Below, in pieces: positions 1-64,000 of a stretch of DNA of 64,000 nt. A model generated the notes under the pieces. The model did not search any database and was not told where the DNA came from. It saw only the letters and a list, made by a program, of their open reading frames with translations. The position numbers were made by a program, and so were the translations under genes. The first letter of the stretch is position 1; each line of letters opens with the position of its first letter. The stretch comes from Brachycybe producta (lineage: Eukaryota; Arthropoda; Diplopoda; Playtdesmida; Andrognathidae): positions 1,084,001 to 1,148,000 of the forward strand of contig JAUPFP010000041.1 of NCBI GenBank assembly GCA_036925085.1. Direction: 5' to 3'.

Positions 1-293
1 ACATATATACGGTATAATTATTATAGTTTTAGTAGAACTTAGTTATTAACTGATTATGGTGGCTCGTTAGTTTACAATCCCGTCCCAAAAAAATGCCGAA
101 ATTCATTTATTTTTGATTTTAAATAGTACATTTTTTGAAATCAAAATGTAACTAGACCTCCAAAATCTGTTGCTTACAATTTTTTTAAAAAAATTAGAAC
201 ACGTTTTAAAAACTAGAAGAGCTATTAAAACCTTTAGAGATTTTGGTAAAAGTGTATTTAGCATATTTTAAAATTATTCCCGTTGTTTCAATT
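1..293. other. upstream region of the large receptor gene
   Basis: AT-rich sequence before the first plausible start codon. It probably holds the 5' UTR and promoter, but I see no convincing TATA box or initiator and no coding exon. Confidence 0.4.
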
Positions 294-1484
294 ATGTATT
301 TTAGCCTTTTGAATTATAACCGTTGTTGTCTCCCGTGTTTTCATCTTATGCTAGTAGTGCCACGATTATTTTTGACAATTTCAGGCTGGCTGATAATCAT
401 AACAATTTTTTATGGAGGACACTTAAAATGCGAAGCTTTAAAAGAAGAAAATGAATTGTCGACTTCTGCGCGACTAACAAAAAATGAATATTTTATTCAT
501 AAATCCGCATCGACTGCAAAGACTAGCAAGCTAAAAGAGGTTTCCGTAGGAGTCAGCCGTGACCATATTATTAATGGTTTTGAAACAACGACAATCCTCT
601 CACCCACTGCAAAACCAACTAGAATTAATGCTGGAACCACAAAAGCTACAACTGAAAGTAATTCAGAAATAGATGCCACTGGAAGTAACTCTTTAAATCA
701 TGAAACAGCTCCAAGCAATTCTGGAACATCAGCAAAAAGTACAGCGGAAGTTTCTTCAACAACAAATGGAAGCAATACTGAAACAGCGCCATTAACTTCT
801 GGAAGTAAACTTTCTGGAACATCCGTGGCACCGCGTGATGTTACCATTGGAAATCTTACGGGGAATCATGACAGCCAAACTATGACCATTTCAAATTTAG
901 AAACATCTACTGCCACAAGAAGTTCAATTAGTACCAAAAGCATTTCAGGAACTTCAATTACTGCCAGTAATACTGAAAGGTCAACACCTACTACAGAAAA
1001 TGCTGCAAGAAACATGACAACATTTAGTGGAACATCAAGTGAAATAACAGTAAAAGCAACAACAGCAAAACTTATAAGCGTTAATTACACGTCAACATCT
1101 TACGAGTCTCCAAGTGGTTCTACAACAAATAATCCACTACAACAACTGCAAACAACAATGGCATCATCAGAGTCTAAAAATCCACCTAAAACAAATGCTT
1201 CCGTGATGACAACACCTACTACTGTGACATCACTTACTAATGAAAGTTACACCGCAACAACAGCAACAGGTTCCAGCAATTTAAATGCAACCAGTGTATT
1301 GTCTACAATGGCATCACCAACCTCACAAAATGCTTCAGGTAGAAATGAGGTAGCAAACACAACTGAACAAAATGCAACCTTGCCTTTACCAACAACCGTA
1401 ACAACCTCGGAAAGAGAAAATACTACGAATGATTCAACAACGCAGATCAACAAGCTTGAAATGATCACGTGCAGTCAAGGAGAA
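294..1484 (+). CDS. exon 1: signal peptide and mucin-like Ser/Thr-rich region
   Basis: ATG codons lie at 294 and 348. The one at 348 is followed at once by a strongly hydrophobic stretch (VVPRLFLTISGWLIIITIF) ending near a Cys-Glu-Ala, a good signal peptide or signal anchor. About 330 residues follow that are very rich in Thr, Ser and Asn, with many N-x-S/T sites, typical of a heavily O-glycosylated stalk. The exon ends in phase 0 after ...ITCSQGE at a good GTAAGT donor. Which ATG is used cannot be settled from sequence alone. Confidence 0.7.
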
Positions 1485-4400
1485 GTAAGTTGTATTCGAT
1501 ATTTATTTAATTTATTAAATACGACTGACTATATTTTATGTTGCAGGTGTTTTGTTTGCAAATGTGGCGATGTGTACCAATTCTACACGCCATGAGTAAT
1601 ACAGTAGAAAAGTGGCAAAGTAGAAAAGCCTGCAAATCATCAGAGGTTTGAACATAAAATACCCAGCTGTCTGTCTGGAACGCACACGTTATATCATAGT
1701 TCTATAAAATCTGCTCATACCACTTTTCCCGGTTCCCTGTAATTTTTTTACTGAAATCTTCCCATGTGCAGTACAGATCGACCTTAACTTAATTATCGAA
1801 TCAGGTCTTACTGTCCCTCATTTAAAAATTTTCACCAGAGCACAATGGGACGATTCGGGTCATTTAGTTTATGTGCTCAAAAAATTATATATATGGAAAT
1901 TTTAACGCCTGATTGGCGCCCAGAGGATTGGAAACGCACAAGGATTCAAGAATTTTTAAAATTCGAAAAAATGGGTTAAAAACCAAAACAAAGCTAAGAG
2001 TGTTTGGCTTTTTTTCAAAAAACGGCCAAAAGTAGAAAAATATTTAAATTCTCTAAAAAAGGCCTCAAGATCGCTCAAAAGACCCCCAGAAGTACCTCCT
2101 TCTCTTGCCGAGGGCACCTTAAACAAACTCCGCGGCACTGTCTACATGTATTTAAATAAAAAATTTAATACCTTACTTTTGTTACAGGTTTTCTGTGAAA
2201 AAACTGGAACTTGCCATCCAATGTATGGCTACGACGGCAAATGGGAAATGCACAATTGCGCCAGAGATGAGGTGCAAAAATTGAGTTTGTAGCAGCATTT
2301 AGCAAAAAACACGTTGACGTATTTGAGACGCTTACTGCAAAGAAGAAGAAGAAAAAAATATTTAAAATTTAAGCTTCTACAGCAATTTCAAATTTTCAAC
2401 TTTCGATTTCAATATGAAGCAAAAATGCGGTCACATGACCTTGACTAAATTAATTTAGATTAACCTTATCATTATCTGCCACAACAATGCACTCCTCTCA
2501 TCATGTATCCCTTTTCCATAACTTTTTCAGTAAAGTATGCATGATTTAGTTGGCCAGAGCACAATAAATTCAATTTCAATTAATGTTTCTAAAATGTAGA
2601 ATTAGCGGAAATGTATTGCATTCCATTTTTCTCTTTCATTTGCATAATCTGCACTGGTTGCTTTTAATGCTCTTAATTTTAACGTTATCAACATAAAAAT
2701 TCTTCTACATTCGTGCATGTTGTGAATTTCACAGGGTGAAAACAAATCACGATTTAAAAAAACCAGTAGGCCTACTTTATATTAAATATTAAAAAATTTA
2801 ATGCATTTGCAAGCACGTCACAAATTCGAAGAATATGCTTTTTCATTGTTTATTAATCATGAACAATGGGACATGAACATAAGTTTTGCCACTTTTATTT
2901 GTTCCCATTCTGTTTCTAATGCTAAATTTGAAAATCACTACGTTTTTTTGGTTAGAAAGTAGCCTCAAATACACCTAAGCCTAAACATCAGGGCCCGTTC
3001 TAGGCATAGGCGACGTAGGCGGTTGCATACACGTTATTATTATTACTATAAATTAATTGCGCCCCAGAAAGCATTTTTAAAGGCGGTACACATGTCCGGG
3101 CCGAGACAGGCCCGGAAAGTCTGAGTCTGGTAACCAGTAAACACAATTGACAGCGAAAACACTCGACTAGCTTGAACACCTGAACTTGAATGCCTGAAAA
3201 CATGAATAAACAAATTTTTCCTTCTAGGTATTCGATTTGCAAAAGGAAACTTGTGTAAAATATGGACGTTCCAAAAATGATGAGAATAGTACGATTAATT
3301 CGTTTTCACTGTATATGTATTGCATGCCGCTAATAATAAACATCACGATATCTGCTCATTTGCGAGAACAGTGACACAAGTCAAAGATCGTCAACAAAAC
3401 AAGTGCAACTCAATTATTACACTCATTAATACAATCTAATCTGGATATGTAATTAAAAAAATCATTGAAACTTTTTTTGCCTTTTGTCCCTCTTTGCGCA
3501 AATGAGCAAAGAGCTGTCAAATAATAATTAAAACCTTTGTTAATTTCAGACGTCTATGAATTTCCATACACAACCCCAAACCCAATACTATCAAAACTGT
3601 CAAAACCAAATAATAAAATGTGTCCAAGTGGCGAAATTTATCCACTACCAGTAGACATAGTATGTCGCCAAGACAGTGACTGTCCTTTGCAGTCCAAGTG
3701 TTGCCACATGTCACTTATGACCACAAATAAGCCACATTGTGTGTGGATTGCAGATTTTAATCAATGTCCATCATTCATGCAGTATGTTACACATGTGCAT
3801 TACGTGCATCACATTCAGAGTACATAACTTACTAAAAAAAAGCATTATTCTTTGCATTTTTATTTAAGCTATTGTTCATTAACATCCAATTGCCATCTTC
3901 CCTCAAGACCTTGTGGAACAGTATGTCCAAGTACATGGGAATATTGTGATGACAAACAACGCTGTGTGAGAAATGGATCGTGCACAAGTAGGTCTTTACT
4001 ACTCGTAGGTTCCGTAAGCACGAAAACACAAGAGTAAGCTAAATATTAATAAATTAGAAAACAAAACAATCACCCACATTTGACAACGTACAATTTTCTT
4101 AAACACACATAAACTAATTTCTGATCTACGATAAGCTAAACACTATTCCAATGAAGCCCCATTTATGCAAAATTACAAAGAATACAAAATTCACTAGAAC
4201 CGATGAACCAATGCACTTATAATTTTTCTTAAAAATAATTGCCTCGTTTGTGCCTGACGTATGCCAGATAGCATGTTTGGCTCTCGTTGACACACGGTTA
4301 TTCGAAAGTTCCAATTAATTACTAGAGGTAAAATGCCACAATAAGATAATTAAATACACTCTTGTGTTTTCACATGAAATCACATTAAACGACTTCAAAA

Positions 4401-7400
4401 TTTTAAATTGAGATCAGAAAGCATAATAAAATTTGCTCTTATTTCGTTCATCAGATGTTACCTCTAAAGCAAGTGACTTCTTATTTCCATTACCTGAAAT
4501 ACCATTGCCAGTGCTGAACGTAACACCGCTACGTCCAGTGTTAGAAGATGAAGAGATTGAGTTTGAAACCTCGCAAGTCTTCACGTTCATTGGAGAAGGA
4601 GATGTCACCTTAAACATCAAAGAAGATTGTAAATCAATTGGATACTTAATAAGACTATTAACTGCTATTAACTTACTCCGATAGCCAAGTTTATTTAATG
4701 TTTTTTTTTTACAAAGCTGATTAAACGAACTCCCTAAAACATGTCCATGTTTAAAACGTAGCATAATTGTTGCCCATACAGATGTATTCACAATAATAGC
4801 TGAAACAGGCTTTTCTAAAATTGGAAATCACCACCACATGGTGGTGGTTGAGTCAAGGCACAAGTGCTCACCACCGCTTTTATCGTCCTAGTCCTTTATT
4901 GTTCTATTGGCTATTTTGTGGCACCATAAAGTAGTGACACAAACTAACTCATAAAAAAAAACATTAATAAAAAAAATTCCATTCCACATTTTAGTACTGC
5001 TTCAGTTCCTCGAAGATTACCTTCAACATAATCAGAGTGCCAAAAAATTTCGACACTGGATGAACAATTTTTCAGCTTTGTTAAGTGTCAAGAGTATGCA
5101 GTTAGAAATTTCCGAAACCGGTTGCACGGACATAGCAAAAGATATCCAAAACAATTTGTTTCCATGTGGAAATGGTGTTGTGATTCAAGTTGCCAACTCT
5201 GACAACACCACCTCGTAAGTTGCAATACAAATTCGCAACTGCAATTAAGTGTCTGTAGAAAAAGATTCATTCACCTTATAATTTTCAGAAAAACCTGGAG
5301 TAGTCACTGCATCGGTGCAGGCATTCTAGTAAGACGATCGCAACTAATACGCTTAACGCTCCAGCCGAACTTCTACGGTAACGTAACATTCAACGTATCA
5401 CCTATTATTGTCGATATCGACGGACGCCAGTTGAGAGGAAATCAAACAACCGATGCTTACATAGTAACTGTATTACCGACAAACGATGCACCGATCATAC
5501 GAAGAGAAGCAAAATACGTTGACACCGAAGTTCCGTTCATGACTGCATTACCCTCAACGGGCATAAGTAGTCAGAACGGTTTCATCGATGGGGGAACTTC
5601 TGTTGAAGATATCGTATCTGCATTTTATAGTGATCCCGATGGCGGCGAGCCACTCGGAATGGCTCTCTTGTCGGCACAAGTCAGCTCATTAGGTAATTGG
5701 CAATATAAAATGCCAAATTCCGATTGGGTGGATGTCAACGACATGGATAGTTCAATGTCAATTCTCAAGAAATTTGGAGTTGCTGATAACGTTCAGGGAA
5801 TGATGCCAGTGGACAAGCGATTGCAGAACCACGAACAAGCAACAAATAATCTAGAATCGAAAGTTCGTGAACCACGAAGCATCGAACTCGACGTTCCAGA
5901 AACAACAAACGGATCGCAGTTTGAAGATGATATGCAATATTCTAACGAAACGCGCGAACAAAGCATAATGTACAGTAAAGATTTTCAAAAAATTGTGGAA
6001 CCCTCTCTTAGAAACAACTTCATTTTTCGGAACATTAATCAAAGCCTCGTAACGAACCGTACTACTTACAATTTGAGAAAGAAGTTTGACCGAGAAAAAC
6101 AAAGCAAATGCTCGAGTGCTATACATTTACTAAATGATTTCTTGGAAGCAATAACAACGGCGGCTACCATAATTACCGAGGCAACAACTTCTCGATATAC
6201 TTCACAGAGTATATCCATGTTACCCATAACGACAGATTCTGATTCGCAATCGGATTTTTCAGATATTCGGGTTACAGGTTTCCAGGTGGGCTCTTCAACT
6301 GCAAATGACAAAGTAGACATAACCTCCCCAGAGACATTATCAACGACTAGACAACAAACGACATTTGTTGCATCGAATATTCCTAGAACAATTCTTACCT
6401 CAGAATCGTACAGCACACCCAAAAACAACGCCGAATTACTCGAATCAACAAAAGAACACCTGGTATCAATACCAATAAGGACAAAATCAAATACATCAAC
6501 TGAACAGCCCAAATCCAGTTTAACTTCAACCGTTGCGGTGTCACCGACTGCTACCATTTCTAAATCAGCATTGAACGAAACAATCCAATTGGGTAGTGAA
6601 TTCGCAAGCACATCAAGAGTGACCTTTGACGAAAAGGAACACAGCAGTCCAATTCAGTTTGGATCAATCACCACAACAACATCAAAATCGGAAAGTATTA
6701 CGAACAGAGACATGGAAAGATCAACTATCTCTGCCACACCAGAAACAGAAACAGAATTGCCTTTCCAGTTAGGAACCACGTTTGCCACCTCTCAAAGCGA
6801 AACTTTTCTTGAAGAAAATTCAACGTCAGTCTCCATTGTAAAAACAATTGCAACTGGCATATTACCATCTGAAACTGGCACATCACCAACTGACTTGTTG
6901 CAGGAGTTAGAAACATCAACAAAAATGGCTACTACTTCAAGAAGTGACGTAACTAACGAGATTATGTCAACATCTGAGTTCAGCTCTCGGGCTGGCACTT
7001 CAGAAACTGGTATTACCACTTCAAATCCAAGTGCCAGCACAGAACACAAATCGACCATAAGTTCCGATGTAACCGTAAACGGAACATTCGATTCTGGAAT
7101 GCAAATAACTTTACAGCCAACCACGGGAGCTACGCGAAGGCCAACAACAACAACAACAAGATCAACATATCCAATGGAACCATATTTCTATGAAACCGAA
7201 GAACGACAAGAACCCGAAGTTATACCACACGAAGCAACCGTTTTATTCTTACCACCTACAGCACAATTACGCTTTATGCCGCATGAACAAGATCGCAAGT
7301 GGTGGACACTTCCCGATGCGATGATGAGTTCAAAGCTCGTATTTGCCGCATGGGATGGAAGTGACAACGAAACGGCAGGTGGAGTACGTAACGTATCGCT

Positions 7401-10400
7401 ACAATTATGCTCGAAACATAACACAGTAAGAAATACCATTTGTTCCACATTAATCATAATGGATTAACGTTTAACATAAAAATCATTTTTTCCACATTAC
7501 TACAGCGTTGTGCAAACAATGGGTCACTCTCTGGACAACTAACCGTAATGCACCGTGGACCTGCTGATTGTACCGGCCAGATACCACTTCAGAAACCGAT
7601 GCAGATTGATGATTGTCTTATCTGTGGTGGAAATGGAAAATTATGCCGAGATTGTAACGGAAAAATCAACGGGGGTAAACTATATATATTACGAATAAAA
7701 TGAAATTCTATTCAGTGCTTTAAGTTACCGGTATTGTTTTATTAGATGCGATACTGGACTGCAACGAGTGCTCCGAGTACAAAGTACGAGATTGTGGATT
7801 ACAGTGCCACGATGTGAACACGCTTAAGACTGAGCCGTATAATTCTAAAGACGTTTGCATCATGTAAGAAAACACAAGATTTGTATGAACATAAGCGATT
7901 ATATATTCTGTATAGTGTAATCTAATTAGAATGCGAATTTGAACGACATTGCAAGTATGCAACAAACCTGACTTTCAAATTGTTACAATTACGGATAATG
8001 ACAAAAGACAAATTTATTTTCACTCTCACTTAATGGGTCACTGTTTAGGTATAACAGTTGGTATTAATTTGGAAAGAATTGATTTTTAAATAACACAAAT
8101 TGTACATTTTTAACAAATTATTTTGACGACGTAACCCAAACCAAACAGCTTGAAGTCAATTCAAGATTAGTCGAAGGAGTATTTGTCCTTCAGTTGTGAA
8201 AACTATTTTTGGAAATATCCATTATTTTGGAAAAGAAGAACATAGAGAGCATATGAGACGAACATAGCAGCAACCTCGTTTTTTTTTTGCTTATTTCATT
8301 TCATCCTGTAGCGCGTAACGTTCGGGTCAGTGACCGTCAGTCTACCACTTTACAGATGGACCTAATTTTTGCATGCTCCTATTTGTTTTGTAATCTTATA
8401 TATATTTTATGTCATATTTTGGTACCACTGGACCAATCCTTTTGATTGGTCCTGTGGTACCAAAATATGAAGTATGTCTCCAAATTTGTAAAGTGTCCAA
8501 TCCCAAACCATGAAACATCTTTGGCTGGGAATTAATTTTGGCCGTATTTTAGTACAATTTTTTAGATAGACACTCATCATAGTTTTATTAAATGGAAAGT
8601 TATTTTTATTCAACATTCTGGTCATCTTTATTTTGACAAACATCACCTCAACCTAAGTTATTTCAGTTAAACATCACGCAGGAAAAAAGAAGCCCAGGTG
8701 GAAACCTGCATGGTCATCAATCTGGTTAATTAACGAGGAAGTTAACACGCTTTTTAGGTTAGCAGACAGCAAAATATCCCCAACGAAACTATGAGATTCC
8801 GATTTAATACTAGTGAGGAAGTTGTTACGGTTTGTAATGGTTATTATAGGTGGCATATAGCCAACCACCTTCAGAGCGAGCCATAAAGTGGCCCTGTAGC
8901 CGCCAAGGAGCAGATTTGTAAAACCAACTTGAGAAACTTTCTTTGATATTTTCGATGTCAGCATTGGTGAAAACCATTGCACGAAATGTCCATGTATAAT
9001 TTCAACGTATTTTTTTTAATGCAAATCTAACTAAATTGTGCTAAAATCCTCTAATTAGTAATTTAACTTGCATCCCATAACATTCTCTCATATATTGCAG
9101 AAATTCCAGAGGTTACACTACAGGATGCAGTACAGCATCAAACAGGCTAAACATGTGAGTGTCAGTCAATACTTTCTTGCAATACATAAGCGTCATGATT
9201 CTCTTGTGCTTTCGAGTAAAACAATAATCACCCTGGCTGCATTGAAAGCAACAATGTATGAGGCACGGGGAAGCCTCAGTTCAACTTCGACTTAAAAGTT
9301 GATTGAATCAACTGTGATGCTCTCTCGTTATGTCCATGCAGCCAATGCACCACAATACGACATCAGCTGTATGAAGCTAATGAGAGCATAAGATCCTTTG
9401 CAATAAAATAAAGCAATTGTTGCTGTAAAAAAGATAATTAGACATTTTTGCCAAGTAAGTAATTTAAAACTATTGCAAATTGTGCAACATCATCAGCAAT
9501 TTATCACACTGACCAACACAATCTGTAATTGCAGAAAAAAATAAAATATCTTGCTAAAAATAAACACAAGTGTGATTAAAGCTTAAAGCTCGTTAGATAT
9601 TGCTAGCCTCTCATCCCGTTAGAGGTCTACTTCATTGTGCAACGTTTTCAGTAACTTAGCGGCGATCGCACTTGTAATATTTAAAAGCAAAATTCACTGC
9701 AATATGTTTCCTTGAATTAATTGCAGTTACCGATGTGATGATAATACTTTTGCAAATCTTAAATGTAATTTCTTGCACATCGTCTTACTAAAAACGCTCA
9801 TCTTCATTTTTGTTTGCAAGAAACTGTGCAACATTCACAGCAATATTTGACTTATTTCTTGTACGGAATCTTGCAAGAAAAATAGCCAATAAAATTGCCG
9901 CGTAAGTCTTGCAAGAGTATTATCACATTCGTAATTGCAATTTATTCATGGAAATTACGTTTTAGTGAATCTTGCTTCAAATATATGCAGGGTGTAGTTG
10001 GCCAAAGGATTTGAATGTTCTAAATAAACTATGTTCTAAAATAAACATGCTATGGCAGTTTGAAAAAAAGTAATAAATTTTACTCATTTTATGTTTATGC
10101 TCGTTCATCAAGTTAAGATAAAAGTAATAATTGACATTTTCAAACAGCCATAAAAAACGTATATTTTGAAAAATTTCATCATAAAAATACAATCGCTGTT
10201 TTTTTTTTACTTTCGTTAGTGACACACAAAACAGATGTGGTGTCTGCTCAACTAATGGAACCGAAACTCCCGACAACGACGAAGCTCATTTCTGCGGCAG
10301 ATGTTCCAATGAGCCCAATGCAAACTACCTCAAAAAGCAATACCGCTATTTCGATTGTAACAACAAGTGGAAAAGAAATGTACTCATTGATGCCATCGCA

Positions 10401-13400
10401 TTTGGTGCTCAGCCTCATCTGAGTGAGTAATTACTCTACATGTACATGTATATTAGATATGCAATATTTGCTCATGGCTGCTCACATTTCAGATTGGCAT
10501 CAGATAGCTGGCTCAGCACAAACTGTCCACATAGGTTTAAAAGCATTTTATAAAACTCAAGTTCAGTTACACGTTTACGGCCCAACCTGGTCATACAAAC
10601 AGGATGTCTTTAAGAATGTGTTTTGTACCGTTGAATCCATTGATACAAGGGAAGTGTTGAACGTAAAATCTACACTGGAAGAAGATCGAATGATGTTCTC
10701 TTTTGATTCGAAAAACCTACAAAAAGGAGATTACAGCGCTCAATGCAAGCTGCAGTTAAATGATGACAGTTTCTATGCTGTATCTCCGTTTGGCAAATTA
10801 AGCGTTGTTGATAGCCAGGATATGAAAGTGACCAGCATAATGCCAGATGGTATCGAAATCAACAGCAATGAAACCCATGTTGTAAGTGTACACGTAATTT
10901 CTAGTTGGGATAACTGGTTTTGTCATTTACATGAAGGAGCCCTGAAATTTGTTACTGGCACTTTAGAAGATTCATGTCTGGTGTTCACACCAGCAACCAG
11001 CCTACCTTTCACCCCAAATGGGTTCACAACACAACTTCTGTTTCGTCTCTATTTAGATTACATTACTTGGATCTGGATTTGTAAACAGTATAGATTTATG
11101 GTGCTTCTATAAGTTACGACCGTTCAGAGAAGCAAAACTATTGTCGAAAGCTGAATTTGTCAACGTCAACACGGTCAGATGCAATGTTCGCAGTGATCAG
11201 TTCAACGACTCTCATATATTAGACGTGGGAGTGGTTGTTAGCTCTGCAGCAATCATTACGCATAACAGGTAAGGCACACTAAAATAATACAAGTAAAACT
11301 TGTAAGTATAGACCTACTCATAACGTTGCTGAACAAATTAAAAACTGATCGCATAATTATTGTGTACCTTTTTATATCACAGAGAACCTGGTGTGACATT
11401 CTCAACGGCAACATTAGATGTTTTTGACACGCCTCCAGCGATAGTGTCAGCCGAAATACTACTTAATGAGAATCTGATTAATGTAACATTCGACCGTAAT
11501 ATCAGAACAAGCAGCTGTTCTTACATTTTTAACAAAATGAATCTATCCGACATTTCTGGTTAGTTTGAACCATTATGTGGTCTCTGTCGTTTACGTGATT
11601 TGCATTTCAACTGCGCCTGTCAGCACATGTTACGTTTTATAACCCGTTTGCACGTTCGTTCTTAACAATAGTGGTTATCAAACCACGATCTGTGAAGCCA
11701 TTACAAAATAGTCTGTCACTCGATCAACGTTATGCACCAGGAATATACTGTAGGAAATAATTCCATTAATCCTAAAACCTATCACGCGTTACAGGAAAAA
11801 CAGTACAAAGTACTGAGACTGATAAAAAACAAGGGATTCAAAGAACCCAATAGAAATCCATTGCTTTAATAAATGCTTTCATATATCAAATAACCAACTT
11901 TCTTTCATTGTTACATGTGTATGCATGTGTAGACACGTGCGCGCATGTGTACGAACGCGTACACACGTGTGCACATGTGTACGAACGTGTACGCACATTT
12001 ACACATGTGTGCGCATGTGTACGCAACTGTACACACGTGTGCGCATGTGTATGCACGCATGTACACACGTCTGCGCATGTGTATGCACGCATGTACACAC
12101 GTCTGCGCATGTGTACTCACGTGTACACACGTGTGCACATGTACGGACATACGGACATCCTTTTTTGCCCGTTTTCCTGCATGATCCAAAAATTAGACCA
12201 AACACGTCAGCACTATAGCACCATACAAGGGAAATAAAATAATGGTTTTGTTGAAACTATGTCAGGAGCTTTTTAGGGGCCTTGTCCAAAATTTGTTGTG
12301 CAAATAAGTTACTTATCCTTGATTGAAAACATTACTTCGCTTTTCTATTCTTTTCAATGAAAGCAGAAAGGTTTTCCACTTTTTTATTGCTCAGCACTAT
12401 CACCATATTTCTTTCTTATGACAAAATCTTGCCAAGACATGTGTTGCTGTAGTGTCGACGTCAAATAACAATTAAACTTTTTTATTTTTATATTCCAACC
12501 CGTATGTTTCAGTCTCGGCAGTTGGGTTTGATTTTGTCATAATGTGCCCTGAGCTTAACCTGATGTGGCGTCAGGTTTAGCAAAGTCACTTTGCAAGGAC
12601 ATAGAAACGTATACTTAAACAATATACTGTATTTTTTGCATACAAAGGGTTATCCTGCGAAGCTCAAACAAATCAAATGCAAATTTCTGCTAACAAAGAA
12701 AAGCTAGAAGATATACAGCAAATGTCGGATGAATTACGGAACTTCAACGGTATTACGTCAACCTACGGGCCACAATACAATAATGATGCTAAAGGAAATG
12801 TCACTTTCACAAAGCCTCAAGGCTGTGTAAGCTTCTAATTAATTTCATCTAATTGCGTAAACAATTACAGACAAATTACCTCAACCCTTTCTGATTTTTC
12901 TGTCTTTTCCGTTTTTGATTTCTTTAGGTTTCTTCTGCTCAAAAAAGAGCCACAAAATTTAAACTAATTGGACCTACTCAGGTGTGCAGCGGACAAATAA
13001 CGTATAAAGTAATTGCATCTGCGTCTTCGGCAACGTATTCACATCGATTCTATTGGACAGTTAAAGCACAAAACTTTGGTAAATCACTATATTTTGTATT
13101 ACAATCATGTCACAAAATCAGTACATAAATTACATTTTAACTTAATGCTTAAAATAAAAAAAAACAATCCTAATTAATTAATTGGCAACTATAATTTACA
13201 AAAATAGAATTAAATAATTTATTTTTTAATAATATTAAATAATTTATTGGCAATGCATCCAAAAGCTGGCCATGTACACACGTTTTTTTCACTTTCAAAA
13301 TCGTGGCGTGTTCGAACGACGCGTGAAAAAAAACTTCCTTCATCCACACACAGCATAAAGGGATCATGCAGGGGATTTATTAGCAGGTTATTGCGCGGGA

Positions 13401-16400
13401 CGTTCCGTTTTCATGGAATAGAACGTGTGTGTAATACCAAAAACTGTCATTTGGCGTGTCATTTGGAGTTGTGCAGTTTCATGTACTGCGTCTGTAAAGC
13501 TGAAAACACGTGACGTGGCATGTGAGAATTTTACAGAGGAAAGAATGTGTATGTGTGGCCAGCTGTACATGACACTCCAGAGGAAAAAGTCCAAAATATC
13601 CCACCATGTTCAATCATAAAACACACGATTTTCCATTTGATTCGAGAGACACTACGATTTTCAAAGTAAAAGAACGTGTGAGTGTGTGTGGCCAGCTAAA
13701 CGAAATTTTATTTTACACCATCTTGAATTATGCTAATTTGCTAGACCATTGTGATCTTAAGAAGGTTCATTTTGCTGACGTATTCCTCAATATGTTCTTC
13801 GAGTAGTAATTCATTTCGTGACGTTTCCAATTGGAAACGCAAAATTAAGCAAGCCTCATGGCACAAGAAACGGGAGTGTCTAGGCTCTTATTCATTGAAA
13901 TTACTAACGAACGAATTATTAATTAATAGTGTCTAATCTTTTTTTTAGATAATCAGTCAGAATCATTTAAGAAGCAAATGCACCGTTTGCAAAAAATTGC
14001 GAATAATGTGAACTCTCTTCAGATGGAATTTACGTTCTCTACGCAAATGGTGAATGTCTTGAACTAGTGGCATACGTTACTAAGCTAACAATTTCACAAA
14101 ATTAATTTATAATATCAACATGAAATTTAACAAAATAAGAATGTCTAAGAAATTTCTATTGTAATGCTTTTGCTGAAATACTCATGAATGATAATTTTTT
14201 ACTGAATTCTATTCAGAGGCATGCTGGCCATATGACAGTGTGGGCATATGCCATAATTCAAATAAAAAATAAAACTGAAATTTTATTAGTGCTGTGTCCC
14301 GATGTTGCAGGTTGCTGGCCAGTAATGTCAGTAATTAAATTATGTGTAAGAACATGTTCTGGCTGTTCCCCCGCTGCCATATGATATTGCTATGCATGGG
14401 TAAATTGAGTAAATATTTTAATTTATAGTAAAAAAATTTTTTACTGATGTAAAAAATTTATTTGACAATAGATTAATTAAGAGATCGTGATAAACACAAT
14501 AATTAGTTTAAATGTTTGCTATTGCTGATTTGTTTAAAAATGAAGTAAGATATATGGGCCGGTATATCTTCAAAATGCCAGGGCCAAATTATTTTCCCAG
14601 CACAATAATGATCATATTTGTTTCTTGTATAATTGTGGCTTTAATTGACAGCTTAACAATTGTAAGCTACTTATTAAAAAAACGTGTTATTCAGTAGAAA
14701 AGAATAATATTTTAGAAGATTAAAACATAACGTAAGCTTATTTCATTTTTAGTTGACACCGAACATCACATACGAAGTGGTTGCTAGAGTAGACTGTACG
14801 AGTGAAACGTCATCCGTCACAGTTACGATATTAAGTCAAAAACTAATCTACTTGCCACTTGCTCCTTTTACGCTAACACTCAAAGGACCACTCAAAGCTG
14901 ATCCTCAGCGTGAAATACGTTTGGGGGCTATTACTGAAATGTGCCCGTCATCTCTGGGAACAGAAAAAACAAATTTTAAGGTAATAAAGCCTAAACACTG
15001 AGGCTCCAAGCGCGCACTTCTTGAGCCTGTGCGATCATACGCCCTATATGCTTGGAACCTATTGGAGGCTATTTTTTAGAAACCCATAGTTGTATTCGAA
15101 TGAAGGAAAAGTAATGCCAAATGACTATAAGCTTTCCGTAGAGCAAATATTAAGAAAAAAATGTGCAATGTGTCAAAAGCCAAATCAGTAGGCCTAAATA
15201 AATGTTGCAATTTAATTTAATAATTAATTAATTACTAATTAACGTTCATGTAAAATTTTCATTTAAAAGTAAAAATTTATGAAAGTTTGAAACCTTAAAA
15301 TTATTTTTTAAACTGGAACTTGGTTAAAAAAAAACTAAGAATTTGTTCTTTTTCAAACGTCCATCTAATTATTCAATTTGAAAAATATTTTCTAATTATA
15401 TTTTTTACTGAAAATTAATTTTTCATTTACTGTGTAACATAGTCAATATTAATTAATTTTTTGTTGTAAATTTCAGTTTTATTGGGAGATTAACACAGAC
15501 GAAGCGAGTCTAGCAGAAATTCGAGGCCAATTTGCTACCATCGAAAAAGGCTCACTACAGGGAGGAAAGGAATACGTCGTCACTTGCATTGGTACGGAAT
15601 TAAATATGCGAATTGTGCGCAAAGTGTTCTATTCAAGCGGTTCTATATAATAAAATTATGTCATTCTCACACAATAACAGTAAAAAAACCCAACTGCTTT
15701 CTGGTTAAAATTAAGGGATAATGGTAAACAAAAACACAAAGTTTCAAGATAAAATATATGACTTACCTTATTCAAGAAGGCACTATGCAGTAGAAATGTA
15801 CAGTTGCTTTATAGAAAATAATCAGGAAGAGATCAAACACGTCAGTTTTAAATCGACTCCAGTTACTTCTGTAATAAGACGAATAATAAAAGTAAATGTT
15901 ATTGGAAAGTTATTGGAAATATGGGTTAAGATGCATCGTACCTGACTCATAAATGATGACATGCATTTTGTAGATGCAGCAGCTGCTCGAAACTGATCAA
16001 TGATTACAGATCACAATCAATACACAATGATCCTATCTATGTTACGAACCTTGTCGTTTTCAATTGCACCCAAGGCGTATTTACAGGTACAGTATATTGT
16101 AAGAAATGAAAATCTGATGAATGACCATGGTATCTTATGACTCGAGAAACAGCACTAACAAGTTTCCTAACAGAACCACGTTCAGGAAGATGTGTTTCAC
16201 GAGCCAATGGCCGGTTTTATGCGAAACATATTCCGAACTTTAGATTTTACGTTTGATCGCACTTTTCGTGTCAAGTTTTGTCATAAGCTTACTTTTCATC
16301 ACAGCCGTAACTAGTGAGGCAAGTGATGCACCTGGCTGGGCGCAAAGCTTATTGGCGCAAATGGGGTTATGTTTTTTTTTATGGAGAAGGCCTCTCCGGC

Positions 16401-19400
16401 TAGATAAAATCAGGATGGGGCCTTGTGCTTTTCCAAGCTTTTTGGGACTTCTAGGGCCAGTTGAGCACTCCTTAGGCATTTTAGAGCTTTTAGAGCAGGC
16501 ATGTGCAACTTCATTGGGTCACTGTCATTGGTTTATTTGTGCCGTTGTTGAATTGGGGTGGGTTCTGGAAATAACGAAATATGCTTTAGCCTATCACCAC
16601 GTACTTATTTGTCTAATTGAGGCTTAGTTTTCTACTAAATATGATTCCATCTTCTTTTTCTATTTTTTAAGCAATTGCGAATGGAGATGTATCTACAGGA
16701 ACAATGGAACAGTTTAATTTCACAACAATAACTGCAGACCCAATCGTAGTCGTGACACCAACCAAAATATCCGTTCCGACAAACCAAGGATTTCTACTGG
16801 ATGCACAGCAATCGTTTGATCCTCAAGAGAAATGGGCACCATTAAGAGTAGGAAGACACCCGATACATTTTACTAATAATTTACTTCCTCACAACGACCA
16901 CTGATCACTTTTTTAGTTCTACTGGAAATGCCGAACTCTAGATGGAAATGGATGTTACTCTGAGAACAACACTGCCATAGTTCGCCTTGAAACTCTCTAT
17001 TACAACGAGATGCAGTTCCCATTAGTTTTGATATCAGAAAACATCTTAAACGTCAACACGTACGTTCAGTTCAGTTTAGTTACTAGAAGCATCTTCTTAA
17101 TGACTACTTTGTCAAAGGTGGAGCTAAACTCATCGACTTTTACATGAAATTTTCGCTCTGAAGTTTATTAGTTTAGCTCTCACACTGGCTAATTTTCTCG
17201 CAAAAAGCTGTGCAAGAAAAGAGCCAAATATTGCTGTGAATCTTGCACAGTTTCTTGCAAAAAGAAATACGAAGACAGGAAGCGCACACTGGAGTGTTCC
17301 GGATCTTAAATTACAATGCTTGACATAGGAAAAGTGACGAGTGACCCCCATTCTTATACCTTGCAGGTACATTTTTACGGTACATGTTGTAGCACTCGAC
17401 GGTCGCAAAGCCTCTGCATCTGTCGACGTTCGAATAACAAATAGTCTACGCGCACCCAAAATCAGAATCATTCAGGGAAGTGAAAACCGAGTTGTACCAA
17501 ATTCAGACGTTACTCTGAGAGCTCTCGTATCGGCTTCGGCAGGAACCACGTTGACGTGGCAAGGAACAAATGACGTGGGATATTCAATGTTTGATACATC
17601 GTCAACATTTTCGCCCGGATGGTACCGCTATCTTCATTCGGATGTCACTAATTTGCCAGTTAGTGTTATCTTAAAGCCATCCACGTTGACGGAAGACAAG
17701 AACGCCCTTTGGCGTCATCTCGATTCCAATTCCAAATACAATATACGTTTGACAGCCAGTCATCCATTGGATGGAACAACTTATGCAGAAATACGGCTGG
17801 AAACACAAAAGGCTTCAAAAAATGTTCATATGCAAAAATTCAAGGTATTTTTTTAAATAGGAGTATCTTGGAACACGGACCACTTTTAAGTGGCCGAGTT
17901 CTACTGCAAAATGTTGTCGCAGGTGGCAATGTTGTGGTTGCAATATATTGATATGGAAAGATGCCATTTCTTTTTTGCACACAAGCGGCTTCTGAAGTCG
18001 AAAACTACCACCGGTGATGGGGGTTGTGGTTGGAACTGGTTGCATTGTATCTTCTAAGGAAAAACGCCGGACCTTTCCACACAAGTCACACGCCAACTTC
18101 ATTTTGCAGTCAAACTCGGCCATTAAAAAGTGTTCCGTGTGCCAAATGCTCACTTAAGCTGCGCGTTTGTATTCAAAGACATATTATACATTGTGCGTAG
18201 GTTTCACCATCTTCTGGAATTGCTCTTTTAACACCTTTCATGGTAGATTTATCACAGACGCTCAACTATTTTGATGAACAAGTTTCGCTGTTTTTGAGCT
18301 ACAAAACTGCAGGACAAGACACTAATAGAATCTTGAGACAAATTACAAATTCCGAATTTGTTATTCGCGGACTACGCTTACCAGCAAGTAAGAACACTTC
18401 GATAGTTATAAGGATGGCTCGGAAATTTGACAGCAAAAAAATTGTCCATTTCGGGAAAAATTCGAGGTTCAAAATATAAAACATTTTGAAGAAAAACAGG
18501 ATATTATTTTTTGAAAAAAAAAAAAAACGTTAGCAATAAATGGAATTGGGGATTTTTAACTTATTTATTCAAAAATCACTATAAGTATGTTAGAAAAACT
18601 TCAAATTAAATTTATTAAAAAGAAATGACAAAATTAAAATAATCAAAGTCGAAAATACAATAGACACCGTTTAACACGAAATGGAAAGAACAAGAATTAT
18701 TCTTCGTACGAACCGATTATGTACGTAAGAAGGACTCACGAAGGAAGCGAATTCAAGAAACCCGACTTAAGTATTGAAGCATCGCTTCTGAAAAGAGATT
18801 CATAACTATTTAAACTAAATTTGGAAAACCAGGCCTTAATTTTACTTTTTGTTAGTAGCATTTTAGGTTAGAGTTATCCGTTTCGTCTTAAAACAAATTT
18901 AAATATATGGAAAAACCTATCCTAACCAACTGGACCAATGTTAAGTGGACCGTGTTAAACGGTTCCTACTGGAGTAATGAAAAATGTAAAATCGGGATTA
19001 AAACATCGTTTGAAGAAATCACAGAATACTTAAATTCCAGTCACTCCCAAACATTTCTTGTTTCAAGAAAGATACCTAATTTTCCAACCCTGCCGTCTCT
19101 CCAGATATCTTGGCTGCCCATTTGATCTCGGTTGACGACGAGGGTGGAGGGCTCAAAAAGCAATTATTTAATCGTGTCGTGTTGGACATGTGGGTTGGGT
19201 ATAATAATTTGGTCTCTGGAGCTTAGCACTGGCATGCTTTATCCTTAAAAATTCTTTCCACTACATTTGGGAAAAGCATTTCCCACCAATAATAGCCAAT
19301 GTTATAATCTTTTAACTTCTAATAGATAGCCTCCACCTAAAACGTGTCTTGTTGGTCAAGATCAAGTCAGCCGAGATGGATACACCGTTTGAAATAAAAC

Positions 19401-22400
19401 AAATTTGCCAGACTTTTCTTAAACAACCTGATTAATTCGTTTACGAGTGAAAATTATTTATTTTACAGTTGCAAATACAACAGAAAAACTAACAGTCATT
19501 TTGAAAGCATGTAAATCAGAATCGATTTGCTCAACGATTGAATCTGAACCGATTGAAATTCGACCTCCGACAATTATCTCGAAAAATTACTACGAACTGA
19601 TGTTAAGCGCTGTTAGTGTATTGAATGATAAAGGTGAACTGCATTTTCTAAAAAAAGAAATCATTGCATTAAAACGAACAAAATAAAAATAATAACGAAA
19701 TCCTTCTACGTTTTGACAGGCGATCTCGAAGCTGCTCTACAACAATCCATTTCAACACTGCAGACGCTTCAATTTTGCGGCCTCAACTTCAACAGCAGCA
19801 GCATGTACCGCAAGTTTGACAACATTGCTAATGAAATGATCCAACTATTAGCAGCAACAGCAGAAACGAGGTAAAGGTTGAGTTTTATACTCGCAGTGTT
19901 CGGTGAACTTTTACGTCCTGATTAAATATGGTTATCAGTCACTGCAAAATAGTCATACATGACTAGTTTCAGTCTACATTTACGTGTACCAAAGCTTGTG
20001 AAAATTCTGTGACCAAGATGTGACTTGTTAGCAAAATTAAACATACAAGTTTATTGTTTACATGGTTGTAGTAAGCAAAGTGGCAGCATCACAGAACACT
20101 AGTTAGACGTTTAACGTTTGTAGTAAGTTGCCTAATAGTCTTTACATTGGTTAATGATGAGTATTTAGCAGTGACAAGTAACTATTTGGAACCAAACCTT
20201 ATTATTTGCAAAATGCTTTAACTTGCACATGTAATGTGGGGCAAGTGCTGCAAAACAGCCACATTGCGTGGGCATATTAGTGCGAGTAACTGAGGAACAT
20301 GCCGCAGGTGTGAAGTTTCACGGAAGCAACATATAACTAAAAGGCGGCACCAGTTTTATTCTTGCCTCGATTGGGCGGAAACTTAGCTTAGTTAAGGCTC
20401 TGAACGGACAATAATAGTGTGAAATTGGCGCGTAATTCACACTGAGTTGGTGGCATGGTTTTAGTAAACGGGTTTAATGTACGCTCTTAATGGTGCAAAT
20501 AAATTCAAACCATAATTATGGTCACCAATTAAACAGCGTTTAGCTGAAAGCCGACAGCATATACCATGAACAACAATGTTATATTGTTCACTTATTTCAC
20601 TAAACAAAGCTTATTTTAGTCAAATATGTAAGGAGCGCATATATGAGTTCAATTAAAATGCCTAATTCTCTTTACAGATTATTGTGGAGTTCTAGCTCAT
20701 ACGATCAAGCAATAGACATACTAAGTGCACTAGCAAATGCCAGCGACATTGTGAATCCAACAAGAAGTACCGTGATGGCACTCTTATCACTACACAACAA
20801 AATTATGGACTCCATCGCAAGACCTCCTTTAAGCACAGAAAACAGAGCTCACTTAGGATACGACTTAAGTTCAGATTATCTCAAAAACGTTTCTCTAGAA
20901 TCAGCCAAACTTGAGGCTCATAGTCGTGTTAAACGCACGTTAATTGAAGTTAGAAAAAGCAAATTTCAATCGAACTCCAATCCTAATTCCGATTCGAACT
21001 CCAGTCCTAATTCCGATTCGAACTCCAGTCCTAATTCCGATTCGAACTCCAGTCCTAATTCCGATTCGAACTCCAGTCCTAATTCCGATTCGAACTCCAG
21101 TCCTAATTCCGATTCGAACTCCAGTCCTAATTCCGATTCGAACTCCAGTCCTAATTCCAATTCGAACTCCAGTCCTAATTCCAATTCGAACTCCAGTCCT
21201 AATTCCAATTCGAACTCCAGTCCTAATTCCAATTCGAACTCCAGTCCTAATTCCAATTCGAACTCCAGTCCTAATTCCAATTCGAACTCCAGTCCTAATT
21301 CCAATTCGAACTCCAGTCCTAATTCCAATTCGAACTCCAATCCTCATTCCAATTCGAACTCCAGTCCTAATTCCAATTCGAACTCCAGTCCTAATTCCAA
21401 TTCGAACTCCAATCCTAATTCCAATTCAAACTCCAATCCTAATTCCAATTCAATCTCCAATCCTAATTCCAACTCAAACAATGACAAAAAGTCTTCATCA
21501 AATGCTGCAACAATGCAACGACCCAGAAATGTCGCCGGTGCATCGAATCCAGTAAATTCCGAGCGCATTCCAGCTCATTCTCAAGAATCAGTCTCAAAAT
21601 CAAAGTTCGACCCAGGCTACAAAAGTACAGTTATAAAAGAAAGGAAAAGATCAACCACCACTTATCAATCCTATTCATACTCGTCAAACAAAAGAACAAC
21701 ACTTCTAGGTACGAACACTAGATCCAAGATCTTTATGCGCCCTTCGCAACGACTATACAGAGGAGTTCGAGGATGGCGAACAAATAACAACCAAGAAACG
21801 TCTAACAGGAACTTAAATGACATTCTCAACAGCAATAACAGTAATAATTTCGAAAACGAAACCAACAATGAAACGATGGATATCCTGGACCTGTACGAGC
21901 CACTGACTGCAAATCAAGTTCAAATATTACTACATACGACGAACACGATTGCAAAACAGAATGAAAGTTACTCTGGAGTTCTCGATGAACAATTACTAAA
22001 CGATTTACCGTACATCTGGGGTGGAATGTGTACAAGAACGGAAAACGGAGGAGTCAAACAAACAGCCAAATCGGAGTTTGTCACGGTACAAGTTACGAAA
22101 GCAGACGTCAATGACGTTCTTCGAAAGGAACAACAAAAAATCTTCAAATCTATGCATCCAAAAGTTGGAAATCATTTTGAGGTAAATTACCATTAATTTT
22201 CTGACCTTAAATGTTTTTAATGCGATTTCTGAATTACTTTAGTTTCAGTACATGACTGACTTGGTAGACGGACCCGTACAGTTGGAGTGCGATGGCACAC
22301 AATCAAACTGCGGAGTCGTCTGCATTGGCTCTGCACAATTTATAAGTGATCCGTTTACTTCGGCATCTTTGCTTATCACAGAATCAATGGAGAAAAATAG

Positions 22401-25400
22401 AAGGTATGGTATAGAAGTTATGTAACAGCAATAAATAGTTAAAGAGCCTAATAATTACTAATTTCTGTGTACTGCAACACCCTGTATTTCGCCTTCCCGT
22501 CCCTCACCTAGCCTTTGGAAGCTGCACGATACATCCTGGTTCCGGTATCAGCGGATGGATACCCATCGAAGTATGGTCCCTAGGGCATGGGTACACCTGA
22601 GAAGGTGTACACAGGCCATGGGTATAAAAGACCATGTTTTCGTATATTCTGGGTCCATTCTCTGATATCGAAACTATGAAGTAATCTCATTCAATCGTCC
22701 AGTGGCGAAGGCACGCCACAGTTAACTTTCTCTGGTTTAATGTTGCCTTGATGATTGTGTGCATTAAATTAAGTACAAACGACAATCTGCATTCGTCTCG
22801 CCTGTATCATTATTCTTTTCCATAGCAACGTCAATCTACGAAATGTCTAGGAGAACGACCCCGGCACCAGCAGGACTCTGGTAGTATAATACCAACTCTC
22901 TCAACGAATAGCGGTACCCGCTCTAGTCGAGAGTCTACAACCTGAGCCCCGTAACAAGAGCTCTACTTTGTTACAGTACGTTCTTATTTTTTGAATAATA
23001 AATGGGTTTTTGTCAAATTGTTAATTTCAGTATAACACAGTTCAGATAAATATTTGCATGAGCAATAAATGAAAATATCTTAAAGAATGCAATAATTTAT
23101 TTGAAACTAGAAAAATAAAGGGATTCGAATAACAGCATCTTACACTCCAGCGTGCACGTGCTCGTGCTCCACGACACCACAGACGCAATCCGCAAGTTTC
23201 TAAACTTATCTCGTTATCTTACAGCAAAATCAGTCACTAATATTACCGTATTGGTTGCGTCAGCAGTACCCTCCTGGAAAAATCATGCAGAATTCTGTAA
23301 GGTTTTATTGCTCTTCTTACTGTGCATTGACTTTCTGCAGAACTTTTGAAATTCTTCATATTTTTATTCTGTAGAATTTATCTGCACACTGTGTATAACA
23401 TTTCACTTGGAAATTGTAATGCTATTACAATAGTTAAATCTGCAGAACAATTCTACAGGAAATATTGCACAGCATTAGCTGTGTACTCAAAACCCAACAG
23501 AGAAAAGCTGCAGAAACAATTGCCATTTTAATATGTTTATTCTGCAGAATTTATCTGCACACCACGCATAACATGTCATTTGGAAATTGTAATGTTGTTA
23601 CATAGTTAAATTCTGCAGAAAACATTGCACAGCATTAGCTGTGTACTCAAAACCCAACAGAGAAAACCTGCAGAAATATTTGTGATTTTAATATTTTTAT
23701 TCTGCAGAATTTCTCTGCTTACTGTGCATAAAATCTCATTTGAAAATCCTAATGCATGGTTAAAAACATTTACAAATGTATTAGGGGATTTCCCCTTTTG
23801 AGTTCAGTTATTTCATTTTTTTGAGTGGGTGTTTACTTTGAGTTTGTTTAGTTTTGGAAGTGTGGGTGTATGACTTCAGTTTGGAACGGTTATTTCATTA
23901 CATTGTTTAGCTTATTGTCTGTCTTGCTTCAGAAAAGGTAAATTTTCTTAATTTTTGAAAATGGAAATGGTTTAATCCTATTATTTCATTAAATGTTTTT
24001 TGGATTGATTAATAACATTTTTATTTTTTCATTTAAACTTTCCATTTTTAAGTGTAGGCATTGTTTTCACTGTGGCGAAATTAATTAGCAGGGTTAGAGT
24101 TTTGTGAAAAGGATGAGGGTATATACAGAAACATAGCTGCAGAAATATTCTGCAAAATTCTGCAGAGATCGTCTGCATAGCTCTTCAGAGATAGTCTGCA
24201 TAACTCTGCTGAAAGATTCTACAACTACTCTGCAGAAAGATTCTGCATAATATAATCAACATAAAAATTCCTGAAGAAACAGTGTTCCAATTTTAGTCAG
24301 AAGGCCTCTGCAGAAACATGTAGATAAAATTATACAGAATCCTGATATAAAATTTCCAGGAGGGTAGCATGATGTAACCAATACGGTAACATTAGTGACC
24401 GTTTTTCTAAATGGGGTGAGGTTAAAAAATTAGCCTAATTTTTTAACCTCACCCCATTGTAACAATGTAGAGCTCTTGTTACGGGGCTTAGGTTGTAGAC
24501 TCTCTTAGTTAGAGCGGATACTGCCTTTCACTTCGAGAGTTTAGGATATACTACCTGAGTCCAAACTGGTGCCGGGGTTGTTCTCCAGGATATTCCGTAT
24601 TATCGAAGCTGTTGCTGAAATGAATAGTTGATACAGGTGAGATGAATGCTGAATGTCGTTATACTGATTTTAATGCACACAATCATTTAAATGACATTAA
24701 AACAGAGAAGAGTTACAAGTGTGGCGTGCTTTCGCCACTGAATTATTTCATGTTTCGATATCAAAGAATGGACCTAGAATATACCGAAACACGGTCTTTT
24801 ATACCTAGGGCCTGTGTACACCCTCGCAGGTGTACCCATGCCCCAGGAACCATGCTTCGACGGGTATCCATCCGCCGATACCGGAACCAGGATGTGTTTA
24901 GCAGCTTTGGGGTTTCCAAGAGGGACCCCCAGGCTATGGGAAGGGCAGAAAAGCGAAATACAGGGTGTTACACCATTTAGGGAAACAAAATGGGTCTCGA
25001 TAATATTCTGCACTGAAACAAATTTAGGCGCAGAAACGGAATAGATAAAAAAAAGTATATAGGTCGCCATCTTGTATTAGCTGAAAAATCTTTTGATGAA
25101 GATGTTTTCGTTTGCGTGAAAATGACGTCATTTTTGCCTATGTCATCATTAGCTGAAATCTTAGCAGAGTATTAGAAACGCTCTCACGAACGTGGTGGAG
25201 GAGACGGTACCGCCATATTTGTTATGGTGGTAGTGGTACCGCCTTGGGGAACACCTCTTCCTCCGTTTTTGACCGTTCAAGAGTACTGAGGGGCTTGGTG
25301 AAGACCAAGTCTCACGGTGCAATCTGCCAAGGTGCCAGCCCATGGCGTGGCAGATAAAACTGCTGGTGGAAAGACTCAGCCGTGCAGGCGTACACAGACC

Positions 25401-28400
25401 CAAGGTATAAAGCCCGTACCTTAATCAACTTGAGGGTCATTTACTTAATTATGAAGCTGAAACTACTCACGTCAAATGGTCCCGTTGGCAATGCAACACC
25501 ATCTTCATCTTTATTCAACATTAATGTAACTGTTGCTTGACCTTCCCACCCCGAAACAGAAAGAACTCTGGCCCGAGTCCCATAACAGGAACTCTACACT
25601 GTTACAACCTATTGTAGTAACTATTTTAAAAATTAAACACATTTACTATATCGGTAGTTAGTGTTTTGGCTAAATGGAATTGTCAATGGCACAAATGTTA
25701 AATATATTTATCATGGTGTAAACGCTTCTCGAACACTGACTATTCTGTTTTTCAGGTATCCCATGTGTGACAATTAAATGTGTTTTAGAAACCAGAAGGG
25801 TAACTGAATCACGTAGGCCGCTTTCACACGAGGCTACGTGTATGACGATACGTGTACGATAGATACTGAATTTACATGTACACCAGTGGAAACATTCATG
25901 TATCGCTGTATCAACGCTTCTATTTCACATGTGCATGTTAATTCAGTATCTATCATACGCGTATTGCAATACACACAGCAGCTCAGCCTCTGTTATGGAA
26001 TATTTGACAGCATTTTCGCCTTATTTCGCGCCTTCGGAATAACCTACACAACTCCAAAGCCACAACTTCCAAGTCTAATGGATGTTAATCCAAAGAATAT
26101 GACGGCTCTGCTACCTATTCTTCTATTTTCTAAAATACATACAACTTATTCTTGATTCCATAATTGTAACCTTTCATTTGTGTATTTTACTATAGTTACT
26201 CATAAAACGTCTGTTCAAGCATCTTGTGTTTGAAAGCCCTTCTTCACTTTTGTTAATCATTCAGTAAAAGCCTTTTTTCTTATTTCAGAGGTGATATACT
26301 CGTTACTTGGGGAGCTTTATATGGAAACACAGTTGCCGTCGACTTGTTTGAATTTGTGCAACAATTACATCTTGTTATAAGTATTTCACATACACTTGTA
26401 ACCAAGAAAGAAATGCCGTTTCTAAAGGTGAGCTCCCAAACAAATCTGTACAATCAAAATAAACTAATCAAATCCTTACCTTTCGACAGTGTGCCGCTCT
26501 GAATGAAACAGCGTGGCGAACGGACATCTGCCAAACTACAAAAGTCACTTGTTACCCTTCGGAAGTAAAAGTAACTTGCACGTGTCCACCAACTGGATAC
26601 TATGGGTCAATCTCTCTCGAATTTCTCACCTCACTTATTGGTTAAAAACTTAAAATATTTTCGGACTCATTTAATTTCAGAGTGTTTTTAGATGCTGAAC
26701 TAACTCCTATCAAACCAGACATAGAAGAAACCATTCCTTCAACGACACTCATAACATACCCAACGTTTATATCGAATCAGAACGTAAAATCACCATTCGT
26801 GACGAAGCATTTGTACGACGTTTCCTTCACACTCAATGGAGACTACGAGAAATCCGTACTGACGGTGGGAGTGCACGAGTTTGGAGACCACATAAAGAAT
26901 CAACTAGCTCGGATGTTTAACGTCACCGTTGATTACTTTCCTAAGATTTTCATCTCAAAAGGTAACAATTAACCTTATTATAGGCCTCGAAAACACTTTA
27001 TGCTGTACTTGTAAGTGCATGCCATTCTAGTAACACATTAAATTAATAATTATTCTCAATCAAAGCATTGAAAACATACATGTACATGAAGACGACATGA
27101 CATATCGACCTTGTGACAGCTGTGTGTTAAAATCAATTCTTTGAGGTGCTTAGAGGCAATTTCATGTGTAAGTTGATCTCAGTTGAAGCTCAGCCAAACT
27201 TTAGCAAAACCGTTTTGCATCAGTGCACTACTTGATTCAGACTAGAATAGGACATCGAACAAACCATGCTCGCGACCATTTTCAAAAGGGAGTCAACTCA
27301 CTGTGGGTCACCCACAGTTCATATCTAAAAGTGTAATTTACTGAAAGACCAACAGTTCTTCTGCAAATATCTATCTGAAAGTGTTGGTCACCTACGATTA
27401 GTCTGTCCCCATAGGTAAGGCTGCAACATTTTTTAAAGGAAAATACATGTATACCAACAATGTAGTGTATCTTCTATGCTTCAAGAACTACAGATGGTAA
27501 TCATTAGCAGACAGAAGAAACGAGCAAAGCCTTGCCCTTTTCGGACTGCTGCTAACTGGTGATAACATTGCACTGCTTAATGGTTTATTAACTAGAAATC
27601 CTCATAAAGGTAGACAAGGGCATTCAAAGATCCTCAAAGAATTATTGGCTAGAACTTCTTCTAGTTCTTTGTTAGAACAATTTCAATTTAACAATGATGT
27701 CTTATTTTGTCTAAATGACAATCATTTATGATCGGGTGCACTCCCGACTGCCACATGGCTTTCGAGCTGATTGCAGGCTTTCATCAACATGGTGTGTTTT
27801 AACATTCAATTTGATTCAAACCTCATGTGTTAATAACAGGTAGCATTAAAGTTGATGTCAGAGTAACACCAGACCCACAAGGAAATTATGGTGGCGATGA
27901 CCAATTGATCCAAGCAATGGAACAAATGGCTGCCAAGGACAAACTGTGCTTCACAGACTTTGCTGGCGAAAATCTGTGCACCAAAAACGAGACTTTCCAT
28001 GTAGATTACATTGATGGCATACAAAAAAAGGAACCTCTTTCTGCGATGGAGCCATTTCAACCAGCTACTCCTAGTGAAATCTTTTTCGTTCTTAACGGAG
28101 ATTACGATTATTCGGTTAAAAAGGTTGGAAAAGAGAATTTCATAGTGCACGCTACAAACAAATTAGGCGAACTATTAGTCGTACCTGCATACTACTTTCT
28201 ACAGTTTGACGTTCAGAAAGGTAAACGAATGTAGTCAACTTACGTTACAAATTGGTTCGCATTTTCTTTTCTGAGTTTTCTCTGATTTCTCTCTCTCTCT
28301 CTCTCTCTCTGTAACCACAATTTTAAAATACAGGCAGCATTGAAGTTACGACGATGATAGCACCTGATCGTAATGATGAACCGAATCGCCTAGGATACAA

Positions 28401-29403
28401 CTTTGCAGGCAAAATTAGAAACATGATAGCGAATGGAACTTTTTGCTTTCAGGGAATGAATAACGAGCAGTTGTGTGCAAAGAAGAATTCTTATGTTATG
28501 ACATGGAATGAAAATGGTAAGTTCTGAATGAACATTTAAGACTTAAAAAAACTATTCATAGATAAACGACAAGTTGCCAAAGTACCTACTGAAAGTGTGT
28601 CTTACAGTCATGGCTATATTTTTAAACATGATACATACAAAGGGGGGAAGGAGAATGGCTTATTAATAAATTGGGCCTTTTCCCATAGGCCACTTAATTT
28701 GAGGGCCAATATTTCTTATTATAGAGCTGATTTTATAATGAATAGAACTGAAAACGTTTAAGTTTGGCAATAGGACTGGTTTTTTTTTTCGAAGTCCGTC
28801 CATACTGGGGCACACTTGGTTCGAATACACGTCTTTTAACTCCTGGTCAAATTATAGCAACATCGTTGACTAACAACAAGTGAGATGAAACATACCTTTC
28901 ACCAACCTACATTTACCATTTCAGAAGCAGCAAAAGAAAAGTATTCAGTAACTACAACCATTATCATCATTGTTTTTGCTATCGTAACCGTTATAGTTTT
29001 GTTATGTTTCGGCCGAGCCATTTTAAAAGCAAAACAAGAAAGGAACAAAATTAAAGCCATCAATGTGAGTAAAAGCCGTTAACCAAAAGCAAGTTTATGC
29101 TATACTCATAATTTTACTTGTAAATTGTAGGAAAGCATACAGGTACCACCGGCATACAAAGAAATCCACCATGAAGCTGCCATGTTAGAGGGAACCATTA
29201 TGGAGGGAACCATTGACAGTAGAGATCAGTATAGAATGAAAATCGAAGGAGGAGGAGGAGAAAGACTGTTTGAATCTCACAAGAACAAGCAGCAACCATT
29301 ACTGGCATCTAACTTGGAGGCCATGTTGCCTAATATGACACCAGAACATACTGGAAACCAACCAATTACAACTGTGCAACCGGCACCACCTCAAATGCAA
29401 TAA
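294..29403 (+). CDS. large single-pass REJ/GPS/SEA-type cell-surface protein (about 33 exons)
   Basis: Exons joined by GT..AG sites with matching phase: 294-1484, 2188-2284, 3550-3781, 3869-3987, 4455-4628, 4995-5214, 5289-7425, 7506-7674, 7746-7863, 10220-10422, 10493-about 11020, 11057-11268, 11383-11558, 12648-12826, 12928-13078, 13949-14049, 14753-14980, 15477-15591, 16672-16847, 16917-17059, 17367-17844, 18201-18387, 19469-19633, 19720-19870, 20678-22181, 22243-22403, 26289-26427, 26490-26605, 26681-26961, 27840-28220, 28334-28516, 28925-29064, 29131-29403. The predicted product is about 3,600 residues: an extracellular mosaic, one membrane helix, and a short cytoplasmic tail. The REJ-like plus GPS-like order is that of polycystin-1/PKDREJ proteins, but no PLAT domain or multi-pass channel follows. 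The only unresolved junction is exon 11 to exon 12. A cell-adhesion, gamete or mucosal receptor role is inference. Confidence 0.75.
1547..1595 (+). CDS. candidate alternative exon 2 (49 nt)
   Basis: A pyrimidine-rich acceptor ending TTGCAG precedes 49 nt that read V-F-C-L-Q-M-W-R-C in the phase left by exon 1, then A|GTAATA. The start (V-F-C) and the exit phase (1) match the stronger exon at 2188-2284, so it could replace that exon but could not be spliced in together with it. It may equally be a chance reading of intron sequence. Confidence 0.3.
2188..2284 (+). CDS. exon 2: short Cys-rich module
   Basis: The exon follows GTTACAG and reads VFCEKTGTCHPMYGYDGKWE and onward, with three Cys in 32 codons. 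It enters in phase 0 from exon 1. The phase-1 exit needed for the WAP exon is supplied by a weak A|GTTTGT donor. A stop codon (TAG at 2290-2292) lies just beyond this donor, so the donor has to be used. Similar spacing of Cys is seen in exon 4. Confidence 0.55.
3550..3987 (+). CDS. exons 3-4: WAP-like four-disulfide module and Cys-rich module
   Basis: Exon 3 (3550-3781) contains CPSGEIYPLP...C followed by DSDCPLQSKCC and a later HCVW. That is the Cys pattern of a WAP domain, including the hallmark C-x-x-D-x-x-C...CC core. Exon 4 (3869-3987) joins in phase 2 and adds a second Cys cluster (CPSTWEYCDDKQRCVRNGSC). WAP domains are usually protease inhibitors or antimicrobial modules in secreted proteins. 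Inhibitor activity here is not implied. Confidence 0.65.
4455..7425 (+). CDS. exons 5-7: cadherin-like module and long Ser/Thr-rich linker
   Basis: Exons 4455-4628, 4995-5214 and 5289-7425 join in consistent phases. Near 5360-5490 the protein reads LTLQPNFYGNVTFNV and then IVTVLPTNDAPI, the signature of tandem cadherin-like repeats (strand 'F.G..TF.V', end 'V.VxPxNDAPx'). A partial upstream copy reads VLNVTPLRPVLEDEEIEFE. The rest of exon 7, about 6120-7190, is Ser/Thr-rich with TTTTTR runs, then a second beta-rich block leads to the splice donor at 7426. Several N-glycosylation sites are visible. Exon 7 is unusually large for this gene (2,137 nt). Confidence 0.65.
7506..10422 (+). CDS. exons 8-10: Cys-rich 'CxxCGGNG...CxDC' modules
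   Basis: Exon 8 (7506-7674) ends with DDCLICGGNGKLCRDCNGKI. Exon 9 (7746-7863) adds DCNECSEYKVRDCGLQCHDV. Exon 10 (10220-10422) adds CGVCSTNGTETPDNDEAHFC and another C-x-x-C. The C-x-x-C-G-G-N-G motif recalls the Cys-rich modules of ADAMTS-like and other extracellular matrix proteins, but I cannot assign a named domain. Phases agree at both joins. The 2.36-kb intron before exon 10 is one of the largest in the gene. Confidence 0.6.
7864..10219 (+). other. 2.36-kb intron without recognised gene
   Basis: Non-coding between exons 9 and 10. It contains a short inverted pair around 8418-8465 (TTTTGGTACCACTGGACCAA and its complement). From about 9430 to 9960 there is a dispersed repeat rich in CTTGCAAG-type motifs that recurs inverted at about 17165-17270. 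Confidence 0.5.
10493..11268 (+). CDS. exons 11-12: Ig-like and IPT/TIG-like modules
   Basis: Exon 11 (from 10493) is beta-rich and includes ISSWDNWFCHLHEGALKF. Exon 12 (11057-11268) opens ITLLGSGFVNSIDLWCFYKL and later has NTVRCNV, the 'G.GF....CxF' and 'V.C' pattern of IPT/TIG domains. The join is unresolved. A GT at 11022-11023 would leave the wrong phase for exon 12; a GT at 10981 would fit the phase but drops 13 coding-looking codons. The intron would be only about 35-76 nt. A sequence error or allele-specific indel is possible. Confidence 0.5.
11383..17844 (+). CDS. exons 13-21: REJ-like region
   Basis: Nine exons with agreeing phases (coordinates in the whole-gene entry). Features typical of REJ regions of polycystin-1-like proteins are the FYWEI and FYWKC strands (15477, 16917), VVTPTKISVPTNQGFLLDAQ, FTVHVVALDGRKASASVDV (about 17370-17430), and a late YNIRLTASHPLDGTTYAEIR. 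Exon 13 contains INVTFDRNIRTSSC. REJ regions fold as FNIII-like beta sandwiches and occur in sea-urchin sperm receptor for egg jelly and polycystin-1. Introns here hold a Z-DNA-like tract, a MITE and other repeats. Confidence 0.6.
11905..12160. repeat. alternating purine-pyrimidine (CA/TG/CG) tract
   Basis: About 240 bp of degenerate repeat built from ACACGTGTGCGCATGTGTAC-like units. Purines and pyrimidines alternate with few breaks, and many units are self-complementary. Such tracts favour Z-DNA and cruciform structures. Several overlapping open frames on both strands (all rich in Cys, His, Val, Thr) arise only from the periodicity and are not genes. It lies in the intron between exons 13 and 14. 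Confidence 0.9.
13247..13700. mobile_element. MITE-like element with inverted ends
   Basis: The left end has AAAGCTGGCCATGTACACAC followed by a G and a T-run. The right end has the complement-like AACGTGTGAGTGTGTGTGGC CAGCT. A third related segment lies inside at about 13542-13566. No transposase frame is present. Found in the intron before exon 16. The exact ends and target duplication could not be fixed. Confidence 0.5.
16100..16671 (+). other. intron segment without recognised gene
   Basis: Non-coding sequence before exon 19. A frame at 16253-16627 is open on the + strand but has no homology that I recognise and no matching splice sites. Confidence 0.4.
17155..17270 (-). repeat. dispersed repeat, inverted copy of 9820-9890
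   Basis: The sequence around GCCAAATATTGCTGTGAATC and TTGCACAGTTTCTTGC matches the complement of about 9820-9890. Two copies in opposite orientation in introns of one gene suggest a small non-autonomous transposon. Confidence 0.55.
18201..19870 (+). CDS. exons 22-24: end of REJ region and start of GAIN-like helical region
   Basis: Exon 22 (18201-18387) begins VSPSSGIALLTPF, a typical REJ motif. Exons 23 (19469-19633) and 24 (19720-19870) continue with VANTTEKLTVILKAC and a helical block GDLEAALQQSISTLQTLQFC. Helices at this position, between REJ and GPS, are expected for the GAIN subdomain. ORF-like sequence at 18907-19125 lies inside the intron and lacks a matching acceptor. Confidence 0.6.
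20678..22181 (+). CDS. exon 25: GAIN-like linker with expanded Ser-Asn-Pro repeat
   Basis: This 1,504-nt exon starts LLWSSSSYDQAIDILSALAN, a helical block of the type found before GPS motifs. It is then interrupted by about 21 copies of an 8-residue repeat (SNSSPNSD, later SNSSPNSN) from about 20970 to 21480. After it come basic, Asn-rich and Tyr/Ser-rich stretches, then MDILDLYEPLTANQVQILLH. The acceptor at 20677 and donor at 22182 are good and phases match both neighbours. The repeat looks like a recent replication-slippage expansion inside an otherwise folded region. Confidence 0.7.
20970..21480 (+). repeat. coding minisatellite, 24-bp unit
   Basis: Tandem units of TCGAACTCCAGTCCTAATTC plus four bases (24 bp), about 21 copies, in frame in exon 25. 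The first seven units carry GAT (Asp) at the last codon. Later units carry AAT (Asn), and the final units change AGT to AAT (Ser to Asn). This gradient shows stepwise block duplication. Long open frames on both strands here are by-products of the repeat. Confidence 0.95.
22243..26605 (+). CDS. exons 26-28: GAIN-like end and GPS-like motif
   Basis: Exons 22243-22403, 26289-26427 and 26490-26605 join in phase across a 3.9-kb intron full of mobile elements. Exon 28 reads KCAALNETAWRTDIC, then a Cys, then VTCTCPPTGYYG. The C...LN..W....C.......C.C spacing is that of a GPS motif. The usual cleavage tripeptide (His-Leu-Ser/Thr) after the last Cys is absent (PPTGYY instead), so GPS autoproteolysis is unlikely. 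The upstream exon LVTWGALYGNTVAVDLFEFV suits the GAIN beta subdomain. Confidence 0.6.
22473..22975 (+). mobile_element. solo LTR, family A, forward (TSD GTAC)
   Basis: Begins TGCAACACCCTGTATTTCGC and ends CTCTACTTTGTTACA, flanked on both sides by GTAC (22469-22472 and 22976-22979), the 4-bp duplication expected for a Ty3/gypsy-type insertion. It contains GGGTATAAAAGACC, a good TATA box. It is about 503 bp with no internal element, so it is a product of LTR-LTR recombination. It lies in the intron between exons 26 and 27. Confidence 0.8.
23230..24404. mobile_element. TIR element with about 50-bp inverted ends
   Basis: The left end (GTCACTAATATTACCGTATT... to CCTCCTGGAAA, 23230-23280) is the near-complement of the right end (about 24352-24404, CCAGGAGGGTAGC...ATTAGTGAC). 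The interior has CTGCAGAA-rich tandem repeats and no transposase. A related left end recurs at about 30059. Superfamily not determined; no clear target duplication seen. Confidence 0.6.
23365..23765. repeat. tandem repeat of about 160 bp inside the TIR element
   Basis: TTCTGCAGAATTTATCTGCA begins each unit (about 23367, 23539, and a degenerate third copy near 23699). Two units share the block AGCTGTGTACTCAAAACCCA. Later sequence to about 24320 keeps many shorter CTGCAGA motifs. Confidence 0.75.
24411..24457. repeat. perfect palindrome, 23-bp arms, 1-nt loop
   Basis: ATGGGGTGAGGTTAAAAAAT TAG, one C, then the exact complement. The right arm ends at the insertion site of the reverse solo LTR. 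A related ATTTTTAACCTCATCCCA occurs at about 30132-30151 without its partner. Confidence 0.9.
24458..24972 (-). mobile_element. solo LTR, family A, reverse (TSD CCAT)
   Basis: Reverse-orientation relative of 22473-22975. On the + strand it starts TGTAACAATGTAGAGCTCTT and ends CAGGGTGTTACA, flanked by CCAT at 24454-24457 and 24973-24976. It shares the TATA region (GGTATAAAAGACCGTGTTTC on the minus strand) and both termini with the forward copy. Frames open across it (for example 24642-24980) are not genes. Confidence 0.8.
24977..25190 (+). repeat. dispersed repeat B, copy 1
   Basis: Shares AGATAAAAAAAAGTATA and CGCCATCTTGTATTAGCTGA-like sequence, in the same order, with 30240-30480. This is a dispersed repeat, not a gene. 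Confidence 0.65.
25195..25605 (+). mobile_element. diverged LTR relic related to family A
   Basis: The end CCCATAACAGGAACTCTACA CTGTTACA parallels the family A end. It contains AAGGTATAAAGCCCGTACC. A reverse copy lies at about 29700-30010 (shared CAAATGGTCCCGTTGGCAA block, seen as its complement there). The left end and target duplication are unclear. Confidence 0.5.
25606..26288 (+). other. intron remainder before exon 27
   Basis: No gene or recognised element. It contains an imperfect inverted pair around 25838-25965 (GATAGATACTGAATTTACAT and ATTCAGTATCTATC), possibly another small TIR element. Confidence 0.4.
26681..28516 (+). CDS. exons 29-31: two SEA-like modules
   Basis: Exon 29 (26681-26961) ends with a module reading FTLNGDYEKSVLTVGVHEF ... 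VTVDYFPKIFISKG. Exon 30 (27840-28220) starts SIKVDVRVTP and then repeats the module, FVLNGDYDYSVKKVGKENF ... YYFLQFDVQKG. Exon 31 (28334-28516) starts SIEVTTMIAPDRN. Both modules are split by a phase-1 intron at the same Gly-Ser, so they are products of exon duplication. KGSI(K/E)V resembles the G|S-V-V-V autocleavage strand of SEA domains, which often sit next to the membrane in mucin-like proteins. Assignment to SEA is by pattern only. Confidence 0.5.
26962..27839 (+). other. intron between the SEA-like exons
   Basis: 878 nt without a recognised element. It splits the module at the same Gly-Ser as the next intron (28221-28333). The latter contains a (TC)n run of about 24 nt at 28287-28310. 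Confidence 0.5.
28925..29403 (+). CDS. exons 32-33: transmembrane helix and PPAY-containing tail
   Basis: Exon 32 (28925-29064) encodes a single hydrophobic helix, TTTIIIIVFAIVTVIVLLCF, followed by basic residues (stop-transfer). Exon 33 (29131-29403) encodes a tail of about 90 residues with VPPAYKEIHH near its start, a class I WW-domain ligand (PPxY), an acidic/Gly-rich patch and a Pro/Gln-rich end, then TAA. This makes the protein type I single-pass. PPxY tails commonly recruit Nedd4-type ligases or YAP-like proteins. That is known for other receptors and is inference here. Confidence 0.75.
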
Positions 29404-29640
29404 TGCTCTTCTCGACAAACTACGATCTCAAAACATTCCTCTTCAGATATATTATTTGTTGTAACTTGTGTTAAATGTAAAAAAATGTATTTTTATTAGT
29501 CTAAATATAAGCAAACATGTCGTACACAAAAGTAAACAAAGCAGCAGTAACCGTGATATTAAATAAAATAGTAAACGAAAAAACCGAAAGTATTTTTATT
29601 ATTATTATTATATTACTTGCTTTTAATTATTTATTATTAT
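29404..29640 (+). other. 3' UTR and probable polyadenylation signal of the receptor gene
   Basis: AT-rich sequence after the TAA stop. AATAAA at 29562-29567 is the best-placed polyadenylation signal, about 160 bases after the stop. A TTA-rich microsatellite follows at about 29596-29645. Confidence 0.55.
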
Positions 29641-29699
29641 TAATAAGGTGGTGGAATAGATATTTATTTTGTTTGCTTTCCCCAGGATGGCGCACCTGC

Positions 29700-30010
29700 A
29701 TGGCTATTATGTTCAGGGCCTGAACTAGCCAAGTTTCAACTGGGGCAAGCCAGAATTTTAGCGCCCCCGCAGGCGAAAGGGAGAAAATGTAATATGAAAG
29801 GAAAGAAAATTGAATATGAAAAGTGTAATATAATATATAAGTATGTAAGTTAGTACGTGCAACAATCCCATTAAAATGTTGAATAAAGATGAAGATGGCA
29901 TAGCGTTGCCAACGGGACCATTTCATATGAGTAGTTTCAGTTTCATAAATCAGTAAATTGACCATGAGATGATTAAGGCTCGGGCTGTGTACACCTGTGC
30001 GATGCACTCA
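29700..30010 (-). mobile_element. LTR relic, reverse orientation
   Basis: The complement of this stretch matches 25380-25560, including TTCATCTTTATTCAACAT and the block around GGTCCCGTTGGCAA. It is heavily diverged and shows no coding content. Confidence 0.5.
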
Positions 30011-30049
30011 TGCTCAAGAAAAAAGGCGGAGGAACTGTAGGAATTGGGG

Positions 30050-30480
30050 TGCGGGAAATCGGTCACTAATGCTACCATATTGGTTACGTCACGCTACAGC
30101 TCTTTAGAAACTCTTCCGCTAACGGATTACGCTAATTTTTAACCTCATCCCACTTAAAATACATGTACCCCGCCATTGCAGTCATTCTAACAGTTTCTTT
30201 CTGAGGAAAACAAACCTCACATTTTCTTACAGATTTTTTTTCTTATGAAAACATAAAATGGGTCCCGATATTATCATTTTCTGCACTGATACTAATTTCG
30301 GCGCAAAAACTGAAGAATTAATAGATAAAAAAAAGTATAAAGGCCACCATCTTGTATTAGCTGAAAAACCTCCTTTTGATGAAGATGTTTTCGTTTAAGT
30401 GAAAATAACGTCATTTTGCCTACGTCAGTCATCATTAGCGGAAATCTTAGCAGTGATTAGAAACGCTCCCAATAATGCGA
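30050..30480 (+). repeat. dispersed repeat B, copy 2, with a TIR-like end
   Basis: GGTCACTAATGCTACCATAT at 30059 matches the end of the TIR element in the intron at 23230. From 30240 on, the sequence parallels 24980-25190. This links the two repeat blocks as one composite family. Confidence 0.6.
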
Positions 30481-32715
30481 TTAGATCAACGGTTAAGATT
30501 AGATCAACGGTTAAGTTTAGAAACTTGCCGAACATAAAGAGCCTATAGACACTCCTTAGTTTCAGACTTTCAGGTGCTGTGAAACACAAAATGAAATTCA
30601 AATTGAAATGACATAACATCACAAAAGGAGCAGAAACGAAAGCATTTGCGGGCACCCTGCAAAACAGTTCATACGAATGTCTTGCACACCCTTGTTACGG
30701 CCCTGATAACTTGAACTCTGCACATTTTACCATGTCCCAAATGAACGTGATGAGCACTTAAGACCATTAATAGAGGTAGACAGAACATGAGCCACAGGAT
30801 ATGCTAAAAGACAGTTGTTTATCCCAGGAATATCATGTTTCACAACGAGAGTTTTGCCCACAGTCACGTGACAAGTACCTCTTGTCATGTTGGTCCCACG
30901 GTTTATTGCAGGCCCTCCGTCTATTCACAGTCTAAGGATGAACATGATAGCACAATTCCTATCATCAGAAAGTACACTTTCTTTTGAGGAAAACTTACTT
31001 TGAAATTTCTCCTTTTGAGGATAGACTTAAAAAGAACATTTTCATTCTAAAGTGGTGTCCACACTTTAATCATTTCAAATAGAATGAAATAACAGAAATC
31101 ACTTACATTTTAATTTATCCATCTTCCTCTGAGTACAGTGTTTTTTTTTTTTACCAATTAAGTCAGATGCAAAAAGCTTTCACAAACGAAAATGTAAAAT
31201 TCCATGTTTATGATGTGCGGTGTACGTTGTACATCATGAAAAAATTGATTTGGACTTCAAGTTAGATCAAAAATCTTGTCTACATTTGCGCTAAATTGAA
31301 CAAATTTTGTTGAATGTGGTTTCAGTTAATTACAAACAAGGTGATTACAATCTGGCTGCACATAAAATAACTCTAAACACATTTAATCAGGTAAAGGCGC
31401 TTCTAATAATTGATGATTTCCATGAGAAGATAATAATTATAAAATTAACCTTGAAATTCTCTAAAACAGTACTTCGTACCTAAATGCAATATATTCGAGG
31501 TGGGATGAATCCTAAATTTTCTGGAATTCAAATCCTAAAAAAGTTCTCGAATCCCTCAAATCTCCTGTATCTCTCGAATCCTGTGTTATTCATTAAGAAG
31601 ATACAAATAAATGAAATAATATTAAATATTAAATTATTAATACTAAACGACAGGGTGGCACTCAGGGTCGCCGCCACAAGGTCCCGGTACCACCGAAATT
31701 GCAACAATCGCCATTTTTTTTGTTACAGAACGCTTTTATTGGACGCCAATGGAGTTAAAACTAATTTTAACCAAAGTTTTAACCGTTTTTTTAGGCCAGG
31801 ATTCGAAATATTCGAAAGACAAAAACGCGGGAAGATTCGAGTTTTCGAATCTCGAATATTTTTCAAGATTCACCTGATTCAAATCTCCCATCCTTACTTA
31901 ATATCGGGAAGATAACGTGTTCTATTCAAGCCCTACATAAAATATATAAGAAATTCGTAATTGAGTTGTTTCACGAAAGAAACAACTTGCAACATAATCA
32001 TCACCACAAGAACGGGGACAACAGAATCTTCCCAGAAAAAAAAACTCCACTCAAATCAACAATTACTAGTAGATTCATATTCCTTACAAAACTAGAACAC
32101 GATGAAGCTATGTATCCTGTACCCGACATGTGATTAAATTTGATAAAACAATACAAACGTAAAAATAAAATTTTGCATAGCATTTTATTTATTTTTTTTA
32201 AAAAATCCACTTACAGAATGTTAATCAATTTAAAAACAAAATAAACTAGTGACTAATGTTCAATAAATACAAGTTTTAAGTTCGAATAAATTAATTGCAG
32301 CTAAGTGCAGATTGCTTTGAATGACAGAATCTTTCTATGACTAAAATGCATCAATTGTAATGTACAACACAAACTCAACCCCAAGTCAATGCATTAAAGG
32401 TCTGGTTCCACATACATGTATACCTGCCTCATCCTAAAAAGAAGCTCGTGACGTCAAAGGGAGTCACACTTTTTTTTTTAGAATTGTTTCATTTTGTTTG
32501 AGAACCAAAATAAAAATGGGTAATATAGCTACTACTTATACTTCAGTAAAAAAAAAAAAGTAATGCAACGCAATGAAGTCAATACCGCATATTTTCGTCA
32601 AAATTTAACCTGTAGTCAGCTAAAAAAAAAAAGATGTGTAGCTGCTACGTCATAATCAGCTGAACTGCCTTTTTCATTTTTAATGAGATCTGTTTGGTTA
32701 GTTAGTATTTCAATG
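30481..32715. other. intergenic stretch without recognised gene
   Basis: AT-rich. No coding exon can be supported. A TTCGAAT-rich stretch (about 31500-31880) has weak internal inverted similarity, possibly an old transposon. A direct repeat GATTAGATCAACGGTTAAG occurs twice near 30479-30513. Confidence 0.4.
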
Positions 32716-33202
32716 CTTATGACTAGGGCTCGGATGTTGATGACCTAAAAAATGGAAAAAAATGACCATATAAAATGCCCTTTAAAAAGTAAAAAAATGA
32801 CCTTAAAAATTGGGAAAATGACCTAACTTAAATTCACCCTATACCTATTCAGAATTGCACTGAACAACTAAGTGCATTCTGCGGTACTTTTGTTTCACAC
32901 AATGTGGAAAATATATTTTCACTAAACTCAGCAACAAGTTGTCGTAAAGGGTAGTAGTACACACCGGGAATCTTTGTTGCGGTACATTCTTTGTTGCGGT
33001 ACATTGTTGCAGGGCTGAATCGTGGCTGAATCTCGTCTGTTGCGATTCTGTCCCGCAACAATGTTGAAATGTTGCGGGGCTGAATCTCAGCAGCTCAGAT
33101 TCATGTTTTTTGAGCCCAATCGAAATGGGAAACATTTCAACATTGTTGCGGGACATTTCATGGTGTGGACGTCTTTTGAAATATAAACAAAGACTCAAAT
33201 GG

Positions 33203-33256
33203 CTCAGTTTGCTTTTAATTATTAAAGACGTCTTTAATAATTAAAAGCAAACTGAG
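33203..33256. repeat. 54-bp perfect palindrome
   Basis: CTCAGTTTGCTTTTAATTAT TAAAGAC followed directly by its exact complement, with no spacer. The flanks AGACTCAAA and TTGAGTCT extend the pairing imperfectly. It lies in the left half of the split hAT-like element. Confidence 0.9.
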
Positions 33257-33271
33257 CTTTTTGAGTCTTGC

Positions 33272-33344
33272 TCAGTGGTCCACATCTTTTTTTAAGTCTA
33301 TAGACTATAGTACCAGACTTAAAAAAAGATGCGGACCACTGAAA
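33272..33344. repeat. inverted repeat, about 28-bp arms
   Basis: TCAGTGGTCCACATCTTTTT TTAAGTCT and its near-complement AGACTTAAAAAAAGATGCGG ACCACTGA surround a 15-nt loop. It is adjacent to the 54-bp palindrome. Confidence 0.85.
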
Positions 33345-34210
33345 ATACTGTTAAACAAATTTTGCATAAATTGTGTAACTGTGTTTCAGGTTGTCCAAAA
33401 GGCTTAAACCGAATGTGCTCTCAGCTGAGAAGAGCTTGTGTGCCCACCACCATTTCTGCTTTATTTGCCCTCTTTATAAATCATCGTGTAGGCCCATATT
33501 GCAAGGGCCACTTCCGCTGGTGATATTTATGTTAGGTGTAGAAATAACAAACAAAACACCTAACATATTCCAAAAAATACGATAGAAGATAAAAAATAAA
33601 TTAACTAATTAGTAATACATTAATGGTCAATGAGGAAGTTAAAAAATTCATTAAAAGTCAAACATCCTGTTTAAAGAATTAAAAAAAAAGTAACATTTTT
33701 GCACACACTGTATAAGGAAATAGTTCAAACAGGAAACAAAGAAAAGAAAGAAAATAAAAATTTAAAAAAGGGATTAATTAAGGGATTATTAATTATTATA
33801 TATCAACTATTTAATTAATAAACTCAAAAAGACAATATTAATTGCATAATTAAAATATTGTTAATTTCATTTAATAGGAGGTAAATACAACAATAATAAA
33901 ATAGTCCCAAAATAAAAACTTTATAAAAAATTAAAAGGAATAAAAAGGGTTAAATTAAAAAAGGCAAAAAATGTTACAAAGTATAAAAACAGGATGAAGA
34001 CAAAAAGAAAACGATCAAAATGTTCGATAACGGTTAAAGAAAGGAACTTGATGTCAAAAAATAGGTACGATAACATCGGAAAAAAGGCTTAACGCAGGAA
34101 ACACATAGCGAAACATTAACTACACAAATTCACAATAACAGGAAATCATAGTCCGGAACCGTAGGTAATAAAAGACGTAGCCATGTTTATTTCAAACAGA
34201 ACTCTCGGAA

Positions 34211-34534
34211 TTGGAGGAACAGAGTAGTCAGAATGGGAGGAACATAAGAGTCTCGAAATTGGAGAATACGAGAAAGACACAACATGTAGATTCTCGAAAG
34301 TTAAGAGAAAAAAAAAGAGAATCTAAAATTGGAGAAGGAAAGAGATTCTCGAAATTGGAGAAAGAAAGCAGAGGTAGGACACTGGAGTCCAAAAAGTTAG
34401 ATGACAGAAAAGAGTTAGATGACAGAAAAGAGTTAGATGACAGAAAAGAGTTAGATGACAGAAAAGAGTTCAGAAGTGAGAAGTTAAAAGTGTGTGACGA
34501 TAAGTGCAAAAGGTTCCAAAGTGCAGTGCAGTGA
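34211..34534 (+). CDS. hypothetical basic/acidic repeat ORF inside the 5' LTR
   Basis: 107 codons, highly charged, with four LDDRKE repeats produced by the 18-bp minisatellite. The start codon shown by the open frame is not a confident one. In the 3' LTR the same frame is broken after about 60 codons by an extra A. Probably not a functional gene. Confidence 0.2.
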   Translation: MEEQSSQNGRNIRVSKLENTRKTQHVDSRKLREKKRESKIGEGKRFSKLEKESRGRTLESKKLDDRKELDDRKELDDRKELDDRKEFRSEKLKVCDDKCKRFQSAVQ

Positions 34535-34637
34535 AAAAGTGTGTGGAAATATAACCATCGAGCTAACGGAATACTGGAATATCGTTTAGTTGCAGCAAAA
34601 AAAAAAAAGTAAGAAACCACATTTAATTATTATTTAG

Positions 34638-34832
34638 ATGGCCAACTGGGAAAGGAAGGGTTTAACCATTTGGAGTCCCCAAAAAATAAATCCCCAAGCC
34701 CATACACAGTCAAAAAGGGAAGGGAAGGGTCCAAAAACATTTGAAAGTCCCAAAAGTGAATTCCCAAACACAAAATTCAGAGTGGGAAAGGGATCCAGAA
34801 TACTGAAAATAGGGTTAAGAGGGTTAGCATAG
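34638..34832 (+). CDS. small ORF conserved in both LTRs
   Basis: 64 codons starting MANWERKGLTIWSPQKINPQ, Lys/Pro/Ser-rich, with no recognised domain. The copy at 42055-42249 encodes an identical protein; the only base change I see is a synonymous AGG/AGA. Because the LTRs are young, this is weak evidence for coding. Confidence 0.3.
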   Translation: MANWERKGLTIWSPQKINPQAHTQSKREGKGPKTFESPKSEFPNTKFRVGKGSRILKIGLRGLA

Positions 34833-35333
34833 GATTCCACATCTTGGTAGTTCTAATTCTTGGATGTTGGTTGGGGGCAAGTTTGATTACAGCAGTTGTC
34901 AATGTGTTCTTTGAAATTTTATGCACAGCCGCAGCACGGAGTAAGTGCCATCTTAGTGGTTTTATTCCGTATCCTGCCTTTCTGTGAAAATTGAAAAACT
35001 GATAGGACCTGTCATTGTTCTTTTTCTAGAATATTGACTTTGTCGTACAGTTGACAAAAAACTAAGAGTGGGGGAGGAACAAAACAAATATTCTAAATCG
35101 TAACCTCTTGTAAACTTATTAAAATTATTGTAAAATTATTAATAAAATTCATTTAAAATCAAACCAACTAAATGAATTCGACTTTTTGAAATAAACACAA
35201 AGTTTGCCTTGCTACGAACTGTATAAGCCTTCACTGGCTTTAGGACCTGTTAAAACAATCTTAACCTTTTCTCGTAAAAGCTAAATTAAGTCTTTTTCCT
35301 GTCCCTAAACAGAGGCAGGCGAGAAATAACAAG

Positions 35334-35350
35334 TGGCGCAGTCGACAGGA
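35334..35350 (+). promoter_or_regulatory. primer binding site
   Basis: TGGCGCAGTCGACAGGA starts two bases after the 5' LTR. The same 17 bases follow the 5' LTR of the second element (45767-45783). The sequence is consistent with the 3' end of a tRNA-Ser, a primer used by several gypsy-type elements. The actual host tRNA was not checked. Confidence 0.8.
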
Positions 35351-35441
35351 TTTTTTTTAATTATTGGATGTTTTCAGGATAGGATTTTTTTTTATTATTG
35401 GATGTTTTCAGGATAGGATTTTTTTTATTATTGGGGTAATA
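35346..35441 (+). repeat. leader direct repeats
   Basis: Three tandem copies of a roughly 40-bp unit containing CAGGATAGGATTTTTTTT and ATTATTGGATGTTTT, starting at the end of the primer site. The unit boundary reuses CAGGAT of the primer site, suggesting slippage during minus- or plus-strand synthesis. Confidence 0.75.
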
Positions 35442-35882
35442 AATGAGAATTATTGTGTTTTAGAGTTGACAGAATTTTGCCAGTTTCGTTTTCATAAAAC
35501 TCTTTGTTAATTGTCTTGGGGATTTTGTTGTTGTTTGGAATTTAAATTTGTTTATGTGATATTGTTGTGGGAGGTTCAACCCAGGTAGAAATTCCCCTGG
35601 ACATTAATGGCCAATTAAGTGCATGATAGATTTAAGTTGCATCTTTTGTTGTTGTTGTTTTTCTATTTCTCTGGTTTTAAAACTTGGGGTTGGGAGAGTA
35701 TTGTGGGAAAGGTTAAAATATATTTTTTTTAATTTTATTTTTTCATTGCGCACCCCCAACAAAATACACACACGCACCCATACACGAAGTCTCTTAAAAG
35801 TGGACCAAAACATTTGGGTTGTGGGCCTCAATTTTCAAAAAGATTGCAGGGTTTGTTTTGCAGGAACTACCAACTCATCAAG

Positions 35883-36614
35883 ATGGCAACAGGTGGTCAA
35901 TCAGCAAGAGAAGAACAATCAGCACTGATGTATAGTCACAATCTGATTCAATACTTTTCTGGAGATGGTAAAGGACCTTCAGCAAGAGAAGTATTTGAAC
36001 AATTAGAAACAGTTGGAAGGTTAGCTAATTGGTCGAAGCAGTTCCAAATTGTTTTGTTTAAGTCTAAATGCAGAGGTCCAGCAGCAGAGTTCTTCCGAGA
36101 CCATCCTGCAGTTAGACAAATAACGGAGATTAATGAGTTAAAAGATTTAATCATACAAAGGTTTGAACCCATAGAACCAAAACTTGTGTCCATGCAAAAG
36201 TTCTTGGAGGAAAAACAAAGCAGTTCGGAATCAGCCATCGAATACATTTTTAGGGTAAAGACTAGAGGTAGAGCTTTTACCAGTGAGAATCCCACTGAGG
36301 ATGAAATAGTTATGAGGGATGGGATTGTACAAAATCAAATAATTAAAGGACTACAACCAAGGATTAAAAGATTCGTACTGTCCAGGAATCCAAAAGATTT
36401 AGATGAGACAATCAAATTCATATTAGCAGAAGAAGAAAACGAAAAACTTGTCAATGCAAAATATGGTTTAAACGTTGTAAATGAGGGATCTGAGGCAAAT
36501 TGGATAGAAATAATTGAGCAGAGAATGTCTAGGTTAGAAGAGCAGCAGAAAGCGAGACTTGCAGAGATAGACAAAATGTTTGTACAGTTAGCAGACATTA
36601 GCCGAAAAAAGTAA
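35883..36614 (+). CDS. gag: gag (capsid-type protein), 243 aa
   Basis: The ATG at 35883 (MATGGQSAREEQ) opens a complete frame ending TAA. The middle (WSKQFQIVLFKSKCRGPAAE, ...LIIQRF, ...QSSSESAIEYIFRVK, ...IIKGLQPRIKRFV) has the helical spacing of Ty3/gypsy-type Gag capsid domains. A coiled-coil-like end follows (WIEIIEQRMSRLEEQQKARL). There is no CCHC zinc knuckle, unlike the related element downstream, so RNA binding would rest on basic residues or be lost. Confidence 0.7.
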   Translation: MATGGQSAREEQSALMYSHNLIQYFSGDGKGPSAREVFEQLETVGRLANWSKQFQIVLFKSKCRGPAAEFFRDHPAVRQITEINELKDLIIQRFEPIEPKLVSMQKFLEEKQSSSESAIEYIFRVKTRGRAFTSENPTEDEIVMRDGIVQNQIIKGLQPRIKRFVLSRNPKDLDETIKFILAEEENEKLVNAKYGLNVVNEGSEANWIEIIEQRMSRLEEQQKARLAEIDKMFVQLADISRKK

Positions 36615-37553
36615 TTGTTGAAATATTGAAAATTTATGGTGAATAGTTTCAGAACATTTACTTCGACAAGAGTTGAGAGAGAATCAATGAATTAAAGCAA
36701 ATGGGTAGGATGCCCTGTAAGAAAAAAATTAAGATAGGAATGTGGAGGCTCGAAGAGGAAAAAATTTAAGAGGTTTAGAAAAAGGTTTTTAGATAAAAGA
36801 AATGATTAATAGATGTATTTCTAAGGTACACACATTGACACATCAATGGTGGTTAAAATCCACAAACAATCTCATGACAAATGTATGGAGAGTTTGAGAC
36901 CAAAGGGACAAAAATGGCAAATGAATTACCATTCCCACAACCATTGACAAGTCAATTAAAAGAGAAAAGGTGTACCAGAGAAAAGTTTGGATATTAAAAG
37001 AATTAGTTGTTGAGAAAAAGGTTTAGTGGATAAGGGTATTGGTAGATTTGGTGATGTGTCAGACAACATGCCACAAAGTCAAAATTTGTTAATATTCAAA
37101 AGAAATAAGAAGTGAATAAGATGATGGACTGTCTTAGGTAATAAGGTTTGTGATTTAGAGTAAATTTGGGAAATGAAGAAAATGAGGTTTCAGATTAAGG
37201 TTGTGTTTAAGTATTAGAATTAGAAACTCAAAAAAGGGTGAGATTGAGTTTTTCAAAAATACGGATGTGCTCAGAAGAATTGCATGTCATTTATAGCAGA
37301 GGAAAATAAAAGGTGAACATGGTTAAGGAATTTAGGTTTATTTCTGAGAGATTATATGTAATGATGATAATAAGTTCAGTAAAGAGGTTTTAAGGTTATT
37401 AGGTCAGATGTTGTCCAAAGAGGATTGTGAAATGGAGATATGATTTGTTTGAGTCACGTGTTAATAGATTTTTTGAAATAGTAAATAGTGAGTACTGGGG
37501 TTTATGAGAATAAAATTAAAATGTAAAATTCACATGTGAAATAAAAAGAAGTC

Positions 37554-37565
37554 TTAGGGGGTAGG
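37554..37565 (+). promoter_or_regulatory. second polypurine-tract-like motif upstream of env
   Basis: TTAGGGGGTAGG is identical to 12 bases of the polypurine tract before the 3' LTR (40965-40976). It may act as a central plus-strand primer or mark a junction where an internal segment was lost. Confidence 0.5.
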
Positions 37566-37699
37566 TACCTCAGATTATTTTATGAAATTCGAGGATGAAC
37601 AATTTAATGAAGAGAGCACATAGATAATGAAAAAATAGTTACAAAGAATGTGAAAATGACATGTTTATCTAACCATTAGGGATATAAATGTGGGGAGAT

Positions 37700-37721
37700 G
37701 AGATGTTTATTTTGTTTCAGG
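37700..37721 (+). promoter_or_regulatory. likely splice acceptor for env mRNA
   Basis: TTTATTTTGTTTCAG|GT just upstream of the env ATG at 37738 has a good pyrimidine tract. This fits expression of env from a spliced subgenomic RNA, as in retroviruses. The matching donor was not identified. Confidence 0.5.
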
Positions 37722-37737
37722 TAAAAACGAGAGGCAG

Positions 37738-40439
37738 ATGAGAAAAATGGATCTAATGAAGTTGTTTATGATGATGCTGTTATGGGGAACAGTGGCATCG
37801 ACTAAAGAATACGAAGTCGAGAAATGCAAATGGGAAGATGGTGCAAAGATATGTAAGATGGAAATAACAAGTGATCCGAAGCAGTATTCAGAGAAAATAG
37901 GTCCAAAGCATGGATGTAAAGGTTGTATTGTAAAATGGGTAACTATGAACAGAGATGCGAATAAACAGATGAAATCGGTTACAGGATTTCAATTAAAGCA
38001 AACGGAAATTGAAAATGGTAATAGTGAAATGTACGTATGCGAAAATTTTGAATTACCATGCACATGCGTGCAAAATAACACTTGTTCAGGTACAAATGAG
38101 TACTGTCAGCAAGTGAAGAAATGCTCAAAAGAAAAAGTAGATTGTCATTGCAAAATAGTAAAAGCAGATGCACGGATGGTGCATGTAGATGATAAAGGAA
38201 GAGAATGGGATGGTTTTGAACTAATATCCTTCAGAGAATGTTACTTCAGAACTAGATCACCAAAACAAAAAACGATTGGGAGAAAATTATTGGCCGAGGA
38301 TTTCAAAATTGAGGGAAAGAAAAATTTCATTAAATTTAATGATCCGGTCATTACAGTGAGTGCAGAGGGCACTCTAATAATAAGAAAAGATGGTGTTGAA
38401 AGAAGTTCAAAGGTGGGAAAAGCAAAACAAGTAGTAATCGATCCAGAATTTGGAATGGAATCAAGAACCATTCATATTATCTTTATTTCAAAGCAAGGTG
38501 ATATGATTGAAGGAAGATTTCATATTGAGGGAAGAAATATTTGTCATAGAATTAAGTGTATTATGTGTTTAGAATTTGTGTATAATCTTGATTGTATGCC
38601 TACTTACTTATCGTACGGTATTGTTGTAACCTTAATGATATTAACAAGTATACTCATCATTTATTTGAAAGTTGTTATCAAAAATGTTTATAATTTTATG
38701 TATTGGTTTGTGTTTATTATTGTTCAAATTTATTATTGTTTTAAAAAGTGTTTAAAAATAAGTATGGTAATCGGTGTCGCTAGTGGCAACAAAGTAAAGA
38801 CAAAGGTCAATAGAATTACAGATGGATATAAAAGATTGGAAGAAGGAGTGAGACCACAAACAAGTACAATATCGTCAACAGTGGTTTATGTTATTGTAAT
38901 TGTTGGTTTAGTACTCATGTTGATATCAGGCATCGGAGGTCGATGCACTGAACATAAAATGATCAAATCAAGTATAACAGAATGTCAAGAGACCGGAATG
39001 GGTCTACAATGTTCATTAGCCACATCGATTCAACTCACATTAACGGCTTTAGAATATACTGCTTGCTTATGGTTTAGTGATAGCCAGGAAAATCAAGTAG
39101 CTAGCTTGGAAGTTAAGTTTGAAAGTGTAGATTGTGAGTGGAGTACACAACTCTCATACTATACCTTTCCTACTAAAATGTTTACGATCAATCAGGTAGC
39201 ATGTCCTCAAAACAAATATTGTGGGTGGGGGGATCATTGCCATGCTGATTATAAATTTGAAATGTTAACACAAGAGTCTTTAGATTGGCCAGGAGTAACA
39301 GATTGTCACGCAGCAGATTCAGGGTGTATTTGTTCCTTGAATAGTTATCAACCATGTCATCATTATAGATGGTGGTTAAAACCCGATTAGCAAAATATTT
39401 TTGAAGTGAAAAAAGTAGTGGGATCAAAATGCAGACCCAAGATAAAAGCAACATTCAAAAATAACGGTACGGAAACAGAATACATGATAACTTCATTAAG
39501 AAATGAACCAGGTCATTTCTACATCGAAGTGGTTGGCGTATTTGACCAAGCAACAGACATTATTTCAAAACATTTGGTTGTCAAATTTAGCCACATTATT
39601 GAAGCATACTTAGAAACAGCAGCTGAGGTTCTCACAGACCTTTGAGAGGACAATTAGGAGATGTCCAATCAGGAGATCCTATTCCGTCTCAATTTATCTT
39701 CGACAAACGAATGGTACAGTGCAAGTTCTACGATGATCGAATGGATTGTGAAAAGGTGAAATCATATCTAGAGATCATGATGCAGACAAAACAGAACTTA
39801 TTACCAATGACAATCATGAACAACAAAATGTTTGCTGAGGAAGGTGGACAGTTAAAATCAACTTTAGTTGCATCCAGCCCAGCCGTTGTATTCATCACGG
39901 TTGAGAACTATAAAGTGGTAATCAACACTATTCGAGTGTGCCCAAGGATACAAAAAATTGTCAAACATCAAGGTTGTCATTCGTGTTCATTTATGGCTCT
40001 ACTCATCATAGAAGCATATAGTACTTGCTTGCCTGGAAAAGTCATGGTTACATTCGAGAACATACCTGTGAGCACCAGATCGGTTTCATTGACAACATCA
40101 CCTCAACAGTTAGAAATTCAACTGAAACTGGACAGAAAGTGTGTCAATGACAAAGTGTGTTTACGCTCGAAAATCGGAACTGCATGTGAACAGTTCAACT
40201 TATGTTTTGAAGATCCACAAGTGATACTTCAACAAAGTATGGACGAAAAGGTATCATCAAGAGCAGGATTCGCATCGGGACATGACATTGAAGTTTCATC
40301 GTTATTTCCAAACCTTTTTGGGAACTGGAGTTCATTGTTTTCTACTTCAATGTTATATGGTCCAATTGTGTTCTTTATATGTGTATTCGGTTCGTGTTAC
40401 ATGTTTTCGTGTATGCTAAGTGTCTTACGTGCACGGTAA
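37738..40439 (+). pseudogene. env: env: bunyavirus-like Gn-Gc type glycoprotein precursor, broken at two sites
   Basis: The first frame (37738-39390, 550 codons) has a signal peptide near the start, a Cys-rich ectodomain, and two hydrophobic segments at about 38600-38750. A further hydrophobic segment at about 38880-38940 looks like an internal signal before a second Cys-rich ectodomain. This is the two-protein layout of phlebovirus-type Gn and Gc, and the second ectodomain has the Cys/Trp pattern of class II fusion proteins. An amber stop at 39388-39390 and a frameshift near 39625-39645 interrupt it. The remainder (to 40439) ends in a membrane helix and short basic tail. The older relative at 57274-60470 supports the single-frame ancestry. 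Confidence 0.75.
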
Positions 40440-40957
40440 AGTGACAAAATTCACGGGCTTTGCACTACAACGAAATGGGTCAAAGGCTAAGACTGTACAT
40501 CAGACTAATACTTCAACAACGGAATCAGTGAAGAAAGGGTCAACGAGATGGTGAAGACAAAGAAAAAGAACTCTCATGTTAATAACATATTGTGGTTATT
40601 GTGCTATTATAGATTAAGTATTAGAATACTCATTGAATAATTATTATTGTGTTAAATGATATTGCAAGTTTTTAGGTAAATGTTAAATTGATTATTGGTA
40701 TTATTTTAAACTATAAGATTTTGCTGCTTATTGCTTTTATATATGGGGAAAATGTTATGCAATACAGTTGTGTATTCCCAGCAATGCCCAAAATCTAGAT
40801 AGTAGAAAAACAGGAATAGGAAGGAACCACAAGATAAAGAGGTAAAGAAGTAACTTAGAGGAATGGGATATCAAAGGCCCAAAATCCCAAAATCTATTAG
40901 AGAGAAATCACACCACTATGCAGAAAAGCCAAAAAGAGGGAAAAAATAGAAATAGAA
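40440..40957 (+). other. region between env and polypurine tract
   Basis: About 520 bases with no coding frame of note, purine-rich towards the end. The basic accessory frame seen in the second element at this place is absent. Confidence 0.5.
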
Positions 40958-40960
40958 GGA

Positions 40961-40978
40961 AAATTTAGGGGGTAGGGA
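40961..40978 (+). promoter_or_regulatory. polypurine tract
   Basis: AAATTTAGGGGGTAGGGA directly before the 3' LTR. The other element has CTTGGGGGTAGGAA at the same place. Confidence 0.8.
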
Positions 40979-42747
40979 TGTTAGGTGTAGAAATAACAAA
41001 CAAAACACCTAACATATTCCAAAAAATACGATAGAAGATAAAAAATAAATTAACTAATTAGTAATACATTAATGGTCAATGAGGAAGTTAAAAAATTCAT
41101 TAAAAGTCAAACATCCTGTTTAAAGAATTAAAAAAGAAAAAGTAACATTTTTGCACACTCTGTATAAGGAAATAGTTCAAACAGGAAACAAAGAAAAGAA
41201 AGAAAATAAAAATTTAAAAAAGGGATTAATTAAGGGATTATTAATTATTATATATCAACTATTTAATTAATAAACTCAAAAAGACAATATTAATTACATA
41301 ATTAAAATATTGTTAATTTCATTTAATAGGAGGTAAATACAACAATAATAAAATAGTCCCAAAATAAAAAATTTATAAAAAATTAAAAGGAATAAAAAGG
41401 GTTAAATTAAAAAAGGCAAAAAATGTTACAAAGTAGAAAAACAGGATGAAGACAAAAAGAAAACGATCAAAATGTTCGATAACGGTTAAAGAAAGGAACT
41501 TGATGTCAAAAAATAGGTACGATAACATCGGAAAAAAGGCTTAACGCAGGAAACACATAGCGAAACATTAACTACACAAATTCACAATAACAGGAAATCA
41601 TAGTCCGGAACCGTAGGTAATAAAAGAGGTAGCCATGTTTATTTCAAACAGAACTCTCGGAATTGGAGGAACAGAGTAGTCAGAATGGGAGGAACATAAG
41701 AGTGTCGAAATTGGAGAATACGAGAAAGACACAACATGTAGATTCTCGAAAGTTAAGAGAAAAAAAAAAGGAGAATCTAAAATTGGAGAAGGAAAGAGAT
41801 TCTCGAAATTGGAGAAAGAAAGCAGAGGTAGGACACTGGAGTCCAAAGAGTTAGATGACAGAAAAGAGTTAGATGACAGAAAAGAGTTCAGAAGTGAGAA
41901 GTTAAAAGTGTGTGACGATAAGTGCAAAAGGTTCCAAAGTGCAGTGCAGTGAAAAAGTGTGTGGAAATATAACCATCGAGCTAACGGAATACTGGAATAT
42001 CGTTTAGTTGCAGCAAAAAAAAAAAGTAAGAAACCACATTTAATTATTATTTAGATGGCCAACTGGGAAAGGAAGGGTTTAACCATTTGGAGTCCCCAAA
42101 AAATAAATCCCCAAGCCCATACACAGTCAAAAAGAGAAGGGAAGGGTCCAAAAACATTTGAAAGTCCCAAAAGTGAATTCCCAAACACAAAATTCAGAGT
42201 GGGAAAGGGATCCAGAATACTGAAAATAGGGTTAAGAGGGTTAGCATAGGATTCCACATCTTGGTAGTTCTAATTCTTGGATGTTGGTTGGGGGCAAGTT
42301 TGATTACAGCAGTTGTCAATGTGTTCTTTGAAATTTTATGCACAGCCGCAGCACGGAGTAAGTGCCATCTTAGTGGTTTTATTCCGTATCCTGCCTTTCT
42401 GTGAAAATTGAAAAACTGATAGGACCTGTCATTGTTCTTTTCTAGAATATTGACTTTGTCGTACAGTTGACAAAAAACTAAGAGTGGGGGAGGAACAAAA
42501 CAAATATTCTAAATCGTAACCTCTTGTAAACTTATTAAAATTATCGTAAAATTATTAATAAAATTCATTTAAAATCAAACCAACTAAATGAATTCGACTT
42601 TTTGAAATAAACACAAAGTTTGCCTTGCTACGAACTGTATAAGCCTTCACTGGCTTTAGGACCTGTTAAAACAATCTTAACCTTTTCTCGTAAAAGCTAA
42701 ATTAAGTCTTTTTCCTGTCCCTAAACAGAGGCAGGCGAGAAATAACA
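40979..42747 (+). mobile_element. 3' LTR of the gag-env element
   Basis: 1,769 bp, nearly identical to the 5' LTR. It differs in having two rather than four copies of the 18-bp unit (about 41850-41885), about ten substitutions and a few homopolymer indels. It is followed by the target duplication TTTA. Confidence 0.9.
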
Positions 42748-43448
42748 TTTACATGGTGAAAGCAAGAAGGAGAAAGAAACACTGAGTGTAGGTGTGGGTC
42801 TGAATTGCGTCAGTTGAGATTCTGCCCTGCAACATTGAATCGGAGCAGTCCCGCAACAATGTATCGCAACAAAGAATTCCTGTGTGTACTAGGCTTAAGT
42901 GTCCTGCTGTAGATGGTTTTGATTTCGGCATTTTATCAAGGTTAAAGAGAATTGCAAGCAAATGCAGATAAAAATGTTCATAAAAGCTAAGAATGTAATT
43001 AAAATCAGTTCAATACTGTCTCACACCTTTTTACCATATATGGAAGATGTTCTTTGTACTTTGACTGTGACCATAATGCCATCTATTTCACCTAAAAGAA
43101 ACTAGTTTTATAATATTGTTCAATGGAGTTATTCATCCATTTTAACCCTATCTGTTTTGAAATGTCTGATATTTAATGGAGAGGAGGAAAAAACCTAAAA
43201 TTAAAAAAGTCCTAAAAATAGAAAAAATGCCTAAAAAATGCAAAAAATGCCTCAAAACCCAAAAAATGCAAAATAAAAATTACAATTTTGGAATCTGTAT
43301 GAAAAGAATCATATTTGTGTGTTATTTAGCATCGTGTCAGACCTTTCAGAAAAAAGATGAAATGTCATCAACATCCTAGCCCTACTTATGACCCTCTCGC
43401 AAATATAAAAAAAACGTAAAGGAAGTTTCAAAAAGCAAGCAGCAGGAG

Positions 43449-44189
43449 CAGGGATGGGTAAATGTTTTATGCGTTGACGTATAATACCTGACGTATTATA
43501 TATACTGTATAAAACCTGTATAAAATGTATAAAACAAAACCTATTATAAAATCACAAATTTTAACGCTTATAAAATATTAAACCACACCAATTGTATCAA
43601 GTTTGTTTTAATTTAATTTGAATCAAGTTAAATGAAAACAAGAAAATTAAATAAAAAACATGTATTTTTTTGTGATACTCGCTTTTATAAAAAAGTCTAA
43701 AAAGAAAAACCAAGATGTAATTGTATCTTGTGTTGTTGGTGTAGAGGTTAGCGTCTCTGAAGTTCTGTCATAAGTTCGATCCCCGTGGAGTGTAAATTGT
43801 ATTTTCAAAGATTTCAGAAGGTGAGTGCGCGCTCTGACAGAAAAAAAGTACTAAGCATTCCAGCATCCACAGCTATGGTGGAAAGCCTGTTTTCGAACTG
43901 GTCTTCATGTTCGTTCTGCAATAAGGAATAAAAGGCTCTCTCAAGAAAAATCAAAAACATCAAAAACAGCTTACATTTATCTCGTTTTAAAGTGCAAGAT
44001 AAACAACATTCTGATGAGCAATTAATGTGCATAAATATTTCAAATAAGACAATTAAATTTTAAAACATTTAATTTTTCTTTTCAGCCTTTTTTGGGGGCA
44101 ATTTACCAGTTTTTTTTAAAATTTTAGATTTGCAACTGTTTTTTAATGAAACACTTTGTTTTGAACATTTAAAACAATGCCCATCCCTG
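43449..44189 (+). mobile_element. decayed hAT element with transposase C-terminal relic
   Basis: The ends CAGGGATGGGTA and TGCCCATCCCTG are inverted repeats. At about 43840-43950 the + strand reads KVLSIPASTAMVESLFSNWS followed by broken sequence ending KALSRK..., the pattern of the hAT dimerisation region (LSIPA.S...ER.FS). A stop interrupts it. No clear 8-bp target duplication was found. Confidence 0.55.
43735..43797 (+). ncRNA. tRNA-like fragment (SINE head or tRNA pseudogene)
   Basis: TGGTGTAGAGGTTAGCG matches the pol III box A consensus (TRGYNNARNNG), and AGTTCGATCCCCGTGG, about 39 bases later, resembles box B. The anticodon arm cannot be folded, so this is not an intact tRNA. It lies inside the hAT relic. 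Confidence 0.45.
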
Positions 44190-44516
44190 GCTCAGCTTGC
44201 ATTTTAAAGACGCATTAAAACGCAAATATGCAAGCAGTAACGTGAAAAGTTACAAAATGCAACATAGCGCTTGGTTTTAAAGCTACAGAAAGCAAATATA
44301 CAGTCTGGCCTTCACAGTTATTGAATACGAAACTATTGCACCTCAGTAGAAGGGTGGCACAATTCAAAAAAAGACTTTTTTGGGAAAATGAGTTTAAAGT
44401 TAAAAGAACCATGGCTTAGTTTGCTGAGCTTTTCAAGTGCAAAAACCGTTTTAACTATTCACAATATCTGTTTATTTGGATCCCCTACAATAGATTGAGA
44501 TAGAAAAAATGCAAAC

Positions 44517-45763
44517 TGTTACATGCTAAAACATGTAACATGTATGTTTTCTAATAGTATTACTATTTTGATATAGTAGTTATTAAAATTATCTTTCACA
44601 TTTTGAAATAGGCCTATAACATAAAAAGAGGACACAAATATTTTACATTCAAGCAACTTTGCATTTAAGAGGGTAGTGGATAAAAAGTATGTTTTTTTAT
44701 GTACAAAAAATTTTTTTCAAGTTTTTTCAAGAGGGTGGGGTCAGAGTTTTTTGTATTTTTTGTAGTTTTGTTGTTAGGCTTACATAATAAATCCATCTCT
44801 TTTTAAACCCCTACAAACATAACAGGACAGTGGAACAATGATAGATGTATGTGACTGAAATAGCCAGACACACATCAAAAATGAGACTTTATACATTAAA
44901 GAAAACTAAATAAAAAGTCGCCCTCCCTCCGCCTCCCAAATACAGTAAAAAGAAAAAACGCCCAACTTGTTTCACTGGTCCTGGTTATAAAAAATAAGAC
45001 TATAGATTAAACATACATTTTTGTTATTTTTGATATACTTAATATTCAATTCACACCAACAAAATAAGCCAATCAGCAGTAGAGCAGTGGATTTCAAAGA
45101 AAGTGAAAATAGTATAAATAAGCGGAATTGTAAACTTAACTTTCACTGGGATTTTGGCTTTTGCCATCACATCCAAAGGAAACCACTGAAGCTCTGCTAG
45201 GTTGGTATGCCTAAGATTGTTGATGTCATCTGGTCATTCCTACACTAACCAAACCATGGAATACTACTGTGTTTAGTTCTGCTGCTTTCAGTGGCTGTTA
45301 ACAGTGAACAAACCTAGGATATAAGCTTATGTGTTTGTTTACACAGTACACTGATCTGTAACACAATCTAACCGTGCAACCACTGTGTTCAGTTGTGTTG
45401 GAAGGTACTAAGAGAAGCATTTGCAATTGAAAGGCATATTAACTCCAACATGGACATCTTGATGTAAACTGTGTAATCTGGTTTTTTCTTATTTTCTTTT
45501 TTCATTATTTTTTTTGTATTATTTTTATGGACATTTTTTTATTATGTGTTAGAACTTTTTAAATTTCGTATTATTATATTCATATTAGGGCTGGGGACCT
45601 AACCATGTATAACATAACATGATTCATTAAAACATTTTTCTTATTAATTTGTGAAATCATTGTATGTCTTAAATGGTCTTCATTGGCCGAATACCGAACC
45701 TAAAGTTAAAAACAGTTACTCCTTCTTATAATAAAGCCTTCGGTCACTCAAGGAGAAGTAACA
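44517..45763 (+). mobile_element. 5' LTR of the Ty3/gypsy-type element
   Basis: 1,247 bp. Starts with a 9-bp hairpin (TGTTACATG ... CATGTAACA). TATAAATA at 45113-45120 is preceded by CCAATCAG at 45069, a good promoter layout. AATAAA at 45730-45735 lies near the end. Confidence 0.9.
45113..45120 (+). promoter_or_regulatory. LTR TATA box
   Basis: TATAAATA with an upstream CCAAT motif, kept in both LTRs (61709-61716 in the 3' copy). Transcription would start about 30 bases downstream. Confidence 0.65.
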
Positions 45764-45766
45764 AAA

Positions 45767-45783
45767 TGGCGCAGTCGACAGGA
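45767..45783 (+). promoter_or_regulatory. primer binding site
   Basis: TGGCGCAGTCGACAGGA, identical to the site of the gag-env element, three bases after the LTR. A tRNA-Ser primer is likely. Confidence 0.8.
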
Positions 45784-45856
45784 TTTTGAAAAAATTGATA
45801 ATATAAATTTTTTTGGTTCAAAAAGCATGTGGTTTGCACTATAACAACATTTTAGT

Positions 45857-46127
45857 ATGAATCATTCACATTTAATGCTATGTCCCTGGAACAAAAAATG
45901 TGGTGTAATCAACAAATCTAAGTACAATTCACATTACATGAGATGTCCTTACAGCCCACGAAATCAACAATCAGTTTGTCAAGTTTCTGAACACATTAGA
46001 CCCACAAAGTCATGCAACTTTTATATTCCTCCTCCAATAGACGATTGGGACAAAGATTGAAATGCAAAATACAACAAATACCACTGAAACAGAAGATTGG
46101 GAAAAAGAAGCATTATCACCTAAGTAG
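45857..46127 (+). CDS. GTSF1/Asterix-like CHHC zinc-finger ORF carried by the retroelement
   Basis: The ATG at 45857 opens 67 codons. Residues 9-30 read CPWNKKCGVINKSKYNSHYM RC, matching the CHHC finger of GTSF1 (C-x5-H-x9-H-x3-C) with Cys for the first His and one extra residue. A second Cys/His cluster follows, and the frame ends IPPPIDDWDKD. The ending matches the acidic Trp-containing segment of GTSF1 that contacts Piwi proteins. One frame over, 46062-46127 reads TEDWEKEALSPK, a second such motif, so a frameshift probably split a longer tail. GTSF1 assists Piwi slicing or silencing, and its finger binds tRNA. The ORF lies about 75 bases after the tRNA primer site. Alternative: another CHHC protein such as a U11-48K or TRM13 relative. 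Confidence 0.6.
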
Positions 46128-46169
46128 AAGAACTACAAAAACAAGCAGAACAAAAAAACAAATACTGCA

Positions 46170-46450
46170 CTTTTGCACTTGTATGCAAATTCGTGCGTTT
46201 GTATGCGTTTTTTTCATAATGTACGTGATTTATGCGTTTTTATGCGATTTACGCGATTTACGCGTTTTAAGCGAATTTACACATTTTACGCGTTTTTATC
46301 ATAAATTACGCGTTTTTCCGAAATTTACACATTTTTCTCTTTTTGCGCATTTTATGCAAATGTGTATGTTTTTCATATAATCTGTGTTTTCTTTGTATGC
46401 GTGAACGTTTTTATGTGTTTATGCAAATTGATGTGTTTTCATTTTTATAT
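46170..46450 (+). repeat. degenerate TTTACGCGTTTT repeat
   Basis: About 280 bp of imperfect repeats mixing ATGCGTTTTTATGCGATTTA and TTTACGCGTTTTAAGCG. Aromatic-rich open frames across it are by-products. Confidence 0.8.
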
Positions 46451-48327
46451 TGTGCCAAGCTCACCAGTCTATAACATGTATGTGTTTTAAATGTTTGTCC
46501 TTTTTTACACTATTTTTTTGTTTTTACTTCTATATTATGTGTGTATCTCTTATAAGTGTTTCCAGACTATTTGTATTATGAGATTAGATATCCATTATAT
46601 TCAGTTGTCCCTAAAAGAATACAGCCTCTGTATTTTTGATCTTCCAAAAAAGTATTCAAACTTTCTAACAATAAACTCAAAATTAAACTTATGAAATAAT
46701 GGTTTTTCTCTTGTGAAAGGAAGTTAGTTTCTGTCCCTTCATAATAACACTGAGATTGATACATGTAATAATTAAATACTCTGAACAGAATTCAAAAGAA
46801 AACCCCTATAGCTAGAATCACAAAAGGTCCTGAAAAGCTAGATAAATTATAACATGTCACCCACCCCCTCATCCATAAGAGAAATCGCAATTTAAGCCCA
46901 ACTTAAATTGTAGTTTCTCAGGGTAATAAAATTATGACTTAATTTTTACATAAAAATCTTAGACTGACTCATGCAGATTAGTAATTTAATTAAGAAAATA
47001 ATCAACCAATCAGTGAACTCCAATGATTCTCTATGAGAGAGAATCTGTATAAAAAGGCCAACATTTTGGCTAAGTTTGGTATTGAATCCAGCATTGGACT
47101 TGGAACAAGAACATCTCTCTCTGGAACACTTTGTGGACTCTGGACTTTGTAAGCTGACAACTATTAGTAATTTATATGGGAACACTTGTGTAAGTAACTG
47201 ACGGTAACCAGAAACTAAGAAGCCACAATCATAAGATTGGCGGTTCCTTGTTAATGGACATTATCTTGGTAAAAACACAAGTTACCCTGACTTTGCTCAT
47301 AGCCTCATTCTGAGGGTAACCTGTGTCGGCCTAAAAAAGAAACTTAGAATCTTCTTAGTGCTATAGCCTGACAGTTTTCTTAGGTACATGAGAAGCCATA
47401 AGCACCAAAGTGGTTTATTGTCAAAGGACACATAAGTTGCTATGATCTTTGATCATCGGTTCCTTTTGTCTAATAGCAATTTAGCCATGAAACAGTGATT
47501 TTCGGTTCGTTTTTGCCTGAAATTTCTTTGGCTAAACCACTGAGAAAGAGGTCTTTTTAGTGTTAAAAGCCTGACAGTTTTGTTGAGCACATGAGAAGCC
47601 ATAATCATCAAAATGGTTTATTGTATAGACATATAAGTTGCTATGATCTTTGATTATCGGTTCTTTCAGTCTAAGGACAATTTAGCCATGAAAAACTGAT
47701 TTTCGGTTCTTCTAGCTTGTTCATTATCTGGGGTAACACAAATTTGAAGGGTGAAATAAACACCTATTGGTCAAACTCAGGTTATTGTGACAGCCAACCA
47801 TATCTTCTAAATGAACTACTGGAGGCTTCTGTTGTAAGTGGTTGAATATTTTCTTTCAATTTTAATTAGGTCCATTTAGTTAGAATTTCCCAACCAAGAA
47901 AGCTACCATTTAAAGTTACTCTTAAGAAAATGGGACCTTAACATATTTATATTTTAGTTTGAACACTTATGCATTGTGCATTGGTCTATTTTTTGTCCCC
48001 CTCCCTTTTTCCCTTTTAGGTGGTTGTATTCTTATTGGACCTGAACAGTTTTGCACCCTTTTTGCCTGAAGCCTTATAATGCCCAAACCTATGATACTAC
48101 TTGTTTGAACTTTACTCATATATTAAGTTCAATCCTACCTTTTCCTTTAAAGTTGTATGTCATTTGTCTTATTGCCAAATTTATAATCTTGAAAATCTCT
48201 ATATATTCAAATAAATAAAAATTCATGTTTAATATAAAAGTCAAGTTGAGTGGAATTACTATAGATCTTCACTGATCTCAAGAACCTGAAGATTTTAGAA
48301 AAAATGTTGGCTTTCTCATAAACAAAG
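46451..48327 (+). other. internal region where gag capsid would be expected
   Basis: No capsid-type frame is readable. A promoter-like stretch (CTGTATAAAAAGGCC at about 47048) and a late AATAAA at about 48212 suggest that a solo LTR of another family may sit at about 46855-48225, but its ends and target duplication could not be fixed. Just before the zinc knuckles, broken frames may hold the end of gag. Confidence 0.35.
47345..47730 (+). repeat. two tandem copies of a roughly 215-bp unit
   Basis: The blocks ATGAGAAGCCATAA..., TAAGTTGCTATGATCTTTGA and CAATTTAGCCATGAAA recur at about 47389-47520 and 47590-47720. A weaker third copy lies near 47216-47260. Confidence 0.75.
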
Positions 48328-48510
48328 GTGTCTTCCCTTAGAGAACTGCTAACATTGCCATGTTTCAATTGTAACAAAATTGGACATTTTGCCAAAAACT
48401 GTAGATCCCCAAAATATAAAAAAAATCCACTTTGTTGTTTTTATTGTAACAAACTGGGACACAGTGCAAATGTTTGTAGATTAAAATCCAGAACTAACCA
48501 ACAACATTGA
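48328..48510 (+). CDS. gag: gag nucleocapsid with two CCHC zinc knuckles
   Basis: CFNCNKIGHFAKNC and CFYCNKLGHSANVC are two perfect C-x2-C-x4-H-x4-C knuckles 11 residues apart, followed by a basic tail. They package retroelement RNA. The frame is cut off from any upstream capsid. Confidence 0.85.
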   Translation: MSSLRELLTLPCFNCNKIGHFAKNCRSPKYKKNPLCCFYCNKLGHSANVCRLKSRTNQQH

Positions 48511-48843
48511 GGACCACAAAATTATCAAAATCAGGGAAACTAACAACTCTCTTTAGAAATTTAGCATGTCACAAAGGGAGAGTACAAACCAAACAACGCA
48601 TCACTTTAAATAGCATGGCTGAAAATCACTCTTGTCCAATATTTTCAGCATGTATATTAAATTCAAAAGTAAAGGTACTGTATGATATAGGAGTTGCTAT
48701 CTCAGTGATTTCTAAGTCCACCTTTGATGCTATCAAAAGCAGGTATGGTCAGAGGATAAAGAAACTTTGTAAAGTAGACAAAATTGACATCATTGCTGCA
48801 AATGGGAAACTCTTTCCTATAATAGGATCCTATATTTCTCTAT
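48507..48843 (+). pseudogene. pol: pol: aspartic protease, N-terminal part
   Basis: Contains VLYDIGVAISVISKSTFDAI, the retropepsin active-site region in which D-T/S-G has become D-I-G. ANGKLFPIIGS follows. The frame is cut by the LINE. Its end appears at 51697-51850 (NYEIILGINAIKHLGLKYDP). Confidence 0.75.
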
Positions 48844-49027
48844 TTGAATTTGAAAAATTACTCTGCAAGCAGCCATAAAGGCCTATGGCAGTGGGACAAG
48901 AGTCCAAGTGCAGCATAGAAAATGCATTGTCAAAACCAGAAAATATAAAACCCTATTGATATAAACCCAACAACAATTTCAATATTTTTAATGCTGCAAA
49001 TATATGCATTGTCAAAACAAAACAAAA

Positions 49028-49372
49028 TTATGACTCCCATAAAATACGTTTTTCCTGCACAAAATCCCCAGCAAGCGAGTTCCATTGTCGAATCGCCCTA
49101 GGGACAAATGACCAGTAATAAAAATCTGTTCGTGCAAAAATCTCTCCAACTTTGTTAGAGTGGCCACCCCTACCCAAATATAATGCCCTGCAAAGTTTAC
49201 TTGAAGTAGGTTTAGGGCAAGAGCCTTCTAGCATTCGATTAAAGATATTAAGACTAAAATCTGAACGTCTTGCAAGTAAACTATCCCAACCAAGCTCTAA
49301 AAGCATTTTAGTTACACTGTCGGCATATCCATATTTACCACAAACAAACCTAGCAGCCCTGCGTTGGACCAC
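49028..49372 (-). pseudogene. LINE ORF2 C-terminal region
   Basis: VQRRAARFVCGKYGYADSVT, LGWDSLLARRSDF and FVPRAIRQWNSLAGDFVQ form the conserved C-terminal region after the RT in CR1/Jockey-like LINEs. Truncated copies of the same region occur at 58831-59120. Confidence 0.85.
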
Positions 49373-49532
49373 CTGAGTGAGCTAAGTCTTCAGTGTGGAG
49401 ATTCCACACGGAGCTGCAGTATTCTAGATGGGGACGTACTAATGATTGATATGCTAGACATTTTACCTCCCTGGGACACCTTCTTAGGATGCGTTGACTA
49501 AACCTAAGCATCTGCATAGACTTGGAAATAAT

Positions 49533-50513
49533 CTATTCGACATGCAGCTTCCAAGAAAGTTTAGCTGTAATCGTTACCCCCAAATATTTATAAGAATCTA
49601 CGTTATTAAGTGGAATGGCCCCTATTCTATATGGAAATATTATTGGATTCCTTCCCCTAGCAACCCTCATTACACAACATTTTCCCTTATTAAGTTGAAG
49701 TTGCCATTTAGAACACCATGCCTCTATTGCTTTCAAGTCACTATCAATAATATGGCAATCATTGTCAGAGGTAACCTCACGATAAATTATTGTATCATCT
49801 GCAAATAGCCGGCAATTGCTACTAACTTGACTGCTAAGGTCATTGATAAAAGAAACAAGCGGACCCAACACACTACCCTGAGGAACCCCTGATGTAACCC
49901 CTATCCAGTCAGATTCAGACCCACCTGCAACAACCCTTTGTTTCCTGTTACTCAAAAAAGAATGCACCCATTTATACACCTGTTCACCCAATCCATACCC
50001 ACTAATTTTTGTCATTAGTTTTGAGTGAGAAACTGTGTCAAATGCCTTGCAGAGATCAAGAAAAACCAAATCTATCTGACTGCCTTTGTCTAAAATTTTC
50101 TGAAGGTCATCAACTAAAAAAATAAGCTGGGTTTCACATGAACACCCCCTAAGAAACCCATGCTGGTTATCACACAAAAGATTGTTTTCCATAAGAAAAT
50201 TCATTGAGGAGGAATATATAATATGTTCAAGGACCTTGGAAACTATCGAGATTAAAGACACGGGTCTGTAATTAGTTACCTGAGACTTGTCTCCTGATTT
50301 AGAAATTGGACTAACATTAGCTAATTTCCACATATCTGGTACAATACCTACATCTAAACTCTGTTGAAAAATTAACTGAAGGTATGGACCCAACTCTTGT
50401 GCAAGATTTTTTAAAATGATAGCATACATCCCATCTGGACCACAGGTTTTATTTGAGTCTAATTTTAGAAGTTGCTTGACTATCCCATCTGCAGTTATTA
50501 CAATTTGATCCAT
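49533..50513 (-). pseudogene. LINE reverse transcriptase domain
   Basis: 326 codons with NYRPVSLISIVSKVLEHI, DLCKAFDTVSH, GVPQGSVLGPL and the catalytic FADDTIIY. Motif order and spacing fit the CR1/L2/Jockey group. The active-site Asp pair is kept, but the frame does not connect to the endonuclease or the C-terminus. Confidence 0.9.
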
Positions 50514-50670
50514 ACAAAGAGATGTTGAAGGAAAACCCTCATGTGGTATGCCATCATCAATTGTGAAGACCTTCTTGTATTGTTCATTTAATAAGGTAGC
50601 TTTCCCTACTGGATCTGAAACAAGCTTCCCATTTGTGTCAACTAGAGAAGGAATAGATTCTCTACTTCGC

Positions 50671-51477
50671 CTAGAGTTCTTGATGTAATGCCAAAATAGT
50701 TTTGGGTCCGTTTTTTAACCATTCTCCAAGCGTTTCTGTTTTAAAATTATCGTGAGCTAACAAGATTTCCCGTTTTGCTGCTGTGCGTGCAATACGGAAT
50801 TCAATGGAATTCACTAATTTTGGGTGATTTTTAGCCCTATTCCTCCATAAGCGTTGCTTACAAAGAGCCCTTTTAACTTTGCTAGTGTACCATACTGGTG
50901 TGGCACAGTCTCTAACTACCTTGGTTGGAATAAAAGAGGAAGACCCACTTAAAATTAAACTATGAAATCGTGACCAATTCAAATTCACATTTTGAGGATG
51001 AAAACATTCTTTAAATTTATGAAAATTATCTATCAAATGTGACTTAAAACCATCCCAATTACATTTGTTAAAAAGAAACACTACTCTTTTAACCTCAGAC
51101 ATTTTTTCAACACATGCATTAACATCACATAAGACAATCTGATGATCACTAATTCCCCCTGATACCCTAACATTGGATAATAACTCCGGACTATTAGTCA
51201 GTACTACATCAAGACTTTTGTCATTTCTGGTTGGTTTAGTTACAACCTGTTCCATAAAATAAGTATTCATACTATCTAAAAATGAAACTGCTAATGGCTT
51301 GTCACTGCCACTGATCACCATATGCATTTCCCAGTTGATGTTTGGAAAATTTACATCACCTCCTAAAATAATCATTGGGCTATGGTATTTATGATGAAGA
51401 GTGTAGAAAGAAGTTCTTACACTAGTGACATCTGCTATGGAGGATCCCGGTGGCCGATAGAAAGAATATAAAAACAC
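50671..51477 (-). pseudogene. LINE endonuclease domain (fragment)
   Basis: Reads MFLYSFYRPPGSS, IILGGDVNFPNINWE, PTRNDKSLDVVLTNS and GISDHQIVLCDV, the order of motifs of APE-type endonucleases (GDxN, SDH). The upstream part is in another frame. Confidence 0.85.
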
Positions 51478-51696
51478 CTTTTTACCATTCTTTAGCCTTA
51501 AACTACAACATACTACTTCACAGTCTGTTTCAAAACTTGTTTCCCTGCAACTATGAAATATTTGTGAAATAGCTATGAAAACCCCACCCCCAGAACGACC
51601 CTGTCTCTACGGTACACTGTGAAACCATCTGGAAATATTTCCCCATTATTAACAGTATCATCAAGCCATGACTCTGTACCAAGAATTATATTGTGA

Positions 51697-52740
51697 ATGA
51701 ATAAACAAAAGAAAGAAAATGTCATAATGTATGTACGTCACAGAGATCTATCCTCAAATTATGAAATTATTTTGGGGATAAATGCAATTAAACATTTGGG
51801 ACTAAAATATGACCCTACTCTTGATCGCATTTGCTATAAAGGGAAAAATATGCAGATCCATAAAAAAGGAAACCCCATGCAGATTCTCAATTCAGTTCAA
51901 CAGCAGCAAAAGGGCCTACAATGGGTAAAAACTGTTCTAGATAAAATTGATTTAAAATGTCAAATCAATAAAAAATCTCCTCACAAAGTACTCTGACATA
52001 TTTGCATGTATCTTAAAAGAGTTACAACCTACAAATAGGATTGAACAAGAAATACAATTAACAGATTCAGCACCTGTATACATAAGGCTATACAAAGTTC
52101 CACAAAACAAGAAGGTATTTTACAAGATAAAATAAAGAAACTTTTGGATGCAAAAATAATAAAGCATTCTGTTAGCCTGTACCCCTTGCATGCTTGTAGG
52201 TAAGCCCGATGGAAGTAACAGGTTAGTTATAGATTTCAGAGCTTTGAATCAAAAAGTCATTGGTGATAAATACCCTTTACCTGAAATTATTAGTGTAAGC
52301 AATCAGATGGGAAATGCAACATATTTCACATTAGATTTAGCAAGTGGATTTCACCAGATTCCAGTAAAAGCAGCCGATCAACACAAATTAGGATTCAGCA
52401 CTACATCAGGGCATTATGAATTTGTTAGGTCTCCTATGGGTCTTAAAACTTTCCCAAATGTATATACCAAAGACTCATGGATGATGTGTTAAAGGATTTA
52501 AAGGGCAAAATATGTTTTGTTTAAATGGATATCATCATCTACAGTAATACACTTGAGAAACACTATCAGGCTTGAACAAGTATTTGAGAAATTAAGGAAG
52601 GCAAACTTAAAAGCAAAACCTTCAAAATGTACCTGAATAAAAACTGAAATCATCTATTTAGGGCACACATTCAAAATGGGTTCAATGAAACCTGGTCCAA
52701 ATAAAATTGAAGCCATTGAAAAATTTCCAAGACCTATAAT
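51697..52740 (+). pseudogene. pol: pol: protease end and reverse transcriptase, decayed
   Basis: 51697-51850 completes the protease. 52190-52492 gives KPDGSNRLVIDFRALN, YPLPE, LDLASGFHQIPV and GHYEFVRSPMGLK, the standard Ty3/gypsy RT fingers and palm. The catalytic YxDD region (about 52525-52550) is damaged: a stop codon replaces the first position and one Asp is lost. Sequence to 52740 still reads LGHTFKMGSMKPGPNKIEAI. Confidence 0.85.
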
Positions 52741-52746
52741 TTATAT

Positions 52747-53571
52747 ATGAAAAAAGTACAAAGCTTTTTGGGTCTTGTAAATTTTTACCAAAGATTTATT
52801 CCAAATTGTGTTAAAATTACATCTCCTTTAACAAAACTATTACAAAAAGATGCAAAATTTGTTTGGACAAATAAATGTGAAGACAGTTTCATAAAACTTA
52901 AAAGTCTTACTTCAACACCAGTATTAACTATGCCAGATTTTAAAAAACCATTCTTTCTCACTACTGATGCAAGCAACACAGCTATAGGAGCAATCTTAGA
53001 ACATAAAATCGATGGACACTTGCACCCAATCACATATGCAAGTCGAAAACTGACATCCTCAGAACAAAACTATTCCACAACATGGAAGGAGGCACTGGCT
53101 TGTGCCTATGGAGTCAACTATTTTCGCTATTACCTGATGGGAAGAAAATTCACACTAATCACAGACCACAAACCATTACAATATTTAATGACTATGAAAA
53201 AAGACAAAGCTATGCTAACTAGATGGGCTCTCCAACTACAACAGTATGACTTCGATATAAAATACAGAGAAGGGAAAACAAACACAAATGCAGATGCTCT
53301 AAGTAGAAACCCTCCAGAAGAGGTAAATTCATTAGAAAACAACAGTTTTGGGGAAGAAAAAGAAATAATGACAGATCAAAACAACTGTCCTGAAATGCAA
53401 CCCTATGTAAGATATATATCAGGGTTTCCTTCTTCAAAATTAGTTCAAAAAGAAACTGAAAACTTAAAATTAGCACTAAATGAAAAAGGGTGGCTAGTAA
53501 AAAAGGATGAGAACTCATTTAAATTAGTTGTACCCTTACACAAAAGACCATGTCTTATCCATGTGCCATGA
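52747..53571 (+). pseudogene. pol: pol: RT connection and RNase H
   Basis: 274 codons open. Begins KVQSFLGLVNFYQRFIPNC (RT end) and continues LTTDASNTAIGAILEHKIDG, YSTTWKEALACAYGVNYFRY, TLITDHKPLQYL and NADALSRNP, the RNase H motifs of Ty3/gypsy with the D...E...D residues kept. One of the best-preserved parts of the element. Confidence 0.9.
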
Positions 53572-53761
53572 CTCAAAATTTGCTGGACATTTAGGTATTG
53601 AAAAAACTCAAGAGTCGAAAATCAGTTCTTCTGGAAAACAGTTAAAACAGACATTAAAAAATACTGTGAAAATTGTCCCTCATTCCAAGAGAAAAAGAAA
53701 CCTTTAGGCAAAACCCCTTGAACAAAATTTTCACCTCCATCTAAACCTTTTGAATGATTAG
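53540..53761 (+). pseudogene. pol: pol: integrase zinc-binding N-terminus, decayed
   Basis: Across frame breaks one reads a His...His pair (HDSKFAGHLGIEKT) and CENCPSFQ, the HHCC finger of integrase. Several stops are present. The hAT element then interrupts just before the catalytic core. Confidence 0.7.
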
Positions 53762-53769
53762 GTTTAGAC

Positions 53770-55804
53770 CAGAGGTTGCCAAACCGTCGATCGTGAGCTA
53801 CTAGTAGCTCGCGGGGAAATTTTAGGTAGATCGCGGTCGCGCTTGGGTTGGCTAACCTGAGATACACTAGTGACTAGTGACTAGTCAATAGTGCATCTCA
53901 GGGCAACAAGAGTGAGGTTATGTCTGTCATGTTTTTCACACATAGGTTGTCATTATTTTCGTGCATATATCACTGTTATTTTATTTGTTAATGTGAATAG
54001 TTATGCTAAACTAGGTTTGTTTTAGTGATGGCGAGTTCAAGCAAAAACCCAAAAGCTTATCATTTTCATTTGGAATGGGAAACCGATTATTTTTTTACTC
54101 AGGTTAAGGACAAATGTGTGTGCTTACTTTGTAATGTTAAGTGAACGTTTTGTGAGAAGTTTTGAAGAAGTTTTGAAGAAAGGGAACGTTGAACGTCATT
54201 TCAAAACCGTTCACTCAGGAATTGAAACAAATTTCCCACTGAATTCTGCATTAAGGAAAAAAAAGGTAATGCAGTTAAAGTGTCAACTAAATGCAACTCA
54301 ATTCAAGACACTAGACAAAAATAAAGCAGCAACTGAGGCATCGTTCCGAGTTTCCAAAGTCATTGCTCAAAATAAGAAACCATACGAAGATGGTGAGTTA
54401 ATCAAAAGTGCATTTTTTAAGCTGCAGATACATTATTTGACAATTTCGAAAACAAATCTGAGATAATATCTGCTAATAATCTGTACAGCTTTCTGCAAAT
54501 ACAGTAATGAGAAGAGTTGAAGCTATGAGTTCTGATGTAACTTCACAACATAAAACTGACTTTGATCGTTGCAGCTTTTTTTCCTTACAACTTGATGAAT
54601 CAACTGATATAGTTGATACGGCTCAGTTGGCCGTTTTTGTAAGAATGGTTTTTGATGATTTTAAAATAACAGAAGAGCTGGTAAAAGTTGTACCACTTAC
54701 AGGACATATTACGGGACAGGACATATTTTTAGGATTTCAAAGGCTTGTAGCGGCAGAGATTTGAAACATTTCAAAGACTAGCTTCCTGCTTTAGTGGAAT
54801 TTTTTAAAGAACGAGGTGATTCTTTCCCTGAACTAGAAGATCCGGTTTGGCTGCAAGATTTTGCTTTTCTTGCAGACATCACCGAAAAGCTAAACATCCT
54901 CAACTTGCAGCTACAAGGCAAGGATAAAGATATTGGTGGAACAGTTTCTGATGTAGTATCATTCTCTAAAAAACTAGAGCTGTGGGAAAAAATCTTATCC
55001 GAGGTGAATACAAGCATTTTGCCTGTTTGAAGCAAACCCTTGACAAGCAAGGTCTTTCACGGCCTCCTGACAACTATAAAGAATACATAACAATTCTATC
55101 GGATTTGAAAAATCAATTCAATGAATGCTTTCAAAACTTCAAAAGCATTTCAATTGTAGCGCTGTTTGTCAGATCTCCTTTTACAGAGATTGATGCCGAA
55201 GAATTCTCTACTTGTGTCATTCAACATTTTGAAGAAGACAATGCTGCAGTGGAGATGGAACTGATTGATTTCCAAAATGACCTTTCTTTAAAATCACTAA
55301 CTTCAAGCACTGAAAATACGAATATTGTCTGTAAGGAAAAATATCCAATTTTGGTTCAGGTTGGTCTACGAGTGAAGGCAATGTTCAGCTCTACTTATTT
55401 GTGTGAGGTTTCTTTTTCAAGTATGAAGTTTATTAAAAACAAGTACAGAAATAGATTGACTGATAAACATTTGGACAACTGAATTCGAATGGCAGCTACG
55501 ACCTACTCTCCTAACATCAAAAAAATTGTTGATGACAAAAAAGAGTGCCATCCTTCTCATTAAACTTAATGTGAGATGTAATTAATTTTGTTCTTACAAT
55601 TCTTGTTGATATATTCATTATATTGTAATACACAATTTTGTTAATTGAATTTAATATTTACTAGAAATGTATGTTTGTAGGCGATAAATTTTCAATGTGT
55701 GATTTATAAAAAAACTTATTTTTTTCCTGGTTTCTTTTGGTAGCTCACAGTAAGATTTAGGAGCAGTACGGTTTCACATTGGCTTCAAAGTTTGGTGACC
55801 ACTG
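53770..55804 (+). mobile_element. hAT transposon, internally deleted (TSD GTTTAGAC)
   Basis: Exact 8-bp duplication GTTTAGAC at 53762-53769 and 55805-55812. Inverted ends are CAGAGGTTGCCAAACC and, at the right, the complement CAGTGGTCACCAAACT. It inserted in the integrase core. It carries a broken transposase of the ZBED/GTF2IRD2-like type. Confidence 0.9.
54028..55563 (+). pseudogene. hAT transposase remains (BED finger, core pieces, dimerisation end)
   Basis: ATG at 54028. A BED-type zinc finger is spread over a stop or frameshift (W..DYFF, CVCLLCN, then KKGNVERHFKTVH). 54507-54764 has FSLQLDESTDIVDTAQLAVF. 54794-55030 has FLADITEKLNILNLQLQGKD. 54982-55482 has FSSTYLCEVSFSSMKFIKNK and NRLTDKHLDN, the hAT C-terminal dimerisation motif. 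Missing sequence after about 54764 indicates an internal deletion of much of the catalytic core, so it cannot move on its own. Confidence 0.8.
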
Positions 55805-57273
55805 GTTTAGACATTCTAGGACCATTGCCAACCTCACACAAGGGCAATAAGTACATTGCAATAGTATGCGACTACCTTACAAAATACCCCGAAGCATTTG
55901 CCATCCCTGACCAAAAAAAGCTTTTAACTGATCTTGGTACAAACTTTACATCTGAACTAATCAAAAATGTAAGTAACCTTTTGGGTATAAAAAATATATT
56001 TACTTCAGTTTATCACCCACAAACAGATGGGCTAGTTGAACAATTTAATGGCACACTAACGAAAATGCTCTCCTATGTTGTTGAAAATGATCAACGCAAC
56101 TGGGATGAAAAATTACCATTAGTCCTAATGGCATACCGTAGTGCAAAACATTCAAGTACAAAAGAAACGCCATTTTTTCTCCTATTTGGTCAGGACATGA
56201 ATCTTCCTTATGTTTTAACCACTGAACCAACACCTGTCTATAATATCGAAGATTATGGAAAGGTATTAGCCAATAGAATGCAAAAAGCTTTTAACACTGC
56301 CAAGCAAGTTTTAGAACAAGCAGCAGAAAGACAAATTAAGGTTCATTCAAAGGGAAGAAAATCAAAAGATTTCAAAACAGGAGATATTGTTTATCTCTAT
56401 GTACCACAAGTAAGAATAGGAAAAATAAAAAAATTAGCCAGACTTTGTGAAGGACCCAATTGCAAATTGGAACAGACATCCCCAGTAAATTACAGGATAC
56501 AACCTACAATTAAGCAAAAAGACATACAAATTGTCCATAGTGAAAGGCTTAAGCTAGCTAAAGGTAACAGACCTTGGGATTTCCTAGGGAAAAAAAAACG
56601 AATTAGAAGCAACAATAATTGATCCAAGAAACAAGGATGAAACCACACATAGTTGCATAGATGAAGAAACAGAAGAGGATACATTTTACACAGTTGAAAT
56701 TGATTCACCTCCCAATGTACCTCCCCAAGAGACAGCACCTATGGAACTTCCCATAGCACCCAGGACTAGAAGAATTCTTCCAACTATTATAACACATCAA
56801 TATGAACTTAGAAATAAAGGAGCAGTAGACCCAATATTTTCACTGTACCCTACAGACAGTCAGAAAAAAATCTTGGGAAAAACACCTTTAATAAAAAGAC
56901 AAAATACACAAAGTATTGCCATGCAGTGGGAAAATAAGAACATAGGACAAGGTGCTATTGTACAATTTCATAGTGAAGCAGGACCTAGCACAAAGCTAGA
57001 TACTTAGATTACAGAAACATTAGAAACAAACACTAGTCTAGCACAAGTAAATGAGAATGTGGAAACTTCTACAACAAATATGGATGAAACAGTACCCGAA
57101 GGTACGGAACAATCTCAACTAGTAGAGGAAGATACACCACAAACTCAACCATTAGAGGAAGGTGCAGAACCCCAAACAGAAAACAGAGGAAATATGGCAA
57201 ATCGATTGCTTGATTTCATGGAAAATACATTGTTAAATGCCTTAATAAGGCATCAAAGGAAAACACTAACTGA
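55805..57273 (+). pseudogene. pol: pol: integrase core and acidic C-terminal tail
   Basis: Integrase D,D(35)E is visible: GLDILGPLPTSHKGNKYIAI, LLTDLGTNF, and YHPQTDGLVEQFN. About 20-25 residues between the first and second Asp regions are deleted. WDEKLPLVLMAYRSAKHSST and a C-terminal barrel with DIVYLYVPQ follow. After a frame change at an A-run near 56590, an acidic, Pro-rich tail (IDSPPNVPPQETAP, PRTRRILPTIITHQYELRNK) runs to 57283 with one stop at 57005-57007. Confidence 0.85.
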
Positions 57274-57829
57274 ATGGGATTAGAGCTATTTTTCTCTAGA
57301 AGTCAGGATATCTTCACTGATCATTACAGAATCCTGATGATAGCAATAGTAGTAGTGAAGGTGACAGCCAGTGGAAACCATACCTTTGACCTGGAAGTCT
57401 GTAAATGGGAAGGCATGCAAAAAATATGTCGAGTGGTGACGACCCCTGACAAAGATAAGTATGCTCCAAACATTTGCAATGAGGAAGAATGTAGCCAATG
57501 TATTATAAAATGGACAAGCAAGTTTTTAAATCATAAGAAAGAAATTACAAATGCCTCCTCCTTTTTTGTTAAACAAACAGAAAATTCACAGGGCATAGAT
57601 GATATTTATCATTGTTTAAATAGAGGATTGCCTTGCTCATGTCAAAACTCAACTTGTTCAGGGTCAGGTCCTTATTTTCTAATCTCAAACAGTTGTAATG
57701 GGGAAATACAAAATTGTCACTGTTAACTAATTAAAGGCACCTCACAACTTGTTCTTTTTAATGAAAAAGGACAAGAATATAATGAGTATGAAATAGTATC
57801 CTATCAAGAATGCTACTTCAACTTATCAA

Positions 57830-57851
57830 CTAACCTAACCTAACCTAACCC
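57830..57851. repeat. (CTAAC)4 microsatellite
   Basis: Four CTAAC units inside decayed env. The complement is (GTTAG), the pentamer register seen in arthropod-type telomeres, but the run is far too short to be telomeric. Confidence 0.85.
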
Positions 57852-58638
57852 AAAGTAAACTATTAAGTACTGACTCCTTCAGTACTCACCTTGGAAATGA
57901 TTTTATTAAATTTAGTGATCAAATTGTCACTGTCAGTACAAATGGAACACTAATTATGAGAAAAGATGGTATTGAACAAATATACCATGTTAAAGAGGAT
58001 AAATTATCATCCCAACAAAAATTAGTATGGATTCTGTATCCATACATGTATTATTTGTAACTTCTGAAGGAAAAACTTTAGATGGCATGTTTGCAGTATA
58101 AGGACACAATAAGGGTCATAGAATAAATTGTATCATTTGCATGAAATTCTTTGTAAATTTATCTTGTATGCCTACATACCTATCTTATGGTATTATTATA
58201 TCACTGATATTATTGACCAGTATGTCTATATTATATTTAAGAATAGCTATAAAAAGCCTTATTGATATAATAAGATTTAGTTTTAAAACCTGCTATTGTA
58301 TATGTTATGGTTTTAAAAAATGCATGAGACTAACCATGATTGTAGGTGTTGTAAGTGGCAACACAATAAAGGGAAAAGTTAATACAGACCAAAAACAGAA
58401 TTGAAACCATGAGATTACTTGAAGAGGGTATTCCCAATCCTGTTCATCCGACACTGATTTATATTATAATATTTGTGGGAATACTCTTAAGCTGCTGTTT
58501 ATCATAGCTAAATGTACTGAGCACAAGCTTATTCAATCAAAAATCGTAGAATGCCATGATACATTGGCCGGGCAAAAATGCCAACTATCCACCCAGCTCC
58601 AAGTAATACTCACAAATTTAGAATACACCAGTTGTTTA

Positions 58639-59120
58639 TTTGAATTTGAATTTGAAAAATTACTCTGCAAGCAGCCATAAAGGCCTATGGCAGAGGGACA
58701 AGAGTCCAAGTGCAGCATAGAAAATGCATTGTCAAAACCAGAAAATATAAAACCCTAATGATATAAACCCAACAACAATTTCAATATTTTTTAATGCTGC
58801 AAATATATGCATTGTCAAAACAAAACAAAATTATGACTCCCATAAAATACGTTTTTCCTGCACAAAATCCCCAGCAAGCGAGTTCCATTGTTGAATCGCC
58901 CTCGGGACAAATGACCAGTAATAAGAATCTGTTCGTGCAAAAATCTCTCCAACTTTGTTAGAGTGGTCACCCCTACCCAAATATAATGCCCTGCAAAGTT
59001 TACTTGAAGTAGGTTTAGGGCAAGAGCCTTCTAGCATTCGATTAAAGATATTAAGATTAAAATCTGAACGTCTTGCAAGTAAACTATCCCAACCAAGCTC
59101 TGAAAGCATTTTAGTTACAC
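58639..59120 (-). mobile_element. second CR1/L2-like LINE copy, 482 bp (TSD TGTTTA)
   Basis: Matches the 3' end of the LINE at 48844-51690 almost base for base, including the AAATTC-type tail (here repeated once more). TGTTTA lies at 58633-58638 and 59121-59126. Severely 5'-truncated; inserted in env. Confidence 0.9.
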
Positions 59121-60557
59121 TGTTTATGGCTAACTGATGAACAGGGCACCAATATGGTAAACCTGGAAGTAACATTTAATTCAGTTAATTGTGACTGGAT
59201 GATACAAAAAAATGTATTATACTTTTCCTACAAAGTTGTATTCTATTAACCAAGTTGCATGTCCTCAAAATGCACACTGTGGTTGGGGTGAACACTGCCA
59301 TGAAAATTATAAGTTCGAAGCTCTAACAAAAGAAGCCTTAGATTGGCCTGGGGTCACAGATTGTTATGCAGGTGATTCGGGAAGCATGTGTATTATAATT
59401 GACTCCCAACCTTGTCATCATTTTCGGTGGTATCTAAAACCTGACAACCTACAGTATATCAAAAGAGTAGTGAGTATGGACTGTTTCCCCACAATCAAGT
59501 TTGTAATAAAGAAAAATGGTACTGATGAAACATTTTTTGTTAAAAAAGCAAGACACTTGCCTGGGGATATATTTGTAGAAATACTAGGTACCTTTGATCA
59601 GCCAACTGATCTAATTTCGAGACATTTAGTAGTTTGGCATAATAAGCCCTGGCGGCTTATCTTGAAACTGCTGCTGAACCACACCCCCCATTAAGAGGAC
59701 AAATTGGAGATGTCCAAGCTGGATTTCCTATGGCAAGCACCTTTATTTTTGATCCAAAAATGGTTGATTGTAAATTTTATGAAAAAAGAATGACGTGTCA
59801 TAAGCAAGCATCATATTTAGAAGACTTAATATCTATAATTTTTAATTATATTTTAATTAATAATCTACTCCCTTTAACAATCTCCAATCATAGAATGTTA
59901 ATAACCTCTACCCAAATAACATCTAGCCCTGCAAGTCCAAATTTCTATAAATAACTTAAAAGTAACGTTGCACACCACTAAAGTACGCCCTAGACTCGAA
60001 AAAGTTATTTTGCATACTGGTTGCTTTTCATGCGTCCTAATGGCCACTATATATATAGAAGCTTATAGCGCCTGCCTACCTGGTGAAGTACAAGTAACGT
60101 TTGACACCACTACGATGGCAACTAGAACCATTTCTCTAAAAACACACCCTGAAAAACATATGATACAGCTTAAATTAGATAGTAAATGCATACATGAAAA
60201 ATATGCCTTACTTCTAAGGTGAAGTCATGAAGTCTTTGAAGGTTGTTTTGAGGATCCCCCATTAGTATTTAACCAACCCAATGAATCAATTACTAGTTCA
60301 ATAGGAGGTTATTCTCCTGGAGAACTACTGAGCATAACAAATGTAATGCATAGCATGTTTGGTGCATTAGGATCCACCTTATATTCCCTCCATTATTGTA
60401 ATTTTGGTCATAGTCCTAGCTCTATATATTTTTTCTTGTGTACTAAGTGTTTTAAAAAGATAAATTTTTGTAAAAAAGAAAAAAAAATTAACAAACAATA
60501 CACCAGTTCTTGTGTTTGTGCAAGTGTTTGTGAGTGTTCATTAATTAACAAAAAATA

Positions 60558-61051
60558 ATGGCTACATTTGAAGAGCAGTTACAGGCACTAGATGCCTTAC
60601 TGTGGCTTAAACTACTAAGGAAAAGATACCCATGTTTTTAAATATTGCTAAAAAATGTGTTCACAGAAAAAGAAAACTCCTAGAATAAAAATATCCTGGA
60701 AATTCTACTGTAAATGCCATAAAAAGAGAGCAAAAAACTAAAAGAATTGTGGAAATTCTTAACAAGAATTTCAAAAAACTCAGCAAGACAACAAAAGGAA
60801 GAAAGGTTGTGAAAACCTCAACAGGGCCTCCTATTGAAAAGGCAAAAATCATCAACAAACCAAAATCTTCAAAAGAAAAGAGACTTCTGGAAAAGGGCAA
60901 GACATCATCTTCCCAACAAGCAGGCACAGAAAAGCAACTACCACAAAAAGGAACCTTAACTAAAACCCAGAAAACGAACCTAAGACGAAGGGCATTGCAA
61001 CAGCACCGGAAGACAGAACAATCCATTCAGATAATTGATTTAACTAACTAA
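60558..61051 (+). CDS. Lys-rich accessory ORF between env and 3' LTR
   Basis: 60749-61051 is an open frame of 100 codons, very basic, with KTTKGRKVVKTSTGPP, TLTKTQKTNLRRRALQQHRK and an end SIQIIDLTN. The frame is open back to about 60690. An ATG at 60558 (MATFEEQLQALDALLWLKLL) opens 27 codons in another frame and may be its displaced start. No known domain was recognised. Position and charge suggest a nucleic-acid-binding accessory protein, as in complex retroviruses; that is inference. Confidence 0.45.
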
Positions 61052-61098
61052 TCTATTTTGGTTTCTAGTTTAAAACTAATAAATGTTTTAAAAATAAT

Positions 61099-61112
61099 CT
61101 TGGGGGTAGGAA
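61099..61112 (+). promoter_or_regulatory. polypurine tract
   Basis: CTTGGGGGTAGGAA directly before the 3' LTR. It shares GGGGGTAGG with the tract of the gag-env element. Confidence 0.75.
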
Positions 61113-62341
61113 TGTTACATGCTAAAAACATGTAACATGTATGTTTTCTAATAGTATTACTATTTTGATATAGTAGTTATTAAAATTATCTTTCACATTT
61201 TGAAATAGGCCTATAACATAAAAAGAGGACACAAATATTTTACATTTAAGCAATTTAGCATTTAAGAGGGTAGTGGATAAAATGTTTTTTATGTACAAAA
61301 AACTTTTTCAAGTTTTTTCAAGATGTGGTGGTGGGGTTTGAGTTTTTTGTATTTTTTGTAGTTTTGTTGTTAGGCTTACATAATAAAGCCATCTCTTTTT
61401 AATCCCCTGTTATGTTTGTACATAACAGGACAGTGGAACAAAGATAGAGGTATGACTGAAATAGCCATACACACATTAAAAATGGGACTTTATACATTAA
61501 AGAAAACTAAATAAAAAGTCGCCCTCCCCCTCCCAAATACATTAAAAAGAAAAAACGCCCAACTTGTTTCACTGGTCCTGGTTATAAAAATAAGACTATA
61601 GATTAAAAATACATTTTTGTTATTTTTCATATACTTAATATTCAATTCACACCAACAAAATAAGCCAATCAGCAGTAGAGCAGTGGATTTCAAAGAAAGT
61701 GAAAATAGTATAAATAAGCGGAATTGTAAACTTAACTTTCACTGGGATTTTGGCTTTTGCCATCACATCCAAAGGAAACCACTGAAGCTCTGCTAGGTTG
61801 GTATGCCTAAGATTGTTGATGTCATCTGGTCCGTGGAATACCACTGTGTTTAGTTGTGCTGCTTTCAGTGGCTGTAACAGTGAACAAACCTAGGATATAA
61901 GCCTATGTGTTTGTTTACACAGTACACTGATTTGTAACACAATCTAACCGTGCAACCACTGTGTTCAGTTGTGTTGGAAGGTACTTAGAGAAGCATTTGC
62001 AATTGAAAGGCATATTAACTCCAACATGGACATCTTGATGTAAGCTGTGTAATCTGGTTTTTTCTTATTTTCTTTTTTCATTATTTTTTTGTATTATTTT
62101 TATGGACATTTTTTTATTATGTGGTAGAACTTTTTTAATTTCATATTATTATTATATTCATATTAGGGCTGGGGACCAAACCATGTATAACATAACATGA
62201 TTCATTAAAACATTTTTCTTATTAATTTGTGAAATCATTGTATGTCTTAAATGGTCTTCAGTGGCCGAATATCGAACCTAAAGTTAAAAACAGTTACTCC
62301 TTCTTATAATAAAGCCTTCGGTCACTCAAGGAGAAGTAACA
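61113..62341 (+). mobile_element. 3' LTR of the Ty3/gypsy-type element
   Basis: 1,229 bp, aligned over its whole length with 44517-45763 but with many substitutions and several small indels (for example near 61270-61345 and 61830). Keeps TATAAATA (61709) and AATAAA (62308). Followed by AAAC. Confidence 0.9.
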
Positions 62342-62398
62342 AAACTTTAAACTCATTTCCCCCCAAAAAAGTTTTTTTTAGTTGTGCCACGCTTCAAG

Positions 62399-64000
62399 CC
62401 GAGATGCGCTACGTACAATTCAATGAAGTTGTCCCTGTGCCTTTCTCTACAAGGGCGTTCACAGACGAGAAACTTTTTGTCCCCAAGATTTATCATGGAC
62501 TGCGTGAAGCAGTCAGCGCGTGGACAAAACCGACCACTTCAGTCGAATCTATGCGACTATTTTTTTGGCAGTCCATTCAACTAGACTAAGACCACTTTCC
62601 AACTGTTGGTCGTGGACTGGAACGTACAATATACATACGAACATTCGAATACACATCGACCACTTTCGGCAATTCAAATAATCATCGCTTGTCTGTGAAC
62701 GCCCTTAGCTGATTTCTCACACATGATGCCTTGAATAAAACCTGTCATAGCATGTGGAACCGGACCTTTAAGCAACCGGTAACTATACACTGACACTCGT
62801 TTGCTTCTTAATGTGTGATATCAAATGACTTAGCGTGAATAACTATAGCCTAGAACCTGTCCCGGCTACGACCATGTCAGTATTTGCAAAAACAATGATT
62901 CTCATGATTCTTCTAAAATCTTCCATTGTCTTATCAAAAAGTTATCATAGTTACCGGAACCCTTAATGCATGAAATGACTATAGTTGAACCCATTAGTTG
63001 ATGCATTTAGTCACAGTAAGACAACAACTGAAGGCTTTTGATTACAGTGGATTCATATTGGTAGATCAACTGTTCCCATCTAACCGGCTAACATGAGATA
63101 AGCGCATTTCACATGACTAGCCAAAAATCATGCATCCTAACCAAGGCAGGCACAATGGTTTCATGTACACCCTAGGCGAGACTTCAAATTTGCACCCGAT
63201 TTAAAATTCAAGATCATATAATATAATTTACCCCTACACTAATCACCAACTATTCCACTTCTTAGTGAACTTTAAATTACTATGTCTTAGCTGTATACAT
63301 GTACCAAGCATGTCAAACTCACGGCCCACAACGAATATTTTTGCAGTTCAGTCCCTGTCCGATCCAGAATTACTAACATTTAACTTGGGTCAGTTTTGAA
63401 AGTAATCACTGCGAACAAGATTTCTCCCGATGTAGGAAATATTGTAGCAGAGATACCATCGTTGGATTTTCTAGGCAGTGGCATGCCGTGCATGGTGTTT
63501 GCAGGGCCAGTGCAAGGGTTTCATGCGCCATAAGCAAGACTTAGAATTTGCGCCACAGTTGTATTTTGTACCATCCATCCATCACTCTAAATACCAACAA
63601 GCTTACCTATTCATCTCTCATAAAGGATCACCCAAACCAAAGCAGGACACAGGTGCGGGAACCTTAATCACATGAAAAACGTCAATCATATGTTTTAAAT
63701 GGTAGACCGTGTGAACACGTCGCATCTACCATTCCGTGGTGACATAAAGTGTTTGTGTGAAGTGGACATTAAATTTAAATCAGATTTAAACCACTTTCAC
63801 AACTGTAAAATGGTTTAATTAGATCTGTAGCCCTTCTACCACAATCTGATATACAGTATACTTATACAACATTGTGTTTAAAAATGACTTTTCACCAGAA
63901 TACACATCCAATGCAATCAAAAGCCATAATCAATTACTAATGACTATAAACACTCACACACACGTCGTTTTTATTAAGATACAGCTGAGCATCAACGTAC
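62399..64000. other. terminal stretch without supported gene
   Basis: No coding exon can be supported; short open frames lack domain content or splice sites. AGCATGTCAAACTCACGGCC at about 63308 resembles the end of a common hAT-type element, but no partner end is visible. A short inverted pair (GGACATTAAATTTAAATCAG / GGTTTAATTAGATCTG) around 63764-63827 may be another MITE. Confidence 0.4.

Follow-up and report, generated by a model that had tools for sequence, protein, structure and literature searches.

GTSF1/Asterix carries two zinc fingers of CHHC type, with the pattern CPxxKxH...(K/R)...(F/Y)..H..(K/R)C, and a tail in which tryptophan is set in an ED-W-D/E context. The protein is described as a binder of tRNA, the loss of which hits LTR elements disproportionately (PMC9539491). 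For mouse GTSF1, the joint mutant of R26, R29, K36 and K39 is reported as a loss of function, interpreted as lost RNA binding, and the tryptophans W98, W107 and W112 are reported as required for Piwi binding and as defining the Piwi surface (PMC9385479). In lepidopteran GTSF1s, a T.SERRK...RP stretch at the C-terminus comes after the ENWDDE motif.

Reading frames upstream of gag are already known from retroelements. In the mdg1 group (412, mdg1, Stalker), sORF1 and sORF2 precede gag and show low nonsynonymous/synonymous rates, sORF1 being predicted as a nuclear helix-turn-helix protein and sORF2 being a FAST-like fusogen (PMC11952523). ZAM and Beagle have a short peptide exon upstream of gag (PMC12992720). 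LTR elements of bdelloid rotifers have captured an ORF3 (DEDDy, GDSL), one class of which was compared with the piRNA factors Maelstrom/EXD1 (PMC5408684), and TART-A has taken up nxf2 sequence that is proposed to act as a piRNA source via DNA identity (PMC7785250). A GTSF1-like frame upstream of gag was found in no report among the literature matches listed, in a search covering few subscription papers. The accessible text of a GTSF1 review (PMC9539491) and of a 2026 host–transposon review (PMC13269885) makes no mention of an element-encoded GTSF1, and that of a 2026 paper on the piRNA defence against insect endogenous retroviruses (PMC13172572) mentions neither GTSF nor accessory genes.

The gene described here, termed ORF1, shares with GTSF1/Asterix a finger of similar pattern, the tryptophan of the ED-W-D/E tail and, for the most part, three of the four basic RNA-contact positions; it differs in having one finger instead of two, a finger loop longer by one residue and, in most copies, cysteine as the second zinc ligand. 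Some subfamilies have a further Trp-acidic motif, PF05253 is not matched, and the gene is encoded by a retroelement. With the mdg1 group it has in common the small accessory frame upstream of gag in a Ty3/gypsy element, and it is set apart by description: the sORF accounts available to us contain no zinc finger or Trp tail, and the mdg1 group is without env, which the ORF1 element possesses. The bdelloid elements likewise hold lineage-specific extra genes, and differ in that ORF3, as far as the source describes it, is not a leader gene and adopts other folds. The likeness to TART-A is that of a retroelement with something from a piRNA-pathway gene; the difference is that the role proposed there works by DNA identity, whereas ORF1 is conserved as protein and is without such identity.

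Results

Architecture of the element

The window, that is, the whole 64,000-nucleotide stretch of DNA analysed, lies on contig C41 of the 295-Mb genome G000 and contains a decayed member of a multi-copy, env-bearing element family of the Ty3/gypsy type (Table 1). The assignment draws on the LTRs, a target-site duplication of 4 bp (AAAC) flanking the element, the tRNA primer site, the order gag-PR-RT-RH-IN (with the protease identified by eye) and the presence of env; the LTR retrotransposon proposed in the initial annotation is thus borne out by the LTR pair, the duplication and the tRNA-Ser primer site. The complement of the primer site occurs as 23 exact 20-mers across the genome, and ARAGORN called tRNA-Ser AGA/CGA at three fetched, mutually overlapping loci. 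As that annotation had it, a 67-codon frame follows directly after the primer site, starting 72 bases past it, and TEDWEKEA is present one frame over.

Table 1. Features of the window element (positions in the window).
Feature	Position	Strand	Basis or remark
5' LTR	44517..45763	+	TG...CA ends; 93.4% identity to 61113-62341
Primer-binding site TGGCGCAGTCGACAGGAT, 18 bases	45767..45784	+	complementary to the 3' end of host tRNA-Ser(AGA/CGA)
ORF1 (GTSF1-like), N-terminal 67 codons	45857..46060	+	CPWNKKC...HYMRC finger, PPPIDDWDKD tail, premature stop
ORF1 continuation, frame-shifted (TETEDWEKEALSPK)	46083..46127	+	second Trp-acidic motif; contiguous in relative L002
gag remnant, two CCHC knuckles	48328..48510	+	PF00098 E 2.3e-10; alignment to L035
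Protease-region remnant (VLYDIGVAISVIS)	48507..48878	+	motif by eye; interrupted by LINE insertion
Reverse transcriptase remnant	52190..52492	+	PF00078 E 1.1e-8
RNase H domain and start of integrase region	52747..53571	+	PF17917 E 1.1e-38; integrase part by eye
env remnant	57411..60240	+	collinear DNA match to L035, from which the coordinates are inferred; interrupted ~58640-59120
3' LTR	61113..62341	+	93.4% identity to 5' LTR

The window copy is broken, with ORF1 frame-shifted after DWDKD and with a LINE (RVT_1 and endonuclease Pfam matches on the minus strand) and other DNA nested within. N-terminal gag was not found in this copy, Pfam gave no protease match for the protease-region remnant, and an Rfam scan of window positions 44400-49000 returned no result of use.

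The minus-strand LINE occupies window positions 48842-51700, and part of it recurs about 9.8 kb on, in the env region at 58644-59087, with 98-99% identity. An insertion within the integrase region (~53770-55790) resembles, by eye, a hAT/ZBED-type transposase gene. Directly 3' of the ORF1 remnant, at the expected gag start, AT-rich imperfect repeats (TTTATGCG/TTTACGCG) extend over 46180-46420.

ORF1 in genomic copies

The 67-aa window ORF gave 32 matches at E<=10 in the genome, 30 of which were fetched for reading. A full open ORF1 of 136-154 aa, comprising start Met, finger, tail and C-terminus, is present in nine of the 30 (L002, L005, L006, L007, L008, L016, L017, L020, L023), so that intact relatives with the frame at the same place do exist; the other 21 have stops, indels or missing starts. 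Relative L002, at another locus, reads ...PPPIEDWDKEIETQNTTNTTETENWEKEALSPKEVEEL... in a single frame through to 136 aa, which identifies the window ORF1 as frame-shifted and truncated. In copies where both could be read, ORF1 starts at most ~110 bases from the primer site. Four neighbourhoods of ~10 kb (L031-L034) have the order ORF1, gag, pol and glycoprotein gene, with a primer site upstream of ORF1 in three of them (L031-L033), the L034 stretch being too short to show one; a fifth neighbourhood, L035, is without N-terminal gag. Pfam scans, made of L032 and L034 only, found rve and RVT_1 in the former and an env glycoprotein of Phlebovirus_G2 type (PF07245, E 1.1e-24) in the latter. Identity of the ORF1 nucleotides at three loci (L006, L007, L008) suggests recent movement of the element. 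Protein database searches with ORF1, and viral-contig scans with ORF1 and gag, found no ORF1 relative outside genome G000.

One further copy, L021 (C3:11780764, reverse), has a 490-aa open frame that contains ORF1 and continues past the usual end into other sequence.

Of 66 ORF1 pairs compared, many show synonymous saturation, and dS is still ~1 to 2.6 in those that can be used, which makes the ratios rough; for pairs with computable dS, Nei–Gojobori dN/dS between subfamilies is 0.11-0.35, with single pairs at 0.11 (L007-L005, 152 codons), 0.18 (L020-L017, 138 codons), 0.24 (L020-L022, 114 codons) and 0.25 (L007-L002, 134 codons). Near-identical pairs have too few changes to be informative: 1.63 on seven changes for L020-L023, 0.54 on seven for the window copy and L002, 0.08 on four for L007-L011, and four nonsynonymous with no synonymous changes for L017-L016. 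The values between subfamilies argue for purifying selection, and a frame kept in copies together with low, if rough, dN/dS indicates that ORF1 is a maintained protein-coding gene.

Relationship of ORF1 to GTSF1

Compared with the PDB (177,635 sequences), the window ORF had mouse GTSF1 (6x46_A) as its only match at E<=10 (E 0.2), spanning finger and tail, and a nine-row ORF1 profile ranked GTSF1 first at E 0.092, the next match having E 2. Alignment of that profile by hhalign to 18 GTSF1 sequences scored 36.6 (P 2.2e-5, probability 76%), compared to a maximum of 22.0 in 200 column-shuffle permutations; P was 4.7e-5 with three GTSF1s. The match to 20 lepidopteran GTSF1s alone was weak (P 0.0035, probability 9%) and placed ENWE-E against ENWDDE. 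The Pfam profile zf-U11-48K (PF05253), proposed at the outset as a check on the 67-codon frame, yielded no match at E<=10 for the window ORF or five relatives, and it does match the host GTSF1. A second CHHC finger was seen in none of the ORF1 copies read. Because the PF05253 match and the two-finger arrangement are both absent, ORF1 is best referred to as GTSF1-like and strict membership of the family is not claimed; of the GTSF1/Asterix-like identity first suggested, the likeness holds, by the PDB ranking and an hhalign score above all shuffles, and the profile match and second finger do not. U11-48K is not favoured as nearest kin, since 2vy4 is in the PDB library and is found by the host GTSF1, yet is unmatched by ORF1. 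A single-sequence AlphaFold2 model of the 67-aa ORF had a mean pLDDT of 46 and was unusable for fold searches.

ORF1 comprises one CHHC/CCHC finger, one or two Trp-acidic motifs (PPPIEDWDKE and/or (S/T)E(N/D)WE(D/S)E) and a conserved C-terminus. Across the nine rows of the alignment, zinc ligands 1, 3 and 4 do not vary, ligand 2 being Cys in six rows and His in three; the E-x-W-E-x-E motif is also invariant in these rows, as is the equivalent tryptophan (W107 type) in 18 GTSF1s. A larger set of 16 fingers was collected with a pattern that prescribed ligands 1, 3 and 4 together with the P-x-N behind them and left ligand 2 and the basic positions free; the conservation of ligands 1, 3 and 4 in this set proves nothing, the pattern having fixed those columns, and 14 of the 30 loci, damaged or off-pattern (such as L024), were left out of it. 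Ligand 2 is Cys in 11 of the 16 and His in five, and the loop is one residue longer in all 16. The initial annotation was right, for the window copy, in noting Cys for the first ligand His and the longer spacing. The expected conservation of Cys/His and Trp was found for the tryptophan and for ligands 1, 3 and 4 across the nine rows, not for ligand 2, and the ligand His is lost in the decayed copies L004 and L014.

Positions equivalent to K36, K39 and R26 of mouse GTSF1 are basic in 16, 15 and 14 of the 16 fingers, respectively, and that of R29 in only six, with Ser or Gly in the other ten; in this mapping the extra residue was set after the second ligand and K39 was placed by eye across a three-residue gap. 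On this comparison, ORF1 has mostly retained the W107-type Trp motif and, of the four basic positions for RNA contact, three. The ORF1 C-terminus MTKTQK...RP is similar by eye to GATPSERRKAR...YRP of moth GTSF1, a similarity given no statistical weight.

Sister lineages and host genes

A gag search had 585 candidates, of which 150 were scored. Among the matches listed, all 18 with E<=4.1e-74 and identity of at least 64% adjoin an ORF1, 17 of them one found in the genome search and one (C2:1678514) a degenerate copy; at 49-58% identity, two decayed matches among those listed (C96:202980, C3:10339997) adjoin an ORF1, these gag and ORF1 lists being limited such that more distant ORF1s could be missed. 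Five ORF1-bearing gags form a clade with support of 100/100 in a tree of 16 gags, from which ORF1 appears to mark one gag clade. That ORF1 belongs to the element lineage as a whole was rejected, in that most of 13 leaders examined (12 fetched and one in the window) carry other or no leader genes: a degenerate ORF1 stands in L069, zinc-module ORFs of other kinds occur in six (L059-L063, L068), L067 has a single zinc-module ORF, and five (L064, L065, L066, L070 and the copy at window position 35334) have no clear leader gene, the stretch read for L066 having ended short of the primer site and so covering its leader incompletely. Two sister lineages could be followed to the primer site (L074, L075). 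Their leader begins with a finger ORF, CPW...C...F.KHVA.C, and continues with a series of C-P-x4-C...C-x2-H ORFs, an ERDWDLQ ORF and another zinc ORF before gag; the sister leader is possibly a larger accessory-gene island.

Sister leader ORFs scanned with Pfam had no match near cut-off, and of two compared with the PDB, one had a chance-level match (E 1.1) and the other none. By hhalign, ORF1 scored 30.5 with the sister finger ORF (maximum of 100 shuffles, 23.7) and 23.8 with the sister ERDWD ORF (shuffle maximum 17.2). GTSF1 scored a weak 19.6 with the ERDWD ORF (shuffle maximum 17.4) and 11.2 with the sister finger, below the shuffle maximum of 18.3, so the latter is not GTSF1-like. From its scores to each, ORF1 would stand between GTSF1 and the sister leader genes; an old capture followed by divergence and a convergence on GTSF1 would both fit its origin.

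Long leaders with rows of small zinc-module ORFs were seen in L071 and L074 (C7), L072 and L075 (C13, reverse), L073 (C85), L059-L063 and L068, with a separate ERDWD Trp ORF in L061, L062 and L068. The second element in the window (~35334-40439) has the same primer site, a related gag (51% identity), an env and no clear leader gene; it shows no long pol frame between gag and env and is perhaps a non-autonomous derivative.

The host has a GTSF1 gene (contig C24; matching Pfam zf-U11-48K), and a U11-48K-like gene named by eye from its sequence. A Piwi-domain model, which covers Argonautes and Piwis alike, matched 17 exons distributed over four contigs. DNA comparison of five ORF1s with 1.7 kb of the host GTSF1 gene gave only scraps of 11-34 bases (best E 0.025). 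As regards the captured host gene of the initial annotation, a recent capture from host GTSF1 is therefore disfavoured, the similarity not extending beyond these scraps; an older capture of GTSF1 is possible.

Discussion

The gene, its place next to the primer site, its conservation and its GTSF1-like residues are directly established. As to function, the likeliest reading, at slightly under even odds, is that ORF1 is a Piwi-binding mimic competing with host GTSF1. Translation of ORF1 would take place at the 5' end of the RNA of the element, and the protein would bind piRNA-loaded Piwi via its ED-W-D/E motif, with RNA possibly bound by the single finger. The finger being single and altered, the protein may fall short of GTSF1 in stimulating target cleavage or co-transcriptional silencing; by withholding this stimulus while bound to Piwi, it would compete with host GTSF1 on the Piwi complexes that reach the element RNA. 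Such a competitor fits best with a gene that combines an RNA finger with a Trp motif of Piwi type, has no second finger, is under selection as a protein and is carried by a likely piRNA target. For it counts that finger, basic residues and Trp motif appear to agree with GTSF1 together, in a host that has GTSF1 and Piwi-domain loci. Against it count the missing PF05253 match and second finger, the modest hhalign probabilities (76% and 9%), the R29 position lost in ten of 16 fingers, the His lost in L004 and L014, and the lack of any ORF1 relative outside this genome in the protein-database and viral-contig searches; moreover, a motif as short as ED-W-D could evolve more than once.

Two other functions are each unlikely, though clearly to be reckoned with. 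In one, ORF1 is an RNA-handling accessory: through its finger it would attach to the leader RNA or to the tRNA-Ser primer and so help to place the primer, to package the RNA or to translate the leader, while the Trp tail would bind Gag or another element protein. The complementarity of the window primer site to host tRNA-Ser, the closeness of ORF1 to that site, the mostly kept basic positions of the finger and the tRNA binding described for GTSF1 (PMC9539491) speak for this role; yet any leader ORF would sit near the primer site, a Piwi-type Trp motif is unnecessary for handling primer or RNA, and there are sister copies that have persisted with no clear leader gene. This last argument is weakened by the leader-less copy in the window, which is also without pol, and by the chance that such copies are mobilised in trans. 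In the other, put at the same low level, ORF1 is a zinc-finger regulator specific to the element, its GTSF1 pattern having come about by convergence, with a role comparable to that of mdg1-group sORF1 as a nuclear accessory protein. The many other CP-x4-C zinc modules in sister lineages are consistent with convergence, as are the lack of a Pfam match for ORF1 and the first-ORF finger of the sisters, which resembles ORF1 and not GTSF1; it is countered by the joint match of finger, basic residues and Trp motif to GTSF1 and by GTSF1 being the top or only PDB match.

Very improbable, by comparison, is that a fragment of GTSF1 captured from the host works at the nucleic-acid level, with piRNAs from the element targeting the host gene in the way suggested for TART-A and nxf2 (PMC7785250): that precedent notwithstanding, such RNA targeting is disfavoured by the lack of DNA identity between the five ORF1s and the host GTSF1 gene, and conservation acts on the ORF1 protein. 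A chance frame in the leader of a decayed LTR element, as the frame shift of the window copy and its E of 0.2 in the PDB search, taken alone, might have implied, is ruled out for all practical purposes by the 32 genome matches, the full frame in nine of 30 fetched copies and its conservation between diverged subfamilies at low dN/dS.

Viruses are well known to encode proteins that suppress small-RNA silencing; such a protein in a retroelement, directed at the piRNA pathway, would, if true, be a surprise. A GTSF1-like protein encoded beside a tRNA primer site would make a natural probe, either of a Piwi hijack or of the purpose of tRNA binding by GTSF1. More broadly, and doubtfully, the env-bearing Ty3-type lineage may hold, in the interval from primer site to gag, a locus for counter-defence that consists of a single GTSF1 mimic in one clade and is split and expanded in sister clades (finger ORF, ERDWD ORF, about six zinc-module ORFs), the products acting jointly against Piwi-piRNA silencing. 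Were this the case, it would be a transposon-encoded, protein-based anti-piRNA system comparable to the accessory genes of complex retroviruses.

Additional observations on the host genome

The tRNA-Ser genes occur in tandem at a spacing of 180 bases (G000:C4:1347524-1349695 and L076-L078), in an array that mixes AGA and CGA anticodons, the common 3' end being the one matched by the primer site. The mitochondrial contig reads with the invertebrate code and, judged by eye, has an arthropod-like appearance. COI matches outside the small contig C442, which is taken as mitochondrial, lie at G000:C1:12697743 and C17:4028030-4028468 and are probably nuclear copies.
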